Source of the DNA: a virus
Strand: one strand, 5' to 3'
Virus record (IMG/VR): IMGVR_UViG_3300048625_000299
Coordinates: 133,679 to 197,678 of that record
Length of the DNA stretch: 64,000 bases
Part shown: in pieces, positions 1 to 64,000 of the stretch
Numbering within the stretch: position 1 is the first letter of the stretch
Layout of the letters: each line of letters starts with the position of its first letter
Program-made: the position numbers and the translations under genes
The notes under the pieces: model-generated
Seen by the model: only the letters and a program-made list of their open reading frames with translations
Database searches by the model: none
Told to the model about the DNA's origin: nothing

Positions 1-2
1 AT

Positions 3-200
3 AGCAAAGGATATACGACAAACATCTCTGAGGCTGGCCGCTACACGCATGACCAAGCATTCCGTCAAATGGAATCGCGTGATACTGACATTCCATGGAA
101 GTGTATTGATATTGAGCCGCTTGCTCGACAAACAATCGATGCGCAGTATCTTCCGCGTCAGTATGAGCAACAACGTCAAGTAGTAAAGAACAAGCTGTAA
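3..200 (+). CDS. Small hypothetical protein, 5' end outside window
   Basis: An open frame enters from the left edge and ends at TAA 198-200, giving 65 visible residues. The visible part contains NISEAGRYTHDQA and DIPWKCIDIE, polar and without membrane segments. An 'x-I-x-E-A-G-R-Y-T' phrase occurs in small early proteins of many large phages, but I cannot assign a function. Its stop overlaps the start of the next gene (TAATG), so the two are translationally coupled. Confidence 0.75.
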   Translation, partial: SKGYTTNISEAGRYTHDQAFRQMESRDTDIPWKCIDIEPLARQTIDAQYLPRQYEQQRQVVKNKL

Positions 201-355
201 TGTACGTCATAAAACGATATAGCAAAGACCCTGACGCGCCCACCGAGGTATGGCAGAAGTTCTCTTACAAACACAATGCTGATGAGTATGCAGCAGAGTT
301 GAATGCACACCACGATGATTGGTTCTTTGTTGAATGGGAAGATGATCCAGTATGA
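200..355 (+). CDS. Small acidic hypothetical protein (51 aa)
   Basis: The ATG shares bases with the upstream stop (TAATG), and the TGA at 353-355 overlaps the ATG of the next gene. The product is short and acidic at the end (FFVEWEDDPV), with an aromatic-rich middle. Coupled start and stop overlaps on both sides are the main support. Function unknown. Confidence 0.7.
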   Translation: MYVIKRYSKDPDAPTEVWQKFSYKHNADEYAAELNAHHDDWFFVEWEDDPV

Positions 356-624
356 ATAAGCGAATCGAAGAACTATCTGAGCAAGCCGATCTATATGCTC
401 GGTCAGACAATTCCAGTATGTTGTTTGAGAACTATCAGAAACGATATACGGAAAAGTTTGCTGAGCTGATCGTTCGTGAGTGTGTCGCTCTTGCTATCGA
501 TGAGGAAGAACGATTTGCATCGTTTGATCCGACAGAATACAACAATCTGAATACGATTCATCTAGCAAATGCTATGGACAACTACCAAGCATTGATTATC
601 AAACACTTCGGTATCGACAAATGA
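352..624 (+). CDS. FAEL-HFG small protein family, copy 1 (90 aa)
   Basis: Start ATG overlaps the upstream stop by ATGA. The protein begins MNKRIEELSEQA, has KFAELIVRECVALA in the middle and ends IIKHFGIDK. The same three landmarks recur in five further genes of this cluster (1578, 2002, 2700, 2908, 3326), so this is one member of a locally amplified family. It is predicted mostly helical with no catalytic motif and no cysteine pair. This copy carries an extra DEEERFASFDPTEYNN segment before the C-terminus. Function unknown. Confidence 0.8.
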   Translation: MNKRIEELSEQADLYARSDNSSMLFENYQKRYTEKFAELIVRECVALAIDEEERFASFDPTEYNNLNTIHLANAMDNYQALIIKHFGIDK

Positions 625-821
625 CATCCCCAATTGTGAGAGGGTTTCCCCAGAAGTATGAAGATCACTTGTGGTATCCAATCCTTGTGAAGATCCAGAA
701 TGCTGGATATCATAGAATTGTTGAGATGCAAGGGAAAGATGTCAATGCACACAATGATATGGTCAGACGACAGAACCAACACACATGCCCAAGTGTAACC
801 ACACATGGTGAGTATGATTAA
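621..821 (+). CDS. Hypothetical protein (66 aa)
   Basis: ATG overlaps the upstream TGA (ATGA), the same coupling used throughout this block. The basic protein starts MTSPIVRGFPQKYEDH. I recognise no domain. The same stretch is open on the other strand (582-839) but lacks the coupling signal, so the plus-strand reading is preferred. Confidence 0.55.
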   Translation: MTSPIVRGFPQKYEDHLWYPILVKIQNAGYHRIVEMQGKDVNAHNDMVRRQNQHTCPSVTTHGEYD

Positions 822-1122
822 GGTCAAGTACGACGACATGGTGTTCCATTACATCACGATGCACTATGATGTTCATTGGTCTGGAACATGCATCTACGAC
901 GGGAAGATTGCCGAATTCGTTACGCACGATGATACAGACTACCAATATATGAACGATACTTGTCCTTCGTGCTACTATGGTGCGCTGGACAAGTATTGCC
1001 ACTGTGAATCGTATGTTGAATTGTGGTGTGAGATCATTCCACAGCCGGTGTGGAAGCGAGCAATCTTACACATTCGGAAATTGTATTACAAACACAGATA
1101 CCATACAAGATATGCATACTAA
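814..1122 (+). CDS. Hypothetical protein with a Cys/His cluster (102 aa)
   Basis: The chosen start at 814 overlaps the end of the previous gene and follows GGTGAG; an in-frame ATG at 805 would add three residues. The middle has CPSCYYGALDKYCHC, a CxxC...CxC arrangement that could bind zinc. The C-terminus is basic and aromatic (HIRKLYYKHRYHTRY). No family recognised. Confidence 0.6.
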   Translation: MIKVKYDDMVFHYITMHYDVHWSGTCIYDGKIAEFVTHDDTDYQYMNDTCPSCYYGALDKYCHCESYVELWCEIIPQPVWKRAILHIRKLYYKHRYHTRYAY

Positions 1123-1378
1123 TCCGTGGATCTCGGTAGAGAAGGAATTGCCACCTGAAGAGGAATTAGTGTTAGTTTATACTCCACCAAGAGGAACTAA
1201 CTATGATGAATGCGTCGACTTCGATTGGATTTTCGAAGGGATATGGTATAATCACAATGACTTCTACGAACACTACGTCATTGTTGGTGGTCCGAAGTTA
1301 GGACCTGGACCTTCTGAGGAAGCTCCATATACACATTGGATGAGGATTCCAGAACTACCAACGCCGAAAGAAGCATGA
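1112..1378 (+). CDS. DUF551-like protein (88 aa)
   Basis: The reading frame extends upstream, but ATG 1112 overlapping the previous stop gives the natural product. It begins MHTNPWISVEKELPPEEE, continues with a VLVYTPP strand and ends near THWMRIPELPTP. This WISV...LP / VLVY / THWMPLPEPP layout is characteristic of DUF551, a family common in phages and prophages with unknown biochemical role. Full length for the family. Its stop overlaps the next start. Confidence 0.8.
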   Translation: MHTNPWISVEKELPPEEELVLVYTPPRGTNYDECVDFDWIFEGIWYNHNDFYEHYVIVGGPKLGPGPSEEAPYTHWMRIPELPTPKEA

Positions 1379-1581
1379 CACACAAACACGTCGTTCAAGT
1401 CCACACCTTAGATACTAACGGTGAGTCTACCATGAGATGGGTTGTTCCTGTAGTATTTGATAAAAAGACAAAAGCAGAAAAGTATGTTAAGCAATTTAAC
1501 GCCACTGCTGAATTTGTTGGCATTGCTAAGAAGGCTGTCTACCGTGGTCGGGTCAACGATGCAACAGGAGAATTGATATGA
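1375..1581 (+). CDS. Hypothetical protein (68 aa)
   Basis: The start is ATG 1375, in ATGA overlap with the DUF551 gene. An earlier in-frame ATG at 1336 lies deep inside the upstream gene and is unlikely. The product has a beta-rich N-terminus (MTHKHVVQVHTLDTNG) and a lysine-rich middle (DKKTKAEKYVKQF). No family recognised. Confidence 0.65.
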   Translation: MTHKHVVQVHTLDTNGESTMRWVVPVVFDKKTKAEKYVKQFNATAEFVGIAKKAVYRGRVNDATGELI

Positions 1582-1793
1582 ACGAACGACTAAAAGATCT
1601 CGAAATCCAATGCTGGGAGCCTCGTCAATATGGCCCTCCATGGTTTAACGCAGAGAAGTTTGCACAGTTAATCATTCAGGAATGTATCGAGATCGTTGAG
1701 CCATGTAAGTGTGGCTGCAGGTGCGAACAAGAAGTCACCATCACAGACTCAATCATCGCTGATATCAAAGAACACTTTGGAGTGACGGAATGA
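1578..1793 (+). CDS. FAEL-HFG small protein family, copy 2 (71 aa)
   Basis: Starts in ATGA overlap. It begins MNERLKDLEIQCW, carries KFAQLIIQECIEI in the middle and ends IKEHFGVTE. This copy has an inserted CKCGCRCEQE segment with four cysteines, absent from the other copies, which might bind a metal. Closest by eye to the 2002 copy, sharing the LExQCW phrase. Function unknown. Confidence 0.8.
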   Translation: MNERLKDLEIQCWEPRQYGPPWFNAEKFAQLIIQECIEIVEPCKCGCRCEQEVTITDSIIADIKEHFGVTE

Positions 1794-2005
1794 CACCAAA
1801 TCCTAAATTGCGAGAGATGATTAAACGATTAGAAGACCTTGCGGACTATATGTTTGCGTGGACGATCATTGCAATACTGTATTTGACCATAGCATATGAT
1901 TATGTGCAAGTTCATGTGCGGGAAGCTTACTATAAGATGTTCAGCATTCCATACTATAAAGGCCAAGGGAAGTTTGGTCCGTATATTACGAGGTTAAAAG
2001 AATGA
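1790..2005 (+). CDS. Small single-span membrane protein (71 aa)
   Basis: Coupled start (ATGA). After a charged N-terminus (PKLREMIKRLEDLA) there is one clear hydrophobic stretch, MFAWTIIAILYLTIA, long enough to cross a membrane, followed by a basic C-terminus. Likely inserted in the host inner membrane. Phage early membrane peptides of this size often act in takeover or superinfection control, but nothing here specifies which. Confidence 0.65.
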   Translation: MTPNPKLREMIKRLEDLADYMFAWTIIAILYLTIAYDYVQVHVREAYYKMFSIPYYKGQGKFGPYITRLKE

Positions 2006-2214
2006 ATGAGCGAATTGAACAACTCGAAACCCAATGCTGGATTAGTCGTGATGGTTATCAGACATTCGATCGTCAAAAGTTCGCAGAACTAATCATCAAC
2101 GAGTGTACCACAATGATTGAAAGTGATCAGTGGGCCCAAGACAACCAATCATGGTCTAGGGGCATGCGGTTTGCTGCTGGACTGATCAAAGAACGCTTCG
2201 GAGTTGAAGAATGA
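2002..2214 (+). CDS. FAEL-HFG small protein family, copy 3 (70 aa)
   Basis: ATGA-coupled start. Landmarks: MNERIEQLETQCW at the N-terminus, KFAELIINECTTM in the middle and LIKERFGVEE at the end. It lacks the Cys insert of copy 2 although it shares the N-terminal TQCW phrase, consistent with recent duplication and drift. Function unknown. Confidence 0.8.
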   Translation: MNERIEQLETQCWISRDGYQTFDRQKFAELIINECTTMIESDQWAQDNQSWSRGMRFAAGLIKERFGVEE

Positions 2215-2420
2215 AACTAGACAAATTTATTGAGAACCTGACCAAATTGCAAGCTGCTGGACATGGCGACTTGGAAGTGTTCTATGTCCATGGTGCGTCA
2301 GGCGATTCTGGGTATCTCGGACATCCGTCAGTCAATGTGATTGATGGATCGGAGCTATGCGGTGCGCTGGTCGATTGGACAGTTGGCGAGAAGTATATCT
2401 CCGTCTATGCTGGAAACTAA
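2211..2420 (+). CDS. Small protein related to the 8088 gene (69 aa)
   Basis: Coupled start. It has LIxxLxxL-type spacing at the N-terminus and a central EVFYVHGASGDSG segment. The gene at 8088 has the matching EVHFAHGSGDHW, followed in both by a short strand containing V-x-V. The two look like homologues placed about 6 kb apart in different early clusters. Widespread in phages as an uncharacterised family; no catalytic function inferred. Confidence 0.65.
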   Translation: MKLDKFIENLTKLQAAGHGDLEVFYVHGASGDSGYLGHPSVNVIDGSELCGALVDWTVGEKYISVYAGN

Positions 2421-2423
2421 GGT

Positions 2424-2603
2424 ATGGATATTGAATCATTGAACAATCTATGGAATGAACTGGTCGCACACTATGGTGACGACTTGCCAGATCCAGAACA
2501 ACAACCAAAGGAATTTAAGTATTATGTCAAACTCTACACATACGTTAAGAACGCTGATCTTGGAGCGGATGCAGCACATGAACAAGCAGATCAATCTAGC
2601 TGA
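2424..2603 (+). CDS. Small hypothetical protein (59 aa)
   Basis: ATG 2424 lies four bases after the upstream stop and the frame is open to TGA 2601-2603. It starts MDIESLNNLWNELVAHYGDD and is acidic and glutamine-rich, probably helical. It fills what would otherwise be a gap in a tightly packed operon. No family recognised. Confidence 0.55.
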   Translation: MDIESLNNLWNELVAHYGDDLPDPEQQPKEFKYYVKLYTYVKNADLGADAAHEQADQSS

Positions 2604-2700
2604 TTATGCGGACCACGGTGATCGCGATTTGCTCGACGATTTCGAGGAAATGTTGATCGAATTCCATAATTTGGAAGATGATGGACAGCGAGGATTCTAA
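2578..2700 (+). CDS. Tiny acidic hypothetical protein (40 aa)
   Basis: ATG 2578 lies inside the end of the preceding gene, with GGAG about 11 bases upstream, and the TAA shares a base with the next ATG (TAATG). The product is strongly acidic (DLLDDFEEMLIEF). A longer in-frame ATG at 2455 would overlap the 2424 gene almost completely and is less likely. Support is from packing only. Confidence 0.4.
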   Translation: MNKQINLADYADHGDRDLLDDFEEMLIEFHNLEDDGQRGF

Positions 2701-2915
2701 TGAGCAAGCTAATTCGAAAACTTGCTAATGAAGCAAGAATAGAAGTAGGACAGCGAATTGGGTACAACGACCGTGACCGCGAAGAAGCGTTTGAAGTAGA
2801 GTTCGCCAAGCTGATTGTTCGGGAATGTGCTGGTATTTGTTTTAGTAACTGGCGTGATAATGGCGATTCTTATGGTCTTCTAATCAAAGAACATTTCGGG
2901 ATTAGCGATGAATGA
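2700..2915 (+). CDS. FAEL-HFG small protein family, copy 4 (71 aa)
   Basis: Starts in TAATG overlap. It begins MSKLIRKLANEA, carries FAKLIVRECAGIC in the middle and ends LLIKEHFGISDE. The N-terminus differs from the MNER type of copies 2, 3 and 6 but keeps the L-A-x-E-A phrase seen in copy 5. Function unknown. Confidence 0.8.
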   Translation: MSKLIRKLANEARIEVGQRIGYNDRDREEAFEVEFAKLIVRECAGICFSNWRDNGDSYGLLIKEHFGISDE

Positions 2916-3147
2916 TCAATTAGTCAGGCAACTTGCTGAACAGGCTGGGTTTAAGATTTTAACTGACGGCAGAATCGTCCCTACACTCGACCATAATGGC
3001 GAATGCGGTAGAGATTTGGAAAAGTTCGCGGAATTGATCATCAAGCAATGTGCTGAACTAACTCTTGACTACAAAAGCGAAACCTACTACAATGGCTGGT
3101 TAGATTATCGTGACGAGATTAAGAAACATTTCGGAGTTAAACAATGA
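2908..3147 (+). CDS. FAEL-HFG small protein family, copy 5 (79 aa)
   Basis: ATG 2908 overlaps the previous gene by eight bases. It starts MNDQLVRQLAEQAGF, carries KFAELIIKQCAEL and ends EIKKHFGVKQ. It is directly adjacent to copy 4, an arrangement expected from tandem duplication. Function unknown. Confidence 0.8.
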   Translation: MNDQLVRQLAEQAGFKILTDGRIVPTLDHNGECGRDLEKFAELIIKQCAELTLDYKSETYYNGWLDYRDEIKKHFGVKQ

Positions 3148-3329
3148 CACCTGAAATGATGGAGCGAATTCGTAAGGATTTCGAGAGGGAACCAGATAAG
3201 GAGACTCTTCACTGGGAAGCGTATATTGCAGGATATATGGCTGGTGTAAGGAGATTCGCTGAAAGACCTGATAGGAAAGAGATCCACGCTAAGATGGGTT
3301 ATTCCAGAGTAGGATTGGGGAATGTATGA
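3144..3329 (+). CDS. Small basic hypothetical protein (61 aa)
   Basis: ATGA-coupled on both sides. The protein is rich in charged residues (RIRKDFEREPDKE) with a short AYIAGYMAGVRRFAERP segment that is probably helical. It sits between family copies 5 and 6 but lacks their landmarks. No function recognised. Confidence 0.6.
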   Translation: MTPEMMERIRKDFEREPDKETLHWEAYIAGYMAGVRRFAERPDRKEIHAKMGYSRVGLGNV

Positions 3330-3574
3330 ACGAACGAATTGAAGAACTATTGGGTCAGGCCTACGACGAAGCAGTGCCAGAAACTTGGACTACACTTTCT
3401 TCTGAACAATTAGGAAGGATATATGAAAAGTTTGCCGAATTGATTGTTCAGGAATGTATCGGCTGTTGTGAGCAGGTGATTAGTGATCCTGTTCCCGAAA
3501 GTGTAGATACTTGGTTGAATGGTGGCGAACAATGTATCCAAGAGATTAAGAAACATTTCGGAGTTGAAGAATGA
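3326..3574 (+). CDS. FAEL-HFG small protein family, copy 6 (82 aa)
   Basis: ATGA-coupled. Landmarks: MNERIEELLGQAYDEA, KFAELIVQECIGCC and EIKKHFGVEE. The extra length comes from a central loop after the ECIGCC helix. This is the last recognisable copy of the amplified family. Function unknown. Confidence 0.8.
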   Translation: MNERIEELLGQAYDEAVPETWTTLSSEQLGRIYEKFAELIVQECIGCCEQVISDPVPESVDTWLNGGEQCIQEIKKHFGVEE

Positions 3575-3741
3575 GCATGTATTGTATTCCGAATGCACCC
3601 AAACAAAATGGGGATTTGTGGGTGGTAGTGAAAGACAATGTGGTGACTGTTCTTAATCCAGCAGGCGAATATTGGAGAAATAAGACATTCACAATAGAGC
3701 AATTCAAGCGAGAGCTCAATATCTCTTTAGCCAGTCCTTGA
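3571..3741 (+). CDS. Small hypothetical protein, last gene of the block (56 aa)
   Basis: ATG 3571 overlaps the upstream TGA and the frame runs to TGA 3739-3741. The product begins MSMYCIPNAPKQNGD and has a short beta-like stretch (LWVVVKDNVVTVLNP). Its 3' end overlaps the 3' end of the convergent gene at 3716-4243 by 26 bases. No family recognised. Confidence 0.55.
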   Translation: MSMYCIPNAPKQNGDLWVVVKDNVVTVLNPAGEYWRNKTFTIEQFKRELNISLASP

Positions 3742-4243
3742 TTTCAGGCGTACGTCCCCAATCCCATCCATTAGGCAATTCGGCCAGCCTCTTCTCATTA
3801 CCAGTCTTAGGGCAATGACACCATCTTCTACCAGCAACAGTAGATTTGCCCATTCTAGCTATACTAACAAGAGTCTTAGACATAGCAGACTTCCTAGAGC
3901 CCAATGCATTACTAGGCCTACCACGCTTAGAGTCAGCCATCTTAGCCTTGGTCTCATCAGACATTACCTTACCAGTATTAGCGGCCTTGACAGCATTAAC
4001 CATCCTCAACTTCTCTTCATCGGTGAAGTATTTCCAGCCCCATTTCTTCTTAACAACACACCCTTCAATAACAATAGTGCAATTGTATTGCTTCTTTAGG
4101 CGCTCAATAACAGCATCATAATTGCCAGAATCTTTGATTGTAGAGACCTTTTCCCACTCTCGACCCCATTCGTTGTAAAAAAGTTTATCGCCCTTATCGT
4201 CGGTTCTAAGCGTTCCTTGCCGCATGTAAACAGATATAAGCAT
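3716..4243 (-). CDS. NUMOD3-containing homing-endonuclease-like protein
   Basis: 175 aa, the only minus-strand gene in the first 20 kb. The middle contains GKVMSDETKAKMADSKRG, the short basic helix typical of NUMOD3, a DNA-binding module of phage HNH and GIY-YIG homing endonucleases. No HNH or GIY-YIG catalytic core is evident: the N-terminal 70 residues (IVIEGCVVKKKWGWKYFTDE) may hold a degenerate domain. The single-gene opposite orientation beside a repeat-rich gap fits a mobile homing gene. It may be a free-standing DNA-binding remnant rather than an active nuclease. Confidence 0.65.
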   Translation of the reverse strand: MLISVYMRQGTLRTDDKGDKLFYNEWGREWEKVSTIKDSGNYDAVIERLKKQYNCTIVIEGCVVKKKWGWKYFTDEEKLRMVNAVKAANTGKVMSDETKAKMADSKRGRPSNALGSRKSAMSKTLVSIARMGKSTVAGRRWCHCPKTGNEKRLAELPNGWDWGRTPEIKDWLKRY

Positions 4244-4330
4244 ACGTATTTCCTATAATTAATTAATCCTAGTATATAGGAAATGGATAGTTTTTGTGAG
4301 AAAGAAGCGTATATGTTTACGTATAGTATT

Positions 4331-4430
4331 ATACCCCGTCTTAAACTAGTATGCACAATATTATAGCAAAGTATAGGGAATAGAGATATAGATGCACAGT
4401 ATATACCCCCGTCTTAAACTTATATGCACA
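4331..4430. repeat. Direct repeat ATACCCC-GTCTTAAACT-ATGCACA, two copies
   Basis: Copies at 4331-4357 and 4403-4430 share ATACCCC(C)GTCTTAAACT followed by AGT/TAT and ATGCACA. A related third copy (CCCCCGTCAACTTAAACTAGTATG) lies at 11748-11771. The copies are about 70 bp apart in AT-rich DNA upstream of the minus-strand NUMOD3 gene. They may be protein-binding or promoter elements; the function is not evident. Confidence 0.6.
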
Positions 4431-4614
4431 TAGTATAAGGAAATAGGGTAACAGGTAGGAAAGTAGCACAAGCAGCCGTATATAACCATGTGCAGGTATA
4501 GGCAGCGGTAGGCTTAAGCACTCACTCCATTTGTGCAGCACACTGCTAAGCGCACACAATATTCCGTACAGCAGAACACCGCACTAAGTCAACGCAGCAT
4601 TTAGTGCTACTGCT

Positions 4615-5012
4615 CACAGCCCAGAGTCACACTTTTGTTTCCAGTAATTGGGCAGCACAAAATGCCCACTAGCACTAAAGTGCCATGGCACAAAAGTGCC
4701 CAGGATTACAGCCAAAATAGCCACTAGCTCAGTATAGCCCATGGCTAAAAAGTGCCAATAACGCGAAAGTGCTACTAGCTCAAAAGTGCTACTTTCATCT
4801 GAAAAGTGCCACTTTCGTGCTACTCGGTCTATGGCTGAAAAGTGCTACTTGGATGGCGATTTCTGCCCATCAGCCAAAAGTGCCATGGCGATGGCTCAGA
4901 ATAGCCAATAGCACTGAATAGCCACTTGGGCAGCTATTTTGTGTCCATAGCTAATCCTACCCACAAGAGGGCATGAAAGTGCTACTGTTAGTCAGAGTGG
5001 TACTTTTGTTTC
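4615..5012. repeat. Array of degenerate AAAAGTGCCA / AAAATAGCCA units
   Basis: About 400 bp hold more than a dozen short, same-direction units of two interchangeable types: AAA(A)GTGC(C/T)A (for example 4677, 4692, 4747, 4765, 4782, 4801, 4837, 4875, 4975) and AA(A)TAGCC(A/C) (4714, 4731, 4898, 4916). Units are often followed by CTAGC, ATGG or CTTTC. Inverted GGTACTTTTGTTTCC or CACTTTTGTTTCC elements sit at both ends (about 4628 and 4998) and recur at about 6790, with related sequence near 11950-12010. There is no coding frame of note. Unit spacing is irregular. Confidence 0.7.
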
Positions 5013-5112
5013 CAGAGTGAATCTCCACATGATTTTGATGTTCGTGATTATACTAGAACAAAGCTCACAAGTCAACAGCTCACAGATAAGCTTACGATTT
5101 GGTTGGGTATTG

Positions 5113-5140
5113 TTGACATCTGTTTGGAATGGTGTACAAT
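5113..5140 (+). promoter_or_regulatory. Sigma70-type promoter into the 5.14-5.23 kb element
   Basis: TTGACA, 16-bp spacer, TACAAT. It is the best -35 match in the window. It faces rightward into a stretch with no gene, and a leftward promoter faces it from the other side. Confidence 0.7.
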
Positions 5141-5230
5141 GGGTAGTGGGAAGATCCTGAAGTTTGCGGAATCTTGGCCTGTCCGCTCTCCACGTCCATC
5201 CCCAGTCTGCCTGTTCGAACGCATGCCCCT
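5141..5230. ncRNA. Putative structured RNA, copy A (strand uncertain)
   Basis: A noncoding stretch of about 90 bp strongly resembles 6894-6978: both share GTGGGAAGATCC, then CCGCTCTC, ACGTCCA, CCCCAGTC, TTCGAA and ATTATACAT. Read on either strand it can form an outer stem (TGG/CCA plus GGG/CCC), an inner hairpin GGA-AGA-TCC, and in this copy GCGGA/TCCGC. It lies between two convergent sigma70-like promoters. It is not a tRNA: there is no valid T-arm or acceptor stem. Which strand is the functional RNA cannot be decided by eye. Confidence 0.5.
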
Positions 5231-5258
5231 ATTATACATGAAATTTTGGACTTGGCAA
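5231..5258 (-). promoter_or_regulatory. Leftward sigma70-type promoter facing element A
   Basis: On the minus strand: TTGCCA, 16-bp spacer, TATAAT. It converges on the rightward promoter at 5113-5140, leaving about 90 bp between the two -10 boxes. The same arrangement occurs at 6979-7006. Confidence 0.6.
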
Positions 5259-5297
5259 CAGTTATTTGAATAAGCTTACACTCTGATTGGGTATCTG

Positions 5298-5325
5298 TTG
5301 TCTGTTTGTGACTTTGTGAGATAAT
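5298..5325 (+). promoter_or_regulatory. Early promoter cassette upstream of the 5352 gene
   Basis: TTGTCT, 16-bp spacer, GATAAT, preceded by the recurring AGCTTAC...TGATTGGGTAT motif. In this copy the right arm of the stem-loop is degenerate. The leader sequence GATAATGAAGTCTTTCAA recurs almost exactly in front of the gene at 6590. Confidence 0.65.
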
Positions 5326-5351
5326 GAAGTCTTTCAATGAGGAGTGATGTT

Positions 5352-5663
5352 ATGTCTTTCAAGTACGGTGTGTCTTATAACTGTGAGATCGGTAATGATT
5401 GTGTGGGTGGTGCTGATGATGGATTTTATTCATTAGACATGGTCGGCAATGATTTAGACAAGATTACGGCTTATATTAAGGAGCATGAGAGTGATTCTGA
5501 TTTGGTGCTTGTTCTTGATGATAATGGTGCTTTTATTGGGCAAGGTTGTTCCCAAGGTGGTGATGTTGTTGCCTACTTTGGCTACGATCACCGCGGTGAT
5601 GGAGAAGTTTATCCCACAATCGTTGTGTTTGAAAATCCACAAGATTTGACAGTTATCGAATAA
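5352..5663 (+). CDS. Early hypothetical protein (103 aa)
   Basis: ATG 5352 is chosen because GGAG lies seven bases upstream; the longer in-frame start at 5337 would overlap that ribosome site. The protein is acidic with several Asp/Gly turns (CVGGADDGFYSLDMVGND, YDHRGDGEVYP) and alternating strands. No family or catalytic motif is recognised. It has its own stem-loop/promoter cassettes on both sides, so it is expressed as a single early gene. Confidence 0.7.
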   Translation: MSFKYGVSYNCEIGNDCVGGADDGFYSLDMVGNDLDKITAYIKEHESDSDLVLVLDDNGAFIGQGCSQGGDVVAYFGYDHRGDGEVYPTIVVFENPQDLTVIE

Positions 5664-5670
5664 CCTTACA

Positions 5671-5724
5671 TTCTAGTTGGGTATTCGAAATAATCGTTGC
5701 TCAACTAGAATTTTGTGAGATAAT
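5671..5724 (+). promoter_or_regulatory. Stem-loop/promoter cassette upstream of 5750
   Basis: A perfect 9-bp inverted repeat, TTCTAGTTG (5671-5679) and CAACTAGAA (5702-5710), overlaps the -35 TTGCTC. A 16-bp spacer leads to GATAAT at 5719-5724. It begins only a few bases after the previous stop, so the stem can also cap the upstream transcript. Confidence 0.75.
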
Positions 5725-5749
5725 TAAATCTTTCAACAGGAGAATGTAA

Positions 5750-5926
5750 ATGAGAAAATATCTGTCGATTGAGTTGTATAGTGGAGAATGTGCTGAACTG
5801 TCATATGACGAGTTTATTGAGCAGATTGAGGGATGTGAGGAGATTACAGAAAATGCTCATTTCATTTCCTACAAATTTGAAGAGTATGTTGTGATTGAAG
5901 ACAAAATTGCTGATTATGATGAATAA
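5750..5926 (+). CDS. Small acidic early protein (58 aa)
   Basis: ATG follows CAGGAGAATGTAA, with a strong ribosome site. The product starts MRKYLSIELYSGECAELSYD and is rich in Glu and Asp throughout, ending DYDE. An acidic 'DNA-mimic-like' charge pattern is visible but is not evidence of that function. It is followed at 11 bases by a second gene of the same transcript. Confidence 0.65.
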   Translation: MRKYLSIELYSGECAELSYDEFIEQIEGCEEITENAHFISYKFEEYVVIEDKIADYDE

Positions 5927-5936
5927 GGAGAATGTT

Positions 5937-6167
5937 ATGTTAGATACAGTTGAGGTTGTTTCTGTAGAAGATGGTGGATTTTATCAAGACGCATATACAA
6001 GTGGCTCTACTGTAGATGTTGTGCTAAAACGTGGAAATGAGTTTGCAAAGTGCGAAGGAATTCTCATTTTTGAAGAACAGGATGATGAGTCTATGTTCGA
6101 ATATTTTGAGGAGTGGAAACAAATGGCTCAATCTGGTGAAGACGGATATAGCTATTGGATTGAGTAA
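5937..6167 (+). CDS. Small acidic early protein (76 aa)
   Basis: ATG 5937 is preceded by AAGGAGAATGTT, so the upstream in-frame ATG at 5895 inside the previous gene is not used. The protein is acidic (FEEQDDESMFEYFEEW) with a beta-like first half (VEVVSVEDGGFY). No family recognised. Second gene of a two-gene early unit. Confidence 0.65.
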   Translation: MLDTVEVVSVEDGGFYQDAYTSGSTVDVVLKRGNEFAKCEGILIFEEQDDESMFEYFEEWKQMAQSGEDGYSYWIE

Positions 6168-6177
6168 GCTTACAGGG

Positions 6178-6221
6178 GAGTTGGTTATTCAGTTGACCAA
6201 CTCTCAATTCTGTGCGACAAT
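6178..6221 (+). promoter_or_regulatory. Stem-loop/promoter cassette upstream of 6241
   Basis: Stem GAGTTGGT (6178-6185) / ACCAACTC (6196-6203) overlaps the -35 TTGACC (6193-6198). A 17-bp spacer leads to GACAAT at 6216-6221. It is preceded by the shared AAGCTTAC tract that begins most cassettes. Confidence 0.7.
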
Positions 6222-6240
6222 TACATTTTAAGGAGCTGAA

Positions 6241-6501
6241 ATGAGAGTTAAATTCTGTTTTGTAGATTCTGGTACTGGTGAAAATGATGTTGTGACTTTA
6301 TCGGTTAAAAATATGTCACAATCTGAATTCGAACGTGTTTTCAATCAATACATCAATTATGGCGAAGAAGAGTCACCACTCCGTTTGGAACTAAAATCGC
6401 TAATTAATCACGGTCAAAATTGGGTAGCAACATTCACTCATCATTGTGCCTATTTCGGTCCAGTTTTGATTACCGGTATTGTTTACACGAATTTCAAATA
6501 A
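6241..6501 (+). CDS. Early hypothetical protein (86 aa)
   Basis: AAGGAGCTGAA precedes the ATG. The protein begins MRVKFCFVDSGTGEND and is predicted mainly beta, ending in a hydrophobic strand pair (VLITGIVYTNFK). No recognised domain. It is followed directly by another stem-loop cassette. Confidence 0.65.
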   Translation: MRVKFCFVDSGTGENDVVTLSVKNMSQSEFERVFNQYINYGEEESPLRLELKSLINHGQNWVATFTHHCAYFGPVLITGIVYTNFK

Positions 6502-6518
6502 AAGTCAACAAGCTTACG

Positions 6519-6563
6519 TTCTGATTGGGTATCTGTTGCCCAATCAGAATTTTGTGAGATAAT
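6519..6563 (+). promoter_or_regulatory. Stem-loop/promoter cassette, best-formed copy
   Basis: A perfect 11-bp inverted repeat, TTCTGATTGGG (6519-6529) and CCCAATCAGAA (6539-6549), has a 9-base loop. The right arm contains part of the -35 TTGCCC (6536-6541). A 16-bp spacer leads to GATAAT (6558-6563). Formation of the stem in DNA or RNA would involve the -35 bases, linking upstream termination and downstream initiation. Confidence 0.8.
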
Positions 6564-6589
6564 GAAGTCTTTCAACAGGAGAATGTAAA

Positions 6590-6736
6590 ATGAAAACAAA
6601 CGAAGATGTCGTGCGTGCTGAGGATTGTTTCGGTAATTTGATGTCTGCTCTGTCAGATTTGGGATTAGACCATATTAATGATGTACTGCACGATTTGCGT
6701 GCACAGATGTTTGAAGAATTGGATATCGAAGATTAA
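6590..6736 (+). CDS. Small acidic early protein (48 aa)
   Basis: CAGGAGAATGTAAA precedes ATG 6590, the same leader as for 5750. The product is helical and acidic (MKTNEDVVRAEDC ... FEELDIED). It is followed 19 bases later by a strong intrinsic terminator, so it is a monocistronic unit. Function unknown. Confidence 0.65.
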   Translation: MKTNEDVVRAEDCFGNLMSALSDLGLDHINDVLHDLRAQMFEELDIED

Positions 6737-6755
6737 GATTTCACAACAGGACGAC

Positions 6756-6778
6756 AGGACACCGAAGTGTCCTTTTTT
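6756..6778 (+). terminator. Rho-independent terminator
   Basis: Perfect stem AGGACAC / GTGTCCT with a CGAA tetraloop, followed by TTTTTT. It ends the 6590 gene transcript. Confidence 0.9.
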
Positions 6779-6865
6779 GTGTTTGGGAGGTACACTTTTG
6801 TTTCCAGGATAGTTTGGAACTAGATTAGCCAACTCTGTTCCAATATCTGAACACAGACTAGCCCG

Positions 6866-6893
6866 TTGTCGGAATGTAAAAATCGTGTATAAT
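6866..6893 (+). promoter_or_regulatory. Sigma70-type promoter into element B
   Basis: TTGTCG, 16-bp spacer, TATAAT. It faces rightward into the second copy of the structured element, as at 5113-5140. Upstream, 6780-6860 holds further ACTTTTGTTTCC and TTAGCCAAC repeat words. Confidence 0.65.
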
Positions 6894-6978
6894 AAAGGGT
6901 GGGAAGATCCCAACGTTAGCCCCAAGTATTGTTTAGCCGCTCTCGACGTCCACCCCAGTCCTGCTTTCGAATGCCTCA
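6894..6978. ncRNA. Putative structured RNA, copy B (strand uncertain)
   Basis: Homologue of 5141-5230. Here the outer stem is a perfect GGGTGG/CCACCC and the inner hairpin GGGA-AGA-TCCC is one pair longer than in copy A, so stems are kept while sequence changes. Shared words include GTGGGAAGATCC, GCCGCTCTC, ACGTCCA and CCCCAGTC. Read on the minus strand there is a start-like GTG/ATG followed by a few conserved codons, but copy B then has an in-frame stop, arguing against a coding role. Confidence 0.5.
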
Positions 6979-7006
6979 ATTATACATCAGAATTTGATTT
7001 CGGCAA
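6979..7006 (-). promoter_or_regulatory. Leftward sigma70-type promoter facing element B
   Basis: On the minus strand: TTGCCG, 16-bp spacer, TATAAT. Spacing and position relative to the element match the leftward promoter at 5231-5258. Confidence 0.6.
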
Positions 7007-7054
7007 CAGCGTTTGGAATGTCCTTCTGATTTGTCCTGGTATTTGTTGCCCATG

Positions 7055-7082
7055 TTGTCCGAATGTGAATTTGTGCTATACT
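7055..7082 (+). promoter_or_regulatory. Sigma70-type promoter upstream of 7110
   Basis: TTGTCC, 16-bp spacer, TATACT, followed by GGGCGCATCACTTAACAGGAG. The leader resembles the ones at 7519 and 9260. No clear stem-loop is attached to this copy. Confidence 0.65.
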
Positions 7083-7109
7083 GGGCGCATCACTTAACAG
7101 GAGTCTATT

Positions 7110-7451
7110 ATGATTGAAATCGCACCAGCGCTCGCAACCGTTCACTCGGGAAATTTGCAAAAAGTTTTGTATGACAAACACCTAATCGCCGCGCTCGCCC
7201 GGCAATTGGTCGCGTCTTCTGCGGAGGGACATATCGAAATGATTTCCGATTTCCCCGGCGAATATAACACATTCGCGGACGTCGATAAAGTGATGCAATA
7301 TTCAAAAGACGCCGCTGCGGATATGTTTTCGGATTTTGTAACGGAATTCCGAGACGCCGTACACGCTGAAATCCAAAAAGTCAACATCGAAGTCCGTAAA
7401 GTGAATTTCACAAAAGAATTCGTCGATGATGTGTACGCCGTAATTACATAA
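7110..7451 (+). CDS. Early hypothetical protein (113 aa)
   Basis: AACAGGAG precedes ATG 7110. The protein is mainly helical: LIAALARQLVASSAEG, DAAADMFSDFVTEFRDAV and EFVDDVYAVIT form amphipathic helices. Codon usage is noticeably richer in CG-containing codons (gcg, ccg) than neighbouring genes, suggesting a different recent origin. No known family recognised. Confidence 0.7.
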   Translation: MIEIAPALATVHSGNLQKVLYDKHLIAALARQLVASSAEGHIEMISDFPGEYNTFADVDKVMQYSKDAAADMFSDFVTEFRDAVHAEIQKVNIEVRKVNFTKEFVDDVYAVIT

Positions 7452-7466
7452 AAGTCAACAGTTACT

Positions 7467-7524
7467 GAATGTCCTTCAAAATCAGAGGGACATTCGTTGA
7501 CTGAGATTTTAAATGTGTTACAAT
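7467..7524 (+). promoter_or_regulatory. Stem-loop/promoter cassette upstream of 7551
   Basis: Inverted repeat GAATGTCC (7467-7474) / GGACATTC (7488-7495) is followed by TTGACT (7497-7502), a 16-bp spacer and TACAAT (7519-7524). The leader CACATCACAACAAGGAG is shared with the 9260 cassette. Confidence 0.75.
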
Positions 7525-7550
7525 GGGCACATCACAACAAGGAGTGCTAA

Positions 7551-7640
7551 ATGGAAGATTCTGAATTGGAAGAGCTGATCGCTCTGTGCGAAGAATTTGA
7601 ATATCACAACAACCAGGAAAGTGAGTTTGACTATGCTTAA
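7551..7640 (+). CDS. Very small acidic early peptide (29 aa)
   Basis: A strong ribosome site (AAGGAG) and its own promoter precede ATG 7551. The 29-residue product is dominated by Glu (EDSELEELIALCEEFEY). The next gene starts inside its last codons, so it may be a leader peptide that couples translation of 7633, or a functional micro-protein. Confidence 0.55.
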   Translation: MEDSELEELIALCEEFEYHNNQESEFDYA

Positions 7641-7836
7641 GGTCGGAGAACGCGTACAAGTGGAGAATCTGGAAGGCGTGCACACAATCGTCGGCCACGG
7701 ATTCTATGAGCAAGAGCATTTTGCAACAACTTCCCCAGCATACATCATTCGGATGGATAAGGGGCAGTGGACGGAAGACCACAATGCATTCATCAACGTG
7801 ATCGTTGTCCACCCTGATAATGTGACGGAGGTTTGA
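7633..7836 (+). CDS. Early hypothetical protein, SH3-like strand pattern (67 aa)
   Basis: ATG 7633 overlaps the end of the 29-aa gene; upstream in-frame ATG 7597 lies fully inside it and is less likely. The N-terminus MLKVGERVQVENLEGVHTIV shows the 'G-x-x-V-x-V' pattern of small beta-barrel folds (compare the 12698 gene, VGDKVMID). No specific family assigned. Confidence 0.6.
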   Translation: MLKVGERVQVENLEGVHTIVGHGFYEQEHFATTSPAYIIRMDKGQWTEDHNAFINVIVVHPDNVTEV

Positions 7837-7837
7837 G

Positions 7838-7975
7838 ATGTTTGACAATCCGTACAAACACCCACATGGAACGATTTGCGTTGTGCGAGAGGTTCATGGA
7901 AAGCCAATTGCGCTCAGGGTACTCCCTCAAGAGTATGGAACGAATTGGCCTGGTTGTTTCACCCTGCTTTTCTAA
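7838..7975 (+). CDS. Small hypothetical protein (45 aa)
   Basis: ATG 7838 starts two bases after the upstream TGA, with GGAGG just before it. The product starts MFDNPYKHPHGTICVV and ends in a hydrophobic CFTLLF. Third gene of the 7551-7975 unit. No family recognised. Confidence 0.5.
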   Translation: MFDNPYKHPHGTICVVREVHGKPIALRVLPQEYGTNWPGCFTLLF

Positions 7976-8011
7976 GAAAAGTCAACAGCCAAAATAATGA
8001 GCTTACAGAGC

Positions 8012-8062
8012 AGTTGGGTATTCGAAAAAGTTGTTGCCCAACTCTCAAATTGCACAGATAAT
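8012..8062 (+). promoter_or_regulatory. Stem-loop/promoter cassette upstream of 8088
   Basis: AGTTGGG (8012-8018) / CCCAACT (8037-8043) overlaps the -35 TTGCCC (8034-8039). A 17-bp spacer leads to GATAAT (8057-8062). The leader GATAATTGAGTCATCA is shared with the cassettes at 9470 and, nearly, 9977 and 10772. Confidence 0.75.
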
Positions 8063-8087
8063 TGAGTCATCACAAACAAAGGAGTAT

Positions 8088-8312
8088 ATGATGACAGTAG
8101 CAGAATTGATTGAGCAGTTGAAAGAGATGAACCAAGACGCTGAAGTGCATTTTGCACATGGCAGCGGAGATCATTGGCGCACAGTCGTGGCTCCCAAGGT
8201 CGACATGGTTTCTGAGGGGTATGTCAAGTACAGCGAATACCACCGGATGGACAAGATCGATGACGGCGACGAAATCGATGAGTCTGCACGGGAAGTCGTA
8301 ATCTTGGAATAA
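8088..8312 (+). CDS. Small early protein related to the 2211 gene (74 aa)
   Basis: AAAGGAGTAT precedes tandem ATGs at 8088 and 8091. It begins MMTVAELIEQLKEMNQDAEV and continues HFAHGSGDHW, matching the layout of the 2211 product (LENLTKL...EVFYVHGASGD). The family is common in phages and unassigned. The C-terminal half is acidic (DKIDDGDEIDES). Confidence 0.7.
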   Translation: MMTVAELIEQLKEMNQDAEVHFAHGSGDHWRTVVAPKVDMVSEGYVKYSEYHRMDKIDDGDEIDESAREVVILE

Positions 8313-8323
8313 CAGTCTCTTTT

Positions 8324-8375
8324 AGTTGGGTATTCGGGTGTAACCGTTGACCGATTGCCCAACTGAGATGAGAAT
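8324..8375 (+). promoter_or_regulatory. Stem-loop/promoter cassette upstream of 8403
   Basis: AGTTGGG (8324-8330) / CCCAACT (8358-8364) enclose the -35 TTGACC (8347-8352). A 17-bp spacer leads to GAGAAT (8370-8375), a weaker -10 than in the other cassettes. Confidence 0.6.
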
Positions 8376-8402
8376 TGAGACATCCAAACAAAGGAGTGAA
8401 AC

Positions 8403-8720
8403 ATGATCAACATGGACGAATTCGAAGCGCTGCTAAACGAGAATAAGGAAATCACTGTTCTCGGCCGCAAGTTCGGGCAAGGGACTATCTTGCGCAAGTG
8501 CGACCCAGTTGCATTCCACGTCGAATATCACACCTACTGTGCTGCAGTAGAAGATGCGATTGAAGAAGAGTTGGAGGCTGATCGTTTTGATGAGGCATTG
8601 AAGCTGCTCAACGGCTATGTCGCTGACGGCGTCGAATTCCCTGATGCATTCTTCAAAGTGACATCTCGTTTTCCTACCATAGAACAGGAGGAATTGCAAC
8701 TGGCATATGATTCACAATAA
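8403..8720 (+). CDS. Early hypothetical protein (105 aa)
   Basis: GGAGTGAAAC precedes ATG 8403. It is acidic and mainly helical in the centre (AAVEDAIEEELEADRFDEAL), with a short beta start (ITVLGRKFGQGTILRK). No family recognised. A promoter cassette precedes it and another lies directly after its stop. Confidence 0.65.
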   Translation: MINMDEFEALLNENKEITVLGRKFGQGTILRKCDPVAFHVEYHTYCAAVEDAIEEELEADRFDEALKLLNGYVADGVEFPDAFFKVTSRFPTIEQEELQLAYDSQ

Positions 8721-8734
8721 TTTGACCAAACCTG

Positions 8735-8763
8735 TTGCCCAATAGGGCAATCTCACAGACAAT
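8735..8763 (+). promoter_or_regulatory. Stem-loop/promoter cassette upstream of 8810
   Basis: TTGCCC-AATA-GGGCAA is a tight hairpin whose left arm is the -35 itself (8735-8740). A 17-bp spacer leads to GACAAT (8758-8763). Compressed version of the cassette. Confidence 0.65.
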
Positions 8764-8809
8764 TGAATTTCACAAGTTTTTAATAGTGTTCAACCTCAAG
8801 GAGAAAACC

Positions 8810-9193
8810 ATGAACGCAACTACCAAAGCCACCATCGCCCAAGCAACCGTGAAAGCTGCTGCAGCACCGAAAGCCGTCAAAGCGAAAGCTGAGAAGGTCG
8901 CTCAAGTGATCGTCGCAAAAGCTGCTGAGACTGCAAAAGCGAAAGTCGCAGCGAAGCCAAAGGCCCCTGCTAAAGTGAAAGCAGAAGCCCCAGCAAAAGT
9001 TGAGAAGGTCGTCAAAGCTAAACCTGCTGTGAAAGCTGAAGTGACGAAGAAGGTGTCTAAGAAGGCACAAGCTCTGGAAATCATCTTGAAGAATCCAGAA
9101 GCTGGTCGTCAGAAGATCCTTGCGATGTTCCAATCTAAGCTGAGCATGTCTGCAGCACAAGCAAACACGTATTACTACTTGGTCAAGGCCTAA
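8810..9193 (+). CDS. Histone H1-like Ala/Lys-rich protein with C-terminal module
   Basis: 127 aa; AAGGAGAAAACC precedes ATG 8810. Residues about 1-85 are almost only Ala, Lys, Val and Pro (KAKAEKVAQ, KPKAPAKVKAEAP), the composition of bacterial H1-like nucleoid proteins, and likely bind DNA through charge. The last 40 residues form a compact module with FQSKLSMSAAQANTYYYLVK, recurring in the 11053 gene as FQSELSMSVAGATTYFYNAK. That module is common in large phages. Possible role: coating or reorganising host or phage DNA early in infection (inferred). Confidence 0.75.
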   Translation: MNATTKATIAQATVKAAAAPKAVKAKAEKVAQVIVAKAAETAKAKVAAKPKAPAKVKAEAPAKVEKVVKAKPAVKAEVTKKVSKKAQALEIILKNPEAGRQKILAMFQSKLSMSAAQANTYYYLVKA

Positions 9194-9209
9194 AAGTCAA
9201 CGGTTGCTG

Positions 9210-9265
9210 AATACCCTTCTTAATTGAGGGGTATTTGTTGACTGAGACTCAATCTGTGCTATAAT
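9210..9265 (+). promoter_or_regulatory. Stem-loop/promoter cassette upstream of 9293
   Basis: AATACCC (9210-9216) / GGGTATT (9229-9235), then TTGACT (9238-9243), a 16-bp spacer and a perfect TATAAT (9260-9265). Confidence 0.75.
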
Positions 9266-9292
9266 CGGCACATCGACAACTAGGAGAAACGC

Positions 9293-9445
9293 ATGTATAA
9301 TCCACTCGATCTTTTCACAGCACGTCAACTGATGCCCCAGCAAGTCAATGCCGCCATGGCTGCTGCAGAACTCAAAGTCCGTGCTCAGACAGTTCAATCT
9401 GTGATGCACGAAGCCAAATTGCCTGATCTTCCCTGCGAAGAATAA
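9293..9445 (+). CDS. Small helical early protein (50 aa)
   Basis: TAGGAGAAACGC precedes ATG 9293. The product starts MYNPLDLFTARQLMPQQ and has an Ala-rich helix (NAAMAAAELKVRAQTVQS). It resembles small phage proteins with an 'NPL-x-F' start, but I cannot name a family. Monocistronic behind its own promoter. Confidence 0.6.
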   Translation: MYNPLDLFTARQLMPQQVNAAMAAAELKVRAQTVQSVMHEAKLPDLPCEE

Positions 9446-9469
9446 CCTTACAATCTGGTAAGGTACTCG

Positions 9470-9498
9470 TTGCCCAGTTGTGAGATTGGGCAGATAAT
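9470..9498 (+). promoter_or_regulatory. Early promoter cassette upstream of 9531
   Basis: TTGCCC (9470-9475), 17-bp spacer, GATAAT (9493-9498). The spacer contains TTGGG, which can pair with the CCCA of the -35 region, so here the hairpin is displaced downstream. Upstream CTTACAATCTGGTAAG can form a small extra hairpin. Confidence 0.6.
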
Positions 9499-9530
9499 TG
9501 AGTCATCATTCAACAACAGGAGAAACTGAA

Positions 9531-9965
9531 ATGATGCAAGCAGGCAAATACTATGTGGGCGACCTCTGCTACGTAATGACCGACGCAGAATGGGAACAGT
9601 TCTGTGATATCACGATCGATGGCATGAAGTGCAAAGACGGTGAGTTTGAACTGCCTGATGGCCGCAAGTTCGCAACCTATGGAACGTACTGGGGCGATGG
9701 CTGCTATTTCGATCAATATGGCAACGAATATACCGTAGACGCAGGTTTGATCGGCTGTATTCGTGTAGAAGACATTCGTGCACAGAAGTATGAGAACATC
9801 GAAGAGCTTGGCGCAATCCACGAATTCCAAACTGATTTCGTAACAGGTGGTGGACGTGCTGATTGTGGCCGCGGCGGCAAGTGGAACGGGACAATCCAAT
9901 TTGGCCGCATTGCGATCGAGACAAATCCCGTAGACGAAGATGATGAGGATGACAACGATTATTGA
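9531..9965 (+). CDS. Conserved phage early protein, GKYYVGDLCYV type (144 aa)
   Basis: AACAGGAGAAACTGAA precedes ATG 9531. The N-terminus QAGKYYVGDLCYVMTDAEW is a phrase repeatedly found in uncharacterised proteins of large T4-like and jumbo phages, followed by a beta-rich body (FATYGTYWGDGCYFDQYG) and a very acidic tail (VDEDDEDDNDY). Biochemical role unknown. It may act in the cytoplasm early in infection. Confidence 0.75.
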   Translation: MMQAGKYYVGDLCYVMTDAEWEQFCDITIDGMKCKDGEFELPDGRKFATYGTYWGDGCYFDQYGNEYTVDAGLIGCIRVEDIRAQKYENIEELGAIHEFQTDFVTGGGRADCGRGGKWNGTIQFGRIAIETNPVDEDDEDDNDY

Positions 9966-9976
9966 TTGAGCTTACG

Positions 9977-10022
9977 ATCTGGTCAGGTATTGCTTGACCA
10001 GATTTCCAATCTCACAGATAAT
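9977..10022 (+). promoter_or_regulatory. Stem-loop/promoter cassette upstream of 10050
   Basis: Perfect 9-bp stem ATCTGGTCA (9977-9985) / TGACCAGAT (9995-10003) overlaps the -35 TTGACC (9994-9999). A 17-bp spacer leads to GATAAT (10017-10022). Confidence 0.75.
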
Positions 10023-10049
10023 TGACTCATCAACAACAGGAGAAGTGAA

Positions 10050-10412
10050 ATGTCAACACGCTGCATCATCGGTTATTCGGACGGTAAGATCCACGGCATG
10101 TACAGCCACTATGATGGCTACCCTGAACATGTCGGTAAGATCCTTGTACAACACCACAACAGTTTCGCTGCGATGGAAGAGATCCTCGAAGGTGGTCAAA
10201 TCCGCAGCTTCGATCATGATGGCACAATCTGTCGCTTTGGACATGGTCCTATCGAAGGCGCTGAGACATTCGACAACGTCAAAGAAGTGTTGTCTAGTGG
10301 CTTTGATTATGTCTATCTGTGGTCAGATGATGGCTGTTGGAAATGTTGGGGCAAAGAACGTGGCGTAGTGAAGGAATTTGATATTCCTGGTAATCGTCCG
10401 TGGGAAGCATGA
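10050..10412 (+). CDS. Conserved phage early protein, STRC-IG-YPEHVG type (120 aa)
   Basis: CAACAGGAGAAGTGAA precedes ATG 10050. It begins MSTRCIIGYSDGKIHGMYSH and continues YDGYPEHVGKIL, a signature of a family found in many phages and some bacterial mobile regions ('MSTR-x-x-I-G ... H-x-D-G-Y-P-x-x-V-G'). Several tryptophans lie near the end (YLWSDDGCWKCWGKERG). Function is not established. Its stop overlaps the next start. Confidence 0.75.
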   Translation: MSTRCIIGYSDGKIHGMYSHYDGYPEHVGKILVQHHNSFAAMEEILEGGQIRSFDHDGTICRFGHGPIEGAETFDNVKEVLSSGFDYVYLWSDDGCWKCWGKERGVVKEFDIPGNRPWEA

Positions 10413-10744
10413 AAGATCTATTTGATTCCAACGCTGTCTATTTTATCGCATATTTTGTGGTGATGGCAGCGTTTGGACAATACATGATTCTGCGTAAGAT
10501 TGCGGACTTCATTGACAACGTGAAGACTGCATTCACCAGAGCGAAGAAGGTAGTCAGGCAGAGACAACGAGCAACGGATGTCGAAGTGAAGGCAACTGAG
10601 CTTGTCGTGCAGCCTGATATCAAATTCAAAGTCAACCAGAAGGAATGTGAAAAGCAATTGAACTACATCAGGCAGCAAAGAGCTGTAGATGCAGGGATGC
10701 ATGATTTGACATCGAAATTCCATAGGAAGTCAACAGTCAAATAA
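10409..10744 (+). CDS. Membrane-anchored basic protein (111 aa)
   Basis: ATG 10409 overlaps the previous TGA (ATGA). One hydrophobic span near the N-terminus (FIAYFVVMAAFGQYMIL) is followed by a long basic cytoplasmic-like segment (RAKKVVRQRQRATD) and a helical C-terminus. The topology suggests a host inner-membrane protein with a charged tail. No family recognised. Confidence 0.65.
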   Translation: MKDLFDSNAVYFIAYFVVMAAFGQYMILRKIADFIDNVKTAFTRAKKVVRQRQRATDVEVKATELVVQPDIKFKVNQKECEKQLNYIRQQRAVDAGMHDLTSKFHRKSTVK

Positions 10745-10771
10745 TGTCCTTCAAGTCTGTATGGATATCGG

Positions 10772-10800
10772 TTGTCGAGTTGGTCTTTTGGACAGATAAT
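10772..10800 (+). promoter_or_regulatory. Early promoter upstream of 10826
   Basis: TTGTCG (10772-10777), 17-bp spacer, GATAAT (10795-10800). The leader AGAGTCATCACAAACAAAGGAGTAT matches the one before 8088. The stem is degenerate in this copy. Confidence 0.65.
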
Positions 10801-10825
10801 AGAGTCATCACAAACAAAGGAGTAT

Positions 10826-11050
10826 ATGATGAACTATCAAGAACACGCAGCAGTCGCAGTCACATCAGTCTACGAAGCAGTGACAGATGTCCAAGTCGCA
10901 AATACAGCTCATATGTACGCAGGGACTTTGTTTGTTGCATGCACGCCACGTGATGCAGCGAAGATTGAGACCACGCTGATTGAGAATCTCAACTGCGGAG
11001 TGATTGTCAGCCGAGTTGGTCCTGAGTTCGCATTCGATTTCACAGTATAA
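10826..11050 (+). CDS. Small early hypothetical protein (74 aa)
   Basis: AAAGGAGTAT precedes tandem ATGs. Mixed alpha/beta sequence: SVYEAVTDVQVANTA, then TLFVACTPRDAAKIETTL, then a strand pair (CGVIVSRVGPEFAFDF). It resembles a small ferredoxin-like beta-alpha-beta layout but has no diagnostic motif. The next gene starts three bases after its stop. Confidence 0.6.
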   Translation: MMNYQEHAAVAVTSVYEAVTDVQVANTAHMYAGTLFVACTPRDAAKIETTLIENLNCGVIVSRVGPEFAFDFTV

Positions 11051-11052
11051 TC

Positions 11053-11457
11053 ATGGGCAAGAAGCACATCGAAAACCCAACACAACTGGACGAGGGCGCA
11101 AAGCGCCTCGCTCATTACAACGAATGGTTGCTTGATCCCAACCGACCATTCGGAACAATCTACCCCGGCTATCAAACATCCACCAAACCTACCAAAGGAA
11201 AGAAAATGCCCTCAACAGTAATCGCAGACATGACCAAGGTGTTGACCAAAGAGAAAAAGGTCGCTATCAAGCCAGCAAAGAAGGCTGCTCGTGTATCCGA
11301 TGGTCCTCGTGCAGGCAGCAAGTCCGAACTTGCTGTGGAGATCTATAAGCGTCTGAAGGGCGACAAGGCATCTGTCATTGCAGCGTTCCAGTCTGAGCTC
11401 AGCATGTCTGTTGCAGGGGCAACGACTTACTTCTACAACGCTAAGAAGGCTGCATGA
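11053..11457 (+). CDS. Lys/Ala-rich protein with FQS-LSMS C-terminal module (134 aa)
   Basis: ATG 11053 lies just after the upstream stop, but a second in-frame ATG at 11206 has a better ribosome site (AAAGGAAAGAAAATG), so a shorter form of 83 aa is possible. The basic linker (KKVAIKPAKKAARV) precedes a C-terminal module with FQSELSMSVAGATTYFYNAK, homologous to the end of the 8810 product. Likely a DNA- or nucleic-acid-associated protein (inferred from charge and the shared module). Confidence 0.7.
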   Translation: MGKKHIENPTQLDEGAKRLAHYNEWLLDPNRPFGTIYPGYQTSTKPTKGKKMPSTVIADMTKVLTKEKKVAIKPAKKAARVSDGPRAGSKSELAVEIYKRLKGDKASVIAAFQSELSMSVAGATTYFYNAKKAA

Positions 11458-11648
11458 TGGACATCGCCACCAGCAACTACATTGATCAGCAGTTGTTCCA
11501 GGTGGCGCCACTGCCCCTGCAGGACGAGCACTACCCGCACGGATTCGATCTCCAGATCAGGACAGAGGGACGCAAGACGAACTACCTGAAGGTGACACCT
11601 GCTCAGATGAAGAAGATCGAAGACGTTCTAAGGGGCATCGGCTGTTGA
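11454..11648 (+). CDS. Small hypothetical protein (64 aa)
   Basis: ATG 11454 overlaps the upstream TGA (ATGATGG). The product begins MMDIATSNYIDQQLFQ and ends in a helix (TPAQMKKIEDVLRGIG). The -35 of the next promoter overlaps its stop codon. No family recognised. Confidence 0.6.
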   Translation: MMDIATSNYIDQQLFQVAPLPLQDEHYPHGFDLQIRTEGRKTNYLKVTPAQMKKIEDVLRGIGC

Positions 11649-11673
11649 CCCAAGTACGCAGAGTGTGTATAGT
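11645..11673 (+). promoter_or_regulatory. Sigma70-type promoter for the 11.7 kb RNA
   Basis: TTGACC overlapping a stop codon, 17-bp spacer, TATAGT. Transcription would begin just before the stem-loop at 11681. Confidence 0.65.
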
Positions 11674-11674
11674 C

Positions 11675-11752
11675 AGCTTTGTGCTGGATGATATAGGATT
11701 CTATTAAGCGACGCACTGCGTTCATCTGGATCTCAATGCGTCCAGCACCCCC
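11675..11752 (+). ncRNA. Putative small structured RNA (about 75 nt)
   Basis: Directly after the promoter at 11645, a perfect 8-bp stem GTGCTGGA (11681-11688) / TCCAGCAC (11741-11748) closes a 52-base interior. Inside it, ACGCA and TGCGT can pair alternatively. The size and terminal stem recall a tRNA, but there is no T-arm, so it is not one. No reading frame of note is present. Confidence 0.45.
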
Positions 11753-11768
11753 GTCAACTTAAACTAGT

Positions 11769-11963
11769 ATGGAGTGCATTGTGCAACATAACCCAATCCC
11801 TCGCAGCCCATTGTTTGCAACGCCTGTTGACCAGCAGTCGCTCGACGCATACATTCAGCGACTGCCAAAGAGTGACCAAGCGATGGCCTACACGGTGTCA
11901 ATGATGACATTCAATTTAGCACACAAGCTAGTCAATGATGAGATGGCACTGGAAACAAACTAG
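11769..11963 (+). CDS. Small hypothetical protein (64 aa)
   Basis: ATG 11769 lies just after an ACTTAAACTAGTATGG repeat word; no strong ribosome site is visible. The product starts MECIVQHNPIPRSP and is helical in its second half (MAYTVSMMTFNLAHKLVND). It could be translated from the same transcript as the 11.7 kb RNA. No family recognised. Confidence 0.45.
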   Translation: MECIVQHNPIPRSPLFATPVDQQSLDAYIQRLPKSDQAMAYTVSMMTFNLAHKLVNDEMALETN

Positions 11964-12071
11964 CCACTAGCTGACAGAGCAGCCCTCCCAAGGCCGGAAA
12001 CAAAATAGCCCATGGGGGGTGTTTTGGAAACGCAAGTACTATACGTGCGGAGGGTATTAGAAAGTCCCGGG

Positions 12072-12325
12072 GAATCTCTATTCCAATCCGGTTTCTAATA
12101 GAGTCGTTTTCTAAAAATTTTTGTGCGGGAAACGTGCTGAAAAAGGTCTCCCCATATTTCTGGGGATATCATCATAGAAACATTCGATAGTTGCACCAAA
12201 AACTATCCGGATTCCAGATAAAGTTGATCTCAAAAATTTTTCCGCAGAAAATCTCAATTCAAATCCGGTTTCTAGGAAAGCGGATGTCTAAAAATTTTTT
12301 GCGGAAAAACGCGCTAAAAAGGGTC
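12072..12325 (+). repeat. 77-bp imperfect direct repeat, two copies
   Basis: Copies at 12072-12148 and 12249-12325 have equal length and the same order of words: AATCTC...TTC.AATCCGGTTTCTA, then TCTAAAAATTTTT, then GCGGRAAA and GCT.AAAAAGG. A partial third TCTCAAAAATTTTTCCGCAGAAA lies between them at about 12230. A CCCC..GGGG hairpin (12150-12167) also sits between. The second copy abuts the gene at 12330, so it may be its promoter/leader. 11964-12071 before it carries AAATAGCCCATGG words and no gene. Confidence 0.65.
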
Positions 12326-12329
12326 GTTT

Positions 12330-12698
12330 ATGAGTTGTAATGGATATGTGTCACTTCCTGCATTCAAGGTGCGTGATGCATGTAATGCATATTTGCAGAG
12401 GCGTGAAGATCGGATTCTGCGTGAGCGGGAACCCATCATTCAATCATTCAGTCAGCCAAGGTTTTTCGGTCTTTTGCGTCCGCGTACAAGAGAAGAGGCT
12501 ATCAGAGCTGCTAAGGCGGACGGGTTCATTTCTGATTATGATGAAATCTGGATGCGCGGTCGCTACTATGCTGTTCGTGTAGAAGAAGTGCTGCACATGG
12601 CTAAAGTTGCTGTTGATAATCGAGTTGAGTTTGTTCAGGTGTCTTCTGAGGTACTTGAAAGCATTGGTAATGATTTGATGAAGAAGGGAAATCAATAA
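12330..12698 (+). CDS. Hypothetical protein (122 aa)
   Basis: First gene after the repeat region. The protein is charged and helical (YLQRREDRILREREP; TREEAIRAAKADGF), with a central short WMRGRYYAVRVEEVLHM. No known domain. Its TAATG junction couples it to the next gene. Confidence 0.65.
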   Translation: MSCNGYVSLPAFKVRDACNAYLQRREDRILREREPIIQSFSQPRFFGLLRPRTREEAIRAAKADGFISDYDEIWMRGRYYAVRVEEVLHMAKVAVDNRVEFVQVSSEVLESIGNDLMKKGNQ

Positions 12699-12934
12699 TG
12701 TTTGCGTATTCCATCCAATTTGACAATCCTGAATTAATCGAGTACAATCGAAAAACGTTCAGTGCATACAATGTCGGTGATAAGGTAATGATCGACGATG
12801 GTGATGGCCGGACGTATTTTGGTGTCGTACATGGTTTCGCCTATAATAGTGTAGGCGAGATGGTATTGTACGTCAATATGATTGGTATGAGTGAAATTCG
12901 GTCGTACCATCCTTGTAATGTAAAGGTGATTTGA
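12698..12934 (+). CDS. Small beta-rich hypothetical protein (78 aa)
   Basis: TAATG-coupled. The sequence shows repeated short strands with VGDKVMIDDGDGR at the centre, the pattern of small beta-barrel (SH3/KOW-like) proteins. No specific family. It probably functions with its two neighbours in one operon (12330-13750). Confidence 0.6.
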   Translation: MFAYSIQFDNPELIEYNRKTFSAYNVGDKVMIDDGDGRTYFGVVHGFAYNSVGEMVLYVNMIGMSEIRSYHPCNVKVI

Positions 12935-12936
12935 AA

Positions 12937-13245
12937 ATGAGTGAAAAGAAGTATACAGTGTTTTCGTTGTCTAAGGGTAACGACGCATACATCGGTCTGA
13001 CATCGAATATCAAGAACGCATTGAGTGTATATCGCCAACGCGCTACAAACCCGAAAGCAGATCAATACAATAGCCGACACTTTACGCGCGTTCGTGAAAT
13101 CGGCGGATATGATGCATTGTCATTGAATATCATCGGCGAATTCAATACGCGCGCAGAAGGATACGACATGCAAATGCATCAGCTGAACAATACTGACCCA
13201 TCGCTGAATACGCTGTTCAAAAATCTCGATGAATACCGCAGTTGA
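12937..13245 (+). CDS. GIY-YIG-like domain protein (102 aa)
   Basis: ATG 12937 is used; an in-frame TTG at 12931 is possible. The N-terminal third reads YTVFSLSKGNDAYIGLTSN, the spacing of a GIY-YIG core (first motif degenerate, second AYIGLT intact), followed by basic residues (VYRQRATNPKADQ) where the family has its catalytic Arg. A later E (EFNTRAEG) could be the metal ligand. GIY-YIG domains act in Seg/homing nucleases; whether this one cuts DNA is uncertain. Confidence 0.55.
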   Translation: MSEKKYTVFSLSKGNDAYIGLTSNIKNALSVYRQRATNPKADQYNSRHFTRVREIGGYDALSLNIIGEFNTRAEGYDMQMHQLNNTDPSLNTLFKNLDEYRS

Positions 13246-13405
13246 TCTGAAGGAAATGTATATTCGAGCGCTCAAGGCTTTTAAACACAAAAAGCCAGCG
13301 CTCGACCAAGTATACAATGACCTCACTAAGGCCCTGATGAGAAAAGAGATTTCAAAGACTGACTATGAATATGTTAGACAATTTGGAAAATCTATCTCTA
13401 GCTGA
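13229..13405 (+). CDS. Small basic helical protein (58 aa)
   Basis: ATG 13229 overlaps the end of the 12937 gene. Lysine-rich and helical (MYIRALKAFKHKKPALDQ; KALMRKEISKTDYEYVRQF). It is followed by an overlapping membrane peptide gene. No family recognised. Confidence 0.55.
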   Translation: MNTAVDLKEMYIRALKAFKHKKPALDQVYNDLTKALMRKEISKTDYEYVRQFGKSISS

Positions 13406-13499
13406 GATCATCGATAACCCAATTACATACTGCATTGCACTTGCATTAATTTGCGGTGCATGCTTCTTCCTCGGCTTTCTTATCGGTACGTTCCTGTGA
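13371..13499 (+). CDS. Small membrane peptide (42 aa)
   Basis: ATG 13371 lies inside the previous gene in another frame. The product has a short acidic start and one strong membrane span (CIALALICGACFFLGFLIG). Its TGA overlaps the GTG start of the next gene. Coupling and a well-formed span are the support; function unknown. Confidence 0.5.
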   Translation: MLDNLENLSLAEIIDNPITYCIALALICGACFFLGFLIGTFL

Positions 13500-13750
13500 A
13501 AAACATCGCCATCTTCTCAGACTTCGAATTCGACCACATCACACCAGATATCAGCGAGCAAGCACGCGCATCTGCATGGGAGCTGTGGAGAGACGATCTC
13601 GACGACAAACAGCTTTCTAAAGTCGCTCTGCTGACCGGAGCAAATAGCATCCTCTACTACTTCGGAAGCAAGGTGCTACTCACTGACGTTCAGTGGGACG
13701 AAGAACAGAAGTGCTTCCTGTGGGAAGTTGAATTTGACCAAACCAGTTGA
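13496..13750 (+). CDS. Hypothetical protein, GTG start (84 aa)
   Basis: GTG 13496 in GTGA overlap with the upstream stop is preferred to an ATG at 13451 that would overlap more than the whole membrane segment of the previous gene. The protein starts VKNIAIFSDFEFDHITPD, is acidic and ends LWEVEFDQTS. Its stop codon lies in the -35 of the next promoter. Confidence 0.55.
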   Translation: MKNIAIFSDFEFDHITPDISEQARASAWELWRDDLDDKQLSKVALLTGANSILYYFGSKVLLTDVQWDEEQKCFLWEVEFDQTS

Positions 13751-13774
13751 CGTTTTCCTGAAAAGAACTATAAT
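13747..13774 (+). promoter_or_regulatory. Sigma70-type promoter upstream of the DUF932 gene
   Basis: TTGACG, 16-bp spacer, TATAAT. The -35 overlaps the stop of the preceding gene. About 35 bases separate it from ATG 13810. Confidence 0.75.
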
Positions 13775-13809
13775 GACAGTTCTTTAATTAACTTTGTAAG
13801 GAAATCGAA

Positions 13810-14760
13810 ATGGCTCACATGGTCGAAACAATGGCATATGCAGGTGAAACCCCATGGCACGGACTCGGTGTACAAGTACCGGCTGATCTATCACCCGCGC
13901 AAATGTTGGAAAAAGCAGGACTTGATTGGACTGTAGAGAAGATTCCTGCGTTTGCTGAGATTGGTGGAAAAAAAACCAGCGTCGGGTGGTCTGCGCTTGT
14001 CCGTAATACTGATGAGCAGATGCTTAGTGTGGTTTCCAATGATTGGAATCCAGTGCAGAACCATGAGGCATTTGAATTCTTCCATGAATATTGCGCTGCT
14101 GGTGATATGGAAATGCATACTGCTGGTTCACTGCGCAACGGCCAGATCGTATGGGGTCTCGCCAAGGTGAAAGAATCGTTTGAATTGTTCAAAGGCGACC
14201 AAGTTGACTCATATTTGCTGTTTACTAACCCTCATAAGTTCGGCCAATCGATCGACGTCCGCTTTACACCAATTCGCGTCGTATGTAATAACACATTGAC
14301 GCTGTCTCTTTCCAAATCCGAAGAGCGCATGGTCAAGAAAAGCCACCGTACAGAGTTTGATGCTGCTTTGGTCAAAGAGCAACTCGGTATTGCAACCGAT
14401 AAGCTCGCAAAATACAAGGAAATGGCTGAATTCTTGGGCAGCAAGCGCTATACTAACGGCTCAATGACTGAGTATTTTAATAAAATCTTCCCTGTTATCG
14501 CATATAATAAGGAAAAAGGCGCGCAGCGTAAGGAAATATCTAAGTCTGCCACACGTGCAATGGAAATTGTATCGACACAGCCTGGTGCTCAGTTCGCTGA
14601 AGGATCGTTCTGGCAACTGTTCAATGCAGTGACATACCTGACAGACCACGAAATCGGTCGCTCAGCAGACACTCGCTTGCAATCTGCATGGTTTGGTCCT
14701 AATAAGAACCTGAAGATCAAAGCGCTGGAAACAGCAGTTGAAATGGCGGAGATGGCATAA
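13810..14760 (+). CDS. DUF932 phage/plasmid-like protein (316 aa)
   Basis: It begins MAHMVETMAYAGETPWHGLG and continues with the family's typical order: TPWHGLG near residue 15, a WSALVRNTDEQMLSVVSNDW segment at about 60-80, and IRVVCNNTLTLSL at about 157. This is the DUF932 / phage-plasmid-like family, widely carried by phages and conjugative elements and highly expressed in some infections, with no settled activity. Full length for the family (about 300 aa). It has its own strong promoter and is followed at once by a small winged-helix-like gene, suggesting a two-gene unit. Confidence 0.85.
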   Translation: MAHMVETMAYAGETPWHGLGVQVPADLSPAQMLEKAGLDWTVEKIPAFAEIGGKKTSVGWSALVRNTDEQMLSVVSNDWNPVQNHEAFEFFHEYCAAGDMEMHTAGSLRNGQIVWGLAKVKESFELFKGDQVDSYLLFTNPHKFGQSIDVRFTPIRVVCNNTLTLSLSKSEERMVKKSHRTEFDAALVKEQLGIATDKLAKYKEMAEFLGSKRYTNGSMTEYFNKIFPVIAYNKEKGAQRKEISKSATRAMEIVSTQPGAQFAEGSFWQLFNAVTYLTDHEIGRSADTRLQSAWFGPNKNLKIKALETAVEMAEMA

Positions 14761-15068
14761 TGAAACTAGAATTCACAAAAGTGAAGCACACCAAGACCAA
14801 TCGGTTGTTGGAAATGCTGCAGGATGGCGAGCGAGGCAATATGGATTACTTCGCAAAGAAGCTGGGGACGAATAATGATGTGGTTCGAGGGCTGATTTGC
14901 CTCTTACGTAAACGTGGATATAAAATCTTCAATCGTGTAGTCGAGGGAACTACTAGACAAACGCAGTACTTCTTGGTCAAGCGTGGCATGCAGGAGCAAC
15001 TTGTAATCAACAAAGTTCACCACACAATGGATGTGCCACACGGAACACATTTGTTGAAAGTTAGTTGA
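14760..15068 (+). CDS. Small winged-helix-like DNA-binding protein (102 aa)
   Basis: TAATG-coupled to the DUF932 gene. The N-terminal 70 residues read as helix-turn-helix plus wing: NRLLEMLQDGERGNMDYFAK, then LGTNNDVVRGLICLLRKRGY, then a beta pair IFNRVVEGTTRQTQYFLVK. This is the layout of small phage winged-helix regulators that recognise DNA. The C-terminal tail is unassigned. It may regulate its own unit, which ends at the terminator 27 bases downstream. Confidence 0.65.
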   Translation: MKLEFTKVKHTKTNRLLEMLQDGERGNMDYFAKKLGTNNDVVRGLICLLRKRGYKIFNRVVEGTTRQTQYFLVKRGMQEQLVINKVHHTMDVPHGTHLLKVS

Positions 15069-15094
15069 TTTTCATTAGTAGTCGACTATATAAT

Positions 15095-15127
15095 GGGGTC
15101 AGGATGCAATGTCCTTGACCCCTTTTC
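15095..15127 (+). terminator. Rho-independent terminator
   Basis: Stem GGGGTCA / TGACCCC with an inner GGA/TCC pair, followed by TTTT. A promoter-like TTGATT-18-TATAAT (15065-15094) abuts it directly; transcripts from that promoter would start in the stem, so it may be fortuitous. Confidence 0.8.
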
Positions 15128-15180
15128 TGTCTTTAATACTAGGATGCTAGACAGACGTCCGTAACAATTAGGAGTATGTA

Positions 15181-16035
15181 ATGATGTACAAAAATCAATT
15201 CGTCGCCGCTGTCAAATCCGGCAATAAAGTTCTTCGTGAAGTGGGCGATACCGTCTACCTTCCATTCGGATGCGAGTATTCCATCCTTCTCAAAAACCTC
15301 AATATCGTTCGAGCAGAAGCGCGGATCACGATCGATGGTGAAGATGTCCTCGGTGGCAACTCGATTGTTGTCAATCCGAATTCCGATCTCGAACTAGAGC
15401 GTTTCTTGAAAGACCTTTCCAAGGGCAATCGATTCAAATTCATCGAACGTACATCCTCTGTAGAACAACATCGAGGTGTTGGTGCAGGAGATGGACTGAT
15501 TCGAATTGAATGGCAGTATGAGAAGCCACGCCCAATCTATACCGTCCGCCCTGATCCGTTTTCCAGCACGCTGTGGGGCAACAATAACTCACCATGGATC
15601 CGAGCGTCTGGTGCGACATATAACGTCAATGGTGCGCTACGTGGCGTCGATATGTCGAATGGCGATAGCACAAGAGCATATGCCGCTTCTGCAACCAACG
15701 CTACATTGCAGAATATGGGAATCACAGCTCAGGCTGCTTCATTCCATGACGGGATGGCAACTATGGACTGGGCCGAACTGAAACAATCAACAAATGATGT
15801 CGGCATCACCGTTCCAGGCTCGTTATCGGATCAGAAGTTTGCCACCGTTGCTTCGTTCCCGCTTGAAGACCAAAAGCACGTGATTGTGTTGCAACTCAAG
15901 GGCGAAACAGAGTATAATAAGGTTACTGCACCTGTTACCGTAAAAGCCAAACCCAAGTGTGTAACTTGTGGTAAGGTAAATAAGGCAACAGCTAAATTTT
16001 GTTCCAATTGCGGAACTGCATTAGAAATCGTTTAA
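15181..16035 (+). CDS. Zinc-ribbon-tailed hypothetical protein (284 aa)
   Basis: TTAGGAGTATGTA precedes ATG 15181. The N-terminal 110 residues look like a beta-sandwich of unknown type (YLPFGCEYSILLKNL, EARITIDGED). The C-terminus is a clear zinc ribbon: CVTCGKVNKATAKFCSNCG, four cysteines in two CxxC pairs. The middle has low-complexity Asn/Ser/Ala segments. Phage proteins of this layout are known but unassigned. The ribbon may contact nucleic acid or another protein. Confidence 0.7.
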   Translation: MMYKNQFVAAVKSGNKVLREVGDTVYLPFGCEYSILLKNLNIVRAEARITIDGEDVLGGNSIVVNPNSDLELERFLKDLSKGNRFKFIERTSSVEQHRGVGAGDGLIRIEWQYEKPRPIYTVRPDPFSSTLWGNNNSPWIRASGATYNVNGALRGVDMSNGDSTRAYAASATNATLQNMGITAQAASFHDGMATMDWAELKQSTNDVGITVPGSLSDQKFATVASFPLEDQKHVIVLQLKGETEYNKVTAPVTVKAKPKCVTCGKVNKATAKFCSNCGTALEIV

Positions 16036-16044
16036 ACATATACC

Positions 16045-16233
16045 ATGATCCTGACAAAATCAAATAGACGCAACGGCATGGCCGCTCGCAAAGACGGCCT
16101 CAGAAGCATGTGGTGCGGCCGTTGCGATCGTGATGTTGTTGGTGATTATGGTAAGTGTGGAGCTTGTGGTTACTCCCGCAAAAAGGAAAAAAAGAAAATT
16201 CCTAGGTTGGAGAAGCTCGAGGAATTGTTGTAA
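16045..16233 (+). CDS. Small zinc-ribbon protein (62 aa)
   Basis: The centre has CGRCDRDVVGDYGKCGACG, two CxxC pairs typical of a zinc ribbon, followed by a lysine-rich tail (SRKKEKKKIPRLEKLEELL). An internal ATG at 16078 would give a 51-aa form. The stop codon is one base before the tmRNA acceptor segment. A role near RNA is tempting but not shown. Confidence 0.6.
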   Translation: MILTKSNRRNGMAARKDGLRSMWCGRCDRDVVGDYGKCGACGYSRKKEKKKIPRLEKLEELL

Positions 16234-16565
16234 TCCCTTCAAAGCGAAGGACTTCTGGACGCGGGTTCGACTCCCGCCAGGTCCACCAAAAGGATTTTCA
16301 ATGGATCAGTGGGATGATTATTTTCCTCCCTTAAATTTGTGGAACTACAGCCTACATTGGCAGTGGATCGATACTGATTCGGAAAATCCTTCTGATGGGC
16401 CTGCCATGGTTTCGACAGGGGTAGATAGTAGAGACGGCAACACGGTAGGCGATGACCGTAAATCAAGCGAAATCTATAAATGCAAACGATGAAGCATTTT
16501 TGATGGCTGCCTAATAGGCCCCATCTGAGTTTTGCTGGTTGAACTTGGAAACAGAATCAACCAGC
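16234..16565 (+). ncRNA. ssrA: Circularly permuted (two-piece) tmRNA gene
   Basis: The 3' (acceptor) piece comes first: a CCTTC/GAAGG hairpin, TGGAC, T-arm GCGGG-TTCGACT-CCCGC, acceptor strand CAGGTCC and encoded ACCA ending at 16288. After a 108-nt intervening segment the 5' (tag) piece starts at 16397 with GGGCCTG, pairing with CAGGTCC over 7 bp including G3:U70, the alanyl-tRNA synthetase identity pair, and with the universal GGTTTCGAC motif. The tag frame follows, then a 9-bp stem (16534-16542/16557-16565). This order is the permuted ssrA arrangement known from Alphaproteobacteria, some cyanobacteria and one betaproteobacterial lineage. The mature RNA would be two strands held by base pairing and would rescue stalled ribosomes with SmpB. 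The left boundary is approximate. Confidence 0.92.
16482..16514 (+). other. tmRNA tag-peptide reading frame ANDEAFLMAA
   Basis: Resume codon GCA at 16482, then AAC GAT GAA GCA TTT TTG ATG GCT GCC and tandem stops TAA TAG. Compare the E. coli tag (ANDENYALAA) and the betaproteobacterial ANDERFALAA type. It keeps ANDE and the final AA but has Met in place of the usual Leu/Val at the third-last position, which is part of the ClpX-recognised end. An upstream hairpin ACGGT/ACCGT (16442-16459) is in the PK1 position. Confidence 0.9.
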
Positions 16566-16585
16566 ACTAATTTAAGGAGTAAAAA

Positions 16586-17206
16586 TTGCTTAGAGTTGCA
16601 CATACCGAATTCATCGGTCCAGCAGTTCTAACCAAGCCGATAGACGACAGTCTGTTTACTTGGGAGAACATCCAATATTTTGATAATGATGGCTTCCAGT
16701 TAAGCAAACTTGAACAAGAATTCTACAAAGCGAATGGCGTAGAGCTCAACTACATTAATGGTGTGTGGGGAGCACAAACGCCATGGTTTGTCGGCAACGA
16801 TCCACACTTTGTAGTCGACCACAGCATGCTAATCACAAGATGCTGTTATAGCGGAGAGGCGCTGGCTCAGATCAAGCGATTTGCTACGCCAGATAAGTTT
16901 CCGTATCTGATGAAGTACACGATGATTCGCCCTAAATGGGGAATCGACTTTGCACTCGAGTATTTCAATAAGGACAACTTTCTAGAAGTGCTCCATCTTG
17001 AGTTGGATTTCCATGACATTGGTACTGCACGGACGATCAAAGGATTTTATGAACACCGAATCGTCACTACTGATTGGAATGAATTCGTCCTCAGCCTAAT
17101 TGACCTCAAAGATCAATGGGACATTCTTGAGGGGATCGAGCGTAATGATTGGAAAGCTCGATTCTGGGGAATGTCGAAGGCTGAAAACATTCTCAAAGTT
17201 GTATAA
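16586..17206 (+). CDS. Conserved phage hypothetical protein, TTG start (206 aa)
   Basis: The reading frame begins at TTG 16586, seven bases after AAGGAG, and no in-frame ATG fits. The protein has alternating short strands and aromatic-rich loops (GVWGAQTPWFVGNDPHFVVDHSM) and a well-spaced MLITRCCYSGEALAQI helix. I recognise no catalytic motif. The position between tmRNA and replication genes and the unusual start are the notable points. Function unknown. Confidence 0.7.
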   Translation: MLRVAHTEFIGPAVLTKPIDDSLFTWENIQYFDNDGFQLSKLEQEFYKANGVELNYINGVWGAQTPWFVGNDPHFVVDHSMLITRCCYSGEALAQIKRFATPDKFPYLMKYTMIRPKWGIDFALEYFNKDNFLEVLHLELDFHDIGTARTIKGFYEHRIVTTDWNEFVLSLIDLKDQWDILEGIERNDWKARFWGMSKAENILKVV

Positions 17207-17301
17207 GCTATATAATATACACGTTGCCCATTAGAGGCCCTGTATGGTTTTGCAGTACCATCAAAGAAACTGCTACATTACACACACAATAGGAGACACA
17301 T

Positions 17302-17508
17302 ATGTCCAAAACACCATACGAGATCCGTCTCGATCTTCTCAAGATCGCTCAAGATCAAATGAACCAACGTTATTACAATGATCTACAGATCAAAACACAT
17401 AACGCCACAGTGAGTAACACTCCAATCAACGAGGTTCCAGAATTTCCAGATGCTAGCAAACTTCTATTAGAAGCGGAAATCCTCAAGGGCTTTGTAGATA
17501 GAGGCTAA
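17302..17508 (+). CDS. Conserved small T4-type phage protein (68 aa)
   Basis: ATAGGAGACACAT precedes ATG 17302. MSKTPYEIRLDLLKIAQDQM is a start shared by small proteins of T4-type phages including cyanophages; the helical N-terminus is followed by a Pro-rich linker and a second helix (DASKLLLEAEILKGFVD). Not biochemically assigned. Probably monocistronic, ending before a long hairpin. Confidence 0.7.
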   Translation: MSKTPYEIRLDLLKIAQDQMNQRYYNDLQIKTHNATVSNTPINEVPEFPDASKLLLEAEILKGFVDRG

Positions 17509-17516
17509 ACGCCCGT

Positions 17517-17572
17517 GGGTATAACTGCTTATACTACCGGCAGGAATATTGTCGGTATAAGTAATTATACCC
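17517..17572 (+). terminator. Long imperfect hairpin after the 17302 gene
   Basis: GGGTATAACTGCTTATAC (17517-17534) pairs with GTATAAGTAATTATACCC (17555-17572) over 18 positions with one mismatch and one G-U pair; ACCG/CGGT can extend it inward. There is no downstream U-run, so it may be an attenuator, processing site or RNA-stability element rather than a classical terminator. Confidence 0.5.
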
Positions 17573-17593
17573 AATTAATATGATTGAAATCTA

Positions 17594-17734
17594 ATGTCAC
17601 TCATCCCGCAAGATAAACTAGCAACCGATTTCTGGCAACACGAATGTGAAGCAAAAGAAGGTGCTGTTGTTTATAACGAAAAGGGCAAGTCCTGCCCATA
17701 TTGCTCGGCAACCGAGCCCAAGCCAACCAAGTAA
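17594..17734 (+). CDS. Tiny zinc-knuckle-like protein (46 aa)
   Basis: ATG 17594 after TTGAAATCTA; the frame runs to TAA 17732-17734. It contains HECEAKEG and a CPYC pair 20 residues later, possible zinc ligands. The C-terminus is Pro/Lys-rich (SATEPKPTK). Small size and a weak ribosome site keep confidence moderate. Confidence 0.5.
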   Translation: MSLIPQDKLATDFWQHECEAKEGAVVYNEKGKSCPYCSATEPKPTK

Positions 17735-17790
17735 GGCTTGTCAACCCCATTGATTCGTTGATGCTGCTTTAGTGGCAGTACAATTGCCTG

Positions 17791-17819
17791 TCGACTTTTT
17801 TAAAATGTCGTGGTATAAT
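17791..17819 (+). promoter_or_regulatory. Promoter candidate for the lysis gene
   Basis: TCGACT, 17-bp spacer, TATAAT, 27 bases before ATG 17846. The -10 is perfect; the -35 matches four of six bases. Confidence 0.45.
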
Positions 17820-17845
17820 AACGAATCTGACCAGGAGGTGCAAAC

Positions 17846-18418
17846 ATGCATACTACAGCTTCAAATGCTGTCGATAGGACTGTGATACAACTAATCCGAG
17901 CTACGTGCTTTGTGATTGGTGTATGTGTGGTAATATCTGCTTTAAACTTCGCCATTAACTACCGTACTGAGAATACAGTTACGCCAGTAGTTAATACATC
18001 TGCAAGAGAAATAGAAACCCAGCTGACTTGCCTAGCACGCAATATCTATTGGGAAGCTGCAGGCGAGCCTTTTGAAGGTAAGGTCGCTGTAGCACAAGTT
18101 ACGATGAATCGTATGGCGAGTGGTAAATTCCCAGACACAGTCTGTGGTGTTGTCCACCAGAAGACGACTGTATATAATAAGATCGTCTGTCAATTCTCGT
18201 GGCTATGTGAAAACAACTATCGCACGAAGACTGTCCATCGCAAGATGTATCAGGAAAGCGAGGAGGTTGCTAAGATGGTGATGTTGGAAGGGTTCCGTCT
18301 AAAGACCTTGGACAATGCCCTGTACTACCACGCCGATTATGTCAACCCACGTTGGAACAAAGATAAGGTCACGCAAATTGGCCGTCATATTTTCTATAAG
18401 GACAAGAGCAATGGATAA
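17846..18418 (+). CDS. SleB-type cell-wall hydrolase with N-terminal anchor (endolysin)
   Basis: 190 aa; CAGGAGGTGCAAAC precedes the ATG. Residues about 15-37 form one hydrophobic segment (FVIGVCVVISALNFAI), a signal anchor or SAR-type signal. The rest is a Hydrolase_2/SleB domain: ARNIYWEAAGEPFEGKVAVA contains the conserved Glu (E70) and is followed by VTMNRMASGKFPDTVCGVV. SleB-like enzymes cleave peptidoglycan glycan strands. With the adjacent membrane protein this forms the lysis unit. An N-terminal anchor suggests export by the host Sec system and release at membrane depolarisation (inferred). Confidence 0.85.
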   Translation: MHTTASNAVDRTVIQLIRATCFVIGVCVVISALNFAINYRTENTVTPVVNTSAREIETQLTCLARNIYWEAAGEPFEGKVAVAQVTMNRMASGKFPDTVCGVVHQKTTVYNKIVCQFSWLCENNYRTKTVHRKMYQESEEVAKMVMLEGFRLKTLDNALYYHADYVNPRWNKDKVTQIGRHIFYKDKSNG

Positions 18419-18698
18419 GTTGGAATCGATCAAAGAGTATCTACGTCATATCTCTACTGAGACTATTGGTTGGCTTGCAGTCATCCTGATTCACTGTAGT
18501 ACTGTTCCACCAATCCTTTCTCTTCTGCTCGGCGTATCAGACCACCTACCTTCGATTGATGTGGTAGCGTTTATGTGGTTCGGTTTAATCTTGCTTTTCA
18601 TCAAAGCTCTGATCACCAAAGATATGTTGAATGTTATTACTATTGGCGTTGGGTTCATCTTCCAAGCCATGCTACTCGGACTATTAGTATTCAAATAA
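18411..18698 (+). CDS. Three-span membrane protein, holin candidate (95 aa)
   Basis: ATG 18411 overlaps the end of the endolysin gene. Three hydrophobic segments are visible: GWLAVILIHCSTVPPILSLL, VVAFMWFGLILLFIKAL and ITIGVGFIFQAMLLGLLVF, with short charged loops. Size, span number and overlap with the endolysin gene fit a holin. Related small membrane proteins occur in T4-type phages without confirmed function, so holin is an inference. Confidence 0.6.
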   Translation: MDKLESIKEYLRHISTETIGWLAVILIHCSTVPPILSLLLGVSDHLPSIDVVAFMWFGLILLFIKALITKDMLNVITIGVGFIFQAMLLGLLVFK

Positions 18699-18937
18699 TG
18701 GAAGAACAAATCAATCAACTCATCAACGTCCAGGATTTCCTTCAAAAGATTGAACAAATCGCTGTTGAAAAACGACTGGATTACATGGATGCTGTACTGT
18801 GGTACTGTTCCAACTCTGGACTTGAAATTGAAACTGCAGCTGAACTGATACGCAAGAATGCTAAGATGAAGGCACGTATTAAAAACGATGCTGAGAATAG
18901 CGGATACTTGCCGAAGACGGCGAAGCTGCCTATTTAA
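18698..18937 (+). CDS. 33: Late transcription coactivator gp33
   Basis: TAATG-coupled to the membrane-protein gene. The 79-aa protein has IEQIAVEKRLDYMDAVLWYC and ends ENSGYLPKTAKLPI, matching the small gp33 type of T4-like phages in size and in the 'Y-x-DA-V-x-x-C-E/S' helix. gp33 bridges host RNA polymerase and the gp45 sliding clamp at late promoters. It lies directly before gp59 and gp32, as in T4. TATAAATA boxes elsewhere in the window fit its role. Confidence 0.8.
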   Translation: MEEQINQLINVQDFLQKIEQIAVEKRLDYMDAVLWYCSNSGLEIETAAELIRKNAKMKARIKNDAENSGYLPKTAKLPI

Positions 18938-18945
18938 TAATTAAT

Positions 18946-19527
18946 ATGAATGGTTATGAAGCGTACAAATTATACGTTGCGATGAAGAACCATTTCAATT
19001 CTCAAACATACGACTTTTTTAAGTATGGTGGGAAAACTCGAGCGAGCTTGGCGGCGTTCGAGAAACGAAATGACAAACACTTCTTCAACGTCCTTGCTAA
19101 ACACAAGGACTGCCAGAATTACATACTTGCAAACATTGTCGAAGGTGGCCCAGATCTTTGGGTCGGCGACATTGCAAATGAACAACAGGCTGAGAGCAAC
19201 TACTTGAGATGGAAGGCCCGTACGGAATCTATGACGTACAACTTTACCAACGATCTTGATCAGTTGCTCACAGACTACGATGACAACCTGAAGGTGAATG
19301 ATGGTCAACATCCACACCTTCTGAAGTTGGTAATACAAAAATCAATATCACTAGAAACGCTGGTCATCCTAAACGACCTATGCGGTTTCTTCAAGTATTG
19401 GTCACGTAATATTACCGACCCTGTTGTGTGGCCGCGATATAAGATGCTTGCAAAAAAGTATCGGCCATTCGTTCCTTTTGACCCACAAAAGACGAAGAAA
19501 ATTGTGATTGATAAGTTTAAAACCTAG
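18946..19527 (+). CDS. 59: Helicase loader gp59
   Basis: 193 aa (T4 gp59 is 217). Matching landmarks: EAYKLYVAMKNHFN at the N-terminus, FEKRNDKHFFNVLAKHKD, then ILANIVEGGPDLWVGDI, and C-terminal SISLETLVILNDLCGF with VVWPRYKMLAKKYRPF. gp59 loads the gp41 replicative helicase onto gp32-coated ssDNA at forks. It sits between gp33 and gp32, the T4 order, so partner proteins are next to each other. Confidence 0.9.
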   Translation: MNGYEAYKLYVAMKNHFNSQTYDFFKYGGKTRASLAAFEKRNDKHFFNVLAKHKDCQNYILANIVEGGPDLWVGDIANEQQAESNYLRWKARTESMTYNFTNDLDQLLTDYDDNLKVNDGQHPHLLKLVIQKSISLETLVILNDLCGFFKYWSRNITDPVVWPRYKMLAKKYRPFVPFDPQKTKKIVIDKFKT

Positions 19528-19627
19528 TGTAGGGAAGCTATATACTAGACATATCATGCTTATGTGAATACACAACGTTTATATACCGTTACATTTTTAA
19601 TACACCGTAATACAAGGAAATACATCT

Positions 19628-20560
19628 ATGGCAATCGATTTCAATGCCCTCAAAACAAACCGCAAGTCTCTTACAGACAAGTTGGTATCAGAAGTTCAGA
19701 AACTGAACGCACCTGCCTCAGGCAACTCCCAAGACGAAGACAAATACTGGAAACCAGAAGTTGACAAAGCTGGTAATGGCTATGCTATTATCCGTTTCTT
19801 GCCAGCTCCAGGTGGTGAAGACCTTCCATATGTCCGTATCTTCGACCACGGCTTCCAAGGCCCAGGCGGATGGTACATTGAGAAGTCTTTGACTACACTC
19901 AACCAAAAAGATCCAGTGTCTGAGTACAATTCACAACTGTGGAACTCTGGCATCGAAGCAAACAAAGACCTTGTTCGCAAATATAAGCGTCGTCTGTCGT
20001 TCACTTCCAACATCTATGTTGTTAAGGATCCAGCTCATCCAGAAAACGAAGGTAAAGTATTCTTGTTCAAGTATGGCAAGAAGATCTGGGACAAGATCGA
20101 ACTCGCTATGAACCCAGAGTTCGAAGACGAGCAAAAGATCAACCCATTCGATTTGTGGGAAGGTGCTAACTTCAAGTTGAAGATCCGCAACGTTGAAGGC
20201 TACCGTAACTACGACAAGTCTGAATTCGAAGGCGCTGCTCCATTGTTTGCGAGCGACGAAGATCTCGAAGCAGTTTGGAAACAAGAGCACTCACTCGCTG
20301 AGTTGGTCGATCCAAAGAACTTCAAGACCTATGACGAATTGAAGACTCGTCTGAACCGTGCTCTCGGTTTGGACGGTGGCGCAGCTCAACCACGCACTAC
20401 AGCTGAGTCTGCAAAGACAACAACAGCTCCATGGGACGAGGAACCAGCAGCCGCGGCAGCTCCAGCATTTAAAACAGCTGCAGCAAGACCAGCTCCAGCA
20501 GCAACAGAAGACGACGATGACGAATCGCTCGCATTCTTCAAGAAGCTAGCTGAAGAGTAA
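19628..20560 (+). CDS. 32: Single-stranded DNA-binding protein gp32
   Basis: 310 aa (T4 gp32 is 301). Domains: basic N-terminal B-type segment (NALKTNRKSLTDKLVSEVQK) for cooperativity; OB-fold core with YAIIRFLPAPGG, YVVKDPAHPENEGKVFLF and KIWDKIE; DLWEGANFKLKIRNVEGY; and an acidic C-terminal tail (EDDDDESLAFFKKLAEE) for partner binding. The T4 zinc ligands are not present: the region reads NQKDPVSEYNSQLWNS with no cysteines, as in some other T4-type phages. The tail is preceded by an Ala/Pro-rich linker. A strong terminator follows. Confidence 0.95.
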   Translation: MAIDFNALKTNRKSLTDKLVSEVQKLNAPASGNSQDEDKYWKPEVDKAGNGYAIIRFLPAPGGEDLPYVRIFDHGFQGPGGWYIEKSLTTLNQKDPVSEYNSQLWNSGIEANKDLVRKYKRRLSFTSNIYVVKDPAHPENEGKVFLFKYGKKIWDKIELAMNPEFEDEQKINPFDLWEGANFKLKIRNVEGYRNYDKSEFEGAAPLFASDEDLEAVWKQEHSLAELVDPKNFKTYDELKTRLNRALGLDGGAAQPRTTAESAKTTTAPWDEEPAAAAAPAFKTAAARPAPAATEDDDDESLAFFKKLAEE

Positions 20561-20565
20561 AAAGT

Positions 20566-20590
20566 AAGGCCCCTTTCGGGGCCTTTTTTA
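20566..20590. terminator. Bidirectional intrinsic terminator between gp32 and tape-measure gene
   Basis: GGCCCC-TTTC-GGGGCC stem with TTTTTT on the right and A-rich sequence on the left, so it can stop transcripts from both convergent genes. It overlaps the last bases of the minus-strand gene. Confidence 0.9.
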
Positions 20591-22987
20591 TTGGAATGTT
20601 GGAATTGCTCCGCCCGTCTTATACCACGGCTGACCGAAAGAGTGTTTCTCTTTGTATATGCTGACTGGTGGTACTGATGGAGGCGTCTTCGAGCTGTTGC
20701 CGCCTGTAGGAGTAGATGGTGCTGCTGGTGATGCTGCAACAGCATTGCCAGGCAGGCTATCAAAGTTACCAGTAAACATATTGCTAAAGTCGTTGAACCC
20801 TCTAATCGTTTCCTGGAACCCTTGCAAGGCTGCAATCTGATCGTCCTTCAGTCCCATACTCTTCAAACTTCTAGTTTGAATCATCATCGGGGTGTCCGGA
20901 ACGCCAGCAGCAGTCGCCCCTGCAGTAACGGCCATTGGGCTATTGACGTTACCTACATCGATGCCGGACCCGGACGCCACTGTCTTAGCATAGTTTGCGA
21001 TCTCGACTGGGTTGGTCGAGGTATGCCACTGCTTTAGGCCTTGAGCGATTGTCAGGTTAGCGTACAAGGGTCTTTCCCACTGACGACGTTGAGCCATTAA
21101 GCCAGCTTGCTTAGAAGGAAATCTTGCAAATTGACCGCCGTCCGATGCTGTGTCGCCTGGTGCCCCGCCAAATTCCTTCATCCAGTTTGCAAACTTCAAG
21201 TTGCCTGGGTTGTTATTTCTAAACGACATCGACCCAGGATACCAACCTTCAGCTTTTGCCTGGCCACCAAGGATTTGCGATTTCTCTTCTTCTGTCAGAT
21301 CGCTGAATTTCAAAGTTAGCAGCGATCTGCGTGCTTCACCTGAAGCCTCTGGCTGCAAACCAGAAGGTGTTTCGGTTGGCTTTGCGTTGTTTGTCTGAGG
21401 GGTCGGAGTTGTGTCGGTCTCTGTTATGCTAGCACCAGTTGTTTTCGGTGTACGTAGTTTTCCAGCCGCATATGATGAAGCAGCAGTAACGCCAAATCCA
21501 ACAGCAGCCGCACCAGCTGGCGTAATGAACGGGGTAAGAGCTGCAGAACCGATCGATCCAACAAGCCCCATAGCCTCCATACCAGCAGCAGCGTAATCGC
21601 CATTCTCGATATCATCATATATCTGCGGAAGCGTCATAGCGACATTCAATGCGCCGAGAAGTTTACCACCATATTTCGAAAATATCGATCCTGCTTGTTT
21701 ACCAGCATCGCCAACGGCACTGACAGCTTCCTTGACTCTTACGCCAGCCTTTTCCATCGATGTGAGTTGGCCATTGGCAAGACGGTCCATCTTTGCCTGC
21801 TGAGCTACCGAACGTCCACCAGCATCGCCTGGGATGACAATACCACCAGCAGTCATTCTTTCCCCGACACGTAGAGGGGATGATGGAGCATTAGTGGGAA
21901 CTTGCCATGGGGCAGCTGTTGCGGCAGCAGGTGCCGATGGCGTTACTGCTTGAGCTGCGTTGGCCGCACGGGCCGCGCCTAGTCTGTTGAGAGCGCCGAC
22001 TCCCTTGTAGCTGCCATATAATCCAGCTCCAAGTGTCGCGAGCCCAATCGATTCCTCGGAATATTGTTCGCCACCAAAGAATCCGCCAACACCGCCAAGG
22101 ACACCACCAGTCCAACCGCCCATCTTTTTACCTGCCAAGAACCCCATAGAGGCACCTGTCATGCCACCAAGGTTTTTCTTATTCAGTGGAAGATCTTTAC
22201 CAGCAGCATCAGTGCCGACGCCGAGTCCTTCTTTGACGTATTTGGAGATGGTAGGACTGAGGTCTGCAAATGCTTCCTTGACGCCTTGAACGATTGCACC
22301 ACCAACTGCTGTCCCTACATCCTTGGCTGTTTCTTTGATTTGGGTATTGAGCTGTTTGGACAATTCATCAGATGATGGCAACCCAGCGCCCTTAAGAAAA
22401 TCTTCAAGGAAGTTCTTAATCTCGTCCTTATTTTTGTATATCAAACCACCAGCTGCAACGCCAAGACCAGCCTTAGCGATGGTGCCTAGGTTGCCAGACA
22501 ACAGGTCTCCGAGGGACGATAGCATCCCTCCCTTATCACCTGCCTTCTCGTTCTTATTGTCGTTTGCGAACAAGGATCCGAGTGAGGATGGGGAAGATGC
22601 ATATGGACGGTTGTCGCCAGCATTTTTTGATATTTGGTTTTGCGCTTTTAGTTGCGCAGTGCTGAGACTACGAATATCTTTAAGTAGCGCATTCATGGAA
22701 CGAAGTTGTGCATTCATCCCACTGAGACTGCTTGCTGTAGTCTTGCTTACTTTCTTGATATCGACGACGTCGTCTTTTTGCTTTTTGTCTGTCGACTTGC
22801 TTCCACTACCTTGTTGCTTCTTATACTCAGCAACAGTCTGTCTGATAATGGGGCCCACACCTAAACCCAGCTTATACAGCGATCCACGTGGATCGAATTG
22901 ATCCATGACAGCTTCTTTAGCTGTTCTGGCTGCTCCCGTTACCGTCTTTCTGGTACCTTGTGCTGCTGCGTCTAGTATGTTGGCCAT
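20588..22987 (-). CDS. 29: Tape-measure/baseplate-hub protein (gp29-like) with muralytic domain
   Basis: 799 aa. The N-terminal half is helical and Ala/Gly-rich with Gly-zipper-like segments (GWTGGVLGGVGGFFGG), as in tail-length proteins. Residues about 560-700 carry a lysozyme/transglycosylase-like region: MSFRNNNPGNLKFANW, FARFPSKQAGLMAQRRQW and LTIAQGLKQWHTST. Such domains let the tape measure open the peptidoglycan during DNA entry. It follows the gp26-like and frameshift frames, the classic place of a tape measure. T4 gp29 is 590 aa and lacks this lytic region, so this is a longer variant. Confidence 0.75.
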   Translation of the reverse strand: MANILDAAAQGTRKTVTGAARTAKEAVMDQFDPRGSLYKLGLGVGPIIRQTVAEYKKQQGSGSKSTDKKQKDDVVDIKKVSKTTASSLSGMNAQLRSMNALLKDIRSLSTAQLKAQNQISKNAGDNRPYASSPSSLGSLFANDNKNEKAGDKGGMLSSLGDLLSGNLGTIAKAGLGVAAGGLIYKNKDEIKNFLEDFLKGAGLPSSDELSKQLNTQIKETAKDVGTAVGGAIVQGVKEAFADLSPTISKYVKEGLGVGTDAAGKDLPLNKKNLGGMTGASMGFLAGKKMGGWTGGVLGGVGGFFGGEQYSEESIGLATLGAGLYGSYKGVGALNRLGAARAANAAQAVTPSAPAAATAAPWQVPTNAPSSPLRVGERMTAGGIVIPGDAGGRSVAQQAKMDRLANGQLTSMEKAGVRVKEAVSAVGDAGKQAGSIFSKYGGKLLGALNVAMTLPQIYDDIENGDYAAAGMEAMGLVGSIGSAALTPFITPAGAAAVGFGVTAASSYAAGKLRTPKTTGASITETDTTPTPQTNNAKPTETPSGLQPEASGEARRSLLTLKFSDLTEEEKSQILGGQAKAEGWYPGSMSFRNNNPGNLKFANWMKEFGGAPGDTASDGGQFARFPSKQAGLMAQRRQWERPLYANLTIAQGLKQWHTSTNPVEIANYAKTVASGSGIDVGNVNSPMAVTAGATAAGVPDTPMMIQTRSLKSMGLKDDQIAALQGFQETIRGFNDFSNMFTGNFDSLPGNAVAASPAAPSTPTGGNSSKTPPSVPPVSIYKEKHSFGQPWYKTGGAIPTFQ

Positions 22988-22990
22988 TTG

Positions 22991-23185
22991 TTATTTTTGT
23001 TTCTTATTGTTAAGCCGTTCGGTCTCTTGCTCTAAGTAATCTTTCAATAAGTCTACGTAGATATCTCTTTCATATGGTATCATGTCCTCAAAGTCACGAA
23101 TTGAGTAGTGATGATGCTGAGCCAAGTTAAAAAGCAACTGGTAGTAGTTGCTTATCGTGTTGTGGCTCAGCCCAATATAAAAAAA
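22991..23185 (-). CDS. -1 frame extension of the gp26-like gene (frameshift product)
   Basis: Directly before the tape-measure gene lies an open frame with no suitable start. It is joined to the 23167-23874 gene by a run of seven T on the coding strand (plus-strand A 23179-23185). Slipping back one base there replaces the last residues (ILG-stop) by YIGLSHNTISNYYQ..., continuing through HHHYSIRDFEDMIPYERD and ending in a charged helix. About 65 residues would be added. This is the arrangement of tail-assembly chaperone pairs (lambda G/GT type). The only in-frame ATG inside would give 30 aa. Confidence 0.65.
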   Translation of the reverse strand, partial: FFYIGLSHNTISNYYQLLFNLAQHHHYSIRDFEDMIPYERDIYVDLLKDYLEQETERLNNKKQK

Positions 23186-23874
23186 TCATTGAGGTTTTGT
23201 AAGACCACTTTCTTTTCTACACCGTTGCTATTTGTATACGAAGTTTCGTAGTGTAGTTTCGGCATCGTTTCTAAAAACTTCTGAATCTCTTTGAATGTAG
23301 TGACGTCTAGAGATGTAATGAAATCTACCAACTCTTCGTCAGTGTAATCTTTAGTATCATATACTTCATTTTCGTCGTATACTTTATCGATACAGTACTT
23401 GATTACTTCAAAATATAAGTCAACTTCAGATGAAGCCTGTTCGACTGCTTTAAGCATGTCGGTCTTAGGATAACGCAAAACTAATCCGAGCTGATCGTTG
23501 ATCTTGATATTTGAGTTGTGGTCGGGATTATTGATAATCTCAACTTTGTCAAGATCGATTTGTAGTTTATAATCTTGATCATCGTCTGGATCGCGGTACG
23601 TTACATCGATTACGTTGTTGATTGAACGACCACGTAGCTTGATGAACAGGTATTCGAGATCGAATGTTGCTAGCTTGTCAACATCCACAGTATCCAACAG
23701 ACAATTATTAACGACTTGTTTGATAGCCAATACTACGTCCCTAGTGTTGCCGGTAGTTTGTGCTGTAAGTAAGATCTTTTCCTCTTTGACGAGGAACGGA
23801 CGCATCTTGACTTTTGTTTTGGATGAAGGAATAACAACTTCAAAGATAGGATAATTAATTTTAGGAAGACTCAT
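23167..23874 (-). CDS. 26: gp26-like T4-type baseplate hub/chaperone protein (235 aa)
   Basis: ATG at 23874 follows GAGGTGAAA; a GTG two codons upstream is less likely. The N-terminus LPKINYPIFEVVIPSSKTKV followed by MRPFLVKEEKILLTA matches the T4-type gp26 baseplate family. The centre is a beta domain (VTYRDPDDDQDYKLQIDL) and the end is helical (FKEIQKFLETMPKLHYE). Position before the tape measure and the 3' slippery T-run suggest it acts as a tail-assembly chaperone on the tape-measure protein (inferred). Confidence 0.75.
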   Translation of the reverse strand: MSLPKINYPIFEVVIPSSKTKVKMRPFLVKEEKILLTAQTTGNTRDVVLAIKQVVNNCLLDTVDVDKLATFDLEYLFIKLRGRSINNVIDVTYRDPDDDQDYKLQIDLDKVEIINNPDHNSNIKINDQLGLVLRYPKTDMLKAVEQASSEVDLYFEVIKYCIDKVYDENEVYDTKDYTDEELVDFITSLDVTTFKEIQKFLETMPKLHYETSYTNSNGVEKKVVLQNLNDFFILG

Positions 23875-23885
23875 TTTCACCTCAG

Positions 23886-24803
23886 TTAATAGTTAAGTCG
23901 GTTTGGTAATAAAGAACGCAATAATGTAGATCCAGAATTGACCACATTGAGTACGTCGTTGACGTTGCGTGGACTCTTGACGGAAGTAATAGTTTGCAGG
24001 ACGGACGCACCCTTCATCACATTATCGAATAGTGATGCGTTTTGTGATGCGAGCGTTTGGCGGCTTGGCTCGCGTAGTTGTAGTTCGAGACTGCCATCAT
24101 ATGCCCAATGTGAGTATGTAAATGTTACAGGAATACGTACCAGGTCGTTGACACTAGACCAGTCTCTTTGGATTTCACCCAAAAACATAGGATATGCGTT
24201 GTATAGTTTGACAACACCAATCTTTTGTTGTACCTCATCGTATGTTACGATGTCGATTGTTGTCTTGTATGAGTCACGGTAGCTGAGCTCGAATGGTTTG
24301 CCATAAAAAGAGTCCAACGCTACGCCAGCCTGCGGCATGTTATCAAACCCTATGATAGCGCTCATCCAAACATAGAAGAACTGGTGGATAATGCCGCGAG
24401 CATCTCCGATGAACGAAACGGTTACATCGTTGAATCCTGCTGAATATGGTTTCTTTTCAAGAGGGCCGACTCCATGACGTCTAACTGATGAGGTCATTAG
24501 TTGGATACCAGGCTGATTTACACGCTCAGCACGCAAAGTGACTAGTTGCGACAACAGTGCACCAGCGTCAGGCACAACCCCTCCGAAAAGATTGGGAGGC
24601 GTTAGTCCGACGTATGTTAGGTTTGGCTTCTCGATCCCCCACTTACGAACGCCGGCTCTTACGCCTTCGGACGCTCTAGCGAAAGGTTCAGCAGAACGTT
24701 TTTCGCTAGTGGTTTGTTTGAGACCAAAAACTTGGTTGGCAGCACCACCCAGTAGGCCTAGTGTGCCTAGAATTTGTTGGTTGCGGTCGTTGAGGGATGC
24801 CAT
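23886..24803 (-). CDS. 54: Tail-tube-fold baseplate protein, gp54-like tube initiator (305 aa)
   Basis: Start overlaps the stop of the preceding gene. The core has FNDVTVSFIGDARGIIHQFFYVWMSAIIGFDN, then KTTIDIVTYDE, KIGVVKLYNAYPMFLGEI and LVRIPVTFTYSHW: the order of strands and helix seen in tail-tube and tube-initiator proteins of T4-type phages. Length is close to T4 gp54 (320 aa). It likely docks on the gp48-like protein and nucleates tube polymerisation. gp48 and gp54 share a fold, so the exact assignment is tentative. Confidence 0.6.
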   Translation of the reverse strand: MASLNDRNQQILGTLGLLGGAANQVFGLKQTTSEKRSAEPFARASEGVRAGVRKWGIEKPNLTYVGLTPPNLFGGVVPDAGALLSQLVTLRAERVNQPGIQLMTSSVRRHGVGPLEKKPYSAGFNDVTVSFIGDARGIIHQFFYVWMSAIIGFDNMPQAGVALDSFYGKPFELSYRDSYKTTIDIVTYDEVQQKIGVVKLYNAYPMFLGEIQRDWSSVNDLVRIPVTFTYSHWAYDGSLELQLREPSRQTLASQNASLFDNVMKGASVLQTITSVKSPRNVNDVLNVVNSGSTLLRSLLPNRLNY

Positions 24804-25411
24804 TATCTCTTTCTAATGATTCGTCTGCTGTCTTCGTGAACTTGCGATGTCGATGCTTTCTGGAATCTTTCCAACGGCAGGAATAGAGCGATACTCCACT
24901 CAGTTGCTGGGATTGGTACAAGGTTAGACGCCAATCCCTTATTTAGGTAGTGTTTCACGCATGGCTGGAAGTAACGATTCTTCGAAGCGCTTTGTAGGAT
25001 TGCATAAGACAGTTGCAGTTTCGTTTTAGGATCCTTTGTGTCGCCAGTGGCCACAGTCATTAGCTGATCCATCAGTGCTGCTCTCATCGTGTGAGGAAGG
25101 TAATGCATGTTTATTCCCCACATTCCTGTGCTGTCCACGTGGAAAGGAAACACTAGAGGATACTTGTCCCAATATGGCAGATCCTTTGCTGTCGTTGCCT
25201 GATATTGGAACAACAACATTTGTCCGATGATTGAGTTCGACGGCACGCCTTTTTGAACAACGGCTGGCGCAGACTTGATGACGGTCCTTGCATTCTTCAT
25301 AGCCGAAGTTGCTGTCGTCTGCACCCACTTGCGCGCCTCTGTGGTACGTGTAGGAATCGTCGATGAGTCGACGTTCTTTTTCAATAATGATGCAAATACA
25401 CCAGTAGCCAT
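24803..25411 (-). CDS. 2: gp2-like DNA end-protector candidate (202 aa)
   Basis: Conserved blocks: IIGQMLLFQYQATTAKDLPYWDKYPLVFPF, GMWGINMHYLPHTMRAALMD, YFQPCVKHYLNKGLASNLV and EWSIALFLPLERFQK. These blocks are those of a protein annotated in T4-type cyanophages as a DNA end protector (gp2). It lies next to gp4, its T4 neighbour. Role: binds phage DNA ends in the head, protecting them from host RecBCD. Name assignment rests on remembered similarity and context. Confidence 0.55.
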   Translation of the reverse strand: MATGVFASLLKKNVDSSTIPTRTTEARKWVQTTATSAMKNARTVIKSAPAVVQKGVPSNSIIGQMLLFQYQATTAKDLPYWDKYPLVFPFHVDSTGMWGINMHYLPHTMRAALMDQLMTVATGDTKDPKTKLQLSYAILQSASKNRYFQPCVKHYLNKGLASNLVPIPATEWSIALFLPLERFQKASTSQVHEDSRRIIRKR

Positions 25412-25412
25412 A

Positions 25413-25853
25413 TTAAATTCCTAGATGTTGTTCAGTTAGGATGCGAAACTTCCATGCCTTCTTGAGGCAGAACTCTTCCGCTGCTTGCCATTTAGCAGAA
25501 TTAACACCCCACGTCATGACTTCGTTGATGTATTGTTTGGTTTTTCTTTTTTGAACGACGGGCGGCTGTGTCTGCTTCTTTGGTTTGATTTCGATAACCA
25601 GTGTTTCGACGTTACCATCTCTGTTCCTTTGCTTGATCCAGAAATCGGGAAAATAACGGTGAACGCGCCCGTCGACTGGTGATATGTATGGGATGCAGAA
25701 TTCCTCGCTCGACCATTCCAACACGTCTGGGTGAGCGTCTAAATATATCATAAATTTTAATTCCCACGACGACCTGAAAACGATGCCAGAAGGATCGCCT
25801 TTATATTTTGTCGGATTCTTGGGACGGAAACTTCCCTTGTAACTTTTACTCAT
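25413..25853 (-). CDS. 4: Head completion protein gp4 (146 aa)
   Basis: MSKSYKGSFRPKNPTKYKGD, IVFRSSWELKFMIYLDAHPDVLEW, EEFCIPYISPVDGRVHRYFPDFWI and LVIEIKPKK form the T4-type gp4 (gp50/65) head-completion family, which has a restriction-endonuclease-like fold; E-x-K (EIKPKK) and FPDFWI are in the positions of PD-(D/E)xK residues. It acts at the portal vertex of the filled head before tail joining. First gene of the minus-strand block; divergent from gp48. Confidence 0.85.
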   Translation of the reverse strand: MSKSYKGSFRPKNPTKYKGDPSGIVFRSSWELKFMIYLDAHPDVLEWSSEEFCIPYISPVDGRVHRYFPDFWIKQRNRDGNVETLVIEIKPKKQTQPPVVQKRKTKQYINEVMTWGVNSAKWQAAEEFCLKKAWKFRILTEQHLGI

Positions 25854-25871
25854 ATAGAATATTTATCTAAC

Positions 25872-27272
25872 ATGGCAAACAAATATACGCAGTATGGAGC
25901 AGTAGTTGCTGGCGCAACTGCCATTCCGGCTGTATTTAAGGGCGTGGGTGCTGCTACTGATGCATTCAAAGCGTCAAATGCTCTGACTGCTGGTACGGAT
26001 GTGTCGGGAGCAATGGGTGCTGCTGCTGATGCTGGTACGTCGGCGATGAGCTCTGCATTTAGTTCCACACTCAACAACCCAGCATTCCTAACTAGCGTCG
26101 GGGTGGGATTAGTGGGATTGGCTCTTGGGTCTGGATCTAAGATCCCCTCGCTCAATCTACCAAACCTTGCTGCGACAGCAGCAGTCGGGCTTAGCGTCAG
26201 CGCCTTACTCAAACAAGGTAAAGCGGCAGCAGCGTCGGCGGAACAAGCATCGATGGCGCGCGGTGGTTCGCTGACATCGCCATCGAACTTCAAGACGTCT
26301 GCTGCGATGGATCCTAATATCGCTGTTATGAACGAACGCGAAAAAGGAAAGACGCTGCAACTGACATTTCCGAAATCACTTAGCCCTGATTATTGGATGC
26401 GGTTTTCGGTACGCAAGTATGATCGCAAGTCGTCGCAGTCGAATGCATCCAGCACATTGTCTGATTTCCACACCATGATTAAATTGCCGTTGCCCAACAA
26501 CCTTGTAGATGCCATCAAAATATCATATCAAGAATTAGGCATGGGGATGTTCGGAGGTCCGATGCTCGACATTGCAGACGATGCATATAAGGCATTCCAA
26601 TCCAATGGTGGATCTATGGGCAGTAAGTTCGGAAGCGCCGCGCAGGCCGGAGTTGGCGGAATGGCTAAACTGCTTAGCGATGATAATGTCAAAGCAGCCT
26701 TGGCGCGTAAATTGATTACGAACTCCACTATGGGTGCAGCATTTGACATGATAACTGGAAATGCGCCAAACCCACACATGGCCATATCATTCAATGGTGT
26801 CAACCTCAAAAAGCACTCTTATACTTGGAGATTTTCTCCCGACAACTATGCTGAAAGTAAGGAACTCGAAAACATCATTCGTAACCTTCAGGCTGCAGCT
26901 CTGCCAGGCATCGAAGGTGAATATGCTCTACTGTTGAAATTTCCTGATATTGTTATCGTGGAAATGAATCCCAGCAACTTGATCCCTTTCAAACCATGTG
27001 TGATCGACTCGGTTGGTATTAACTATGCACCGAATGGCGTTCCTTCCTTCTTTAGAGCATACGATACATCTGCAGACGATGGTAAGAGATATCCAACAGA
27101 AGTCGAGATGACCATAATTCTCCGTGAAATGGATATCCACACAAGCGCGATGCCTTTCTACTCGGAGACACGTCAAGGGCAGAATGATTACTATGAAGGT
27201 GAGGCTCCATCCTCAGCTGTCCAAACATCAGAAGCCACTCAATTGAGTGATCTCAAACCAACAACGGCTTAA
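25872..27272 (+). CDS. 48: Baseplate tail-tube cap, gp48-like (466 aa)
   Basis: Longer than T4 gp48 (364 aa) because of an Ala/Gly-rich N-terminal 130 residues (AVVAGATAIPAVFKGVGAAT). The C-terminal half carries the family core: KKHSYTWRFSPDNYAESKEL, LKFPDIVIVEMNPSNLIPF, CVIDSVGINYAPNGVPSFF and YPTEVEMTIILREMDI. gp48 caps the baseplate hub and is the platform for gp54 and the tail tube. It starts the plus-strand baseplate run and is divergent from gp4. Confidence 0.75.
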   Translation: MANKYTQYGAVVAGATAIPAVFKGVGAATDAFKASNALTAGTDVSGAMGAAADAGTSAMSSAFSSTLNNPAFLTSVGVGLVGLALGSGSKIPSLNLPNLAATAAVGLSVSALLKQGKAAAASAEQASMARGGSLTSPSNFKTSAAMDPNIAVMNEREKGKTLQLTFPKSLSPDYWMRFSVRKYDRKSSQSNASSTLSDFHTMIKLPLPNNLVDAIKISYQELGMGMFGGPMLDIADDAYKAFQSNGGSMGSKFGSAAQAGVGGMAKLLSDDNVKAALARKLITNSTMGAAFDMITGNAPNPHMAISFNGVNLKKHSYTWRFSPDNYAESKELENIIRNLQAAALPGIEGEYALLLKFPDIVIVEMNPSNLIPFKPCVIDSVGINYAPNGVPSFFRAYDTSADDGKRYPTEVEMTIILREMDIHTSAMPFYSETRQGQNDYYEGEAPSSAVQTSEATQLSDLKPTTA

Positions 27273-27273
27273 T

Positions 27274-28137
27274 ATGGCTCGATATTTCGAAAACTTCAAC
27301 ACAGCACAATACAACGACGAAATTTGTCGCAATATTACTCACCGTGCGGGCATTACACGCGATGTGATGAATCGTACTTCTGTGTTTTATCCATACCAGA
27401 CTAAGGAAGGCGAGCGTCCTGATACGCTGTCGCACCTATACTATGAAGATTCGATGATGGAGTGGTTGGTGTTCTTCGCCAACGGTATCATCGACCCATA
27501 TTATGGGTGGTATTTGTCTGGCGACCAATTCAACCAATACATCATCAGTAAGTATGGCTCGCTTGCTGAAGCGCAACTTAAAACACATCACTACCAAGTT
27601 AATTGGGTGGGTGATGATACTAAGCTAACAATCTCAGCATACGAAGGCCTCCAAAGTGTAGCTCCGATTAACCTTAAGCGGTACTGGGCTCCGGTATTAA
27701 ATGAATATGGTAGTGTTGTGTTCTATCAACGTGCCCAATTAGATCTTACAGTGACGACAAACCGCATAACACAATTCACGGTGGCGTCGTCGGCTGGATT
27801 TGAGGTTGGTGAGTTAGTCAGCCAGCTCAGTGGCGACACAGTAGTAGGTTATGGAGAAATCGTCGCTCTAGATACTGGAAGCATTGTGATCAAGAACGTC
27901 AATGGGTTATTCGGCGCCGGTGTGGCAATTACTGGGTTTAGCTCAGGAACACAAGCAACACCAATAACCGTCACGGTGCTAACGGAAAACATTCCTACAG
28001 TAGAGCAAATATACTGGAGATCGGTGTCGATATATGACTTTGAAGAGTTGTTAAATGAGCAACGCAAGACTGTTAAACTTATCGATAAGAGATATGCAGA
28101 GCAAGCTCAACTCAACCTACAAGCTGTGATGGGATAA
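27274..28137 (+). CDS. 53: Baseplate wedge protein gp53 (287 aa)
   Basis: ATG 27274 lies just after the gp48 stop. The N-terminal domain is diagnostic: RYFENFNTAQYNDEICRNIT, SVFYPYQTKEGERPDTLSHL and WLVFFANGIIDPYYGWYLSG, the gp53 wedge family. Residues about 150-240 form an added beta-rich domain (FTVASSAGFEVGELVSQLSG) that resembles the repeated modules of the 32863 and 35877 proteins. gp53 joins neighbouring wedges around the hub. Confidence 0.9.
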   Translation: MARYFENFNTAQYNDEICRNITHRAGITRDVMNRTSVFYPYQTKEGERPDTLSHLYYEDSMMEWLVFFANGIIDPYYGWYLSGDQFNQYIISKYGSLAEAQLKTHHYQVNWVGDDTKLTISAYEGLQSVAPINLKRYWAPVLNEYGSVVFYQRAQLDLTVTTNRITQFTVASSAGFEVGELVSQLSGDTVVGYGEIVALDTGSIVIKNVNGLFGAGVAITGFSSGTQATPITVTVLTENIPTVEQIYWRSVSIYDFEELLNEQRKTVKLIDKRYAEQAQLNLQAVMG

Positions 28138-28138
28138 C

Positions 28139-29455
28139 ATGGCAGAACAAAACGTACTCGGCCGTGCAATTATCAAAGAAGCTGTCATTTATAATGGTGA
28201 TGGCGTTTCGTTGTCGGTTACAGATAATTTGATATCGGTGCAAATACATGAGGACATCTATAATCCTTTTGTTAGTTGCGAAATGATGCTGTTTGATTAT
28301 GACAGCCTTGCAAAGAAGTTTCCTCTAGTTGGCGAAGAGTTCTTTAGATTCGCATATCAAAGCGTCGATGGTAAGATTGTAACTTATGAGTTCTTTTTAG
28401 GAACCAAGGACACGGCCGGCATGACCGAGCTCAACTCCGCTAAGGGCTATGTTTTACGTGGAGTTACTAAGGAGCGCGCATTCGATACAGCGAAGACTGT
28501 ATCGCGCGCATATACTGGTACATATGCAAGTATCGCTGGCCAAATATTCGACGACTACATCAAACTAGATGCTGATGGTCATATGTTCAATTTTGAACCA
28601 AGCCGCGGCGTTGGTAGATTTGTCGTTCCGCAACTAAGTCCGCTGGCGGCCATCGACTTCTGTCGAGGCAGATCTGTTGCGACAGGAGAATCTCGTACGC
28701 CATTTACGTTTTTCCGCAGCTCAGAAGGCTATTCATTCACGTCGCTAAGTGGTCTGTTTAATAGACAAGGTTCACAACCATCTGCTTCAATAACTCACAC
28801 ATATGCAGCAAGACAGATGCCAGCCGAATATGATGAGCAACTTGCTAATGGTGTTAAAGTCGATATTATTAGCTTCGATATTGCATCGTTCTACGATACG
28901 ACTGATAAAATTGACTCAGGTGCATTTAATACAGATTCATATTCATTCGACCTAACGACCAAGGCATTCGTGCTCAATAAGAGGTTCAACCTTGTCGATG
29001 ATGGTAACAAATTCCAGCTTGGTGGTCAAGGATACAACAACCGTGCTAGTTTTGCAGAGACGTTTGCCAATACAAGATGTGTAGCATACTATGTTCCTAC
29101 TGACTGCTCATGGGAGCTGAACGACTCACAGAGCACACAAAAAGATCTATATTCTGAATATGTCGGTGAAATGAAAGCGTATGCTAACTTGCTAACTGAG
29201 TACAACATCCACTACACGATATACGGCGATTCGAATGTGACTGCAGGGCAAGTTATGAAGATCAACGTTCCACAGTCACGCGAGATCGCAGCCAAAGGCG
29301 AAGGCAAGAGCACTACAGATAAGATGTATTCTGGATCGTTCTTGTGTGCTCGAGTGGTACATACATTCAGTTTCAATGAAAACGTGGACTATTATGTCCA
29401 CATTAGTGCCGTAAATGGCGCGCGCAATTATAGTATTGAGGATATCAGAACATGA
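28139..29455 (+). CDS. 27: Baseplate hub protein gp27-like (438 aa)
   Basis: Conserved blocks: SVTDNLISVQIHEDIYNPFV, LVGEEFFRFAYQSVDGKIV, YVLRGVTKERAFDTAKTVSR and LSPLAAIDFCRGRS. These match the phage hub/late-control (GPD/gp27) fold that forms a trimeric ring coaxial with the spike. It is directly followed, with a 4-base overlap, by the gp5-like spike gene it would bind. Confidence 0.75.
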   Translation: MAEQNVLGRAIIKEAVIYNGDGVSLSVTDNLISVQIHEDIYNPFVSCEMMLFDYDSLAKKFPLVGEEFFRFAYQSVDGKIVTYEFFLGTKDTAGMTELNSAKGYVLRGVTKERAFDTAKTVSRAYTGTYASIAGQIFDDYIKLDADGHMFNFEPSRGVGRFVVPQLSPLAAIDFCRGRSVATGESRTPFTFFRSSEGYSFTSLSGLFNRQGSQPSASITHTYAARQMPAEYDEQLANGVKVDIISFDIASFYDTTDKIDSGAFNTDSYSFDLTTKAFVLNKRFNLVDDGNKFQLGGQGYNNRASFAETFANTRCVAYYVPTDCSWELNDSQSTQKDLYSEYVGEMKAYANLLTEYNIHYTIYGDSNVTAGQVMKINVPQSREIAAKGEGKSTTDKMYSGSFLCARVVHTFSFNENVDYYVHISAVNGARNYSIEDIRT

Positions 29456-30336
29456 GTGAAATGGGTAAGATGGGGTTTGTGTGGTGGTTTGGCGTCGTTG
29501 AAGATGTCATGGATCCGCTGCAGCTCGGCCGTGTTAAGGTGCGCGTGTATCATTTTTATTCGATGAATAATTCTTTGCTGCCTACGGAAGATCTGCCTTG
29601 GGCTCATATAGTGATGCCAACCACCAGCGCTAGCTATCAAGGTAAGGGTTGGAGTCCTACGTTCATTCGTCCTGATAGTACAGTGTTTGGATTCTTCGTT
29701 GATGGTCCTCAAGGCCAAATGCCGATTGTGTTAGGAACTTATCCTGGCATTCCGCAACCGAATCCAGACTTCACTGATACTGATAACTTTACTTCCGACA
29801 TGCATGACGTCAGCCAGTTGGCAAGAGGAGTTAATAAGTTGTCATCTGCCAAGGCAGAGGTGAGGTCCAAGGAAGATAATCCTATGGAACCACCTCCGAC
29901 AGCGACGTTCGGTGCGCAGTATCCATACAATAAAGTATTTGAGTCTGAACGTGGGCATGCTATCGAGATGGATGATACACCAGGTGCCGAGCGTATCCAT
30001 GTGTACCACAACAGCGGGTCATATGTGGAGATGAGTAACGGCATGACGGTAGATAAAACCAACGGCATCCGAATAAACACTGCTACTGTTGGCCATTATA
30101 CAAAGAGTAATGGCGATATGTTTGTCGTTGCAGATGGTGCGTTGACGATATATGCGAAGGGTGCTATTAATATGGCGTCTGATAAACAGATATCGATGTC
30201 TGCTCCGCTGATAAATATAAATGGAACTGCCGCTGTTAACATCAATACAGCTGGTATGTTGTCTATGTCTGGTTCTACCACAACAGTCTCGGGTATCTTG
30301 GGCCTTTGGTTGAATCCTGGAAGCACTGTATCATAA
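29452..30336 (+). CDS. 5: Baseplate spike gp5-like, without lysozyme domain (294 aa)
   Basis: N-terminal OB-fold typical of gp5/VgrG: FVWWFGVVEDVMDPLQLGRVKVRVY, LPWAHIVMPTTSASYQGKGW and DGPQGQMPIVLGTYPG. The C-terminal 130 residues have alternating V/I/T/N periodicity ending in short repeats (YAKGAINMASDKQISMSAP), a triple-stranded beta-helix. T4 gp5 is 575 aa with a lysozyme domain between these parts; that domain is missing here, and the lytic domain instead sits on the tape-measure protein. Confidence 0.85.
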   Translation: MSEMGKMGFVWWFGVVEDVMDPLQLGRVKVRVYHFYSMNNSLLPTEDLPWAHIVMPTTSASYQGKGWSPTFIRPDSTVFGFFVDGPQGQMPIVLGTYPGIPQPNPDFTDTDNFTSDMHDVSQLARGVNKLSSAKAEVRSKEDNPMEPPPTATFGAQYPYNKVFESERGHAIEMDDTPGAERIHVYHNSGSYVEMSNGMTVDKTNGIRINTATVGHYTKSNGDMFVVADGALTIYAKGAINMASDKQISMSAPLININGTAAVNINTAGMLSMSGSTTTVSGILGLWLNPGSTVS

Positions 30337-30346
30337 TAGGAGTAGC

Positions 30347-30634
30347 ATGCCGAAGTTAGTTGGAAGAGTAGGAGCTCCTACTGATACTGTTGGTGGCGTG
30401 CCTTTGATGGCGCCACTATATCCTACCGTCACGGTAGGTGGACTTCCGATAGCTGTTGTCGGTACTCCTGTTGCACCTCATGGTGCAGGACCGCATGCAG
30501 CATCAAAGATGGCAGTTGGCAATCCTTTAGTGTGGGTAGGTGCAGCAAAGACACCAGTATGTGGAACTGGAGATACAGCAACATGCGTACATCCCTTGAT
30601 AGTTGGGCCTGACGCAAAAGTATTCATAGGCTAA
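30347..30634 (+). CDS. PAAR-motif spike tip protein (95 aa)
   Basis: AATAGGAGTAGC precedes ATG 30347. The sequence is Gly/Pro-rich with PAAR features: VGRVGAPTDTVGGVP, VAPHGAGPHAASKMAVGN and CGTGDTATCVHPLIVGPD. PAAR proteins form a zinc-bound cone on the end of the spike beta-helix and pierce the outer membrane. Its position right after the gp5-like gene fits. Confidence 0.85.
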   Translation: MPKLVGRVGAPTDTVGGVPLMAPLYPTVTVGGLPIAVVGTPVAPHGAGPHAASKMAVGNPLVWVGAAKTPVCGTGDTATCVHPLIVGPDAKVFIG

Positions 30635-30635
30635 A

Positions 30636-31064
30636 ATGGCAAATATTTCAATAGCAGATAAATTCACATCTACAGATGTAAAGACGGAGTTGTTTAGTGA
30701 CTTTGGTGTAGACCTGCAGCTCCATCCTGGTAAACGCGACATTGTGCGCATGACGAACGAAAATGCTGTTAAGCGGTCGATTGTCAATCTGCTATTGACG
30801 GACTATCACGAGCGATTCCACCAACCATATCTTGGTGCTAATATTAAGCACCTGCTGTTCGAGCCAGCTTCCGAAGATACGCTTTCGTTGCTACGACATA
30901 GAATTCTCACATGCATCAGCAAATTTGAACCACGCGCTAATGTGATATCGTTGCGCGTCACCACGACTGCTGATGAACACCAAGTACAAGTCAATCTAGT
31001 GTTCAGCCTTGTTAACACTTCAACTCCTGTAACACTTAACCTCCTTCTTAATAGAGTACGATAA
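30636..31064 (+). CDS. 25: Baseplate wedge protein gp25 (142 aa)
   Basis: ISIADKFTSTDVKTELFSDF, VRMTNENAVKRSIVNLLLTD and HERFHQPYLGANIKHLLFEPA contain the GPW/gp25 signature including the internal E-R-F/F-x-P-x-x-G pattern (usually 'GER-x-F-x-P-x-x-G', here HERFHQPYLG). Lysozyme-like in name only; in T4 gp25 it is a wedge protein that bonds gp6 and starts sheath assembly. It overlaps the gp6 gene by one base. Confidence 0.9.
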   Translation: MANISIADKFTSTDVKTELFSDFGVDLQLHPGKRDIVRMTNENAVKRSIVNLLLTDYHERFHQPYLGANIKHLLFEPASEDTLSLLRHRILTCISKFEPRANVISLRVTTTADEHQVQVNLVFSLVNTSTPVTLNLLLNRVR

Positions 31065-32863
31065 TGGCCAACGGTTCAATTAATCTTGTCAATCTAGACT
31101 TCGACACACTGAAGTCGTCCTTCAAGTCTTACCTCAGCTCACAAACCGCATTTAAGGACTTCAACCTCGAAGGGTCGAATCTTAATGTATTGCTTGATGT
31201 AATGGCATACAATACATACATTAACTCCTTCTATCTGAACATGGTCGCGAGCGAGATGTTCCTTGATACAGCTCAGTTGAGAGCTAGTGTGATATCACAC
31301 GCCAAGGAGTTGAATTATGTTCCACGATCATTCCGATCAGCCAAAGCTACTATCGATTTGGCCGTGACGCCAACGAACCCTAATGGTATCACTACCGTCA
31401 CGATACCGCGCGGTACGTCGTTCACTAGTAAAGTCGGGTCGAACACATATACATTCACTGTTCCGGATAACCTACTGATTACGGGGTCTACTAACGGCAC
31501 ATTCTATGCGAGCAATGTGGACATATATGAAGGATCACTCGTTACGGACACGTTCGTTTACAATTCGGCAAGCGAGAGCCAGCGCTTCATCCTATCAAAT
31601 CCCACAGTCGACACAACCAGCTTGCGTGTGTATGTCACTGAGGATAATAGTAGCACCACACTATCATACCAGCAAGCAACTTCATTCTTAGGGCTGAACA
31701 ATGCATCGCAAGCATTCTTCGTACAGGCTGCCGAGAATGACTTGTACGAGATTGTATTTGGTAACGGTACACAAGGACGCCTACCGAAGCACGGAGCAGT
31801 TATTTCCGTCGTATACCAAGTAGGCAATGGTGAGCTGCCAAACGGATGTAGCATTTTTGCAAGCGATGATGCAATCGACGGTCATACCAATGTTCGTGTA
31901 ACTACGGTGCAAGATGCCATCGGTGGCGCAGTGCATGAAACTACACAGATGATTCGTAAGAATGCTCCACGCTACTTCCAAACGCAAGAGCGTGCGGTTA
32001 CGGCATCAGATTATCGTACATTATTGCAACTCAACTATCCTGAGATTACTTCCATATATGTGTTCGGCGGCGAAGAAGCCGACCCACCACGTTACGGAAA
32101 GGTTATGATCTCTACCGATATTGCAGGGTCTGATGGCGTATCAGATTCGAAGAAAGAAGAATATAGAAAGTTCTTAAAGACTAGATGCCCACTAACGATC
32201 GATCCTATTTTTATCGATCCAGAATTCTTAAATGTGGAAGTATATTCTACCGTAACGTATAATGTCGACACGTCGGCGTCCTCCGAAGCAGAATTGATAT
32301 CTGCTATTGCTACCAAGGTACGTGTGTTTAACGAGCAGAACCTAAACGATTTTGGTACAACGTGCCGCTACTCAAAGTTGGTGAAAGCCATCGACGATAC
32401 TACTCCAAGCATAATCGGCAATAGTACTGAACTGATCGCATATAAGGACCTAAATCCTGCACTCAACTCAACAGAACCATTTACTGTACATTTCCGCAAT
32501 CCTTTGAAGATTCTTAATAGCGCGTATGTGCACCCATATGTCGACAACCATACGATATCGTCGTCATTCTTTACCTATGGCGGAGCGCAGTGCAAAGTTG
32601 AGGACGATGGGTTTGGGGTTGTTCGTATAGTTACAATTGCTGATGAGGGAGCAGACCATGCAACCATCATCAACGTCGGTACGGTAGACTACACGACAGG
32701 CACTATAGTTTTCAATGCTGGGTTGAATATATCCGCATATGAGGGAAGCGCAATACGCTTGCGCGCCGTGACAGACAGTAAGGACATTACAGCTACGCAA
32801 AATGATATAATCAGAATCAAAGATGATGATATAATCGTAACAGTTATTGGTGAGCGCGGATAA
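31064..32863 (+). CDS. 6: Baseplate wedge protein gp6 (599 aa)
   Basis: It begins with LDFDTLKSSFKSYLSSQTAFKDFNLEGSN and LLDVMAYNTYINSFYLNMVASEMFLDTA, the gp6/baseplate-J N-terminus, and has the J-like core YEIVFGNGTQGRLPKHGAVI, YFQTQERAVTASDYRTLLQ and PEITSIYVFGGEEADPP. T4 gp6 is 660 aa. gp6 dimers form the inner ring of the baseplate and rearrange at sheath contraction. The C-terminal 100 residues are a separate beta domain. Confidence 0.9.
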   Translation: MANGSINLVNLDFDTLKSSFKSYLSSQTAFKDFNLEGSNLNVLLDVMAYNTYINSFYLNMVASEMFLDTAQLRASVISHAKELNYVPRSFRSAKATIDLAVTPTNPNGITTVTIPRGTSFTSKVGSNTYTFTVPDNLLITGSTNGTFYASNVDIYEGSLVTDTFVYNSASESQRFILSNPTVDTTSLRVYVTEDNSSTTLSYQQATSFLGLNNASQAFFVQAAENDLYEIVFGNGTQGRLPKHGAVISVVYQVGNGELPNGCSIFASDDAIDGHTNVRVTTVQDAIGGAVHETTQMIRKNAPRYFQTQERAVTASDYRTLLQLNYPEITSIYVFGGEEADPPRYGKVMISTDIAGSDGVSDSKKEEYRKFLKTRCPLTIDPIFIDPEFLNVEVYSTVTYNVDTSASSEAELISAIATKVRVFNEQNLNDFGTTCRYSKLVKAIDDTTPSIIGNSTELIAYKDLNPALNSTEPFTVHFRNPLKILNSAYVHPYVDNHTISSSFFTYGGAQCKVEDDGFGVVRIVTIADEGADHATIINVGTVDYTTGTIVFNAGLNISAYEGSAIRLRAVTDSKDITATQNDIIRIKDDDIIVTVIGERG

Positions 32864-35800
32864 TGAACATACTATTACACGATAAGATATCTCCTCTCAT
32901 CGAGTCGCAGTTCCCTGCCTTCTATAGAGAAGAGGGACCGCAATTCGTAGCTTTTGTTAAGGCGTACTACGAATGGCTCGAGCAGACAGGCAACCCACTA
33001 CATGAAGCTAGAAACCTGCTTCAATACCGCGACATCGACTCGACGCTAGATGCATTCATCCCACACTTCGCGGACAAGTATCTGAATGGCGCGAGAAACG
33101 TAACGATCGGCGAGCAACGCGATCTGATCAAACACTCGCACGATTTGTATCAAACGAAAGGAACTGTTCAGTCGCTACGACTCGTGTTCCGTATGCTGTT
33201 TGGCGAATCAGTGGATGTGTATTATCCTGGTGATGACATCTTGCGCGCATCTGATGGCGTGTGGGTTATTCCAAAATACATCGAATTGTCGGTCAGTGAT
33301 ATGGCAGTCACGTTTGTGGGCCGCGACATCAGAGGCAACTTGTCGGGTGCGAAAGCGTTCGTTGAGCGTGTGGACCGTAAGACATTCGATGGTAAGGTCG
33401 TAGATGTTGCTTATCTATCAAACGTACAGCCAAACCAAGAAACTGGGCAGGCATTCGTGTATGGTGAATATATTTCGGCCGATGGCATTATCAAGGGTGC
33501 CCCTCAGGTAGTCGGTTCATTGACACGCGTCAATATTACCTCATCTGGTAGCGGGTTTGTTGAGGGCGAAACGGTCGATATCGTATCGAGTCGTCGCGGC
33601 CATCGAGGCAAAGCGCGCGTTACTTCTGTGGGTAATAGAACAGGTGAGGTCAATTACCGTCTTCTTGATGGTGGTTATGGTTATACGCTGAATGCTAACA
33701 TATATGGAACCGATCAGAAGGTATACGTATCTGCTAATGTGTTGTCGCTGACGGCATTTACGAGCAGCAACTCTTTCATCACTAGCTTTCCGGAATTTAC
33801 TACAGTAGTACAGCCGCTAACGAACGTATCATTCAGCACTGCCAATACAACATTCAGTGCTGGCGACTTGGTGTATGGTACTACTAACACAACATCTCAA
33901 GTCCTTGCAACAGGATTCGTGCTGTCTGTATCTCAAGCCGTCGGTTCTGGTACGATGGTAATATCCCCTCACACAACTGCAGCTGCCAATATCGACAGCG
34001 TGCAATTCGCGAACACGATGACTGGATCATTCATTATCGGCGAAAGTGTGTATCAATCAAATAGCAGCGGAAATGCTGCAGTTGGCACGGTTGTAAAGGC
34101 CAACTCATCATACATTGTCCTCGATCAGCGTTATGGACCATTTGCGAACGGGCAGCTGATCATTGGCAGCACGTCTGGTGCCAGAGCTAATGCAGCATCT
34201 GTTGACATAAGAGCTTTCGATAACACAAACTTTTCAAACACCAACATCACTAGATTGTTGGTAGGTGAGACAACTGGTGGAGCATACAAGACTGGAGCAA
34301 GCGACATAAGCGCATCGGCTAATGTGGTGGGGTCTAACACAGGAGCTGTAGGCGTGTTCGAAGTGACGAACAGCTTTAAAGGCGGCTCACATGCATGGTT
34401 GTATTCTCCATATAATGGTGCTGTGGCCGACATTACCGTGACGTCGAGTGGTTATCCTGGACAATTCAAGATTGGTGCTATTGGTAACACTGAAGTTGTA
34501 TACTTAGGTTCCGATCTGCTGAGTGCCAATGCAGCGCCCAATACGACGTTCCTGGAATTGCCACTAGACTCATCGACATATGGGTTTGCAGCGAATACTT
34601 CTGCCAATCTGTCTTCTGTACTTGCGTCTGCATTTAGTAAAAATGCATACACCATCGGTACTGTACTGACGCTGACCGAGCGCAACCCTGGATACGACAA
34701 CACGGCGAAACCATTCGTAGTCGAGATAGAGCAAATCGTCGCTTCTTATGGTAAGCGTAGCAGATTCACCGTCGGTATTGCTAACAACGTTGGTATGTTC
34801 GGCGTAGGGGAGCGAGTCACACAGAGCATCAATCTTCCTGTCGCGAACGTGGCCGTTACAAATGCTAGCGGAACATTTGACTTTTCGATCAGAGAGACTA
34901 TCAAACAAGTCCGTGCTGATGGTCATACTACGTTTGGCGATCTATACACAACATCACTGGTGAGCGGAGCTGGGTCCATTCGCATACTGATCGCTAACAC
35001 AGCAAATACGTTCGACTCATCAAATACGATTGTGGGGCTGGTGTCAGGTACAACAGCTAATGTGACATCTGTGGGACTAGCAAACGTTGGTATAACTACT
35101 TCAGGTATTGTTGTAGGATTGTCGAACAATCAAGTCGACATTCAGCGCACATCTTTCCGCGACTTCGTGCGGGGATCTATAATATCTGGTGCTGAATCGG
35201 GTGCGACCGCGAACGTCGTCACCATCCAAGAAGACTCTTCGTCTGGTGTGCTTGGCAACAACGTATATGTTGACCCAGAAGCTGGTATTTCTGATGGACG
35301 GATTAATACTCTCGAGGTTTTGGATTCTGGTTTCTTGTACGAGGATGGCGAGACTGTCGATATCTCGGCCCCAGGCAATCAAATCACAGCAGCAGGCATT
35401 GCTCGCATCGAGACGTATGGATCATCGGAAGGTTACTGGAGAGGCGATCGTGGAACGCTCGATAGTACCAAGAGAATCCAAGACAACGAATACTATCAAG
35501 AATACTCGTATGAGATCCGAACAGGACTCAGCAGAGAAAAGTATGAAAGTGTCGTTAAGAGCCTGACTCACGTTGTGGGAACAAAGATGTTCAACAAGTA
35601 TGTCGGCGTGACATTGTCGAGTAAGCCAGTAGCATCAGCGAAGGCCACATACAGCAGGATCACCACACTAACGCTATCCGGCACGACTGGAACGTATGTG
35701 GTTGGCGAGACCGTCAGCCAGGCAAGTCAGGGAACTGGTCGGGTTATATCGTATAACAACACACTAAATAGATTGCAACTCGTAGATGTTGTAGGATCAT

Positions 35801-35874
35801 TTACTGCATCAGGAACTGTTACTGGTGCCAGCGCAACTGCGACAATCAACAGCGTAAACCTCTTGTTTATATAA
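32863..35874 (+). CDS. 7: Baseplate wedge initiator, gp7-like (1003 aa)
   Basis: One-base overlap with gp6. The N-terminal 150 residues are conserved in T4-type phages: ESQFPAFYREEGPQFVAFVK, YYEWLEQTGNPLHEARNL, FADKYLNGARNVTIG and YYPGDDILRASDGVW. The rest is a long series of beta-rich modules with the recurring phrase 'G-x-F-x-x-G-E-x-V' (for example GSFIIGESVYQSNSSG, GTYVVGETVSQASQGTG). T4 gp7 is 1032 aa, similar in size and in position between gp6 and gp8, which is the main basis of the name. Confidence 0.7.
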   Translation: MNILLHDKISPLIESQFPAFYREEGPQFVAFVKAYYEWLEQTGNPLHEARNLLQYRDIDSTLDAFIPHFADKYLNGARNVTIGEQRDLIKHSHDLYQTKGTVQSLRLVFRMLFGESVDVYYPGDDILRASDGVWVIPKYIELSVSDMAVTFVGRDIRGNLSGAKAFVERVDRKTFDGKVVDVAYLSNVQPNQETGQAFVYGEYISADGIIKGAPQVVGSLTRVNITSSGSGFVEGETVDIVSSRRGHRGKARVTSVGNRTGEVNYRLLDGGYGYTLNANIYGTDQKVYVSANVLSLTAFTSSNSFITSFPEFTTVVQPLTNVSFSTANTTFSAGDLVYGTTNTTSQVLATGFVLSVSQAVGSGTMVISPHTTAAANIDSVQFANTMTGSFIIGESVYQSNSSGNAAVGTVVKANSSYIVLDQRYGPFANGQLIIGSTSGARANAASVDIRAFDNTNFSNTNITRLLVGETTGGAYKTGASDISASANVVGSNTGAVGVFEVTNSFKGGSHAWLYSPYNGAVADITVTSSGYPGQFKIGAIGNTEVVYLGSDLLSANAAPNTTFLELPLDSSTYGFAANTSANLSSVLASAFSKNAYTIGTVLTLTERNPGYDNTAKPFVVEIEQIVASYGKRSRFTVGIANNVGMFGVGERVTQSINLPVANVAVTNASGTFDFSIRETIKQVRADGHTTFGDLYTTSLVSGAGSIRILIANTANTFDSSNTIVGLVSGTTANVTSVGLANVGITTSGIVVGLSNNQVDIQRTSFRDFVRGSIISGAESGATANVVTIQEDSSSGVLGNNVYVDPEAGISDGRINTLEVLDSGFLYEDGETVDISAPGNQITAAGIARIETYGSSEGYWRGDRGTLDSTKRIQDNEYYQEYSYEIRTGLSREKYESVVKSLTHVVGTKMFNKYVGVTLSSKPVASAKATYSRITTLTLSGTTGTYVVGETVSQASQGTGRVISYNNTLNRLQLVDVVGSFTASGTVTGASATATINSVNLLFI

Positions 35875-35876
35875 GC

Positions 35877-37637
35877 ATGTCAAAAATATTTACTACTAAA
35901 TTCAGAACAGCGGTGGTTGGTAGAATCATCACGTCTAACCCGATTTTCTATATGTTTTTAGGAAAGTCGCAGCCATTCATCGACGATCTGAATGCACCTG
36001 ACCCTACGGACCGTGTATCAGAAACATACACGGGAGCGTACGATTCGATGATCGCCGCTAAGTCTATTGCTAGTACGGACATGTCACCTATGATCCCTAG
36101 AATCGATTGGCAGTCTGGTGTTGGCTACAAAGCATACCGTCATGATTCTGGCAGTTTATATGGAAACAACTTCTATGTGTCGGTAGATTCAGGCAGCGGC
36201 CATGATGTGTTTAAGTGTTTGAGCAATAACGGCACATTGTCAACTGTTGCTCCGGATGCAACTTCCACATCTCCAAGCGATGACATATATGAGACGTCGG
36301 ATGGATATCAGTGGAAATATATGTACACTGTCCCTAATGCTGTGTTTACAAAATTTGCTTCTGAGGACTTCATCCCTGTGTTTGCGAATGCTGCTGTGGT
36401 GGGCAATGCTGTGTCTGGAGCAATCGACTACACACAAGTTACATACGGCGGATCGAATTATGATGCACATACCAATGGCACGATCCAAGCAACATCGGTC
36501 GGCGGCAACTCATTGCTATATGTAATCGAGTCCTCTGCATCATCAAATGCAAACTTCTACAACGGTTCGGCCATCAAGATCACAACTGGTACTGGTGCAG
36601 GCCAACAGCGCACCGTCGCAGGATATCTTGTGTCTGGATCAACTCGTACTATAGTGCTGGACCGTCCGTTTGACTTATCTCCAACGATCTCATCAACATA
36701 TGAGATCACACCGAATGTATTGGTTATCGGCAATGGCAACAACTTCCAAGCTCGTGCGCTCGTCAATTCGGCTGCATCTAATTCCGTCTATAAGATAGAA
36801 ATCACTAATAGGGGCAGTGGATATACCACAGCGTCATTGTACTTTGCAGGTAATACGGGCGGCGTATCCAATGCAGCTTCGGCCGAGGCAATCATTGGCC
36901 CTAAGGGTGGCCACGGATCGGATCCAATTAACGAGCTTGGTGGTAGATACTTGTGTATAACCACTACCTTCAATACCAGTGATGCTGAAGCAAACAACAA
37001 GGTACTGGATACAAGCGAGTTCCGATCCATCGGCATCATATCCAACCCATCGATGGCAAACATTCAGCTATCATACACAAGCTCCACTGGATCGTTCATC
37101 AACGGCGAAACAATAACGCAAGCAACCACCAATGCGACAGGTAAAGTAGTCACATCGACTGCTAATACAGTCACACTGACAAACGTGACACGCCATTTCC
37201 GTACAGGAAATTCAAGTGTAAACTATATCGTGGGTGCAAATTCTGGAATATCTGCCGAGGTTGTTGCTGTAAGAAACAACAACAGCGCAAACTTAACTGC
37301 AAACGTTAGTTATGCCTGCCAGCTTACTAAGTTGAACATATCATCGTTGTCAGGCTCATTCGTATCAAACGAAACGGTGACTATGACCGGCAACACTGCA
37401 ACATCTAACGCGATAGTGTACTTTGCAAACACATCGCAAGTATGGCTGACTCACGTAAAGGGTGCTGTAGGAACTGATGTGATGAGCCCAACTACAGGAT
37501 CGACTGCTCCGATTGATAGCGTAGTATATCCAGATATTATCTACGGTTCTGGTGATATTATGTACATGGAGAATTTTTCGCCGATAAATAAAGCACAAGG
37601 TCAAACAGAATCAATCAAAGCTATTATAGAATTCTAA
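35877..37637 (+). CDS. 8: Baseplate wedge protein gp8-like (586 aa)
   Basis: Starts MSKIFTTKFRTAVVGRII, then FYMFLGKSQPFIDD, TYTGAYDSMIAAKSIASTDM, DWQSGVGYKAYRHD, and YETSDGYQWKYMYTVP, the gp8 pattern of T4-type phages. T4 gp8 is 334 aa; the extra 250 residues at the C-terminal side contain the same SFINGETITQATTNATG modules as in the 32863 protein. gp8 bridges gp7 and gp6/gp10 in the wedge. Confidence 0.8.
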   Translation: MSKIFTTKFRTAVVGRIITSNPIFYMFLGKSQPFIDDLNAPDPTDRVSETYTGAYDSMIAAKSIASTDMSPMIPRIDWQSGVGYKAYRHDSGSLYGNNFYVSVDSGSGHDVFKCLSNNGTLSTVAPDATSTSPSDDIYETSDGYQWKYMYTVPNAVFTKFASEDFIPVFANAAVVGNAVSGAIDYTQVTYGGSNYDAHTNGTIQATSVGGNSLLYVIESSASSNANFYNGSAIKITTGTGAGQQRTVAGYLVSGSTRTIVLDRPFDLSPTISSTYEITPNVLVIGNGNNFQARALVNSAASNSVYKIEITNRGSGYTTASLYFAGNTGGVSNAASAEAIIGPKGGHGSDPINELGGRYLCITTTFNTSDAEANNKVLDTSEFRSIGIISNPSMANIQLSYTSSTGSFINGETITQATTNATGKVVTSTANTVTLTNVTRHFRTGNSSVNYIVGANSGISAEVVAVRNNNSANLTANVSYACQLTKLNISSLSGSFVSNETVTMTGNTATSNAIVYFANTSQVWLTHVKGAVGTDVMSPTTGSTAPIDSVVYPDIIYGSGDIMYMENFSPINKAQGQTESIKAIIEF

Positions 37638-37648
37638 GGAAAAGCTAA

Positions 37649-40600
37649 ATGCCATTAGACAAACAGTCAACGACGCTAAGACAGTCTCCATACTTCGACG
37701 ACTATGCCGAAGAGAGCAACTATCACAGAGTCCTGTTTAAGCCATCCGTGGCTGTGCAAGCGCGCGAACTGACGCAATTACAGACAATCTTGCAGAACCA
37801 AATCGAGCGATTTGGCGATAACATTTACCAAACGGGTACAATTATCAAGGGTTGTTCCTTGATTACGGATTCAGAATATCACTACGTCAAATTGTTCGAC
37901 TTGCAACCAAGTGGCGATAACTATTCGATTTCTGCACTCGTAAACACGTTCGTCGTTGAATCGACCAGCAACCTGCATGCTCTCACAGTCAACTATGCGC
38001 AAGGCGGTCAACAGCTTGATCCTGATCTAAACACATTGTACCTGAAGTATTTGAACACAGGCACAAATGGTGAGAAGACCTATAGCAACAACTCTGTTTT
38101 GACGTCATATCATCGCGACTACCGTGTGGAGTCGATTCGTGTTGTTGATGGCGGTACGCTATACTCTAACAGCGATGTTGTTGGGTTCGTGAGCAACACT
38201 GGATCTGGTGCAAGTGCACAAATTATTACATACGCTAACGGAACAATCCGTAGTGTGAATGTGGTCGAACGTGGATCTGGATATGTAACAGTACCTGATA
38301 TCACCATTACATCCACTAATGGATCTGGTGCATCATTGAACATCATTAACTACCTTGCTCAGGTGCAGGTAGCTAATAGCGTGTACACATCTCCAGTTGG
38401 CCGTGGTACAGCTATCAAAACATCTGATGGCGTTATCTACCAAAAAGGCCATTTCATCCGTGTTGCCGCGCATGAAACCATCCTTTCAAAATACAATATT
38501 ACACCTAGCAACGTTGCAGTAGGTTTCGTTACTAGCGAAGCCGTTGTTAATAGCAACTCAGACCAAACGTTACTCGATAATGCAGGCGGTACGACCAACT
38601 TTACAGCTCCAGGTGCAGACCGCCTCAAGCTGACTGCTAACCTCGTTGCACTATCTACAGCAAACGCTGCAAGCAACAACGAATTCTTGTCGTTGTATGA
38701 ATATCAAGATGGGCGTGTCGTTAAAGACCGCACATTCACCCAGTACAATTCTATCAATAAAGAATTGGCACGCCGTACGTACGAAGAATCTGGTAACTAT
38801 GTTGTCAACCCATTCACGCTATATTCAGAAGGTATTGTAGGTAACACCTCTCATCTGAGCATGGTCGTTGGTGCTGGCGTCGGGTATGTTGAAGGTGGCC
38901 GTGTTGAGATTATGAACAACACCCGCTATCCAATCCGCAAGGCTACAGATACAGCTACAGACACAACACAAACAATCGCAACCAATTATGGTGGATATGT
39001 GATGATCAAAGAGTACATGGGTACCTTCGATGTCAAGAATGCGACCACTATAGCGTTGTACAATGATACAACCGCTTCGCCTTATGGCCGTGCTGCTATT
39101 AGCACTGGTGCTGGCATTGGCGCCCCATCTGGTGGTGTTCAGATTGGTACTGCTCGCGTTCGTTCAGTTGCTTATGATTCGGGTGTTCCTGGGTCTGCTG
39201 AGTGTACATATCGTATGTACTTGTTCGACGTCCAAATGTCTCCTGGTTATGCGTTCAGAGACGTCCGCACCGCGGTCGCTAACAGCTCAGGCGTTGCAGA
39301 TATTATCTGGGACAGCGCTCTAGGATATGCTGTACAATATGATACAGATTTCGACCGCCTTGTATTTGAGACTGGCACGTTCGCTGTACAACAACTCGAC
39401 AATGAAGTTGTAATTGCTCGCACATCCAACAACACAGGTTCGTTTACGTTGTCTGGTGACTTGAGTATTTCGTTGGGTAGTGGTGTCCAATTCCCATACG
39501 AAGCAAGCTCTACGCTTAACACAGTTCAAGAACGAGACTTCATTGTTGTGCCAAGCAGCGCGATGACTAAGTCGTCCAATAACAGTGGCACAATTACTGT
39601 ATCGTCTGGTGCTAATACCGTCACTGGTACTGGTACATTATTTACGACTGAGTATACAGTCGGTCAATACATTAAGGTCGGCAACACAAGTATCTCAGGC
39701 AACACTGCTCTGATTACTCGTATCATTTCGAATACGTCTTTGCAAGTTGCTACTAACTGGGGCGCGACGTGGTCTGGTAATGCTCACCATACAACATACC
39801 CAGCAAACGTGCCAATCGATTTTGCTCCTGCGGGCCGCAGCATCACTACAGATTCTACACGTAGTGCTATTACCGTTTCATTGGGTCACCCAATTACAGC
39901 AACAGCTGGCGCTACAATCTACCACGATGCAGAGTATGATTCTCCTGCTGTTCGTGTTAAGTCTGCCAACACATATTACGTAAAAGTTTCCAATACAGCA
40001 ACAAATACATCATCAAGAGGTCCATGGTGTTTGGGCATTCCAGACGTCGTCGATCTGATTGGCGTATATGTGGGGACTGGTACCACATACGCCAACACGT
40101 CTAGCACAAACTATCGCGACAGTTTTGTCATTGATAGTGGTCAGACTGATAACTTCTATGGCCTCGCTTCACTGAAGATTAAGCCAGGTGCATCTGTCTC
40201 GCTCACCAATAAGAACTTGTTGGTGGTCGTTAAGGCAATGACGCACGGCGTCGGATCATACATCTCGACTGAATCGTATAGTGGCGCTATCGATGATGTG
40301 AGCGAGCCATTGCCAGCTAATAAGATCCGCACACAGGATATTCCTGTATTCGTTTCGCCAAAGACTGGTAAGGCATATGATTTGCGTAATGTGATTGATT
40401 TCCGTCCAATCTGCTCTAATACAGCAGTACTGGCAGCGAATACTTCAACAGCAACCATCGATCCAAGCAGCACGGTATCTTTTGCTGCTACGGATAAAAA
40501 GTTTCCATCGCCAACAAGATCCTTCACGGGTTCCGTGACGTCATATTTGGCACGTCGTGATAGAATCATCATCGATAAAGTCGGCTCCATCCGTATTGTT

Positions 40601-43600
40601 GAAGGTACTCCATCCAACTCACCATCCGTCCCTGTTGAGCCAGAAGGATGTATGACTATCGGCGTGGTCAATGTTCCATCATATCCAAGTTTATCTGCTA
40701 AAGAAGCTGCTGATAGCGGCCGTCCAGATTTGGGTGTGTATGTGCTTCCACAACAAAACCGTAGATACACGATGAAGGATATTTCCGACATTGAAGGCCG
40801 TATCAGCCGTTTGGAATACTACACACTATTGAATACCCTGGAAACAAGCACCAAACAAATGGTATTGCCTGGAGAAGCTAACTCATCGATTGAGCGCTTC
40901 AAGAACGGATTCTTCGTAGACCCAATGACGGACTATAATGTATCTAATTTGCAAGATCCAGAATACAAAGTATTGATCGATACGGTTAGCGGCATTGCAC
41001 GTCCATACTTCTCCGACGCACGCGTCGATCTGAAGTTCAATCCATCTACAAGCACGAACGTCAGCAAGCATGGTGATCATGTATTGATCAACTACAGCAA
41101 TACGACAGTAATGTTGAGCCAGCCTACTGCTACTAAGGACCGCACTTTGGTAGACCAATACTGGAGATATGTTGGTAACCTGACCACCGTTCCATCATTC
41201 GATAGCTACTACGACATCGCAAACACGTCCGTGTCTGTTGTTATTGATTTGGCATCACCACTCAATAACCTAGCGCAAGCTACATCGGCCGCATTGTCGC
41301 AACTCAAGGTCAACACGAACGTCCTTGGATCTGTCAATGCCGGAAGCTCATACCTGATCAGCCAATCTGGATTGACCCAGACATGGAGACAGAACGTCAA
41401 TACTGCTCTTGCAGATACTAAAGTGACATTGGCTGGCGGCGGTGCTACTACTTCCAACGCAACGACCGTCGATATATTGAGTAGCCTAGAACTGCAACAA
41501 TATATTCGCGATCAACGCGTCCACTTCGTCAGCACTGGTTTGCGTCCTGGCGCACGCCATTACGTGTATTTCGATGGCGTTCACATTTCAGACAGAGCAG
41601 CTCCTGCCACTGTAGACTTGTCGTTGACGTCGCTATTGCCAACATCTTTCGTTGCTACTGGTGCGATCGGTTCTCCGCTCGTTGCTAACAGCATGGGTGT
41701 AGTGGCAGGGTTTATCGACATTCCTAAATCGACATATTTCGTCGGTGAGCGTTCCGTCGTGTTGATGGACGTCGACAACGTTGAGTCTGAGGCTTCTGCT
41801 ACATCACGCGGTTTTGGTAAGTTCACAGCATACGCATTCTCTGGCAACAGAACTAACTTATCGATTTCGACAAAGACTATCGATGTTGCTGGTGGTAGCG
41901 GATTCTCCGCGACAAATTACCTGTCAGCCACATACTACCGCAACGACCACACAGATTTCAACGTTCAGTTGCCTAATCCAGACCCACTTGCACAAACATT
42001 TAAAGTGCAATCAACGGGCGATCAGACCGACGGCGTGTTTATCACCGGTCTAGACGTATACTTCAAGGCAAAGGATGCCACACAAGGTGTCACTATCGAG
42101 ATTCGTGAAACTAATAATGGCGTGCCTGCATCCGTTATTGTTCCATTCTCACGAGTATACAAAACAAGCAGTCAAGTGTCCATCAGTAACAATGCGTCCG
42201 TTGCTACTACGTTCAACTTTGAGACGCCTGTATATTTGAGAGCTGGTAACGACTATGCTATTGTATTGTATCCAGACGCTAATACGCCCGAATATCGTGT
42301 ATTCACAGCACGTGTCGGCTATAAAGATCTGACCAACGCAAACCTGACAGTCAATCAAAACTGGGGCCTTGGTACGTTGTTCTACTCTACATCGGGATCG
42401 GTGTGGACGCCTGTTCAGGACGAAGACTTGAAGTTCACCATCAGACGCGCTAAGTTTGAAGCTACTTCTGGTACTGCTGTTCTAAACAACAGTGATTATG
42501 AGTTCCTGACAATCACAAATGCGTCTGGCGCTGTGCGTGGTGGCGAAGCGATTGCTCAGCTCCACCCAAACAACTACCTGAATACTGTGCTAACATCAGC
42601 TACAGATAACAACATTATCAGCACAAGTACCAATATGACCTCTTCGTTGGCTGCTGGTGACGATGTATTGATCATCTATGGCACAAGCCCAACAGTAAGC
42701 TCTGGCAATGTAACGATTAGCTCGACTACAGTAACCAATGCTGCTGGCCAGTCTACGTCATTCACAACAGACTATAGTAACGGCAGCTTCATCAAGCTTG
42801 GTAGCTCATCGAATGGCGAAATCCGTCAAATCGTGTCTGTAACCAACAACACATTGATGACGATCGACGCGCCAATCGTAGGCAATACAACAAGTACACA
42901 ACAGTTCCGCATTTCGCCACTGTTCCAAGTTGCAAAGGTACTATCGGCCAACTCTTCAACAATTACGTTGAATAAGGCTGCCGCAGCAAATACCACATCG
43001 ACCGTGCAAGCTACTATCCAAAAGGCAGTTGCAGGTACAGTTGACACGTACGACTATGGCAATAACATCATCTATATCAACAACTCTTCGTCAGCTAACG
43101 ACACATTCAAGTTCTTTGCATCGAATAGCACATACCGTGCTACGATCATAGGAGACACTACACAAGCCAAGGCAGAGGTGTCTAGCATCGATAACGTCAG
43201 CGTCAACTTTTTCAAGCCGTTCTTCAGCACAATCGTGACTCCAGGAACATCGTTGTCATTGACATCGACCTTCACGCTCCAAAATACTGGAACAACGGAC
43301 ACGAAGTTGTATGAGTTGGGTATGTTGAATAAGCTGTCCTTCAACGATAATGCTGTGATCAAGAGCCGTAGTAATGAGATTGTTGGATCTGTCGTGACTA
43401 AGTCGTTTGCTGTGTCGATGAGCTTCAGTTCATCGTCTACAGACACGTCGCCTGTTCTCGATGTGAACCCAGTCAGCGTCATTACGACTCGCAACCTGAT
43501 CAACAACGATACGACCAACGAAACAACTCGCTACGGCAATGCTGTAAGTAAGTATATTTCTAAGCGTCTATCATTGACAGAAGGAATGGATGCTGAGGAC

Positions 43601-44209
43601 GTTAAGGTATTCTTGACAGCATACAAACCAACCGGCACTAACGTCGACGTATATGCTAAGGTGCTTAACTTTAGCGATGGTGAGTTGTTCGAAGATAAAG
43701 ACTGGACATTGTTGGACTTGTCTACGTCCCCATATGTGTACAGTGATTCGTTGAACGATCAAGACTACCGTGAATACGAGTACACATTCCCAGCTACACC
43801 GCCATCTTTACAGCTCGGCGGTGTAGGCCAGACGTACAGCAATACTACGATCACAGGATCTAGCACCGCGTTCGATACATACTTGGCTGCTGGCGATTTC
43901 ATTAAAGTAGTTAAGTCGAACACTTTGACTGATTATGACGTGCTGCGTGTAGCATCTGCCAATAGCAGCACGATCACTACAACAACCGATGTATCGTTTA
44001 CGTCTACTGGATGTACCATCGAAAAGGTTACACAACCTAAGGCCGCGTTCAAGTATTGCCGCAACAATAACATTGTTCGTTACCATGGTATAACTGGCGC
44101 CGCGTATGATACGTACAAGTATATGGCAATCAAGATCGTATTGAGATCGCCATACAACTACTTGGTACCAACAGTCAATGACGTACGTGCATTAGCAGTA
44201 TCGGTATGA
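37649..44209 (+). CDS. 10: Giant DUF4815/gp10-like baseplate-fibre protein (2186 aa)
   Basis: TAAGGAAAAGCTAA precedes the ATG. The N-terminus is a DUF4815 domain: TLRQSPYFDDYAEESNYHRV, FKPSVAVQARELTQLQTILQ, QIERFGDNIYQTGTIIKGC. The middle holds DIPVFVSPKTGKAYDLRNVID and ISDIEGRISRLEYYTLLNTLE, typical of this family, and a jelly-roll-like section (DPLAQTFKVQSTGDQTDGVF). The C-terminal 700 residues repeat beta modules. It likely forms the outer wedge and attachment point for fibres. It is the largest protein in the window, far larger than T4 gp10 (602 aa). Confidence 0.75.
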   Translation: MPLDKQSTTLRQSPYFDDYAEESNYHRVLFKPSVAVQARELTQLQTILQNQIERFGDNIYQTGTIIKGCSLITDSEYHYVKLFDLQPSGDNYSISALVNTFVVESTSNLHALTVNYAQGGQQLDPDLNTLYLKYLNTGTNGEKTYSNNSVLTSYHRDYRVESIRVVDGGTLYSNSDVVGFVSNTGSGASAQIITYANGTIRSVNVVERGSGYVTVPDITITSTNGSGASLNIINYLAQVQVANSVYTSPVGRGTAIKTSDGVIYQKGHFIRVAAHETILSKYNITPSNVAVGFVTSEAVVNSNSDQTLLDNAGGTTNFTAPGADRLKLTANLVALSTANAASNNEFLSLYEYQDGRVVKDRTFTQYNSINKELARRTYEESGNYVVNPFTLYSEGIVGNTSHLSMVVGAGVGYVEGGRVEIMNNTRYPIRKATDTATDTTQTIATNYGGYVMIKEYMGTFDVKNATTIALYNDTTASPYGRAAISTGAGIGAPSGGVQIGTARVRSVAYDSGVPGSAECTYRMYLFDVQMSPGYAFRDVRTAVANSSGVADIIWDSALGYAVQYDTDFDRLVFETGTFAVQQLDNEVVIARTSNNTGSFTLSGDLSISLGSGVQFPYEASSTLNTVQERDFIVVPSSAMTKSSNNSGTITVSSGANTVTGTGTLFTTEYTVGQYIKVGNTSISGNTALITRIISNTSLQVATNWGATWSGNAHHTTYPANVPIDFAPAGRSITTDSTRSAITVSLGHPITATAGATIYHDAEYDSPAVRVKSANTYYVKVSNTATNTSSRGPWCLGIPDVVDLIGVYVGTGTTYANTSSTNYRDSFVIDSGQTDNFYGLASLKIKPGASVSLTNKNLLVVVKAMTHGVGSYISTESYSGAIDDVSEPLPANKIRTQDIPVFVSPKTGKAYDLRNVIDFRPICSNTAVLAANTSTATIDPSSTVSFAATDKKFPSPTRSFTGSVTSYLARRDRIIIDKVGSIRIVEGTPSNSPSVPVEPEGCMTIGVVNVPSYPSLSAKEAADSGRPDLGVYVLPQQNRRYTMKDISDIEGRISRLEYYTLLNTLETSTKQMVLPGEANSSIERFKNGFFVDPMTDYNVSNLQDPEYKVLIDTVSGIARPYFSDARVDLKFNPSTSTNVSKHGDHVLINYSNTTVMLSQPTATKDRTLVDQYWRYVGNLTTVPSFDSYYDIANTSVSVVIDLASPLNNLAQATSAALSQLKVNTNVLGSVNAGSSYLISQSGLTQTWRQNVNTALADTKVTLAGGGATTSNATTVDILSSLELQQYIRDQRVHFVSTGLRPGARHYVYFDGVHISDRAAPATVDLSLTSLLPTSFVATGAIGSPLVANSMGVVAGFIDIPKSTYFVGERSVVLMDVDNVESEASATSRGFGKFTAYAFSGNRTNLSISTKTIDVAGGSGFSATNYLSATYYRNDHTDFNVQLPNPDPLAQTFKVQSTGDQTDGVFITGLDVYFKAKDATQGVTIEIRETNNGVPASVIVPFSRVYKTSSQVSISNNASVATTFNFETPVYLRAGNDYAIVLYPDANTPEYRVFTARVGYKDLTNANLTVNQNWGLGTLFYSTSGSVWTPVQDEDLKFTIRRAKFEATSGTAVLNNSDYEFLTITNASGAVRGGEAIAQLHPNNYLNTVLTSATDNNIISTSTNMTSSLAAGDDVLIIYGTSPTVSSGNVTISSTTVTNAAGQSTSFTTDYSNGSFIKLGSSSNGEIRQIVSVTNNTLMTIDAPIVGNTTSTQQFRISPLFQVAKVLSANSSTITLNKAAAANTTSTVQATIQKAVAGTVDTYDYGNNIIYINNSSSANDTFKFFASNSTYRATIIGDTTQAKAEVSSIDNVSVNFFKPFFSTIVTPGTSLSLTSTFTLQNTGTTDTKLYELGMLNKLSFNDNAVIKSRSNEIVGSVVTKSFAVSMSFSSSSTDTSPVLDVNPVSVITTRNLINNDTTNETTRYGNAVSKYISKRLSLTEGMDAEDVKVFLTAYKPTGTNVDVYAKVLNFSDGELFEDKDWTLLDLSTSPYVYSDSLNDQDYREYEYTFPATPPSLQLGGVGQTYSNTTITGSSTAFDTYLAAGDFIKVVKSNTLTDYDVLRVASANSSTITTTTDVSFTSTGCTIEKVTQPKAAFKYCRNNNIVRYHGITGAAYDTYKYMAIKIVLRSPYNYLVPTVNDVRALAVSV

Positions 44210-44424
44210 TTGTGCAGACCACGGACGCCAATTTTGCGCGTGATACAGAGAATCACGCGGTAATAAATACCAATACTACCGCGTTCATGCTATACAAACA
44301 GCAGCGAGACAAGTCACGTACAGTGGACGCACTCGCTGCTGAAGTCAACGATTTGAAGAGTGATATCAGCGAAATCAAACAATTATTAGGACAATTGATT
44401 AAAAATGCCTCTACTAATAGCTAA
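44206..44424 (+). CDS. Small coiled-coil virion protein (72 aa)
   Basis: Overlaps the giant gene by four bases (ATGA). DTENHAVINTNTTAFMLYKQQR is followed by a heptad-like segment (VDALAAEVNDLKSDISEIKQLL). Similar small proteins sit at this place in other T4-type phages. Possibly a trimerising or adaptor protein for the following fibre; function inferred from position. Confidence 0.65.
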   Translation: MIVQTTDANFARDTENHAVINTNTTAFMLYKQQRDKSRTVDALAAEVNDLKSDISEIKQLLGQLIKNASTNS

Positions 44425-45208
44425 TGTAAACCCAACGTCCGACACGTTTCAGTCGTGGGTCGATAAGACGAATCAGATCGCAGATGCCATGTCGACTGTC
44501 GTTCTTACAACGGCCGCTAATACCATTGGTGGACAAAATAGCGCTAACGCATTTGTGAATGGTATCTTTGCTGCTCAAACAATGGTGGCTGTCAGCGAGC
44601 TTCGTGGTGGGGGAGTCACTTCATCTGCTAACTTGTATGTTACCTCTAATGCTCATTTTACGGGCGCTAACCTAAGTGCAGCTACGACGTATCTAAATCT
44701 TCAAGCAACGTCTGCTCTCGCTAACGCTACGATATTGACGATAACTGGTACTACTGCCAACGTGACGTCCAATTTGTACGTTAAGGGAAGCTCCTTGACA
44801 GTAGTTGCTGCTGGTAGAGTTGGTATCAATACGACATCCGCCGATGCTGCACTGACCGTAGTTGGTGGTGCGAACGTATCTGCGGCGCTGTATGTTGGCA
44901 CCACAACTACATTGAATGGTAACGTCGTTGCTACTGCCAACGTCACGTTGTACTCGGCAGGCGACAATTCGGTAGGAACGTTGTATTTGGGCAATACAGC
45001 AACTCGGTATCTGAAGTATGATGGCACAAAGTTTATACTAGCCACAGCTAACCTACAAGTTAATGGTTACATCACAGCAAGCGGCATTACTACTGTCAGC
45101 AACACAGGAATCGACGGAGTTGATGTCGCAGCATTTAAGGCTGCTTACGATAACCGCAACATACTAAGAGTATACGACGTCAACGGCACGCAGCTATTCT
45201 CTATGTGA
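44405..45208 (+). CDS. Short tail-fibre/virion protein (267 aa)
   Basis: Overlaps the coiled-coil gene by 20 bases. It starts PLLIANVNPTSDTFQSWVDK TNQIADAMST, a start shared by cyanophage-type virion proteins, and continues as Thr/Asn/Ala-rich beta-helix (SSANLYVTSNAHFTGANLSA; AALYVGTTTTLNGNVVA). The C-terminus has VDVAAFKAAYDNRNILRVYD. Probably a homotrimeric fibre segment. Its modules resemble those of the 55461 fibre. Confidence 0.7.
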   Translation: MPLLIANVNPTSDTFQSWVDKTNQIADAMSTVVLTTAANTIGGQNSANAFVNGIFAAQTMVAVSELRGGGVTSSANLYVTSNAHFTGANLSAATTYLNLQATSALANATILTITGTTANVTSNLYVKGSSLTVVAAGRVGINTTSADAALTVVGGANVSAALYVGTTTTLNGNVVATANVTLYSAGDNSVGTLYLGNTATRYLKYDGTKFILATANLQVNGYITASGITTVSNTGIDGVDVAAFKAAYDNRNILRVYDVNGTQLFSM

Positions 45209-45218
45209 TTGGTGATCC

Positions 45219-46229
45219 ATGGGAAGACCTCTTAAAATATTATCTTCATCGGGCTCAGCTATTTCCTTCAAGGAAATGTCCGATGCTGAAATCTACAACA
45301 CATTTTCATATCCCATACTACAGCAGTTTGCCAGCAATTACGATTCAGGCAACTTGACTAGTAGTGGAGGATCTGGAACGCTATCGTCCGTCGGTAGCAT
45401 AATTGATTATTATACCGTAGGTACGGTAGGCGCTCATCCAACATCGGCAGTAGCTTACGATACAGACTCTGTATACTATAAGACCGATACAGTCACTGAA
45501 AGCATCACTCGTCCGCTCACGTGGGCTAATGGCGCAATCAGGGAAATGTCCGATGCTGAAATCAACACATACATTATCGATCCAACACTTGCCAACATGG
45601 CGAATGGTGGATTGGGGTCATATTATTTGACATCCGGTAGTGCTCCGTCGCACGTAGGTGGCGGGACATGGACATCGAGGTATGGCAATGCGGATATAAT
45701 CGACTCCGGTTCGTATGGCAGTCAGTCCATCACGGTCTGGCAATTGACTAGCATATCAGCTCCTTCTAGCACCGCACTGCCCGTTCGCTGGACAAACAAC
45801 AACATATACCAATACCAAGGTTCGCTGATCAACAGCCTCACAGCACGATTCCGTAACAGAATGAAGACGACTGGAATCGGCCTCCACAGTATCGGAGCAT
45901 CGGCTCCTGGAACTGGCACTTGGGCGTCCCGTGGATCATACCAAGACACAAAGCGTATAATATCGAATCTCGGATACACAGGATATTACACTGGATCGTA
46001 TACTGGAACGTATGCGGGAGCATACGCAGGTGACTATGCTGGTAGCTACATATTGTGGTACGGCGGAAGTATCGGCGCTTACTATACAGGTTACTACACT
46101 GGATATTACACTGGGTACTATACGGGATACTATACTGGTTCGTATGCTGGAACGTATGCGGGTGATACTGTTACTGCTGGTACAGAATGGATCGGTAGTG
46201 CATATTATTTGTGGGTACGCAGAAGCTAA
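45219..46229 (+). CDS. Fibre protein with Tyr-Gly (YTG) repeats (336 aa)
   Basis: The N-terminal half has two copies of a module starting EMSDAEI (at about residues 19 and 110), encoded by the identical DNA word GGAAATGTCCGATGCTGAAATC (45274 and 45541). The C-terminal 90 residues are dominated by repeats of YTG and YAG (GYYTGSYTGTYAGAYAGDYA; then YYTGYYTGYYTG). Tyr/Gly repeats of this kind are found on tips of T4-type phage tail proteins. Likely an exposed, possibly receptor-binding part of the tail. Confidence 0.7.
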   Translation: MGRPLKILSSSGSAISFKEMSDAEIYNTFSYPILQQFASNYDSGNLTSSGGSGTLSSVGSIIDYYTVGTVGAHPTSAVAYDTDSVYYKTDTVTESITRPLTWANGAIREMSDAEINTYIIDPTLANMANGGLGSYYLTSGSAPSHVGGGTWTSRYGNADIIDSGSYGSQSITVWQLTSISAPSSTALPVRWTNNNIYQYQGSLINSLTARFRNRMKTTGIGLHSIGASAPGTGTWASRGSYQDTKRIISNLGYTGYYTGSYTGTYAGAYAGDYAGSYILWYGGSIGAYYTGYYTGYYTGYYTGYYTGSYAGTYAGDTVTAGTEWIGSAYYLWVRRS

Positions 46230-46244
46230 TAAATGGAGTTAAAA

Positions 46245-46676
46245 ATGAAATTCGAATTTCCTATCTGGGAAAACTTAGACACTAAAAATCGTATCCGCGT
46301 GAAAGCCACACAAGAGGATGGTACATCCTCTGTTATGCTTATCCCAGTCGACGACACTAATGAACATTATCAGAGCTTACTTGAACAGGTGAGTATGGAT
46401 GAGGTAGACACCAACTCTGAACAACTCCGTCAAGCTGGAGCTGAAGGTCGCGAAAAGAGTGCCGCTCAGCAAGCCGAAAAGGCAGAACAGAAACGCGCCA
46501 ATACGCTGTTCAACGCAAAGATCGAAGCGTTTGAGATGCCAATCGTCCAGTCTGCTAGCAAAGCATGGAAGGCAAAGATTCGCAAGGCGACAACTTCTGT
46601 TGAGGTCGTAGCTATTGTGGCCGCATTGATTATTAAAGCAGGTGAACCAGTTGAAGAAAGTGCCGAAGCCAAATAA
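46245..46676 (+). CDS. Hypothetical protein next to fibre genes (143 aa)
   Basis: ATG 46245 follows GGAGTTAAAA. It has a beta-like first third (KFEFPIWENLDTKNRIRVKA), a highly charged coiled region (REKSAAQQAEKAEQKRANTL) and a helical end (KAWKAKIRKATTSVEVVAI). It could be a fibre-assembly chaperone, as such proteins often follow fibre genes and are charged and helical, but I cannot assign it. Its end overlaps the next frame. Confidence 0.6.
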   Translation: MKFEFPIWENLDTKNRIRVKATQEDGTSSVMLIPVDDTNEHYQSLLEQVSMDEVDTNSEQLRQAGAEGREKSAAQQAEKAEQKRANTLFNAKIEAFEMPIVQSASKAWKAKIRKATTSVEVVAIVAALIIKAGEPVEESAEAK

Positions 46677-47352
46677 TGGCTTTGTAATTATTGCAACTTC
46701 CAAGAGGAAGTATTTGATCTCGGCAATTAATACTGCCGAGTCAATCAAAGATTATTATCCCGAAGCATCAGTAACATTATACACAACGCCAGACATACTT
46801 GCCGACAATGATGTCAGTATGTTCGACGAAGTGATCACTGATGGAGTGCCACGCGACCGCCGTGCAAAGCTATGGGCACTTAGTAGAACGCCATATGACA
46901 CGACGGCATACTTAGATGCAGATACGGTCGTCGTGTCATATGAGATAACCGATATCTTCGATCAGCTTGGTGATAGCGATATCATCTTTACCAAAATTAG
47001 ACAGTACAACTCCAACCCAAAAGGGTACCTCGAAGACCCTGAGTATATCCGACATGGTGGGGTGTTTGTGTATAATAATAAACCAGACACACTGAAATTC
47101 ATGGAGAACTGGTGGACGTTGTGGTTGACTACTAGATCGATTGAAGATTACAAACTTGCATATCCTGAGTACCCAGCACGCATGAAAGAGTGGGACCAAT
47201 TCTACTTGTTCTATTTGGCTAAGCATACAAACCACAACCTCAAGTTAGGTTTCTTCGAAGATGATGCTCGCTGGAATTTCGTTAGTGGTTATTTACGCAG
47301 CGAGCTGAATGGTAAGCAACCAATCATCGAACACTATACCATTAAAGATTAA
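46642..47352 (+). CDS. Glycosyltransferase-like protein, GT-A type (about 230 aa)
   Basis: There is no in-frame ATG at the right place; GTG 46642, TTG 46651 or GTG 46660 must serve. FVIIATSKRKYLISAINTAES is a nucleotide-sugar-binding start, and TAYLDADTVVV contains the DxD metal motif. RHGGVFVYNNKPDTLKFMENWW and EWDQFYLFYLAKH follow as in GT8-type proteins. It probably transfers a sugar onto a virion or host surface acceptor. First plus-strand gene of the cargo island. Confidence 0.65.
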   Translation: MNQLKKVPKPNNGFVIIATSKRKYLISAINTAESIKDYYPEASVTLYTTPDILADNDVSMFDEVITDGVPRDRRAKLWALSRTPYDTTAYLDADTVVVSYEITDIFDQLGDSDIIFTKIRQYNSNPKGYLEDPEYIRHGGVFVYNNKPDTLKFMENWWTLWLTTRSIEDYKLAYPEYPARMKEWDQFYLFYLAKHTNHNLKLGFFEDDARWNFVSGYLRSELNGKQPIIEHYTIKD

Positions 47353-47356
47353 TATT

Positions 47357-48046
47357 ATGATTTTCGCGAATAGATTACCATCCGACCTTGTCGCTGACCT
47401 ATACAAATTCAGCGACTGGTTCTTCAGTCAGCAGCTAGAGGATAGCGTCAAAATGACGCCTAAGAACCTCGATACTCAGTATGCTGTTAGTACTGAGTAT
47501 CTCGAACTGATGAAATCGAGACCAGATAATGTCGGGTATCCAGAAGAGGCACATGGGGCCGACTTCAGACATGTTGGCGCATATGATACAAATTTGTACT
47601 TCGATCGTGTGCAAGAGATCGACCGCAAACTAATGAGTTTTACTGGCAGCCACAACAACGCTCTTAAAATGTATTACCCGCCAGGTGGATATATTGGATG
47701 GCATAACAATGCCAATGCGCCTGGATATAATATCTTGTTTACATATAGCGAAACAGGCGAAGGCGACTTCCGATACATCCATCCACAAACAGGCGAGTTG
47801 GTGATTATGCCCGATCGCAAGGGGTGGAGCTGTAAGGTTGGATATTATGATATCGTAGATGGCAACCCATTGTGGCATGCTGCATGGACAGGTTGTAATA
47901 GATTAAATTGGGCGTATATCATTCATCCTGCTCTTTGGGCAAGCTTAGCCGAAGAGTTGGAAATTGATATCGACGCTATAACAAACATATTCGGACGCGA
48001 TCCTACAAATGATGAAGCTGCATCAAAGCTGGTTAGAAGAGGTTGA
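47357..48046 (+). CDS. 2OG-Fe(II) oxygenase-like protein with HxN variant (229 aa)
   Basis: ATG 47357 is preferred to an upstream in-frame start inside the previous gene. The core MYYPPGGYIGWHNNANAPGYNILFTYS (residues about 105-131) has H116 and N118 where the usual metal-binding motif is HxD. H174 (PLWHAAW) and R182 (GCNRLNWAYIIHP) fit the distal His and 2-oxoglutarate-binding Arg. Similar proteins are known from marine T4-type phages. The Asp-to-Asn change raises doubt about ordinary hydroxylase chemistry. Confidence 0.6.
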   Translation: MIFANRLPSDLVADLYKFSDWFFSQQLEDSVKMTPKNLDTQYAVSTEYLELMKSRPDNVGYPEEAHGADFRHVGAYDTNLYFDRVQEIDRKLMSFTGSHNNALKMYYPPGGYIGWHNNANAPGYNILFTYSETGEGDFRYIHPQTGELVIMPDRKGWSCKVGYYDIVDGNPLWHAAWTGCNRLNWAYIIHPALWASLAEELEIDIDAITNIFGRDPTNDEAASKLVRRG

Positions 48047-48635
48047 TGGCGATGTCGGTGTGTTCTGGTCCTCTGGGCTAGAGTCAACGTTGTTGCTGCT
48101 CATGTGCATAGAGAAGTATGGTAAGGATAGAGTACATACCTTCACACAAAAGTTTCCACATGATGATCCCTTTGACCGAGCAGTCAAGCACTACCACTAC
48201 TTTGCAGACGCACTTGCAGATGAGATGGGGCTGTGCAACCATCATACAGTAGAGGTTGGTTCGGGGGGATTGAATAGCAACGAAGTCCGAATCGATTTAT
48301 ACAACGCTGCTATCAAACTTGTTCCGAATATCGAGGCGATATATGTTGGGGTTAATACTACACAAGTTGGGCGTCTCATAGACCCAACACAACGTCAAAT
48401 CGTAGCGGACGCATGGGATACCGCAACCCTAATAAAAACACCTTTCATGGACATCAAAAAATACGAAGCGATTAAGATGTTTTATGAATATGGATACAGT
48501 CAGTGGATTACTAGCACGCGATCGTGTGCTAGGTCTACAGTATATCATTGCGGTAGATGCTCCAATTGTACAGAGCGGAAGATGGGGTTCGATCAGGCCG
48601 GCATACAAGACCCAACGACTTACATGATCGATTGA
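48009..48635 (+). CDS. QueC-like PP-loop ATPase (208 aa)
   Basis: Starts inside the end of the oxygenase gene. Near the N-terminus, VGVFWSSGLESTLLLLMCIE is a PP-loop (family SGGxDS, here SSGLES at residues 21-26). The C-terminus has four cysteines, C173 and CGRCSNC (C181, C184, C187), then TERKMGF, matching the zinc site of QueC (7-cyano-7-deazaguanine synthase). Length is close to QueC (about 230). The degenerate loop (D to E) and absence of other queuosine genes here leave the substrate open: amide/nitrile formation on another carboxylate is possible. Confidence 0.65.
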   Translation: MMKLHQSWLEEVDGDVGVFWSSGLESTLLLLMCIEKYGKDRVHTFTQKFPHDDPFDRAVKHYHYFADALADEMGLCNHHTVEVGSGGLNSNEVRIDLYNAAIKLVPNIEAIYVGVNTTQVGRLIDPTQRQIVADAWDTATLIKTPFMDIKKYEAIKMFYEYGYSQWITSTRSCARSTVYHCGRCSNCTERKMGFDQAGIQDPTTYMID

Positions 48636-49321
48636 ATCATTCTAACATTTGGGTTAAATTCATCTCCCAACCATAACCAATCTTCTTGGAATTCTGATAG
48701 ATAGAGCTCATTGTATTCTACAGCATGGTCTCTATCTTTTGGTTTACGTGCAAAAGAATTACGCGGCTCAAAGTGTGATAATTTGCCACCACGTTGGCGT
48801 ATAATCTCATCAACGAAGTTTTGCTCCCCATTGATTGGTGGGAGTGCCACCATTAAGTCGATAATGTAGCGCTGCATCCAATAGCGCGGCGATGTATGAA
48901 ATGTTTCGGGGATGCATTTGAAGTCTCCGCCATTGAACTTATACAGCCCACCGTTGATAGTAAACCCTTCGCCCTTCCATCTAGTCCACCATCTGTATGG
49001 GGCAACCAATTCGTTAGGCGAAACGTGTTGGTTGAATATATCAGTGACATCGTCCACAAACGTCCAATCGAGATCAGACACGAAACAAACCTGACCTTCC
49101 GGAGCCATGTTAAAGAAATCAACTTTGTGCCATTGTCGTCTCCCATCGTCATTTTCGATCGGAATCACCTCTATGTGTTTGCCAAATTCAGACTTATCGT
49201 AAGTGGTGTAGCAGTGCAGTTGTAGCGGCAGATTTACATGATCTTTTAGCTGTCTGTAAAATCTTTCCACATGATTGGGCGTGTAGTTGGGCCCAGTGCA
49301 AACTGTATAAATCGGTATCAT
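48620..49321 (-). CDS. Glycosyltransferase-like protein (233 aa)
   Basis: IPIYTVCTGPNYTPNHVERF start and VCFVSDLDWTFVDDV with an SDLDW motif in the DxD position; MAPEGQ and INGGLYKFNGGDF as in GT-A proteins. Its 3' end overlaps that of the QueC-like gene by 16 bases. Probably acts on a cytoplasmic nucleotide sugar. Acceptor unknown. It is similar in layout to the 49911 protein. Confidence 0.6.
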   Translation of the reverse strand: MIPIYTVCTGPNYTPNHVERFYRQLKDHVNLPLQLHCYTTYDKSEFGKHIEVIPIENDDGRRQWHKVDFFNMAPEGQVCFVSDLDWTFVDDVTDIFNQHVSPNELVAPYRWWTRWKGEGFTINGGLYKFNGGDFKCIPETFHTSPRYWMQRYIIDLMVALPPINGEQNFVDEIIRQRGGKLSHFEPRNSFARKPKDRDHAVEYNELYLSEFQEDWLWLGDEFNPNVRMIQSIM

Positions 49322-49920
49322 AACTTCTGGATTGCTACTTGCGATGAGTCAGGAATGTCCAATACCTCGATTCTATTCCAGTTGCAGTGTATGAAGGAAT
49401 CTATCGCCAGTCTAGGAGATAGAGATGGATCGCCCGACTTTTCTTTTGCTGAGTGTTTAGTGTATTTCCAACGGGTTGCGTCGTCTAGTAGTATAACGCC
49501 CCCTTGCCGTATTAATTGGAAGCAACGAACAAGATCTTCAAGTACAGTTGCTGCAGTGTGATCGCCATCGATATAAATGAAGTCAATTCCTGAACCGATT
49601 CTGTGGATCACGTCCGATGATGGGATGTTATAAAAAGTAATCTTATCTCTATGAGTGCATTGGTTCATGTTGTCCACGAAGCGATCTTTTACAATATCCA
49701 GTACTGTCTCATCAACTTCGTAGTTTCCTTTAAACGGATCGATCGCTACGTGATTGACGATCGATGGATAATTGTCTACCATCCAAAACGTAGTGCGGCC
49801 TTCGAATACGCCAATCTCCATCGTATAAGATGGGTTGATAATATGCTTGTCAAATATGTGCTTAATATTCTTGGTACTGGCTTTTGCCCAATCTACGATA
49901 TAATTGTAGCTCACTTCCAA
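49318..49920 (-). CDS. SAM-dependent class I methyltransferase (200 aa)
   Basis: Motif I-like MEIGVFEGRTTFWM (residues 34-47), AIDPFKGNY, then FIYIDGDHTAATVLEDLVRC and LIRQGGVILLDD: the order of the methyltransferase-24 type (small-molecule or sugar O-methylation). It overlaps the neighbouring glycosyltransferase genes on both sides, so the three are translated together. Likely modifies a sugar or a product of the neighbouring enzymes (inferred). Confidence 0.7.
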   Translation of the reverse strand: MEVSYNYIVDWAKASTKNIKHIFDKHIINPSYTMEIGVFEGRTTFWMVDNYPSIVNHVAIDPFKGNYEVDETVLDIVKDRFVDNMNQCTHRDKITFYNIPSSDVIHRIGSGIDFIYIDGDHTAATVLEDLVRCFQLIRQGGVILLDDATRWKYTKHSAKEKSGDPSLSPRLAIDSFIHCNWNRIEVLDIPDSSQVAIQKL

Positions 49921-50588
49921 TACTCCTTCACGATCGGGTCATCTAATACGTCTGTTGGCTTAGGGTGGCCATGAAATATACACACAGCGTACGATGGACG
50001 ATATTTAAATTTAGCGCCGTCGCATAGATCAGCGCCACGGCGATAAGAGTAAACCTCTCCTCGAGGAATAGTAGCGACTGGCAGCTTCTCGTGCCACAGG
50101 AAGCGATCGACCCCTTTGTACGTCGCCATATGTCTTTCTGGGTCTTGCATGAAGTGCTCGTATATTGACGATGCGTCCTTCCATATCATTATGCTGGAAT
50201 TATACATCGTATTGCGTTCCATCCAATCCGAGAGAATGATTGGATCTTTCCAATAAGCCATGCATACAGTCAAGCTGTCGGAGGCTAGTTCAAATAGGTG
50301 GTCGATGTTTCCATGAATGACTACGTCTAGGTCAAACAGCATCTTAACGTCATACTGCTCTAACTTAGGATGAACAAGAATGGGAAGCTTAAACCACCAC
50401 GTCTCGAAGTCATGCTTGGATTCGATTGGCAGTATGTGGATCGATTGATCGATCCCAGTAGGATCATCGGTGTAGCAATAAATAGGGGTGAGTGGATCAC
50501 CCCAACGCCGAAGCATCGATGCTAGATTGTTAACATATTCGGCCGAGTATTTTTGGCCCCACTTCAGACAGACATAACAAGTTTTCAT
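49911..50588 (-). CDS. Glycosyltransferase-like protein (225 aa)
   Basis: CYVCLKWGQKYSAEYVNNLA, KMLFDLDVVIHGNIDHLFEL with a DLDVV motif, MYNSSIMIWKDASSIYEHF and VCIFHGHPKPTDVLDD, the pattern of small GT-A proteins seen in T4-type marine phages. First gene of the minus-strand triad. A GATAAATA box at 50616-50623 on its strand could be a late promoter. Confidence 0.65.
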   Translation of the reverse strand: MKTCYVCLKWGQKYSAEYVNNLASMLRRWGDPLTPIYCYTDDPTGIDQSIHILPIESKHDFETWWFKLPILVHPKLEQYDVKMLFDLDVVIHGNIDHLFELASDSLTVCMAYWKDPIILSDWMERNTMYNSSIMIWKDASSIYEHFMQDPERHMATYKGVDRFLWHEKLPVATIPRGEVYSYRRGADLCDGAKFKYRPSYAVCIFHGHPKPTDVLDDPIVKEYWK

Positions 50589-50610
50589 ATTATAATGTGT
50601 TGAGGAACGT

Positions 50611-51648
50611 ATGTATATTTATCGTGATGGAATAGAATCTTTGCACATCGAGCTTACAAATAAATGTAACGCTCGATGTCCCCAGTGCTCGAGAACGAAT
50701 AATGTAGAGATTGAAAATAGCCAAGTAGAGATCACAATACAACAGTTCAAGTCTTTTTTTGATGTTGGGTTCATCCAAAAACTGAAGAAGGTTAAGTTTT
50801 GTGGGAATTTTGGCGATCCTGCGATGGCTAAAGACTGCATCGCTATACACGAATACATTACTGATTGCAATCCTAACATTAACCTATCATTCGATACCAA
50901 TGGCGGCATCCGCACGACTACGTTTTGGAAACAACTAGGTAGATTCTACATTGACAAGCCAGAGAGCCATATAATATTTCATATCGATGGTTTGGAGGAT
51001 ACCAATCACATATACAGAGCAGATGTCAGCTTCTCCAATGTAATGAAGAACGCAAGGGCGGCGATTTCGACTGGTGCGAATGTGGTTTGGGCATTTATTC
51101 CATTCATGCACAATGAGCATCAAGTAGAGGAGGCTGAGCAAATATCAAAGCAAATGGGATTCACTACGTTTGCTGTTAAGATAAGCTCGAGGTTTGAACA
51201 TAAGCTCAAACCATTTCCATACCGCGATTCTAAAACAGGAATCACCAAGCACATATATCCAGCAACCTCTTCTGAGTTCAACGTGAATGCATTATTAGCC
51301 AACCTTGATGAGCCGGTATGTGCTGCAGAAAAAAGGAAAGAAGTATACGTAGATGCTAGAGGCAGAGTCCACCCATGCTGTTGGTATGGGTCGGGGTATG
51401 AGACTAATCAAGATTTTAGACAAGCCGTCGATGCTCAACATAATCCTCACCTGAACGCCACGCCAATATGCGATGCTACTAATACACAACTATTCCACAA
51501 CATCAAACAAGCATGGACGGTAGCAGACAACATACTAGCCAAACCTTGCCACAAGAAGTGTAGTGGTAGAGTGATGAATTTCTGGATGATAGATGGCGAA
51601 ATTACACCACAGAAGAACTACGCTGAATGGCTAAGGGAAGACCTATGA
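50611..51648 (+). CDS. Radical SAM protein with SPASM-like C-terminus (345 aa)
   Basis: IELTNKCNARCPQCSR holds the CxxxCxxC motif (C19, C23, C26) that binds the SAM-cleaving 4Fe-4S cluster. VKFCGNFGDPAM and LSFDTNGG are the following beta strands of the barrel. Further cysteines (VDARGRVHPCCWYG and PCHKKCSG) form a SPASM/twitch-type auxiliary-cluster region. SPASM enzymes often modify peptides. A small gene follows with overlap, which might encode a partner or substrate. It is too long, and differently arranged, for QueE. Confidence 0.8.
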   Translation: MYIYRDGIESLHIELTNKCNARCPQCSRTNNVEIENSQVEITIQQFKSFFDVGFIQKLKKVKFCGNFGDPAMAKDCIAIHEYITDCNPNINLSFDTNGGIRTTTFWKQLGRFYIDKPESHIIFHIDGLEDTNHIYRADVSFSNVMKNARAAISTGANVVWAFIPFMHNEHQVEEAEQISKQMGFTTFAVKISSRFEHKLKPFPYRDSKTGITKHIYPATSSEFNVNALLANLDEPVCAAEKRKEVYVDARGRVHPCCWYGSGYETNQDFRQAVDAQHNPHLNATPICDATNTQLFHNIKQAWTVADNILAKPCHKKCSGRVMNFWMIDGEITPQKNYAEWLREDL

Positions 51649-52232
51649 TATTCACAACCGATGTTGGTAATATAAATGTCACAATTGCTGACGTTATCAC
51701 GGATGATTTTCAGTTCTTGATGGATGGTGCAGCGGCAGAGCGGGCCATTGATTATGCACGACTCGAGTTAGGAAAGAAGTATGAATATAGCGTCGTACTT
51801 TCATACAATAGCATACCATATGGTTTCTTCTTGATGTGTAATGGAGGCAGATATGCACCCAACGTGCTACGCGTATACACCAAGCTGTATACTATACCTC
51901 AGTTCAGATCCGCAGCTAATATAGATAAATTCCTGCTGCCAGGAGACACTGCTGGCAGAGTGATGTATCAATCGCATAGTATAATCGCCAACTTCGTTGA
52001 GGATATACTACCGACAACAGAAATCAAACCATACGATTTATACTTCTACTCGCGCGCTCCTGGAGACACTCTGATAGTATCGCTGATGAATAAATTCGCA
52101 AGAGTCAAATGGACTGCCGTCGACGACATAGTGTTCCTTACAGGGCGGAAAGAATCAGATCCGCACTGTTGGAAGCATATTGTATATAAAGGCGACTTGG
52201 CGGCATTCACTCAACCATCAAGACCTATTTAA
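51645..52232 (+). CDS. Hypothetical protein coupled to the radical SAM gene (195 aa)
   Basis: ATG 51645 overlaps the end of the radical SAM gene; an in-frame ATG at 51627 is also possible. The sequence is alpha/beta: AERAIDYARLELGKKYEYSV, PYGFFLMCNGGRYAPNVLRVY and DLYFYSRAPGDTLIVSLMN. There is some GNAT-like flavour but no clear acetyl-CoA motif. Its 3' end overlaps the desaturase gene. Function unknown. Confidence 0.6.
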   Translation: MIFTTDVGNINVTIADVITDDFQFLMDGAAAERAIDYARLELGKKYEYSVVLSYNSIPYGFFLMCNGGRYAPNVLRVYTKLYTIPQFRSAANIDKFLLPGDTAGRVMYQSHSIIANFVEDILPTTEIKPYDLYFYSRAPGDTLIVSLMNKFARVKWTAVDDIVFLTGRKESDPHCWKHIVYKGDLAAFTQPSRPI

Positions 52233-52916
52233 TATCCGAACGATCGCAGCACCCAAATCCCATTTGCCGAATACTGGATCACGTGGATGTTGGTGGTGGT
52301 GGTCGTGGTAAGTTTCGCCAGCTAGTAGCCAAGCGAGATATGGCCTGCTGATTGCTTTGCCGTCCTTATGTCCGAGGTAGTTCACTGAAGCCTGTCCTAA
52401 GAACCCATATGTATTGATAATGGTCCACGATATAGGACCAAAGAGTATGCTCATCACTACAAACCCAAGTATTGCGACCGGTAGGTAGTACTTCATTTGA
52501 GCTTGGTACAGTGGATTGCGTAAATTTGTTTTATTGGCGTATGCCATATTAAAATCATAATATGCAATCATCAAGTTAGCCCAAAGCCCCTTATGTGGAC
52601 CGTGTGGATCTCTGTCGGTGTCGACGTATCTGTGGTGCTTATTGTGTGTCGCTGCCCACGACAGTACTTGCGTAAACGCAAAAGCCGCACCGAGCACCAA
52701 AAACATTACTTCTGCCCATCTAGGACATTCCCAAGCATAGTGCGTGACGTACCTGTGGTAATATGCCGACACTACGCCAGCCACAATTACCATACCTGCT
52801 ATGAACCAAAGAATATACACCCATTGTGGGTCAGTTATCAGTGTGTATAGTGTAAAGGCCGTACTAGCGAAGAATATTGTTTGTTGGATTATCTTTTGCA
52901 TCCATGTTGGAATCAT
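52218..52916 (-). CDS. Membrane fatty acid desaturase (232 aa)
   Basis: Three His boxes of the acyl-CoA/acyl-lipid desaturase family: HRYVTH (H54-H59), HNKHH (H91-H95) and HDHHH (H204-H208), followed by QHP. Hydrophobic spans lie at about 12-50, 68-88 and 140-165. Such enzymes use a di-iron site and O2 to insert a double bond (delta-9 type) into a fatty acyl chain in the host inner membrane. Slightly shorter than bacterial enzymes (about 260-300) but all boxes are intact. It overlaps the upstream oxygenase gene by four bases. Confidence 0.85.
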   Translation of the reverse strand: MIPTWMQKIIQQTIFFASTAFTLYTLITDPQWVYILWFIAGMVIVAGVVSAYYHRYVTHYAWECPRWAEVMFLVLGAAFAFTQVLSWAATHNKHHRYVDTDRDPHGPHKGLWANLMIAYYDFNMAYANKTNLRNPLYQAQMKYYLPVAILGFVVMSILFGPISWTIINTYGFLGQASVNYLGHKDGKAISRPYLAWLLAGETYHDHHHQHPRDPVFGKWDLGAAIVRILNRS

Positions 52917-53722
52917 GGGGTCACCTCATACGTCAGATCTATGTTGAATTCTTTTAGGCTTTCTTTTGCCTTCCAGTAGTTATCTCCCTCTACTGCAGAC
53001 ATCATCGCATCTTTATCGGTCCACATGAATTCATATATGCGACTGGTTGGCGTATTGCTGCCCTTGCACCCATACACCTTTTTAGTTTTGTAAAACGACT
53101 CATTCATAAATGGCATCATAAAGTTTTGCTCGATTGTGGACCGAATGTCTTGAATGCCGTCGAACATACCAATCATATCGCTGTTGGTATAATCATACTC
53201 GACTCGTAGGCCATATGTTTGCTTTGGTGACGTATCGTCACATGCATACTCAGTCATAATAAAATGTGTGCGAGGCATTACGCCACCGTTGACTGCTGTG
53301 TGATGAGCCTCAGCTGAATTGATCTGGCGGATACGACCGTCCGCTGGTAGATGATAACCTCGTTGCTTATCATAATCATAATAAAAGCTGCCACGATTCT
53401 CGATTACAGACAAGTGGTATTTGTTATCAGGGTCATTGTGGTGACGCAAACAGAATCCAGCTGGCAGAATAATGAACACCGATCTGTTCATTTTGAATGG
53501 CATGTCGGCAATCACACGTTCGAATATTGTATCCTTGAGGACGGGATTGATAATCGGTCTATGGAAATATGTGTAGTCTTCAAACTCTGGATCTTCTGCG
53601 AAGCATGCCTGCAATATACCATTGCGCGCAACGTTGGGGAGGATCTTCGTCTCCCAATCATGTTTGACTTCTGCTGGATCGTATAGGAAATCACCAAACA
53701 ACTGTACTGATTCATGCATCAT
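52913..53722 (-). CDS. AspH-like 2OG oxygenase (269 aa)
   Basis: CLRHHNDPDNKYHLSVI has HxD (H95, D97); INSAEAHHTAVNGG and RTHFIMTEY supply the distal His (H140/141) and the Arg (R151) for 2-oxoglutarate, the order of the aspartyl/asparaginyl beta-hydroxylase cupin family. The C-terminal 90 residues are a separate helical domain. It is translationally coupled to the desaturase downstream and a small gene upstream. Substrate unknown: protein side chain or a lipid/acyl intermediate. Confidence 0.7.
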   Translation of the reverse strand: MMHESVQLFGDFLYDPAEVKHDWETKILPNVARNGILQACFAEDPEFEDYTYFHRPIINPVLKDTIFERVIADMPFKMNRSVFIILPAGFCLRHHNDPDNKYHLSVIENRGSFYYDYDKQRGYHLPADGRIRQINSAEAHHTAVNGGVMPRTHFIMTEYACDDTSPKQTYGLRVEYDYTNSDMIGMFDGIQDIRSTIEQNFMMPFMNESFYKTKKVYGCKGSNTPTSRIYEFMWTDKDAMMSAVEGDNYWKAKESLKEFNIDLTYEVTP

Positions 53723-53916
53723 ACTCTTGTCCTTACTGATGAATTGTGTGCCGATGTTGGTAGGGAGAAGTCGTATGCTGCGAATTTGTTTTGATTGATT
53801 TGCTTGATCAAATCTTCATATGCTAGTGTGGCTGTCATCCCAATTCCCATATACACTCTCTCATCGACACGTAGCAGTGCCATGGTTTTTCCAGCTTGTG
53901 TTGAATACCTTATCAC
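53719..53916 (-). CDS. Small protein in the lipid block, GTG start (65 aa)
   Basis: GTG at 53916-53914 is chosen because GAGAGAGG precedes it; an internal ATG gives 54 aa. The sequence (ALLRVDERVYMGIGMTATLA, then YEDLIKQINQNKFAAYDF) shows no DSL phosphopantetheine site, so it is not an acyl carrier protein. It couples the ketoacyl synthase and the oxygenase genes. Function unknown. Confidence 0.5.
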   Translation of the reverse strand: MIRYSTQAGKTMALLRVDERVYMGIGMTATLAYEDLIKQINQNKFAAYDFSLPTSAHNSSVRTRV

Positions 53917-53917
53917 A

Positions 53918-55045
53918 TCAACCTCTCTCTATAATCATACTTGCACACTTGCCGCCAAATCCAAATGAATTATTCAACGTCTTAGTAATTGCGCGTTTTG
54001 TTGGATGCATGACGACTCCTGCGTGCTTAGTGACCACACATCCTTGTGTATGTGGTACGATTCCACGGTTCATGGATATGATGCTGTAGATTGTCTCTAA
54101 TACACCAGCGGCCGCAAACGTGTGTCCTATCTTACCTTTGTTCGAATACACAGGCAGCAACCCACAAACATCGATGATCGCATCATACTCTACTTCATCG
54201 CCACCCGGTGTAGAAGTTCCATGTGCATTGACTACGTCCGGACTGCCGCCGTATTTGATAGCTTGCTCCATTGCGGTCCTAGCACCCTCGCCACTAGGCA
54301 ATGTGCGGTTAAATGCATCCGATGCGTGCCCAGCCGGATACAAATACCCATAAATCGTAGCACCACGGGCCTTGGCTTTTTCCTCAGATTCTAAAATAAC
54401 GATACCAGCACCCTCTCCCATTACGAATCCGTTTCTAGACACATCAAATGGCATAGATTTATTTGACAATGCTTTGAATGATGAGAATAGAGACATATCG
54501 ATGTAGTTGACTCCAGCATCCGAACCACCAGCAACGACGTAATCATACTGGTCCACATATCGCATCGCGAAATCTAGTGTGACTAATCCCGTCGCGCACG
54601 CGGAATAGATGCTGGTGTTGATGCCTCTAAACCCGTAGTATTGAGATACGAAGCCGCATAAAGCATCGACGGTGCTATTGATTCCCTTTTTAGGGCTAAT
54701 CCTGTCCTTTACGATCATGTCGTATGTGTATTCATTGCCACCAGTCAACGATGATATGAATACGCCTACATTGTCTGATTTGGGAACATTTGCATGTTTG
54801 AGTGCTCGGTCCACTGCATGCATTCCATATCGCATAGTTCTAGGTAGGAATCTCTGATCAAACCCTTCTGGAAAAACCTCAGATCCTTGCTCTGGAAAAA
54901 GCGACGTTTGGATATCGGTATTTGATACCAGGACGGAAGTATCGCGATAATATGAGTTGGAGTCGACCATTCTGTCGAAATTTTGCTCAGCATCATTCCC
55001 TAATGCATCGATTAATCCATATCCAGTCACGCAAACTCTCATCAC
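53918..55045 (-). CDS. Beta-ketoacyl-ACP synthase, FabF/FabB-like (375 aa)
   Basis: Thiolase-fold condensing enzyme: starts RVCVTGYGLIDALGNDAEQN; nucleophile in YSACATGLV (C150); NAHGTSTPGGDEVE (H275); SNKGKIGHTFAAAG (K303, H308); and a C-terminal NNSFGFGGKCASMII. The Cys-His-His triad is complete. Length 375 compares with about 412 for FabF. It would extend acyl-ACP by two carbons in host fatty acid synthesis. It is first in a minus-strand block with an oxygenase and a desaturase, so altered chain length plus unsaturation is a coherent guess. Confidence 0.85.
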   Translation of the reverse strand: MMRVCVTGYGLIDALGNDAEQNFDRMVDSNSYYRDTSVLVSNTDIQTSLFPEQGSEVFPEGFDQRFLPRTMRYGMHAVDRALKHANVPKSDNVGVFISSLTGGNEYTYDMIVKDRISPKKGINSTVDALCGFVSQYYGFRGINTSIYSACATGLVTLDFAMRYVDQYDYVVAGGSDAGVNYIDMSLFSSFKALSNKSMPFDVSRNGFVMGEGAGIVILESEEKAKARGATIYGYLYPAGHASDAFNRTLPSGEGARTAMEQAIKYGGSPDVVNAHGTSTPGGDEVEYDAIIDVCGLLPVYSNKGKIGHTFAAAGVLETIYSIISMNRGIVPHTQGCVVTKHAGVVMHPTKRAITKTLNNSFGFGGKCASMIIERG

Positions 55046-55089
55046 AACTCCAATAATTTAATAATAGTATCTAGGCGATCTTGACATCT

Positions 55090-55097
55090 TATAAATA
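55090..55097 (+). promoter_or_regulatory. T4-type late promoter box TATAAATA
   Basis: A perfect TATAAATA 31 bases before the 55128 gene and in the divergent gap after the ketoacyl synthase start. T4 late promoters consist of this box alone, used with gp55/gp33 and the clamp. It would serve the terminal fibre genes. Confidence 0.6.
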
Positions 55098-55127
55098 AAG
55101 AAGACACTTCAAACTGCGAAAAAAACC

Positions 55128-55457
55128 ATGGCAATAAAAGCAAATTTGATCATTGATCAAGGGACCACATACTCGACGACTATCGACATCATCGATGATA
55201 ATGATATGCCTATCGATTTGACTGGGTACACAGGGTCTGCTCAGTTAAGAAAACACTATTCATCGTCAAACTCAACCTCATTTGCAGTATCAGTAGATGC
55301 CTCAAGTGGCATCCTTGCGTTGAGTTTGACAGCCGCACAGACTGGGGCTTTGGCTGCTGGTCGTTATGTATATGATGTAGAGCTGACTAACGCATCGAAT
55401 GTCGTTTCTCGGATTGTGGAAGGAATAGTCACGGTTACCCCACAAGTTACGAGATAA
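55128..55457 (+). CDS. Small Ig-like/BppU-like tail protein (109 aa)
   Basis: The beta-rich protein reads AIKANLIIDQGTTYSTTIDI, LTGYTGSAQLRKHYSS, SSGILALSLTAAQTGALAAG and YVYDVELTNASN. The pattern 'dQGaTf...i...d.dG.p.dLtG.ta..qiR' is that of N-terminal domains of phage receptor-binding proteins (BppU-like). Probably an adaptor that mounts the following long fibre. Confidence 0.7.
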   Translation: MAIKANLIIDQGTTYSTTIDIIDDNDMPIDLTGYTGSAQLRKHYSSSNSTSFAVSVDASSGILALSLTAAQTGALAAGRYVYDVELTNASNVVSRIVEGIVTVTPQVTR

Positions 55458-55460
55458 AAA

Positions 55461-58400
55461 ATGGCAAATACTGTTTTCCAATCACCAAAAATCAGAGTAC
55501 GCGTAAAAAATGACGGCGCGATTGCGCCTACACAGCCATTAACGCTAAAAAATGCTATCGGAACGGGCCGTAGGATCGATGAATTAACAGACGTCGCTTT
55601 ATCCAACGTCGGCAATGCCCATGTGTTGGCATACAATTCAGAATCTAGTAGTTGGGTAAACCACCCTGCAACTACGTTGACAGGCAACACGTTCCAAATT
55701 GCGGTTGCAAATGCAACCAACGATTTCGATTGGAGGATCTCGCTTCCAAACAACGTCATTATTGCCAATAGCCTCAACGTTGGCGATGGCTTCGTGGTTG
55801 GTGGAAATATTGTATCCAACGGCAATTTATTTGTTACAGGGTTTGCAAACATTGCTGGCCCGATCAACAGAAACCCAACAATTGCTATTAACCTGACTGG
55901 TGATGTCATTGGTACAGGCAACACTACGTTGATTGACCTGTCGAACGGCGTAATCAACATCGTTACGTCCAATCAACCAAACAGTATTGAACTGGGTGTG
56001 GATACGTCTGGGGCATATGTTGGCAATGTGTTCGCTGGAACTGGTATGCATATTGATGCGGCTGGCGGCGAAAACAGCAACCCAACATTCTACATCGGTC
56101 AGCCAGTAGAGACCACATCCGATGTTGTGTTTAATAGCGTAACGGCTAATGCTTTTGCTAATGTCGCCGGATCGCTTCGGGTGACTGGCAACTCCGACTT
56201 CTCCGATGCTGGATTTAGTGGGTCGATCCGCGTTGGCACGAATGCAACCATCGTCGGTCATGCATCTGTGAATGGCACTGCCACATTCAACGGAGCAACC
56301 ACGATTGCAAATACGTTGGCTGTCGGTAATGTTTCCATTACGGGGTTTGTGCATGCTACCTCTGATGCATTTATCCACGGTCAGCTCACTGCTAACGGGT
56401 CAGCGTTCTTCGCCAATACCGTCAGCGTCACAGGCGTTGTAGATCTTGCAAATACCTTAATCACCAGAGATGTCGTTCCGTTTGCGAACAACCAGTACTC
56501 TCTTGGAACATCTTCGATGCGGTTCACTGAGCTGTATCTTAGTGGCAATACACTTGTCGTCGGCAACGCAGTCATAACTGATACTGGTACCTCATTAAGT
56601 GCGCAGACACCAACTGGCGATCCTATCACAGTCGATGTTGGTAATACTACCATCCAAGGTACCCTGTCTGTCGTTCAGACAATAACCTCCAACAACCTTG
56701 TTGCTAATACACTCAATGTAGGTGAAGCTGCAGACTTGTATGGTGATATAAGAATTCACGGAACGACAGTCGCCAATGGATCCGTTAGCGTCGCTAATAC
56801 TATTGCCACCGGCAACGCGACGGTCGTCGGATTTATCAACGTATCATCTACTGCCAATATCGGCGGCAACATCACTGCACGTGGCCAGATTGTTGCTAAT
56901 GGTAGCGTAACAATAGCCAACACACTTGCAGCTGGCAATACGACGATCGTCGGGTTCGTTGAAATAACATCGACTGCTAATATTGGTGGCAACGTAGCGG
57001 CGCATGGCAGTCTGATTGTAGATGGCCCAACAAACATCACAAACACTCTTGCTGTCGGCAACACGACCATTACAGGCACTGCTAATGTACAGGGCAATGT
57101 TGTTGTCACAGACACGATCACAGGTAACAACCTGACGCTGTCTGGAAACCTAAATGTTTCCGGCACGACCACGTATATCAATACAACACAGTTGAACGTC
57201 GGCGACAACATCATATCTCTCAATGCAGATATGTCCGGCGCGCCTACCGAGAATGCTGGTATTGATATCAACCGCGGAACTGGTGCCAATGTACAGTTCA
57301 TGTGGGATGAATCGAATGATAGATGGTCTACCAATGGTAGCAACCTTGCTGTCGGTGCAAATGTTGTTATCAATACAACAGATATCACTGTTGGCAACTC
57401 AACAGTCAATACGTTTGCAAACTCGACCACAATCGTCGCCAATAATATCAACGTTGCAACGATTAACAGAAATCCAAACATCACTGTCACTTTGACTGGC
57501 GATGTTATTGGTACAGCAAATACAACGCTCACAAACCTAGCGAATGGTAGCATTACTCTATCGACAACAATTCAGCCAAATGCTGTTGAGCTTGGCGTCG
57601 ATACTTCAGGATCATATGTTGGTAACGTCGTACCGGGAACTGGTGTCTATGTAACGAATGCCGGTGGTGAGAATAGTACACCAACAATTGCAATTGGTCA
57701 GCCAGTCGATACTACATCTGCTGTTACTTTCGGTAACACAACGCTTAACGGTTTTGCTAATGTATCAGGCAAGGTAACTGCTGGTACTATCGATTCAGGA
57801 AATGTATCGGTAACTGGTTATATCAATGTATCGTCGACTGCTAACATCGGTGGCAATATCACTGCACGCGGTAGTGTGACTGTCAATGGATCCGTCCTAG
57901 TCGCCAACTCGATGAGTGCAGGCAATACGACGGTGGATGGCTTTGCCAACGTTATTGGCAACTTGAATGCGATCACTGCTACTGTAGGTAATACTGCTGT
58001 GGCAGGTACATTGAGTGCCGGCAATACTACAGTATCTGGGTATACATATGTAACTGGATATATCAACGTAGCATCGACTGCTAATGTTGGCGGAGCTGTG
58101 ACTCTAAGAGACAGCTTGACCGTTAATGGGGCTGTCTTAATATCCAATACATTGAGCAGCGGCAATACGACTATAGCCGGTTTTGCCAATGTGGTCAACA
58201 GTTTGAACGTAGTTGGTGGAACAACTTTAGCGAATACCGTAACGATCGATGGCAACACGACCATTACTGCGGGTGAGTTTGTCCTTTCTAATACGGTAAG
58301 CAAGTGGATTAACTTCCAAGCAGCCGGCATTGGCGCTCCTACTACAACGACAAGAAGCGTCGGTACGAAGGCTGTGTTGTGGAACACCGTTGCTCCTACT

Positions 58401-61100
58401 GCAGTCGATTATGCGATCGGTATCGAATCCCAAGCAATGTGGTTCAGTACTGCTACGCTTGCTGATAGCAATTTCAAGTTCTACGCAAACACGACATTAA
58501 TCCTTCAAGCCAATAATACAGGATTGAGCCTGTTCGATCGTACGTTGTCTGGTGTTACGACGCTTGCTGCTGGTAATACAACGATCTCTGGCTATGCAAA
58601 CGTCGCAGGCAATATCCAAGCTACAACGCTACTGGCTGGCAATACTACGATCGCTGGTACGTTGGGTAGTGGCAATACAACGATCTCTGGTTATGCAAAC
58701 GTCACGACCAACCTACAGACTTCAACATTCGTTGCTGGTAACAGCACGATCACTGGATTCGCTAATGTAATTGGTAACATCCAAACGACAACTCTTGCTT
58801 CTGGTAATGCTACTGTTACAGGTTTTGCTAACGTTGTAGGAAGCTTACAAACTACGACTCTTGCTTCTGGTAATGCAGTCGTGGCTGGTACGCTAACTAG
58901 CGGCAACAGCACGATTACTGGTTTTGCTAATGTCGTGGGAAGTTTGCAGTCGTCTGCATTCACGTCAGGCAACACAACCATTAATGGAACAGTTGCGGCT
59001 GGTAATACGACAATCGATGGGACGGTTGCGGCCGGCGACACGACGATTACAGGTTTTGCTAACGTAGTTGGTACTCTTCAGGCAACGACGCTAACGGTCG
59101 GCAACACTACGATTGCAGGGACGGTCGCAGCTGGCAATACATCTATTACCGGCTCCATCGATGTGTCGTCGACAGCTAATGTTGGTGGAAATGTTGACGT
59201 GCATGGAGGTCTTACGGTCAATGGTGCAGCCGTTGTCGCTAATACTCTATCGACAGGCAACACCACAATCACTGGGTTTGCCAACGTCACTGGAAGTATC
59301 GCGGCAAATACAATTGCTGTTGCTAACTACATCGATTTCAGCAACACTGCACCCGTTCCTTCCAAGAAGGAAGGACGTTTGTATTATGATGCTCCTACTA
59401 AGACTCTAGCATACCATGTAGCAGAGCCTGATGTTACTATGAACATCGGTCAGGAGTTATGGACATACGTCTATAACAACTCTGGCGCCTTGCTCGATGA
59501 AGGTAGGGTAGTTTATCAGACTGGTGCTTTAGATGGTGTTCCGACGGCTGCGTATGCGGACGCATCTGACCCTAGCAAGCTCGACGTGATCGGCGTAACT
59601 ACACATCCGATCGAAGATGGATCTTATGGATATGCTACATCGTTTGGTAGAGTTACGCCTGTCAATACAGCTGCATTCTCTATCAACGACAAGCTGTATC
59701 TCGATTACGCATCTCCAGGCGGTCTCACTCTAACACCACCAACATATCCGAACTATGCTGTACATGTCGGACACGTGGCTGTTGTTGGCAATTCGTCTGT
59801 TGGTTCGCTAAGAGTTGACATTGACTCTCAGGCGTTCCCTACGCTACGTACGGAAGGCGATGCTCGTATTGGTGGCGACTTGATCGTCGAAGGCAACTTC
59901 ACTATCACCGGTAACGTCACATCTACTGCTGTTAATAACCTATCTGTAGAAGATAACTTCATCTACATCGGTGCTGGCGATACCATATCCAACACCAACT
60001 TCACAGGCATAGGTCTAAATGATGCTTTGTTCCATGGTGTTTTTGAGGGATCCGCTACCACCCACTACTATGTAAAAATTACAGCAGTAGGAGCTACCGA
60101 TAAGTTTAGTTGGTCTAAGGACAACTTTGCTACCACCGAAGCGACGGATGTGCTCATTACAGGCGCACCACAGGCTCTAGACAATGGCATAACAATCGAA
60201 TTCCAAGCAACGACGGGACACATGCTGTTGGACGTTTGGGATGGCGTAGCAGCACCAGTCAACGTCGATTTGGGTATCGTCGGCAATTACAATACTGGAA
60301 CGTACGCTCATACTGGTCTATTCCGCGATGCGACAGATGGTGCATATAAGTTCTTTGAAGGTTATACGCCAGAGCCAACATCTAATGTCAACATCGACAC
60401 TGCGCATGCGTCGTTCGCTTTGGCCAACGTTGTTGCCAACACGTTCTTCGGTAACCTGACGGGCACTGCTGCTAACGCTACGTTGTTTAATGGACAGTCG
60501 GCAGGATTCTACACATCGAATGCCTATGCAAATGCTACATTTGCTCAGTTGGCAGGAGCTACGTTCGTTGGTGCGGTTATTGTCGGAAACACGTTATCAT
60601 CTGGCAACACAACAATTACTGGATTCGCTAACGTAGTTGGATCGCTTCAATCCACAACGCTATCGGTAGGCAACACTACTATCATCGGTACGCTTGCTTC
60701 TGGCAACACAACAGTTGCCGGCACGCTCGGTGCAGGAAATACTACGATCGTAGGTTTCGCTAATGTTTCTAGCACTCTGGCGGCTGGAAATACAACGATC
60801 ACGGGATTTGCTAATGTAAGTGGCACGCTCGGTGCAGGAAACACTACGATCACGGGATTTGCTAATGTAAGTGGCGATGTTGTTGTGTCTGGTAATATTA
60901 CTACAACTGCAATAACATTAACGAACGATTTAACGGTCCCTAATGGTGGTACTGGCAGATCGACATTCACACTCAATGGCGTACTTTACGGCAATGATGC
61001 AGATGGGCTGTTGGTAACTGCAGCTGGTGTAGAAGGCGAAGTACTGCAGATTATTGGAGGCGTTCCGACATTTGGATCAATTGATTGTGGTACATTCTGA
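55461..61100 (+). CDS. Giant repetitive tail fibre (1879 aa)
   Basis: Largely built from short beta-helix repeats with the phrase GNTTITGFANVVGSLQ and variants, densest at DNA 58551-59330 and 60591-60900. A longer block is duplicated: NPTIAINLTGDVIGTGNTTL / NPNITVTLTGDVIGTANTTL, each followed by GVDTSGxYVGNV and a GGENS phrase. Residues about 1310-1460 form a distinct domain (ELWTYVYNNSGALLDEGRVV), and the end has LTVPNGGTGRSTFTLNGVLY. Likely a long trimeric fibre contacting the host. The identical repeats invite recombination. Confidence 0.85.
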   Translation: MANTVFQSPKIRVRVKNDGAIAPTQPLTLKNAIGTGRRIDELTDVALSNVGNAHVLAYNSESSSWVNHPATTLTGNTFQIAVANATNDFDWRISLPNNVIIANSLNVGDGFVVGGNIVSNGNLFVTGFANIAGPINRNPTIAINLTGDVIGTGNTTLIDLSNGVINIVTSNQPNSIELGVDTSGAYVGNVFAGTGMHIDAAGGENSNPTFYIGQPVETTSDVVFNSVTANAFANVAGSLRVTGNSDFSDAGFSGSIRVGTNATIVGHASVNGTATFNGATTIANTLAVGNVSITGFVHATSDAFIHGQLTANGSAFFANTVSVTGVVDLANTLITRDVVPFANNQYSLGTSSMRFTELYLSGNTLVVGNAVITDTGTSLSAQTPTGDPITVDVGNTTIQGTLSVVQTITSNNLVANTLNVGEAADLYGDIRIHGTTVANGSVSVANTIATGNATVVGFINVSSTANIGGNITARGQIVANGSVTIANTLAAGNTTIVGFVEITSTANIGGNVAAHGSLIVDGPTNITNTLAVGNTTITGTANVQGNVVVTDTITGNNLTLSGNLNVSGTTTYINTTQLNVGDNIISLNADMSGAPTENAGIDINRGTGANVQFMWDESNDRWSTNGSNLAVGANVVINTTDITVGNSTVNTFANSTTIVANNINVATINRNPNITVTLTGDVIGTANTTLTNLANGSITLSTTIQPNAVELGVDTSGSYVGNVVPGTGVYVTNAGGENSTPTIAIGQPVDTTSAVTFGNTTLNGFANVSGKVTAGTIDSGNVSVTGYINVSSTANIGGNITARGSVTVNGSVLVANSMSAGNTTVDGFANVIGNLNAITATVGNTAVAGTLSAGNTTVSGYTYVTGYINVASTANVGGAVTLRDSLTVNGAVLISNTLSSGNTTIAGFANVVNSLNVVGGTTLANTVTIDGNTTITAGEFVLSNTVSKWINFQAAGIGAPTTTTRSVGTKAVLWNTVAPTAVDYAIGIESQAMWFSTATLADSNFKFYANTTLILQANNTGLSLFDRTLSGVTTLAAGNTTISGYANVAGNIQATTLLAGNTTIAGTLGSGNTTISGYANVTTNLQTSTFVAGNSTITGFANVIGNIQTTTLASGNATVTGFANVVGSLQTTTLASGNAVVAGTLTSGNSTITGFANVVGSLQSSAFTSGNTTINGTVAAGNTTIDGTVAAGDTTITGFANVVGTLQATTLTVGNTTIAGTVAAGNTSITGSIDVSSTANVGGNVDVHGGLTVNGAAVVANTLSTGNTTITGFANVTGSIAANTIAVANYIDFSNTAPVPSKKEGRLYYDAPTKTLAYHVAEPDVTMNIGQELWTYVYNNSGALLDEGRVVYQTGALDGVPTAAYADASDPSKLDVIGVTTHPIEDGSYGYATSFGRVTPVNTAAFSINDKLYLDYASPGGLTLTPPTYPNYAVHVGHVAVVGNSSVGSLRVDIDSQAFPTLRTEGDARIGGDLIVEGNFTITGNVTSTAVNNLSVEDNFIYIGAGDTISNTNFTGIGLNDALFHGVFEGSATTHYYVKITAVGATDKFSWSKDNFATTEATDVLITGAPQALDNGITIEFQATTGHMLLDVWDGVAAPVNVDLGIVGNYNTGTYAHTGLFRDATDGAYKFFEGYTPEPTSNVNIDTAHASFALANVVANTFFGNLTGTAANATLFNGQSAGFYTSNAYANATFAQLAGATFVGAVIVGNTLSSGNTTITGFANVVGSLQSTTLSVGNTTIIGTLASGNTTVAGTLGAGNTTIVGFANVSSTLAAGNTTITGFANVSGTLGAGNTTITGFANVSGDVVVSGNITTTAITLTNDLTVPNGGTGRSTFTLNGVLYGNDADGLLVTAAGVEGEVLQIIGGVPTFGSIDCGTF

Positions 61101-61174
61101 TGGATTTGTGACGACCTAAATAATACATCAATATACGGGCTGCTTTATAGTGGCCCTTAACTCTAGATAGAGAC

Positions 61175-64000
61175 ATGGCTGGAACAAAAGTACAAATCAA
61201 ACGCAGTAGCGTGGCAGGACGCGTCCCAACAGCATCGGATATCGATGTTGGACAGTTAGCCGTCAACTTTACAGACAAGAGGTTCTTTACCAAGGACGGA
61301 TCCAATACGGTTATCGATGTCTTTGGTCAGAGCCTCAACACGACAGCCAACGTCTCGTTTAGGGATGGTGCCTTCGCCAATATTACAGCGACCACTCTTG
61401 TGGGCAACTTAGAGTGGAGCTATATTACATCGAAACCAGATCTCCAAATCAATATCACTGGAGATGCTACTGGTTCCAATACATTTGTTGATTTGGCCAA
61501 TGGTTCCATCAACGTCACTCTCGCCAACACCACCGTAACGCCAGGCACGTATGGAAATAGCTCCGCTATCCCTGTGCTCACAATCGACAGCAAGGGTCGC
61601 GTTACGGTTGCGACTACAAACACCGTCGCTGGCATCACTGGCTTTTCATATGCATCGACCAACAATACGCTGTCCATTACGGCAGGCGATGGATCGACAT
61701 ATAAGGCCACAGTCAACACAGTCAATACTTTCGCGGTGTCAAACACACTGCTCGTTACTGGCGTTGGTACGTTTTCTAATGATGTCATTGTGTCTGGCAA
61801 TCTTATCGTTTCTGGCACAACGACATACATCAACACGACAGAGTTAAATATTGGCGATAATATCATATCGCTCAATGCCGATCTAGTAGGCACACCATCT
61901 GAAAATGCTGGCGTCAGCGTCAATCGTGGGACGTCTGCAAACGTATCACTATTATGGGACGAACCATCGGATGCGTGGACTTTCACGAATGATGGGTCGA
62001 CCTATTTAAAGATTGCAAGTAATACCGATGTAGATGCGGCATACTCTAACGCAGCTTCATACGCCGATACAAAAGCGGCGGTGGCATACTCTAACGCAAC
62101 AGTATATGCCGATACGAAGGCAGCTACAGCATACTCCAACGCCGTATCTTATGCGGATATAAAGGCAGCGGCCGCATATACGAACGCGGCGGCGTACGCA
62201 GATACAAAGGCGGCCGCAGCATATTCAAATGCGGTTTCGTATACGGACACCTCAGTTGCTACAACATATGCAAATGCGACATCATATGCTGATACAAAGG
62301 CAGCTACTGCATATTCGAATGCCGTAAGCCACGCCGACACAGCAGCAGATACTGCGTACTCGAATGCTGTGTTGACCGCATCAGCCGACGCATCTGGTAA
62401 AGCAGCTACAGCATATACGAACGCAACGTCATATGCTGACGTAGTAGCGGCCACGTCTTATTCGAACGCAGTATCGACCGCATCGACGGACGCATCCAGC
62501 AAGGCTGCCATCGCATACTCGAACGCTGTATCTACAGCAGCGACGGATGCTACCAATAAAGCAGATACAGCATATTCGAATGCTATAAGTTATGCTGACG
62601 TAGTTGCAACTGCATCTTATTCGAATGCGACCTCGTATGCCGATACGAAAGCAGCAACTGCATATTCTAATGCAGCATCATATGCCGATACCAAGGCCGG
62701 TGGTGCGTATGCGAACGCAATTTTATACGCAGCATCAAACACCTACGTCAATGACCAACTAGGCACTAAAGCTGACGTAAGCAGTCCGTCGATCACCAGT
62801 CCAACAATTACATTGGGCGCATCGATCGATGGTAACGTCGTTCTTACGAGCACGCGTCTATCTGTAAACGGTAGCGTTGGTGATATAGGCAACGTTCTAA
62901 TGTCTGGTGGAGCTGGTAGCAACGCATACTGGTCAACGATTTCTCTTCCAGACCTCAACACAACATATGCGCTATCGACCAGCGCAAACGCATCGTCGGC
63001 CAATTTGTCGCTGGCTGGTTCCGATTCAACAACCAACAACGTCAAATTTGTTGGTGCAGGAAGTGTCGTCGTCGCATCAAATGGATCGACCGTTACTGTT
63101 ACTGGGGGCGGCGGGAATGGTTTCGGTACGGTGGCGGTCGTTGGACAATCTAGCGTCGTTGCGAATCAGTCGAATGCTACATTAACACTTGTTGCTGGTA
63201 GCAACATGACGATTACTACCAATGCTAACACTGGAACAGTCACGCTGGCTTCGTCCGGTGGTGGCGGGGGCGGTGGTGGATCGACGACAACTGCCGGTGG
63301 CAATGCGTTTATCGCGGGCAGAGACAACTTTACCGCGAATGGTTCGCAGACGGTATTCACGCTATCACAATATGCTACTGCCAACAGTATATTGGTGCTC
63401 GTTGAGGGATTGGTACAATTCCATACAGAAGACTATGATGTTTCTGGAACATCGCTGACGTTCTCTACTGCACCGGCCAATAATGAAGTGATCGAAATCC
63501 TCCATCTAGCTGGCGCGTCGACATATCACTTCATGCAATATGGTGCGATCGACTCGTTCACTGGTAATGGAAGTACATCGGCGTTCACGTTATCAAGATC
63601 GTCCAATACAAGCCTAGCGACCGTATACATCGATGGTTTGCTGCAGTCACCATCAACTGACTTCACAATTAACGCAACTACGTTGACGTTTGCGGCCGCG
63701 CCTCTATCAGGCGAAGCGGTGTTGGTATACCACAATGAGAGCGCTGTAAGCTCGATACCGTCAACTTCGATTGCAAGCACCGACGTCTTTGTCGGTAACG
63801 GCACCACCACTAATTTTACACTGACTGGTACCGCCAATAGCAGCACCAGTATGGTGACGATTAACGGCCTTGTGCAAGGATATGCTGTCGACTATACCGT
63901 AACCGGAACCACACTTACATTTGTAGATGCGCCTCCAACTGGCTCCACTATACAGGCGATGAGGTTGGCAGGGTCAGTTGGATCTGCGTTCAGCTCTATA
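61175..64000 (+). CDS. Second long tail fibre, truncated by window end (942+ codons)
   Basis: ATG 61175 (after ATAGAGAC); the frame is open to the right edge. It starts MAGTKVQIKRSSVAGRVPTA followed by DIDVGQLAVNFTDKRFFTKD, the typical N-terminus of phage fibres. Residues about 213-269 share the GTTTYINTTELNIGDNIISL module with the 55461 fibre. Residues about 285-525 are Ala-rich repeats of about 14-15 residues (AAYSNAASYADTKAA) predicted as a coiled coil, then several similar C-terminal beta domains (FTANGSQTVFTLSQ; FTGNGSTSAFTLSR; FVGNGTTTNFTLTG). Receptor-binding end lies outside the window. Confidence 0.85.
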   Translation, partial: MAGTKVQIKRSSVAGRVPTASDIDVGQLAVNFTDKRFFTKDGSNTVIDVFGQSLNTTANVSFRDGAFANITATTLVGNLEWSYITSKPDLQINITGDATGSNTFVDLANGSINVTLANTTVTPGTYGNSSAIPVLTIDSKGRVTVATTNTVAGITGFSYASTNNTLSITAGDGSTYKATVNTVNTFAVSNTLLVTGVGTFSNDVIVSGNLIVSGTTTYINTTELNIGDNIISLNADLVGTPSENAGVSVNRGTSANVSLLWDEPSDAWTFTNDGSTYLKIASNTDVDAAYSNAASYADTKAAVAYSNATVYADTKAATAYSNAVSYADIKAAAAYTNAAAYADTKAAAAYSNAVSYTDTSVATTYANATSYADTKAATAYSNAVSHADTAADTAYSNAVLTASADASGKAATAYTNATSYADVVAATSYSNAVSTASTDASSKAAIAYSNAVSTAATDATNKADTAYSNAISYADVVATASYSNATSYADTKAATAYSNAASYADTKAGGAYANAILYAASNTYVNDQLGTKADVSSPSITSPTITLGASIDGNVVLTSTRLSVNGSVGDIGNVLMSGGAGSNAYWSTISLPDLNTTYALSTSANASSANLSLAGSDSTTNNVKFVGAGSVVVASNGSTVTVTGGGGNGFGTVAVVGQSSVVANQSNATLTLVAGSNMTITTNANTGTVTLASSGGGGGGGGSTTTAGGNAFIAGRDNFTANGSQTVFTLSQYATANSILVLVEGLVQFHTEDYDVSGTSLTFSTAPANNEVIEILHLAGASTYHFMQYGAIDSFTGNGSTSAFTLSRSSNTSLATVYIDGLLQSPSTDFTINATTLTFAAAPLSGEAVLVYHNESAVSSIPSTSIASTDVFVGNGTTTNFTLTGTANSSTSMVTINGLVQGYAVDYTVTGTTLTFVDAPPTGSTIQAMRLAGSVGSAFSSI
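62030..62740 (+). repeat. In-gene tandem repeat coding AYSNA-SYADTKAA units
   Basis: About 17 units of roughly 42-45 bp within the second fibre gene, with words GCATACTCTAACGC and TATGCCGATACAAAGGC varied at third positions. Synonymous drift between units suggests that the protein repeat is selected while exact DNA repeats are avoided. Confidence 0.75.

Follow-up and report, generated by a model that had tools for sequence, protein, structure and literature searches.

A putative protein gene nested in the excised spacer of a permuted phage tmRNA gene

What can a phage do with the part of an RNA that maturation throws away? The window, the whole 64,000-nucleotide stretch of DNA analysed here (positions 133,679 to 197,678 of the 234,864-bp virus record IMGVR_UViG_3300048625_000299), raises this question because a 108-nt spacer separates the two halves of its tmRNA gene. 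We propose, with a probability of about 0.87 and on the strength of sequence comparisons, that the tmRNA precursor doubles as the messenger for a small protein and that the spacer serves as a cargo slot.

ARAGORN and two Rfam models agree that positions 16226-16582 of the window form a complete circularly permuted two-piece tmRNA (all features given here are on the + strand). Infernal, which the initial annotation had named as the check to run, matched RF04321 (tmRNA_permuted) to 16226-16514 with 146.2 bits (E 7.6e-29, cut-off 47) and RF01850 (beta_tmRNA) to 16174-16582 with 144.3 bits against a gathering threshold of 84, and ARAGORN reported a single permuted tmRNA in the window. The acceptor half (16226-16288), defined by covariance model and sequence, comes first and contains the GUUGU strand, the T-arm, the 3' strand of the acceptor stem and the encoded CCA (ACCA at 16285-16288). 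The coding half follows, from the predicted RNase P site at 16397 to the 3' hairpin (16397-16566, with the hairpin at 16533-16566; ARAGORN and Infernal). The acceptor stem, CAGGTCC (16278-16284) with GGGCCTG (16397-16403), can be read directly from the sequence and has the 7 of 7 pairs, G3:U70 among them, that had been described; the GUUGU strand at the tmRNA 5' end (16226) pairs with GCAAC of the coding half. The tag reading frame found by ARAGORN (16482-16517) encodes ANDEAFLMAA and ends, as a permuted tmRNA requires, in AA and a double stop. The permuted two-piece form stated in the initial annotation is therefore confirmed, and its coordinates all check except for the 5' start of the RNA, which lies about 8 nt earlier, at 16226.

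The T4-type context claimed in that annotation is upheld by matches of nearby genes to a gp32-like ssDNA-binding protein (phrog_224, E 8e-115) and a baseplate wedge protein (phrog_219, E 1e-159). On sequence grounds we assign the locus to the beta type of permuted tmRNA genes, carried here by a T4-type phage. Like RF04321 and the betaproteobacterial RF01850, it has the order of halves, the G3:U70 stem, the T-arm, the tag frame with its stop and the 3' hairpin. As to the host, the match to the beta model and the similar spacer ends in one genome of the order Burkholderiales (L307) give only a hint. Upstream of the tmRNA lies a zinc-ribbon-like gene of 62 codons (16045-16233; from the ORF list and locus comparison), whose TAA stop is inside the acceptor half (GTTGTAA); the same gene is found in the same place in locus L022. 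An ATG frame of at least 40 codons ending in the GTTGTAA of the acceptor half is present at 10 of 153 loci, including L022, L112, L058, L014 and L004.

The presence of a permuted tmRNA in a phage, which had been put forward as the novelty, is already published and common. In PMC9004378, 53 of the unique tmRNAs counted in phage genomes have the two-piece form, and one is described in the T4-like phage Melnitz; PMC11915505, where RF04321 was built, lists 79 unique phage tmRNAs, all forms together. At least 120 IMG/VR stretches match one permuted-tmRNA pattern, and a permuted tmRNA is annotated in the Stenotrophomonas Menderavirus isolates Marzo and Yut2, so that the expectation of the same order in other phages holds for metagenomic sequences and isolates alike. 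Melnitz and Pelagibacter phage Mosig are likewise T4-like phages with a complete permuted ssrA; the Melnitz ssrA is described as alphaproteobacterial in kind and under glutamine riboswitch control, whereas the window tmRNA is of the beta type, and the available part of that paper makes no mention of a nested protein gene for either tmRNA (PMC9004378). We also noticed permuted tmRNAs that are unannotated in the public records of Xanthomonas phage XacN1 (L366), Pseudomonas phage PA_L9 (L367) and Synechococcus phage BUCT-ZZ01 (L365).

Is the window tmRNA itself active? In phage DS6A the tmRNA consists of the tRNA domain only, and inhibition of tmRNA by a molecule of this sort has been described (PMC4131195, PMC11915505), so one may ask whether the gene is a decoy or a relic, for example the scar of an integration into a host ssrA. 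We consider this very improbable: both halves, the tag and the 3' hairpin are intact, conservation among phages is strong in the mature halves but not in the changing spacer, and selection acts on the long tag frames found in relatives. The phage tmRNA is very probably functional. No recognisable SmpB was found across the 234,864-bp record, and the initial annotation, which supposed host processing of the precursor, was right in that the phage would have to rely on host factors. By analogy with known two-piece tmRNAs, host RNase P and the 3' tRNA-processing enzymes would excise the spacer to leave a two-piece tmRNA; for ribosome rescue in the infected cell this would depend on SmpB, alanyl-tRNA synthetase and EF-Tu of the host.

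The spacer (16289-16396), delimited by sequence and spacer extraction and a putative coding cassette, starts AAAGGATTTTCAATGG and finishes GAAAATCCTTCTGAT. Its ends form a perfect 10-bp inverted repeat that prolongs the acceptor stem, the whole repeat being 16278-16299/16382-16403. The 5' arm of this presumed processing helix, AAGGATTTTC (16290-16299), includes the Shine-Dalgarno (SD) sequence AAGGA (16290-16294), which is predicted to be paired with a probability of 0.97; the 3' arm is GAAAATCCTT (16382-16391). The folding of the window tmRNA precursor has a z of -3.2. An ATG at 16301 opens the nested frame, MDQWDDYFPPLNLWNYSLHWQWIDTDSENPSD (16301-16396), whose 32 codons run flush with the coding half and contain no stop within the spacer. 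The frame continues through the coding half for 31 codons (16397-16492) to a TGA at 16490-16492. The initial annotation had correctly noted the ribosome site and the 63-codon open frame in connection with the 108-nt spacer, but it understated the frame, which is the new part of the finding, and of its 63 codons only numbers 1-32 lie within the spacer and are conserved.

Homologues and substitution patterns indicate that the nested frame is very probably a real protein gene. The motif M[DE]QW..FPPLNLWN is shared by seven distinct peptides, all within tmRNA spacers (L229, with an identical peptide, L230, L231-L233 with L196, L234, L235/L237, L236 with L162, L193, L238 and L239, and L240). L229 matches the window without a difference over its full 10,096 bp; it could come from the same virus, and we do not count it as independent evidence. 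The distance from ATG to junction in this family is 27, 30, 32, 33 or 34 codons, always whole codons, and pN/pS is 0.23 in frame, compared with 1.0 and 1.54 in the other two frames. Free-standing small phage proteins that are otherwise different (L241-L245, L248) carry W[ND]D.FPPLNLWN[YW]P near the N-terminus, of which FPPLNLWN[YW]P is shared with the window family; the motif is therefore not an RNA constraint, and it resembles a binding motif that can be transferred between proteins. Neither the window peptide nor most of the other cargo could be given a function from PHROGs or Pfam.

Since the SD and the ATG are both on the precursor and the frame is open to 16492, it is conceivable that the protein is translated from the precursor only, through the coding half to 16490-16492, giving 63 residues, with translation and maturation competing for the transcript. 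That several families have no stop in the spacer also speaks for this reading. Among relatives, however, the tail encoded in the mature half ranges from 8 to 31 residues and differs in sequence, and the coding half of L236 lacks one base ahead of TTTCGAC, with a change of frame as the result. The tail is thus not selected, we rejected the idea of a protein tail encoded in the mature half, and we regard precursor-only translation as rather unlikely, though it is the strongest of the alternatives considered.

We collected spacers from 212 phage loci (155 distinct sequences) with patterns for phage tmRNAs other than the alpha and cyano types; the nested examples are all on metagenome contigs. Many of these spacers have [AT]AAGGA directly after CCA, an ATG at spacer nucleotides 10-16 (85 distinct spacers) and a frame open to the spacer end. 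A purely noncoding processing hairpin with an open frame by chance would fit the short hairpins of bacterial spacers and the lack of a spanning ORF in 57 of the 75 distinct spacers from the scan without selection. When the arms were kept and only the interior was shuffled (200 rounds), however, an ATG frame open to the 3' arm was expected in 6.2 ± 2.2 of 70 spacer clusters of at least 80 nt (maximum 13) and was observed in 49. In the first viral scan, the only one not selected on the ribosome site, a spanning ORF is present in 18 of 71 distinct spacers, and in 12 of 15 among those of at least 100 nt. In the same scan the SD goes with the ORF, occurring in 13 of the 18 ORF spacers and in 5 of the 57 others (Fisher p 4e-7).

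Selection was estimated in three families, including that of the window. In the nested frame pN/pS is 0.23 (window), 0.29 and 0.35, and the other frames give 0.7-3.6; shuffling of columns produced values as low as those observed in 0/300, 0/300 and 6/300 cases, respectively. Although the estimate is a simple pairwise one, from short sequences whose pairs are not independent, the purifying selection that it shows is confined to the coding frame. A chance ORF is rejected on the interior shuffles together with pN/pS; the whole-codon length differences of the window family and a thioredoxin domain encoded in one spacer also speak against a noncoding hairpin, which we consider highly implausible as a full account. 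The cargo is optional, given how many of the phage spacers lack an ORF.

The cargo itself is diverse. The nested frames encode 82 distinct proteins, 19-104 residues long, which group into about 39 families, a count that is not usable as a frequency because the second viral scan was selected for AAGGA. The thioredoxin (PF00085, E 4.1e-21) has 84 residues and exactly fills a 268-nt spacer, one nested protein has a PGDYG domain (PF14083, 3.4e-6), and many others are single hydrophobic segments. Four loci, L120 (474 nt), L195 (494 nt), L185 and L171, have very long or multi-frame spacers and possibly hold two nested genes each.

The junction bears on how the nested genes end. The spacer finishes in TGAT (TGAT followed by GGG at the junction) in 132 of 155 distinct spacers, and in 54 of the 85 with an early ATG the nested frame stops inside the spacer, 42 of them exactly at the terminal TGA and 12 at 9-13 nt before the junction. 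For genes that stop within the spacer, the message could be either the precursor or the freed spacer. No member of the window family has an in-frame stop in the spacer; at five distinct lengths all of their frames end flush at the cut, and about 9 no-stop families are flush compared with one or two that are not, a contrast that is statistically weak. These facts are what one would expect if the freed spacer were a deliberately stopless mini-message on which ribosomes stall at the end, on a complete GAU codon, to be tagged by the very tmRNA that was cut from the same precursor. The majority of nested genes, which do have a stop in the spacer, argue against this, as does the 3' arm, whose sequence is fixed by pairing and itself constrains the frame; we judge the idea unlikely. 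Its fuller form, in which the spacer of the stopless families would be a nonstop mRNA released one-for-one with the tagging tmRNA, a self-regulated message made from the discarded middle, seems slightly less likely still. If it were true, the peptide would accumulate under saturated ribosome rescue and not otherwise, a regulation comparable to that of ArfA.

Under the reading that we prefer, the precursor as messenger with the spacer as its slot, the helix becomes important. In 5000 permutations of the arms across spacers none paired as well as the spacers' own arms, and this holds for ORF-bearing and ORF-less spacers alike; the better fit of a spacer's own arms points to a helix that is maintained through changes of cargo. 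The predicted pairing probability of the SD averages 0.96 across spacers. With the SD predicted to be paired in the helix, translation probably competes with folding and processing, and the nested gene would be read mainly when the helix is open, on nascent, unprocessed or unfolded precursor, or else from the freed spacer. The buried SD could silence the nested gene; that the helix limits its translation is, in our estimate, an even bet. Output of the nested gene would in either case be tied to transcription of the tmRNA.

Comparison of related loci indicates that the spacer is very likely an exchangeable slot. The mature halves of L012 and L021 are 100% identical over 179 nt and their spacers are unrelated, and 208 pairs have mature halves at least 90% identical with unrelated spacers. 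Relatives at the genomic address of the window align with it over several kilobases. At this same address L022 has an 80-nt spacer lacking an ORF, L004 a 138-nt spacer without an ATG frame, and L023, with an acceptor half 97% identical, a 200-nt spacer holding a different gene of 62 residues. Near-identical halves with unrelated or absent cargo in sisters point to an exchangeable coding cassette. Since the mature RNA does not retain the spacer, insertions would be tolerated there, and phages would use them as cargo; recombination through the conserved tmRNA halves may swap one cargo for another.

The spacers of bacterial permuted tmRNAs are different. In a control set mainly of the alphaproteobacterial type, with few of the beta type (L260 and L307), 48 distinct spacers had a median of 33 nt, and the one open frame (1/48), taken as a chance frame, had no ribosome site; bacterial spacers are short noncoding hairpins, whereas the 108-nt spacer of the window carries a protein gene that appears to be under selection. 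Across 84,980 genomes the CCA-WAAGGA signature occurs in 9 stretches, and one of these stretches, L225, is a permuted tmRNA. With the signature almost absent from these genomes, we rejected the idea that the nested gene is merely a copied bacterial feature. The exception (L225/L293, CALMJT010000228.1, an Alteromonadales MAG sequence that is either a phage contig or chromosome) has an SD-bearing spacer of 147 nt with a 37-residue frame resembling that in viral locus L047.

Among other phages, the Menderavirus tmRNA of Marzo and Yut2 also has a spacer whose arms pair and which finishes in TGAT but, unlike that in the window, it has neither SD nor spanning ORF. No nested gene was found in the isolate collection by tblastn with the window and MKYT families or by blastn with a nested-ORF locus. 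A further parallel is the group I intron tmRNA with LAGLIDADG genes (PMC11915505), which likewise has a protein gene in RNA that is removed during the maturation of a functional RNA; in the window spacer no self-splicing RNA or homing endonuclease was seen, the cargo of such spacers consists of diverse small proteins, and removal would fall to tRNA-processing enzymes. A search of the open-licence literature found no earlier description of ORFs in tmRNA spacers, the nearest remark being on a 1152-bp permuted tmRNA gene whose intervening sequence contains a repetitive element (PMC11915505). The excised spacer as a putative carrier of protein genes is, within that literature, the new part of the finding.

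The proposed architecture, a selected protein gene nested in the discarded part of a tmRNA precursor, with cargo swapped among about 39 families (again a count and not a frequency), would be a natural system in which one and the same transcript has to be translated and also processed into a tRNA-like RNA. Tools that mask tmRNA as noncoding would be expected to overlook such genes, and tmRNA spacers are thus a place to search for small phage proteins.

The usual length of a tmRNA tag is 10 residues. As a separate observation, the ARAGORN tags of phage permuted tmRNAs fall into two size classes, with 10-15 residues in 59 of 98 distinct cases and 23-31 residues in 39 of 98; the loci in this survey include L012, L021, L049, L071, L129, L217 and L358. 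One long form, ANADTFDFSAMSFTGNTVRGAANESRFALAA, is conserved, with pN/pS of 0.30 in frame compared with 3.1 and 1.4 in the other frames.
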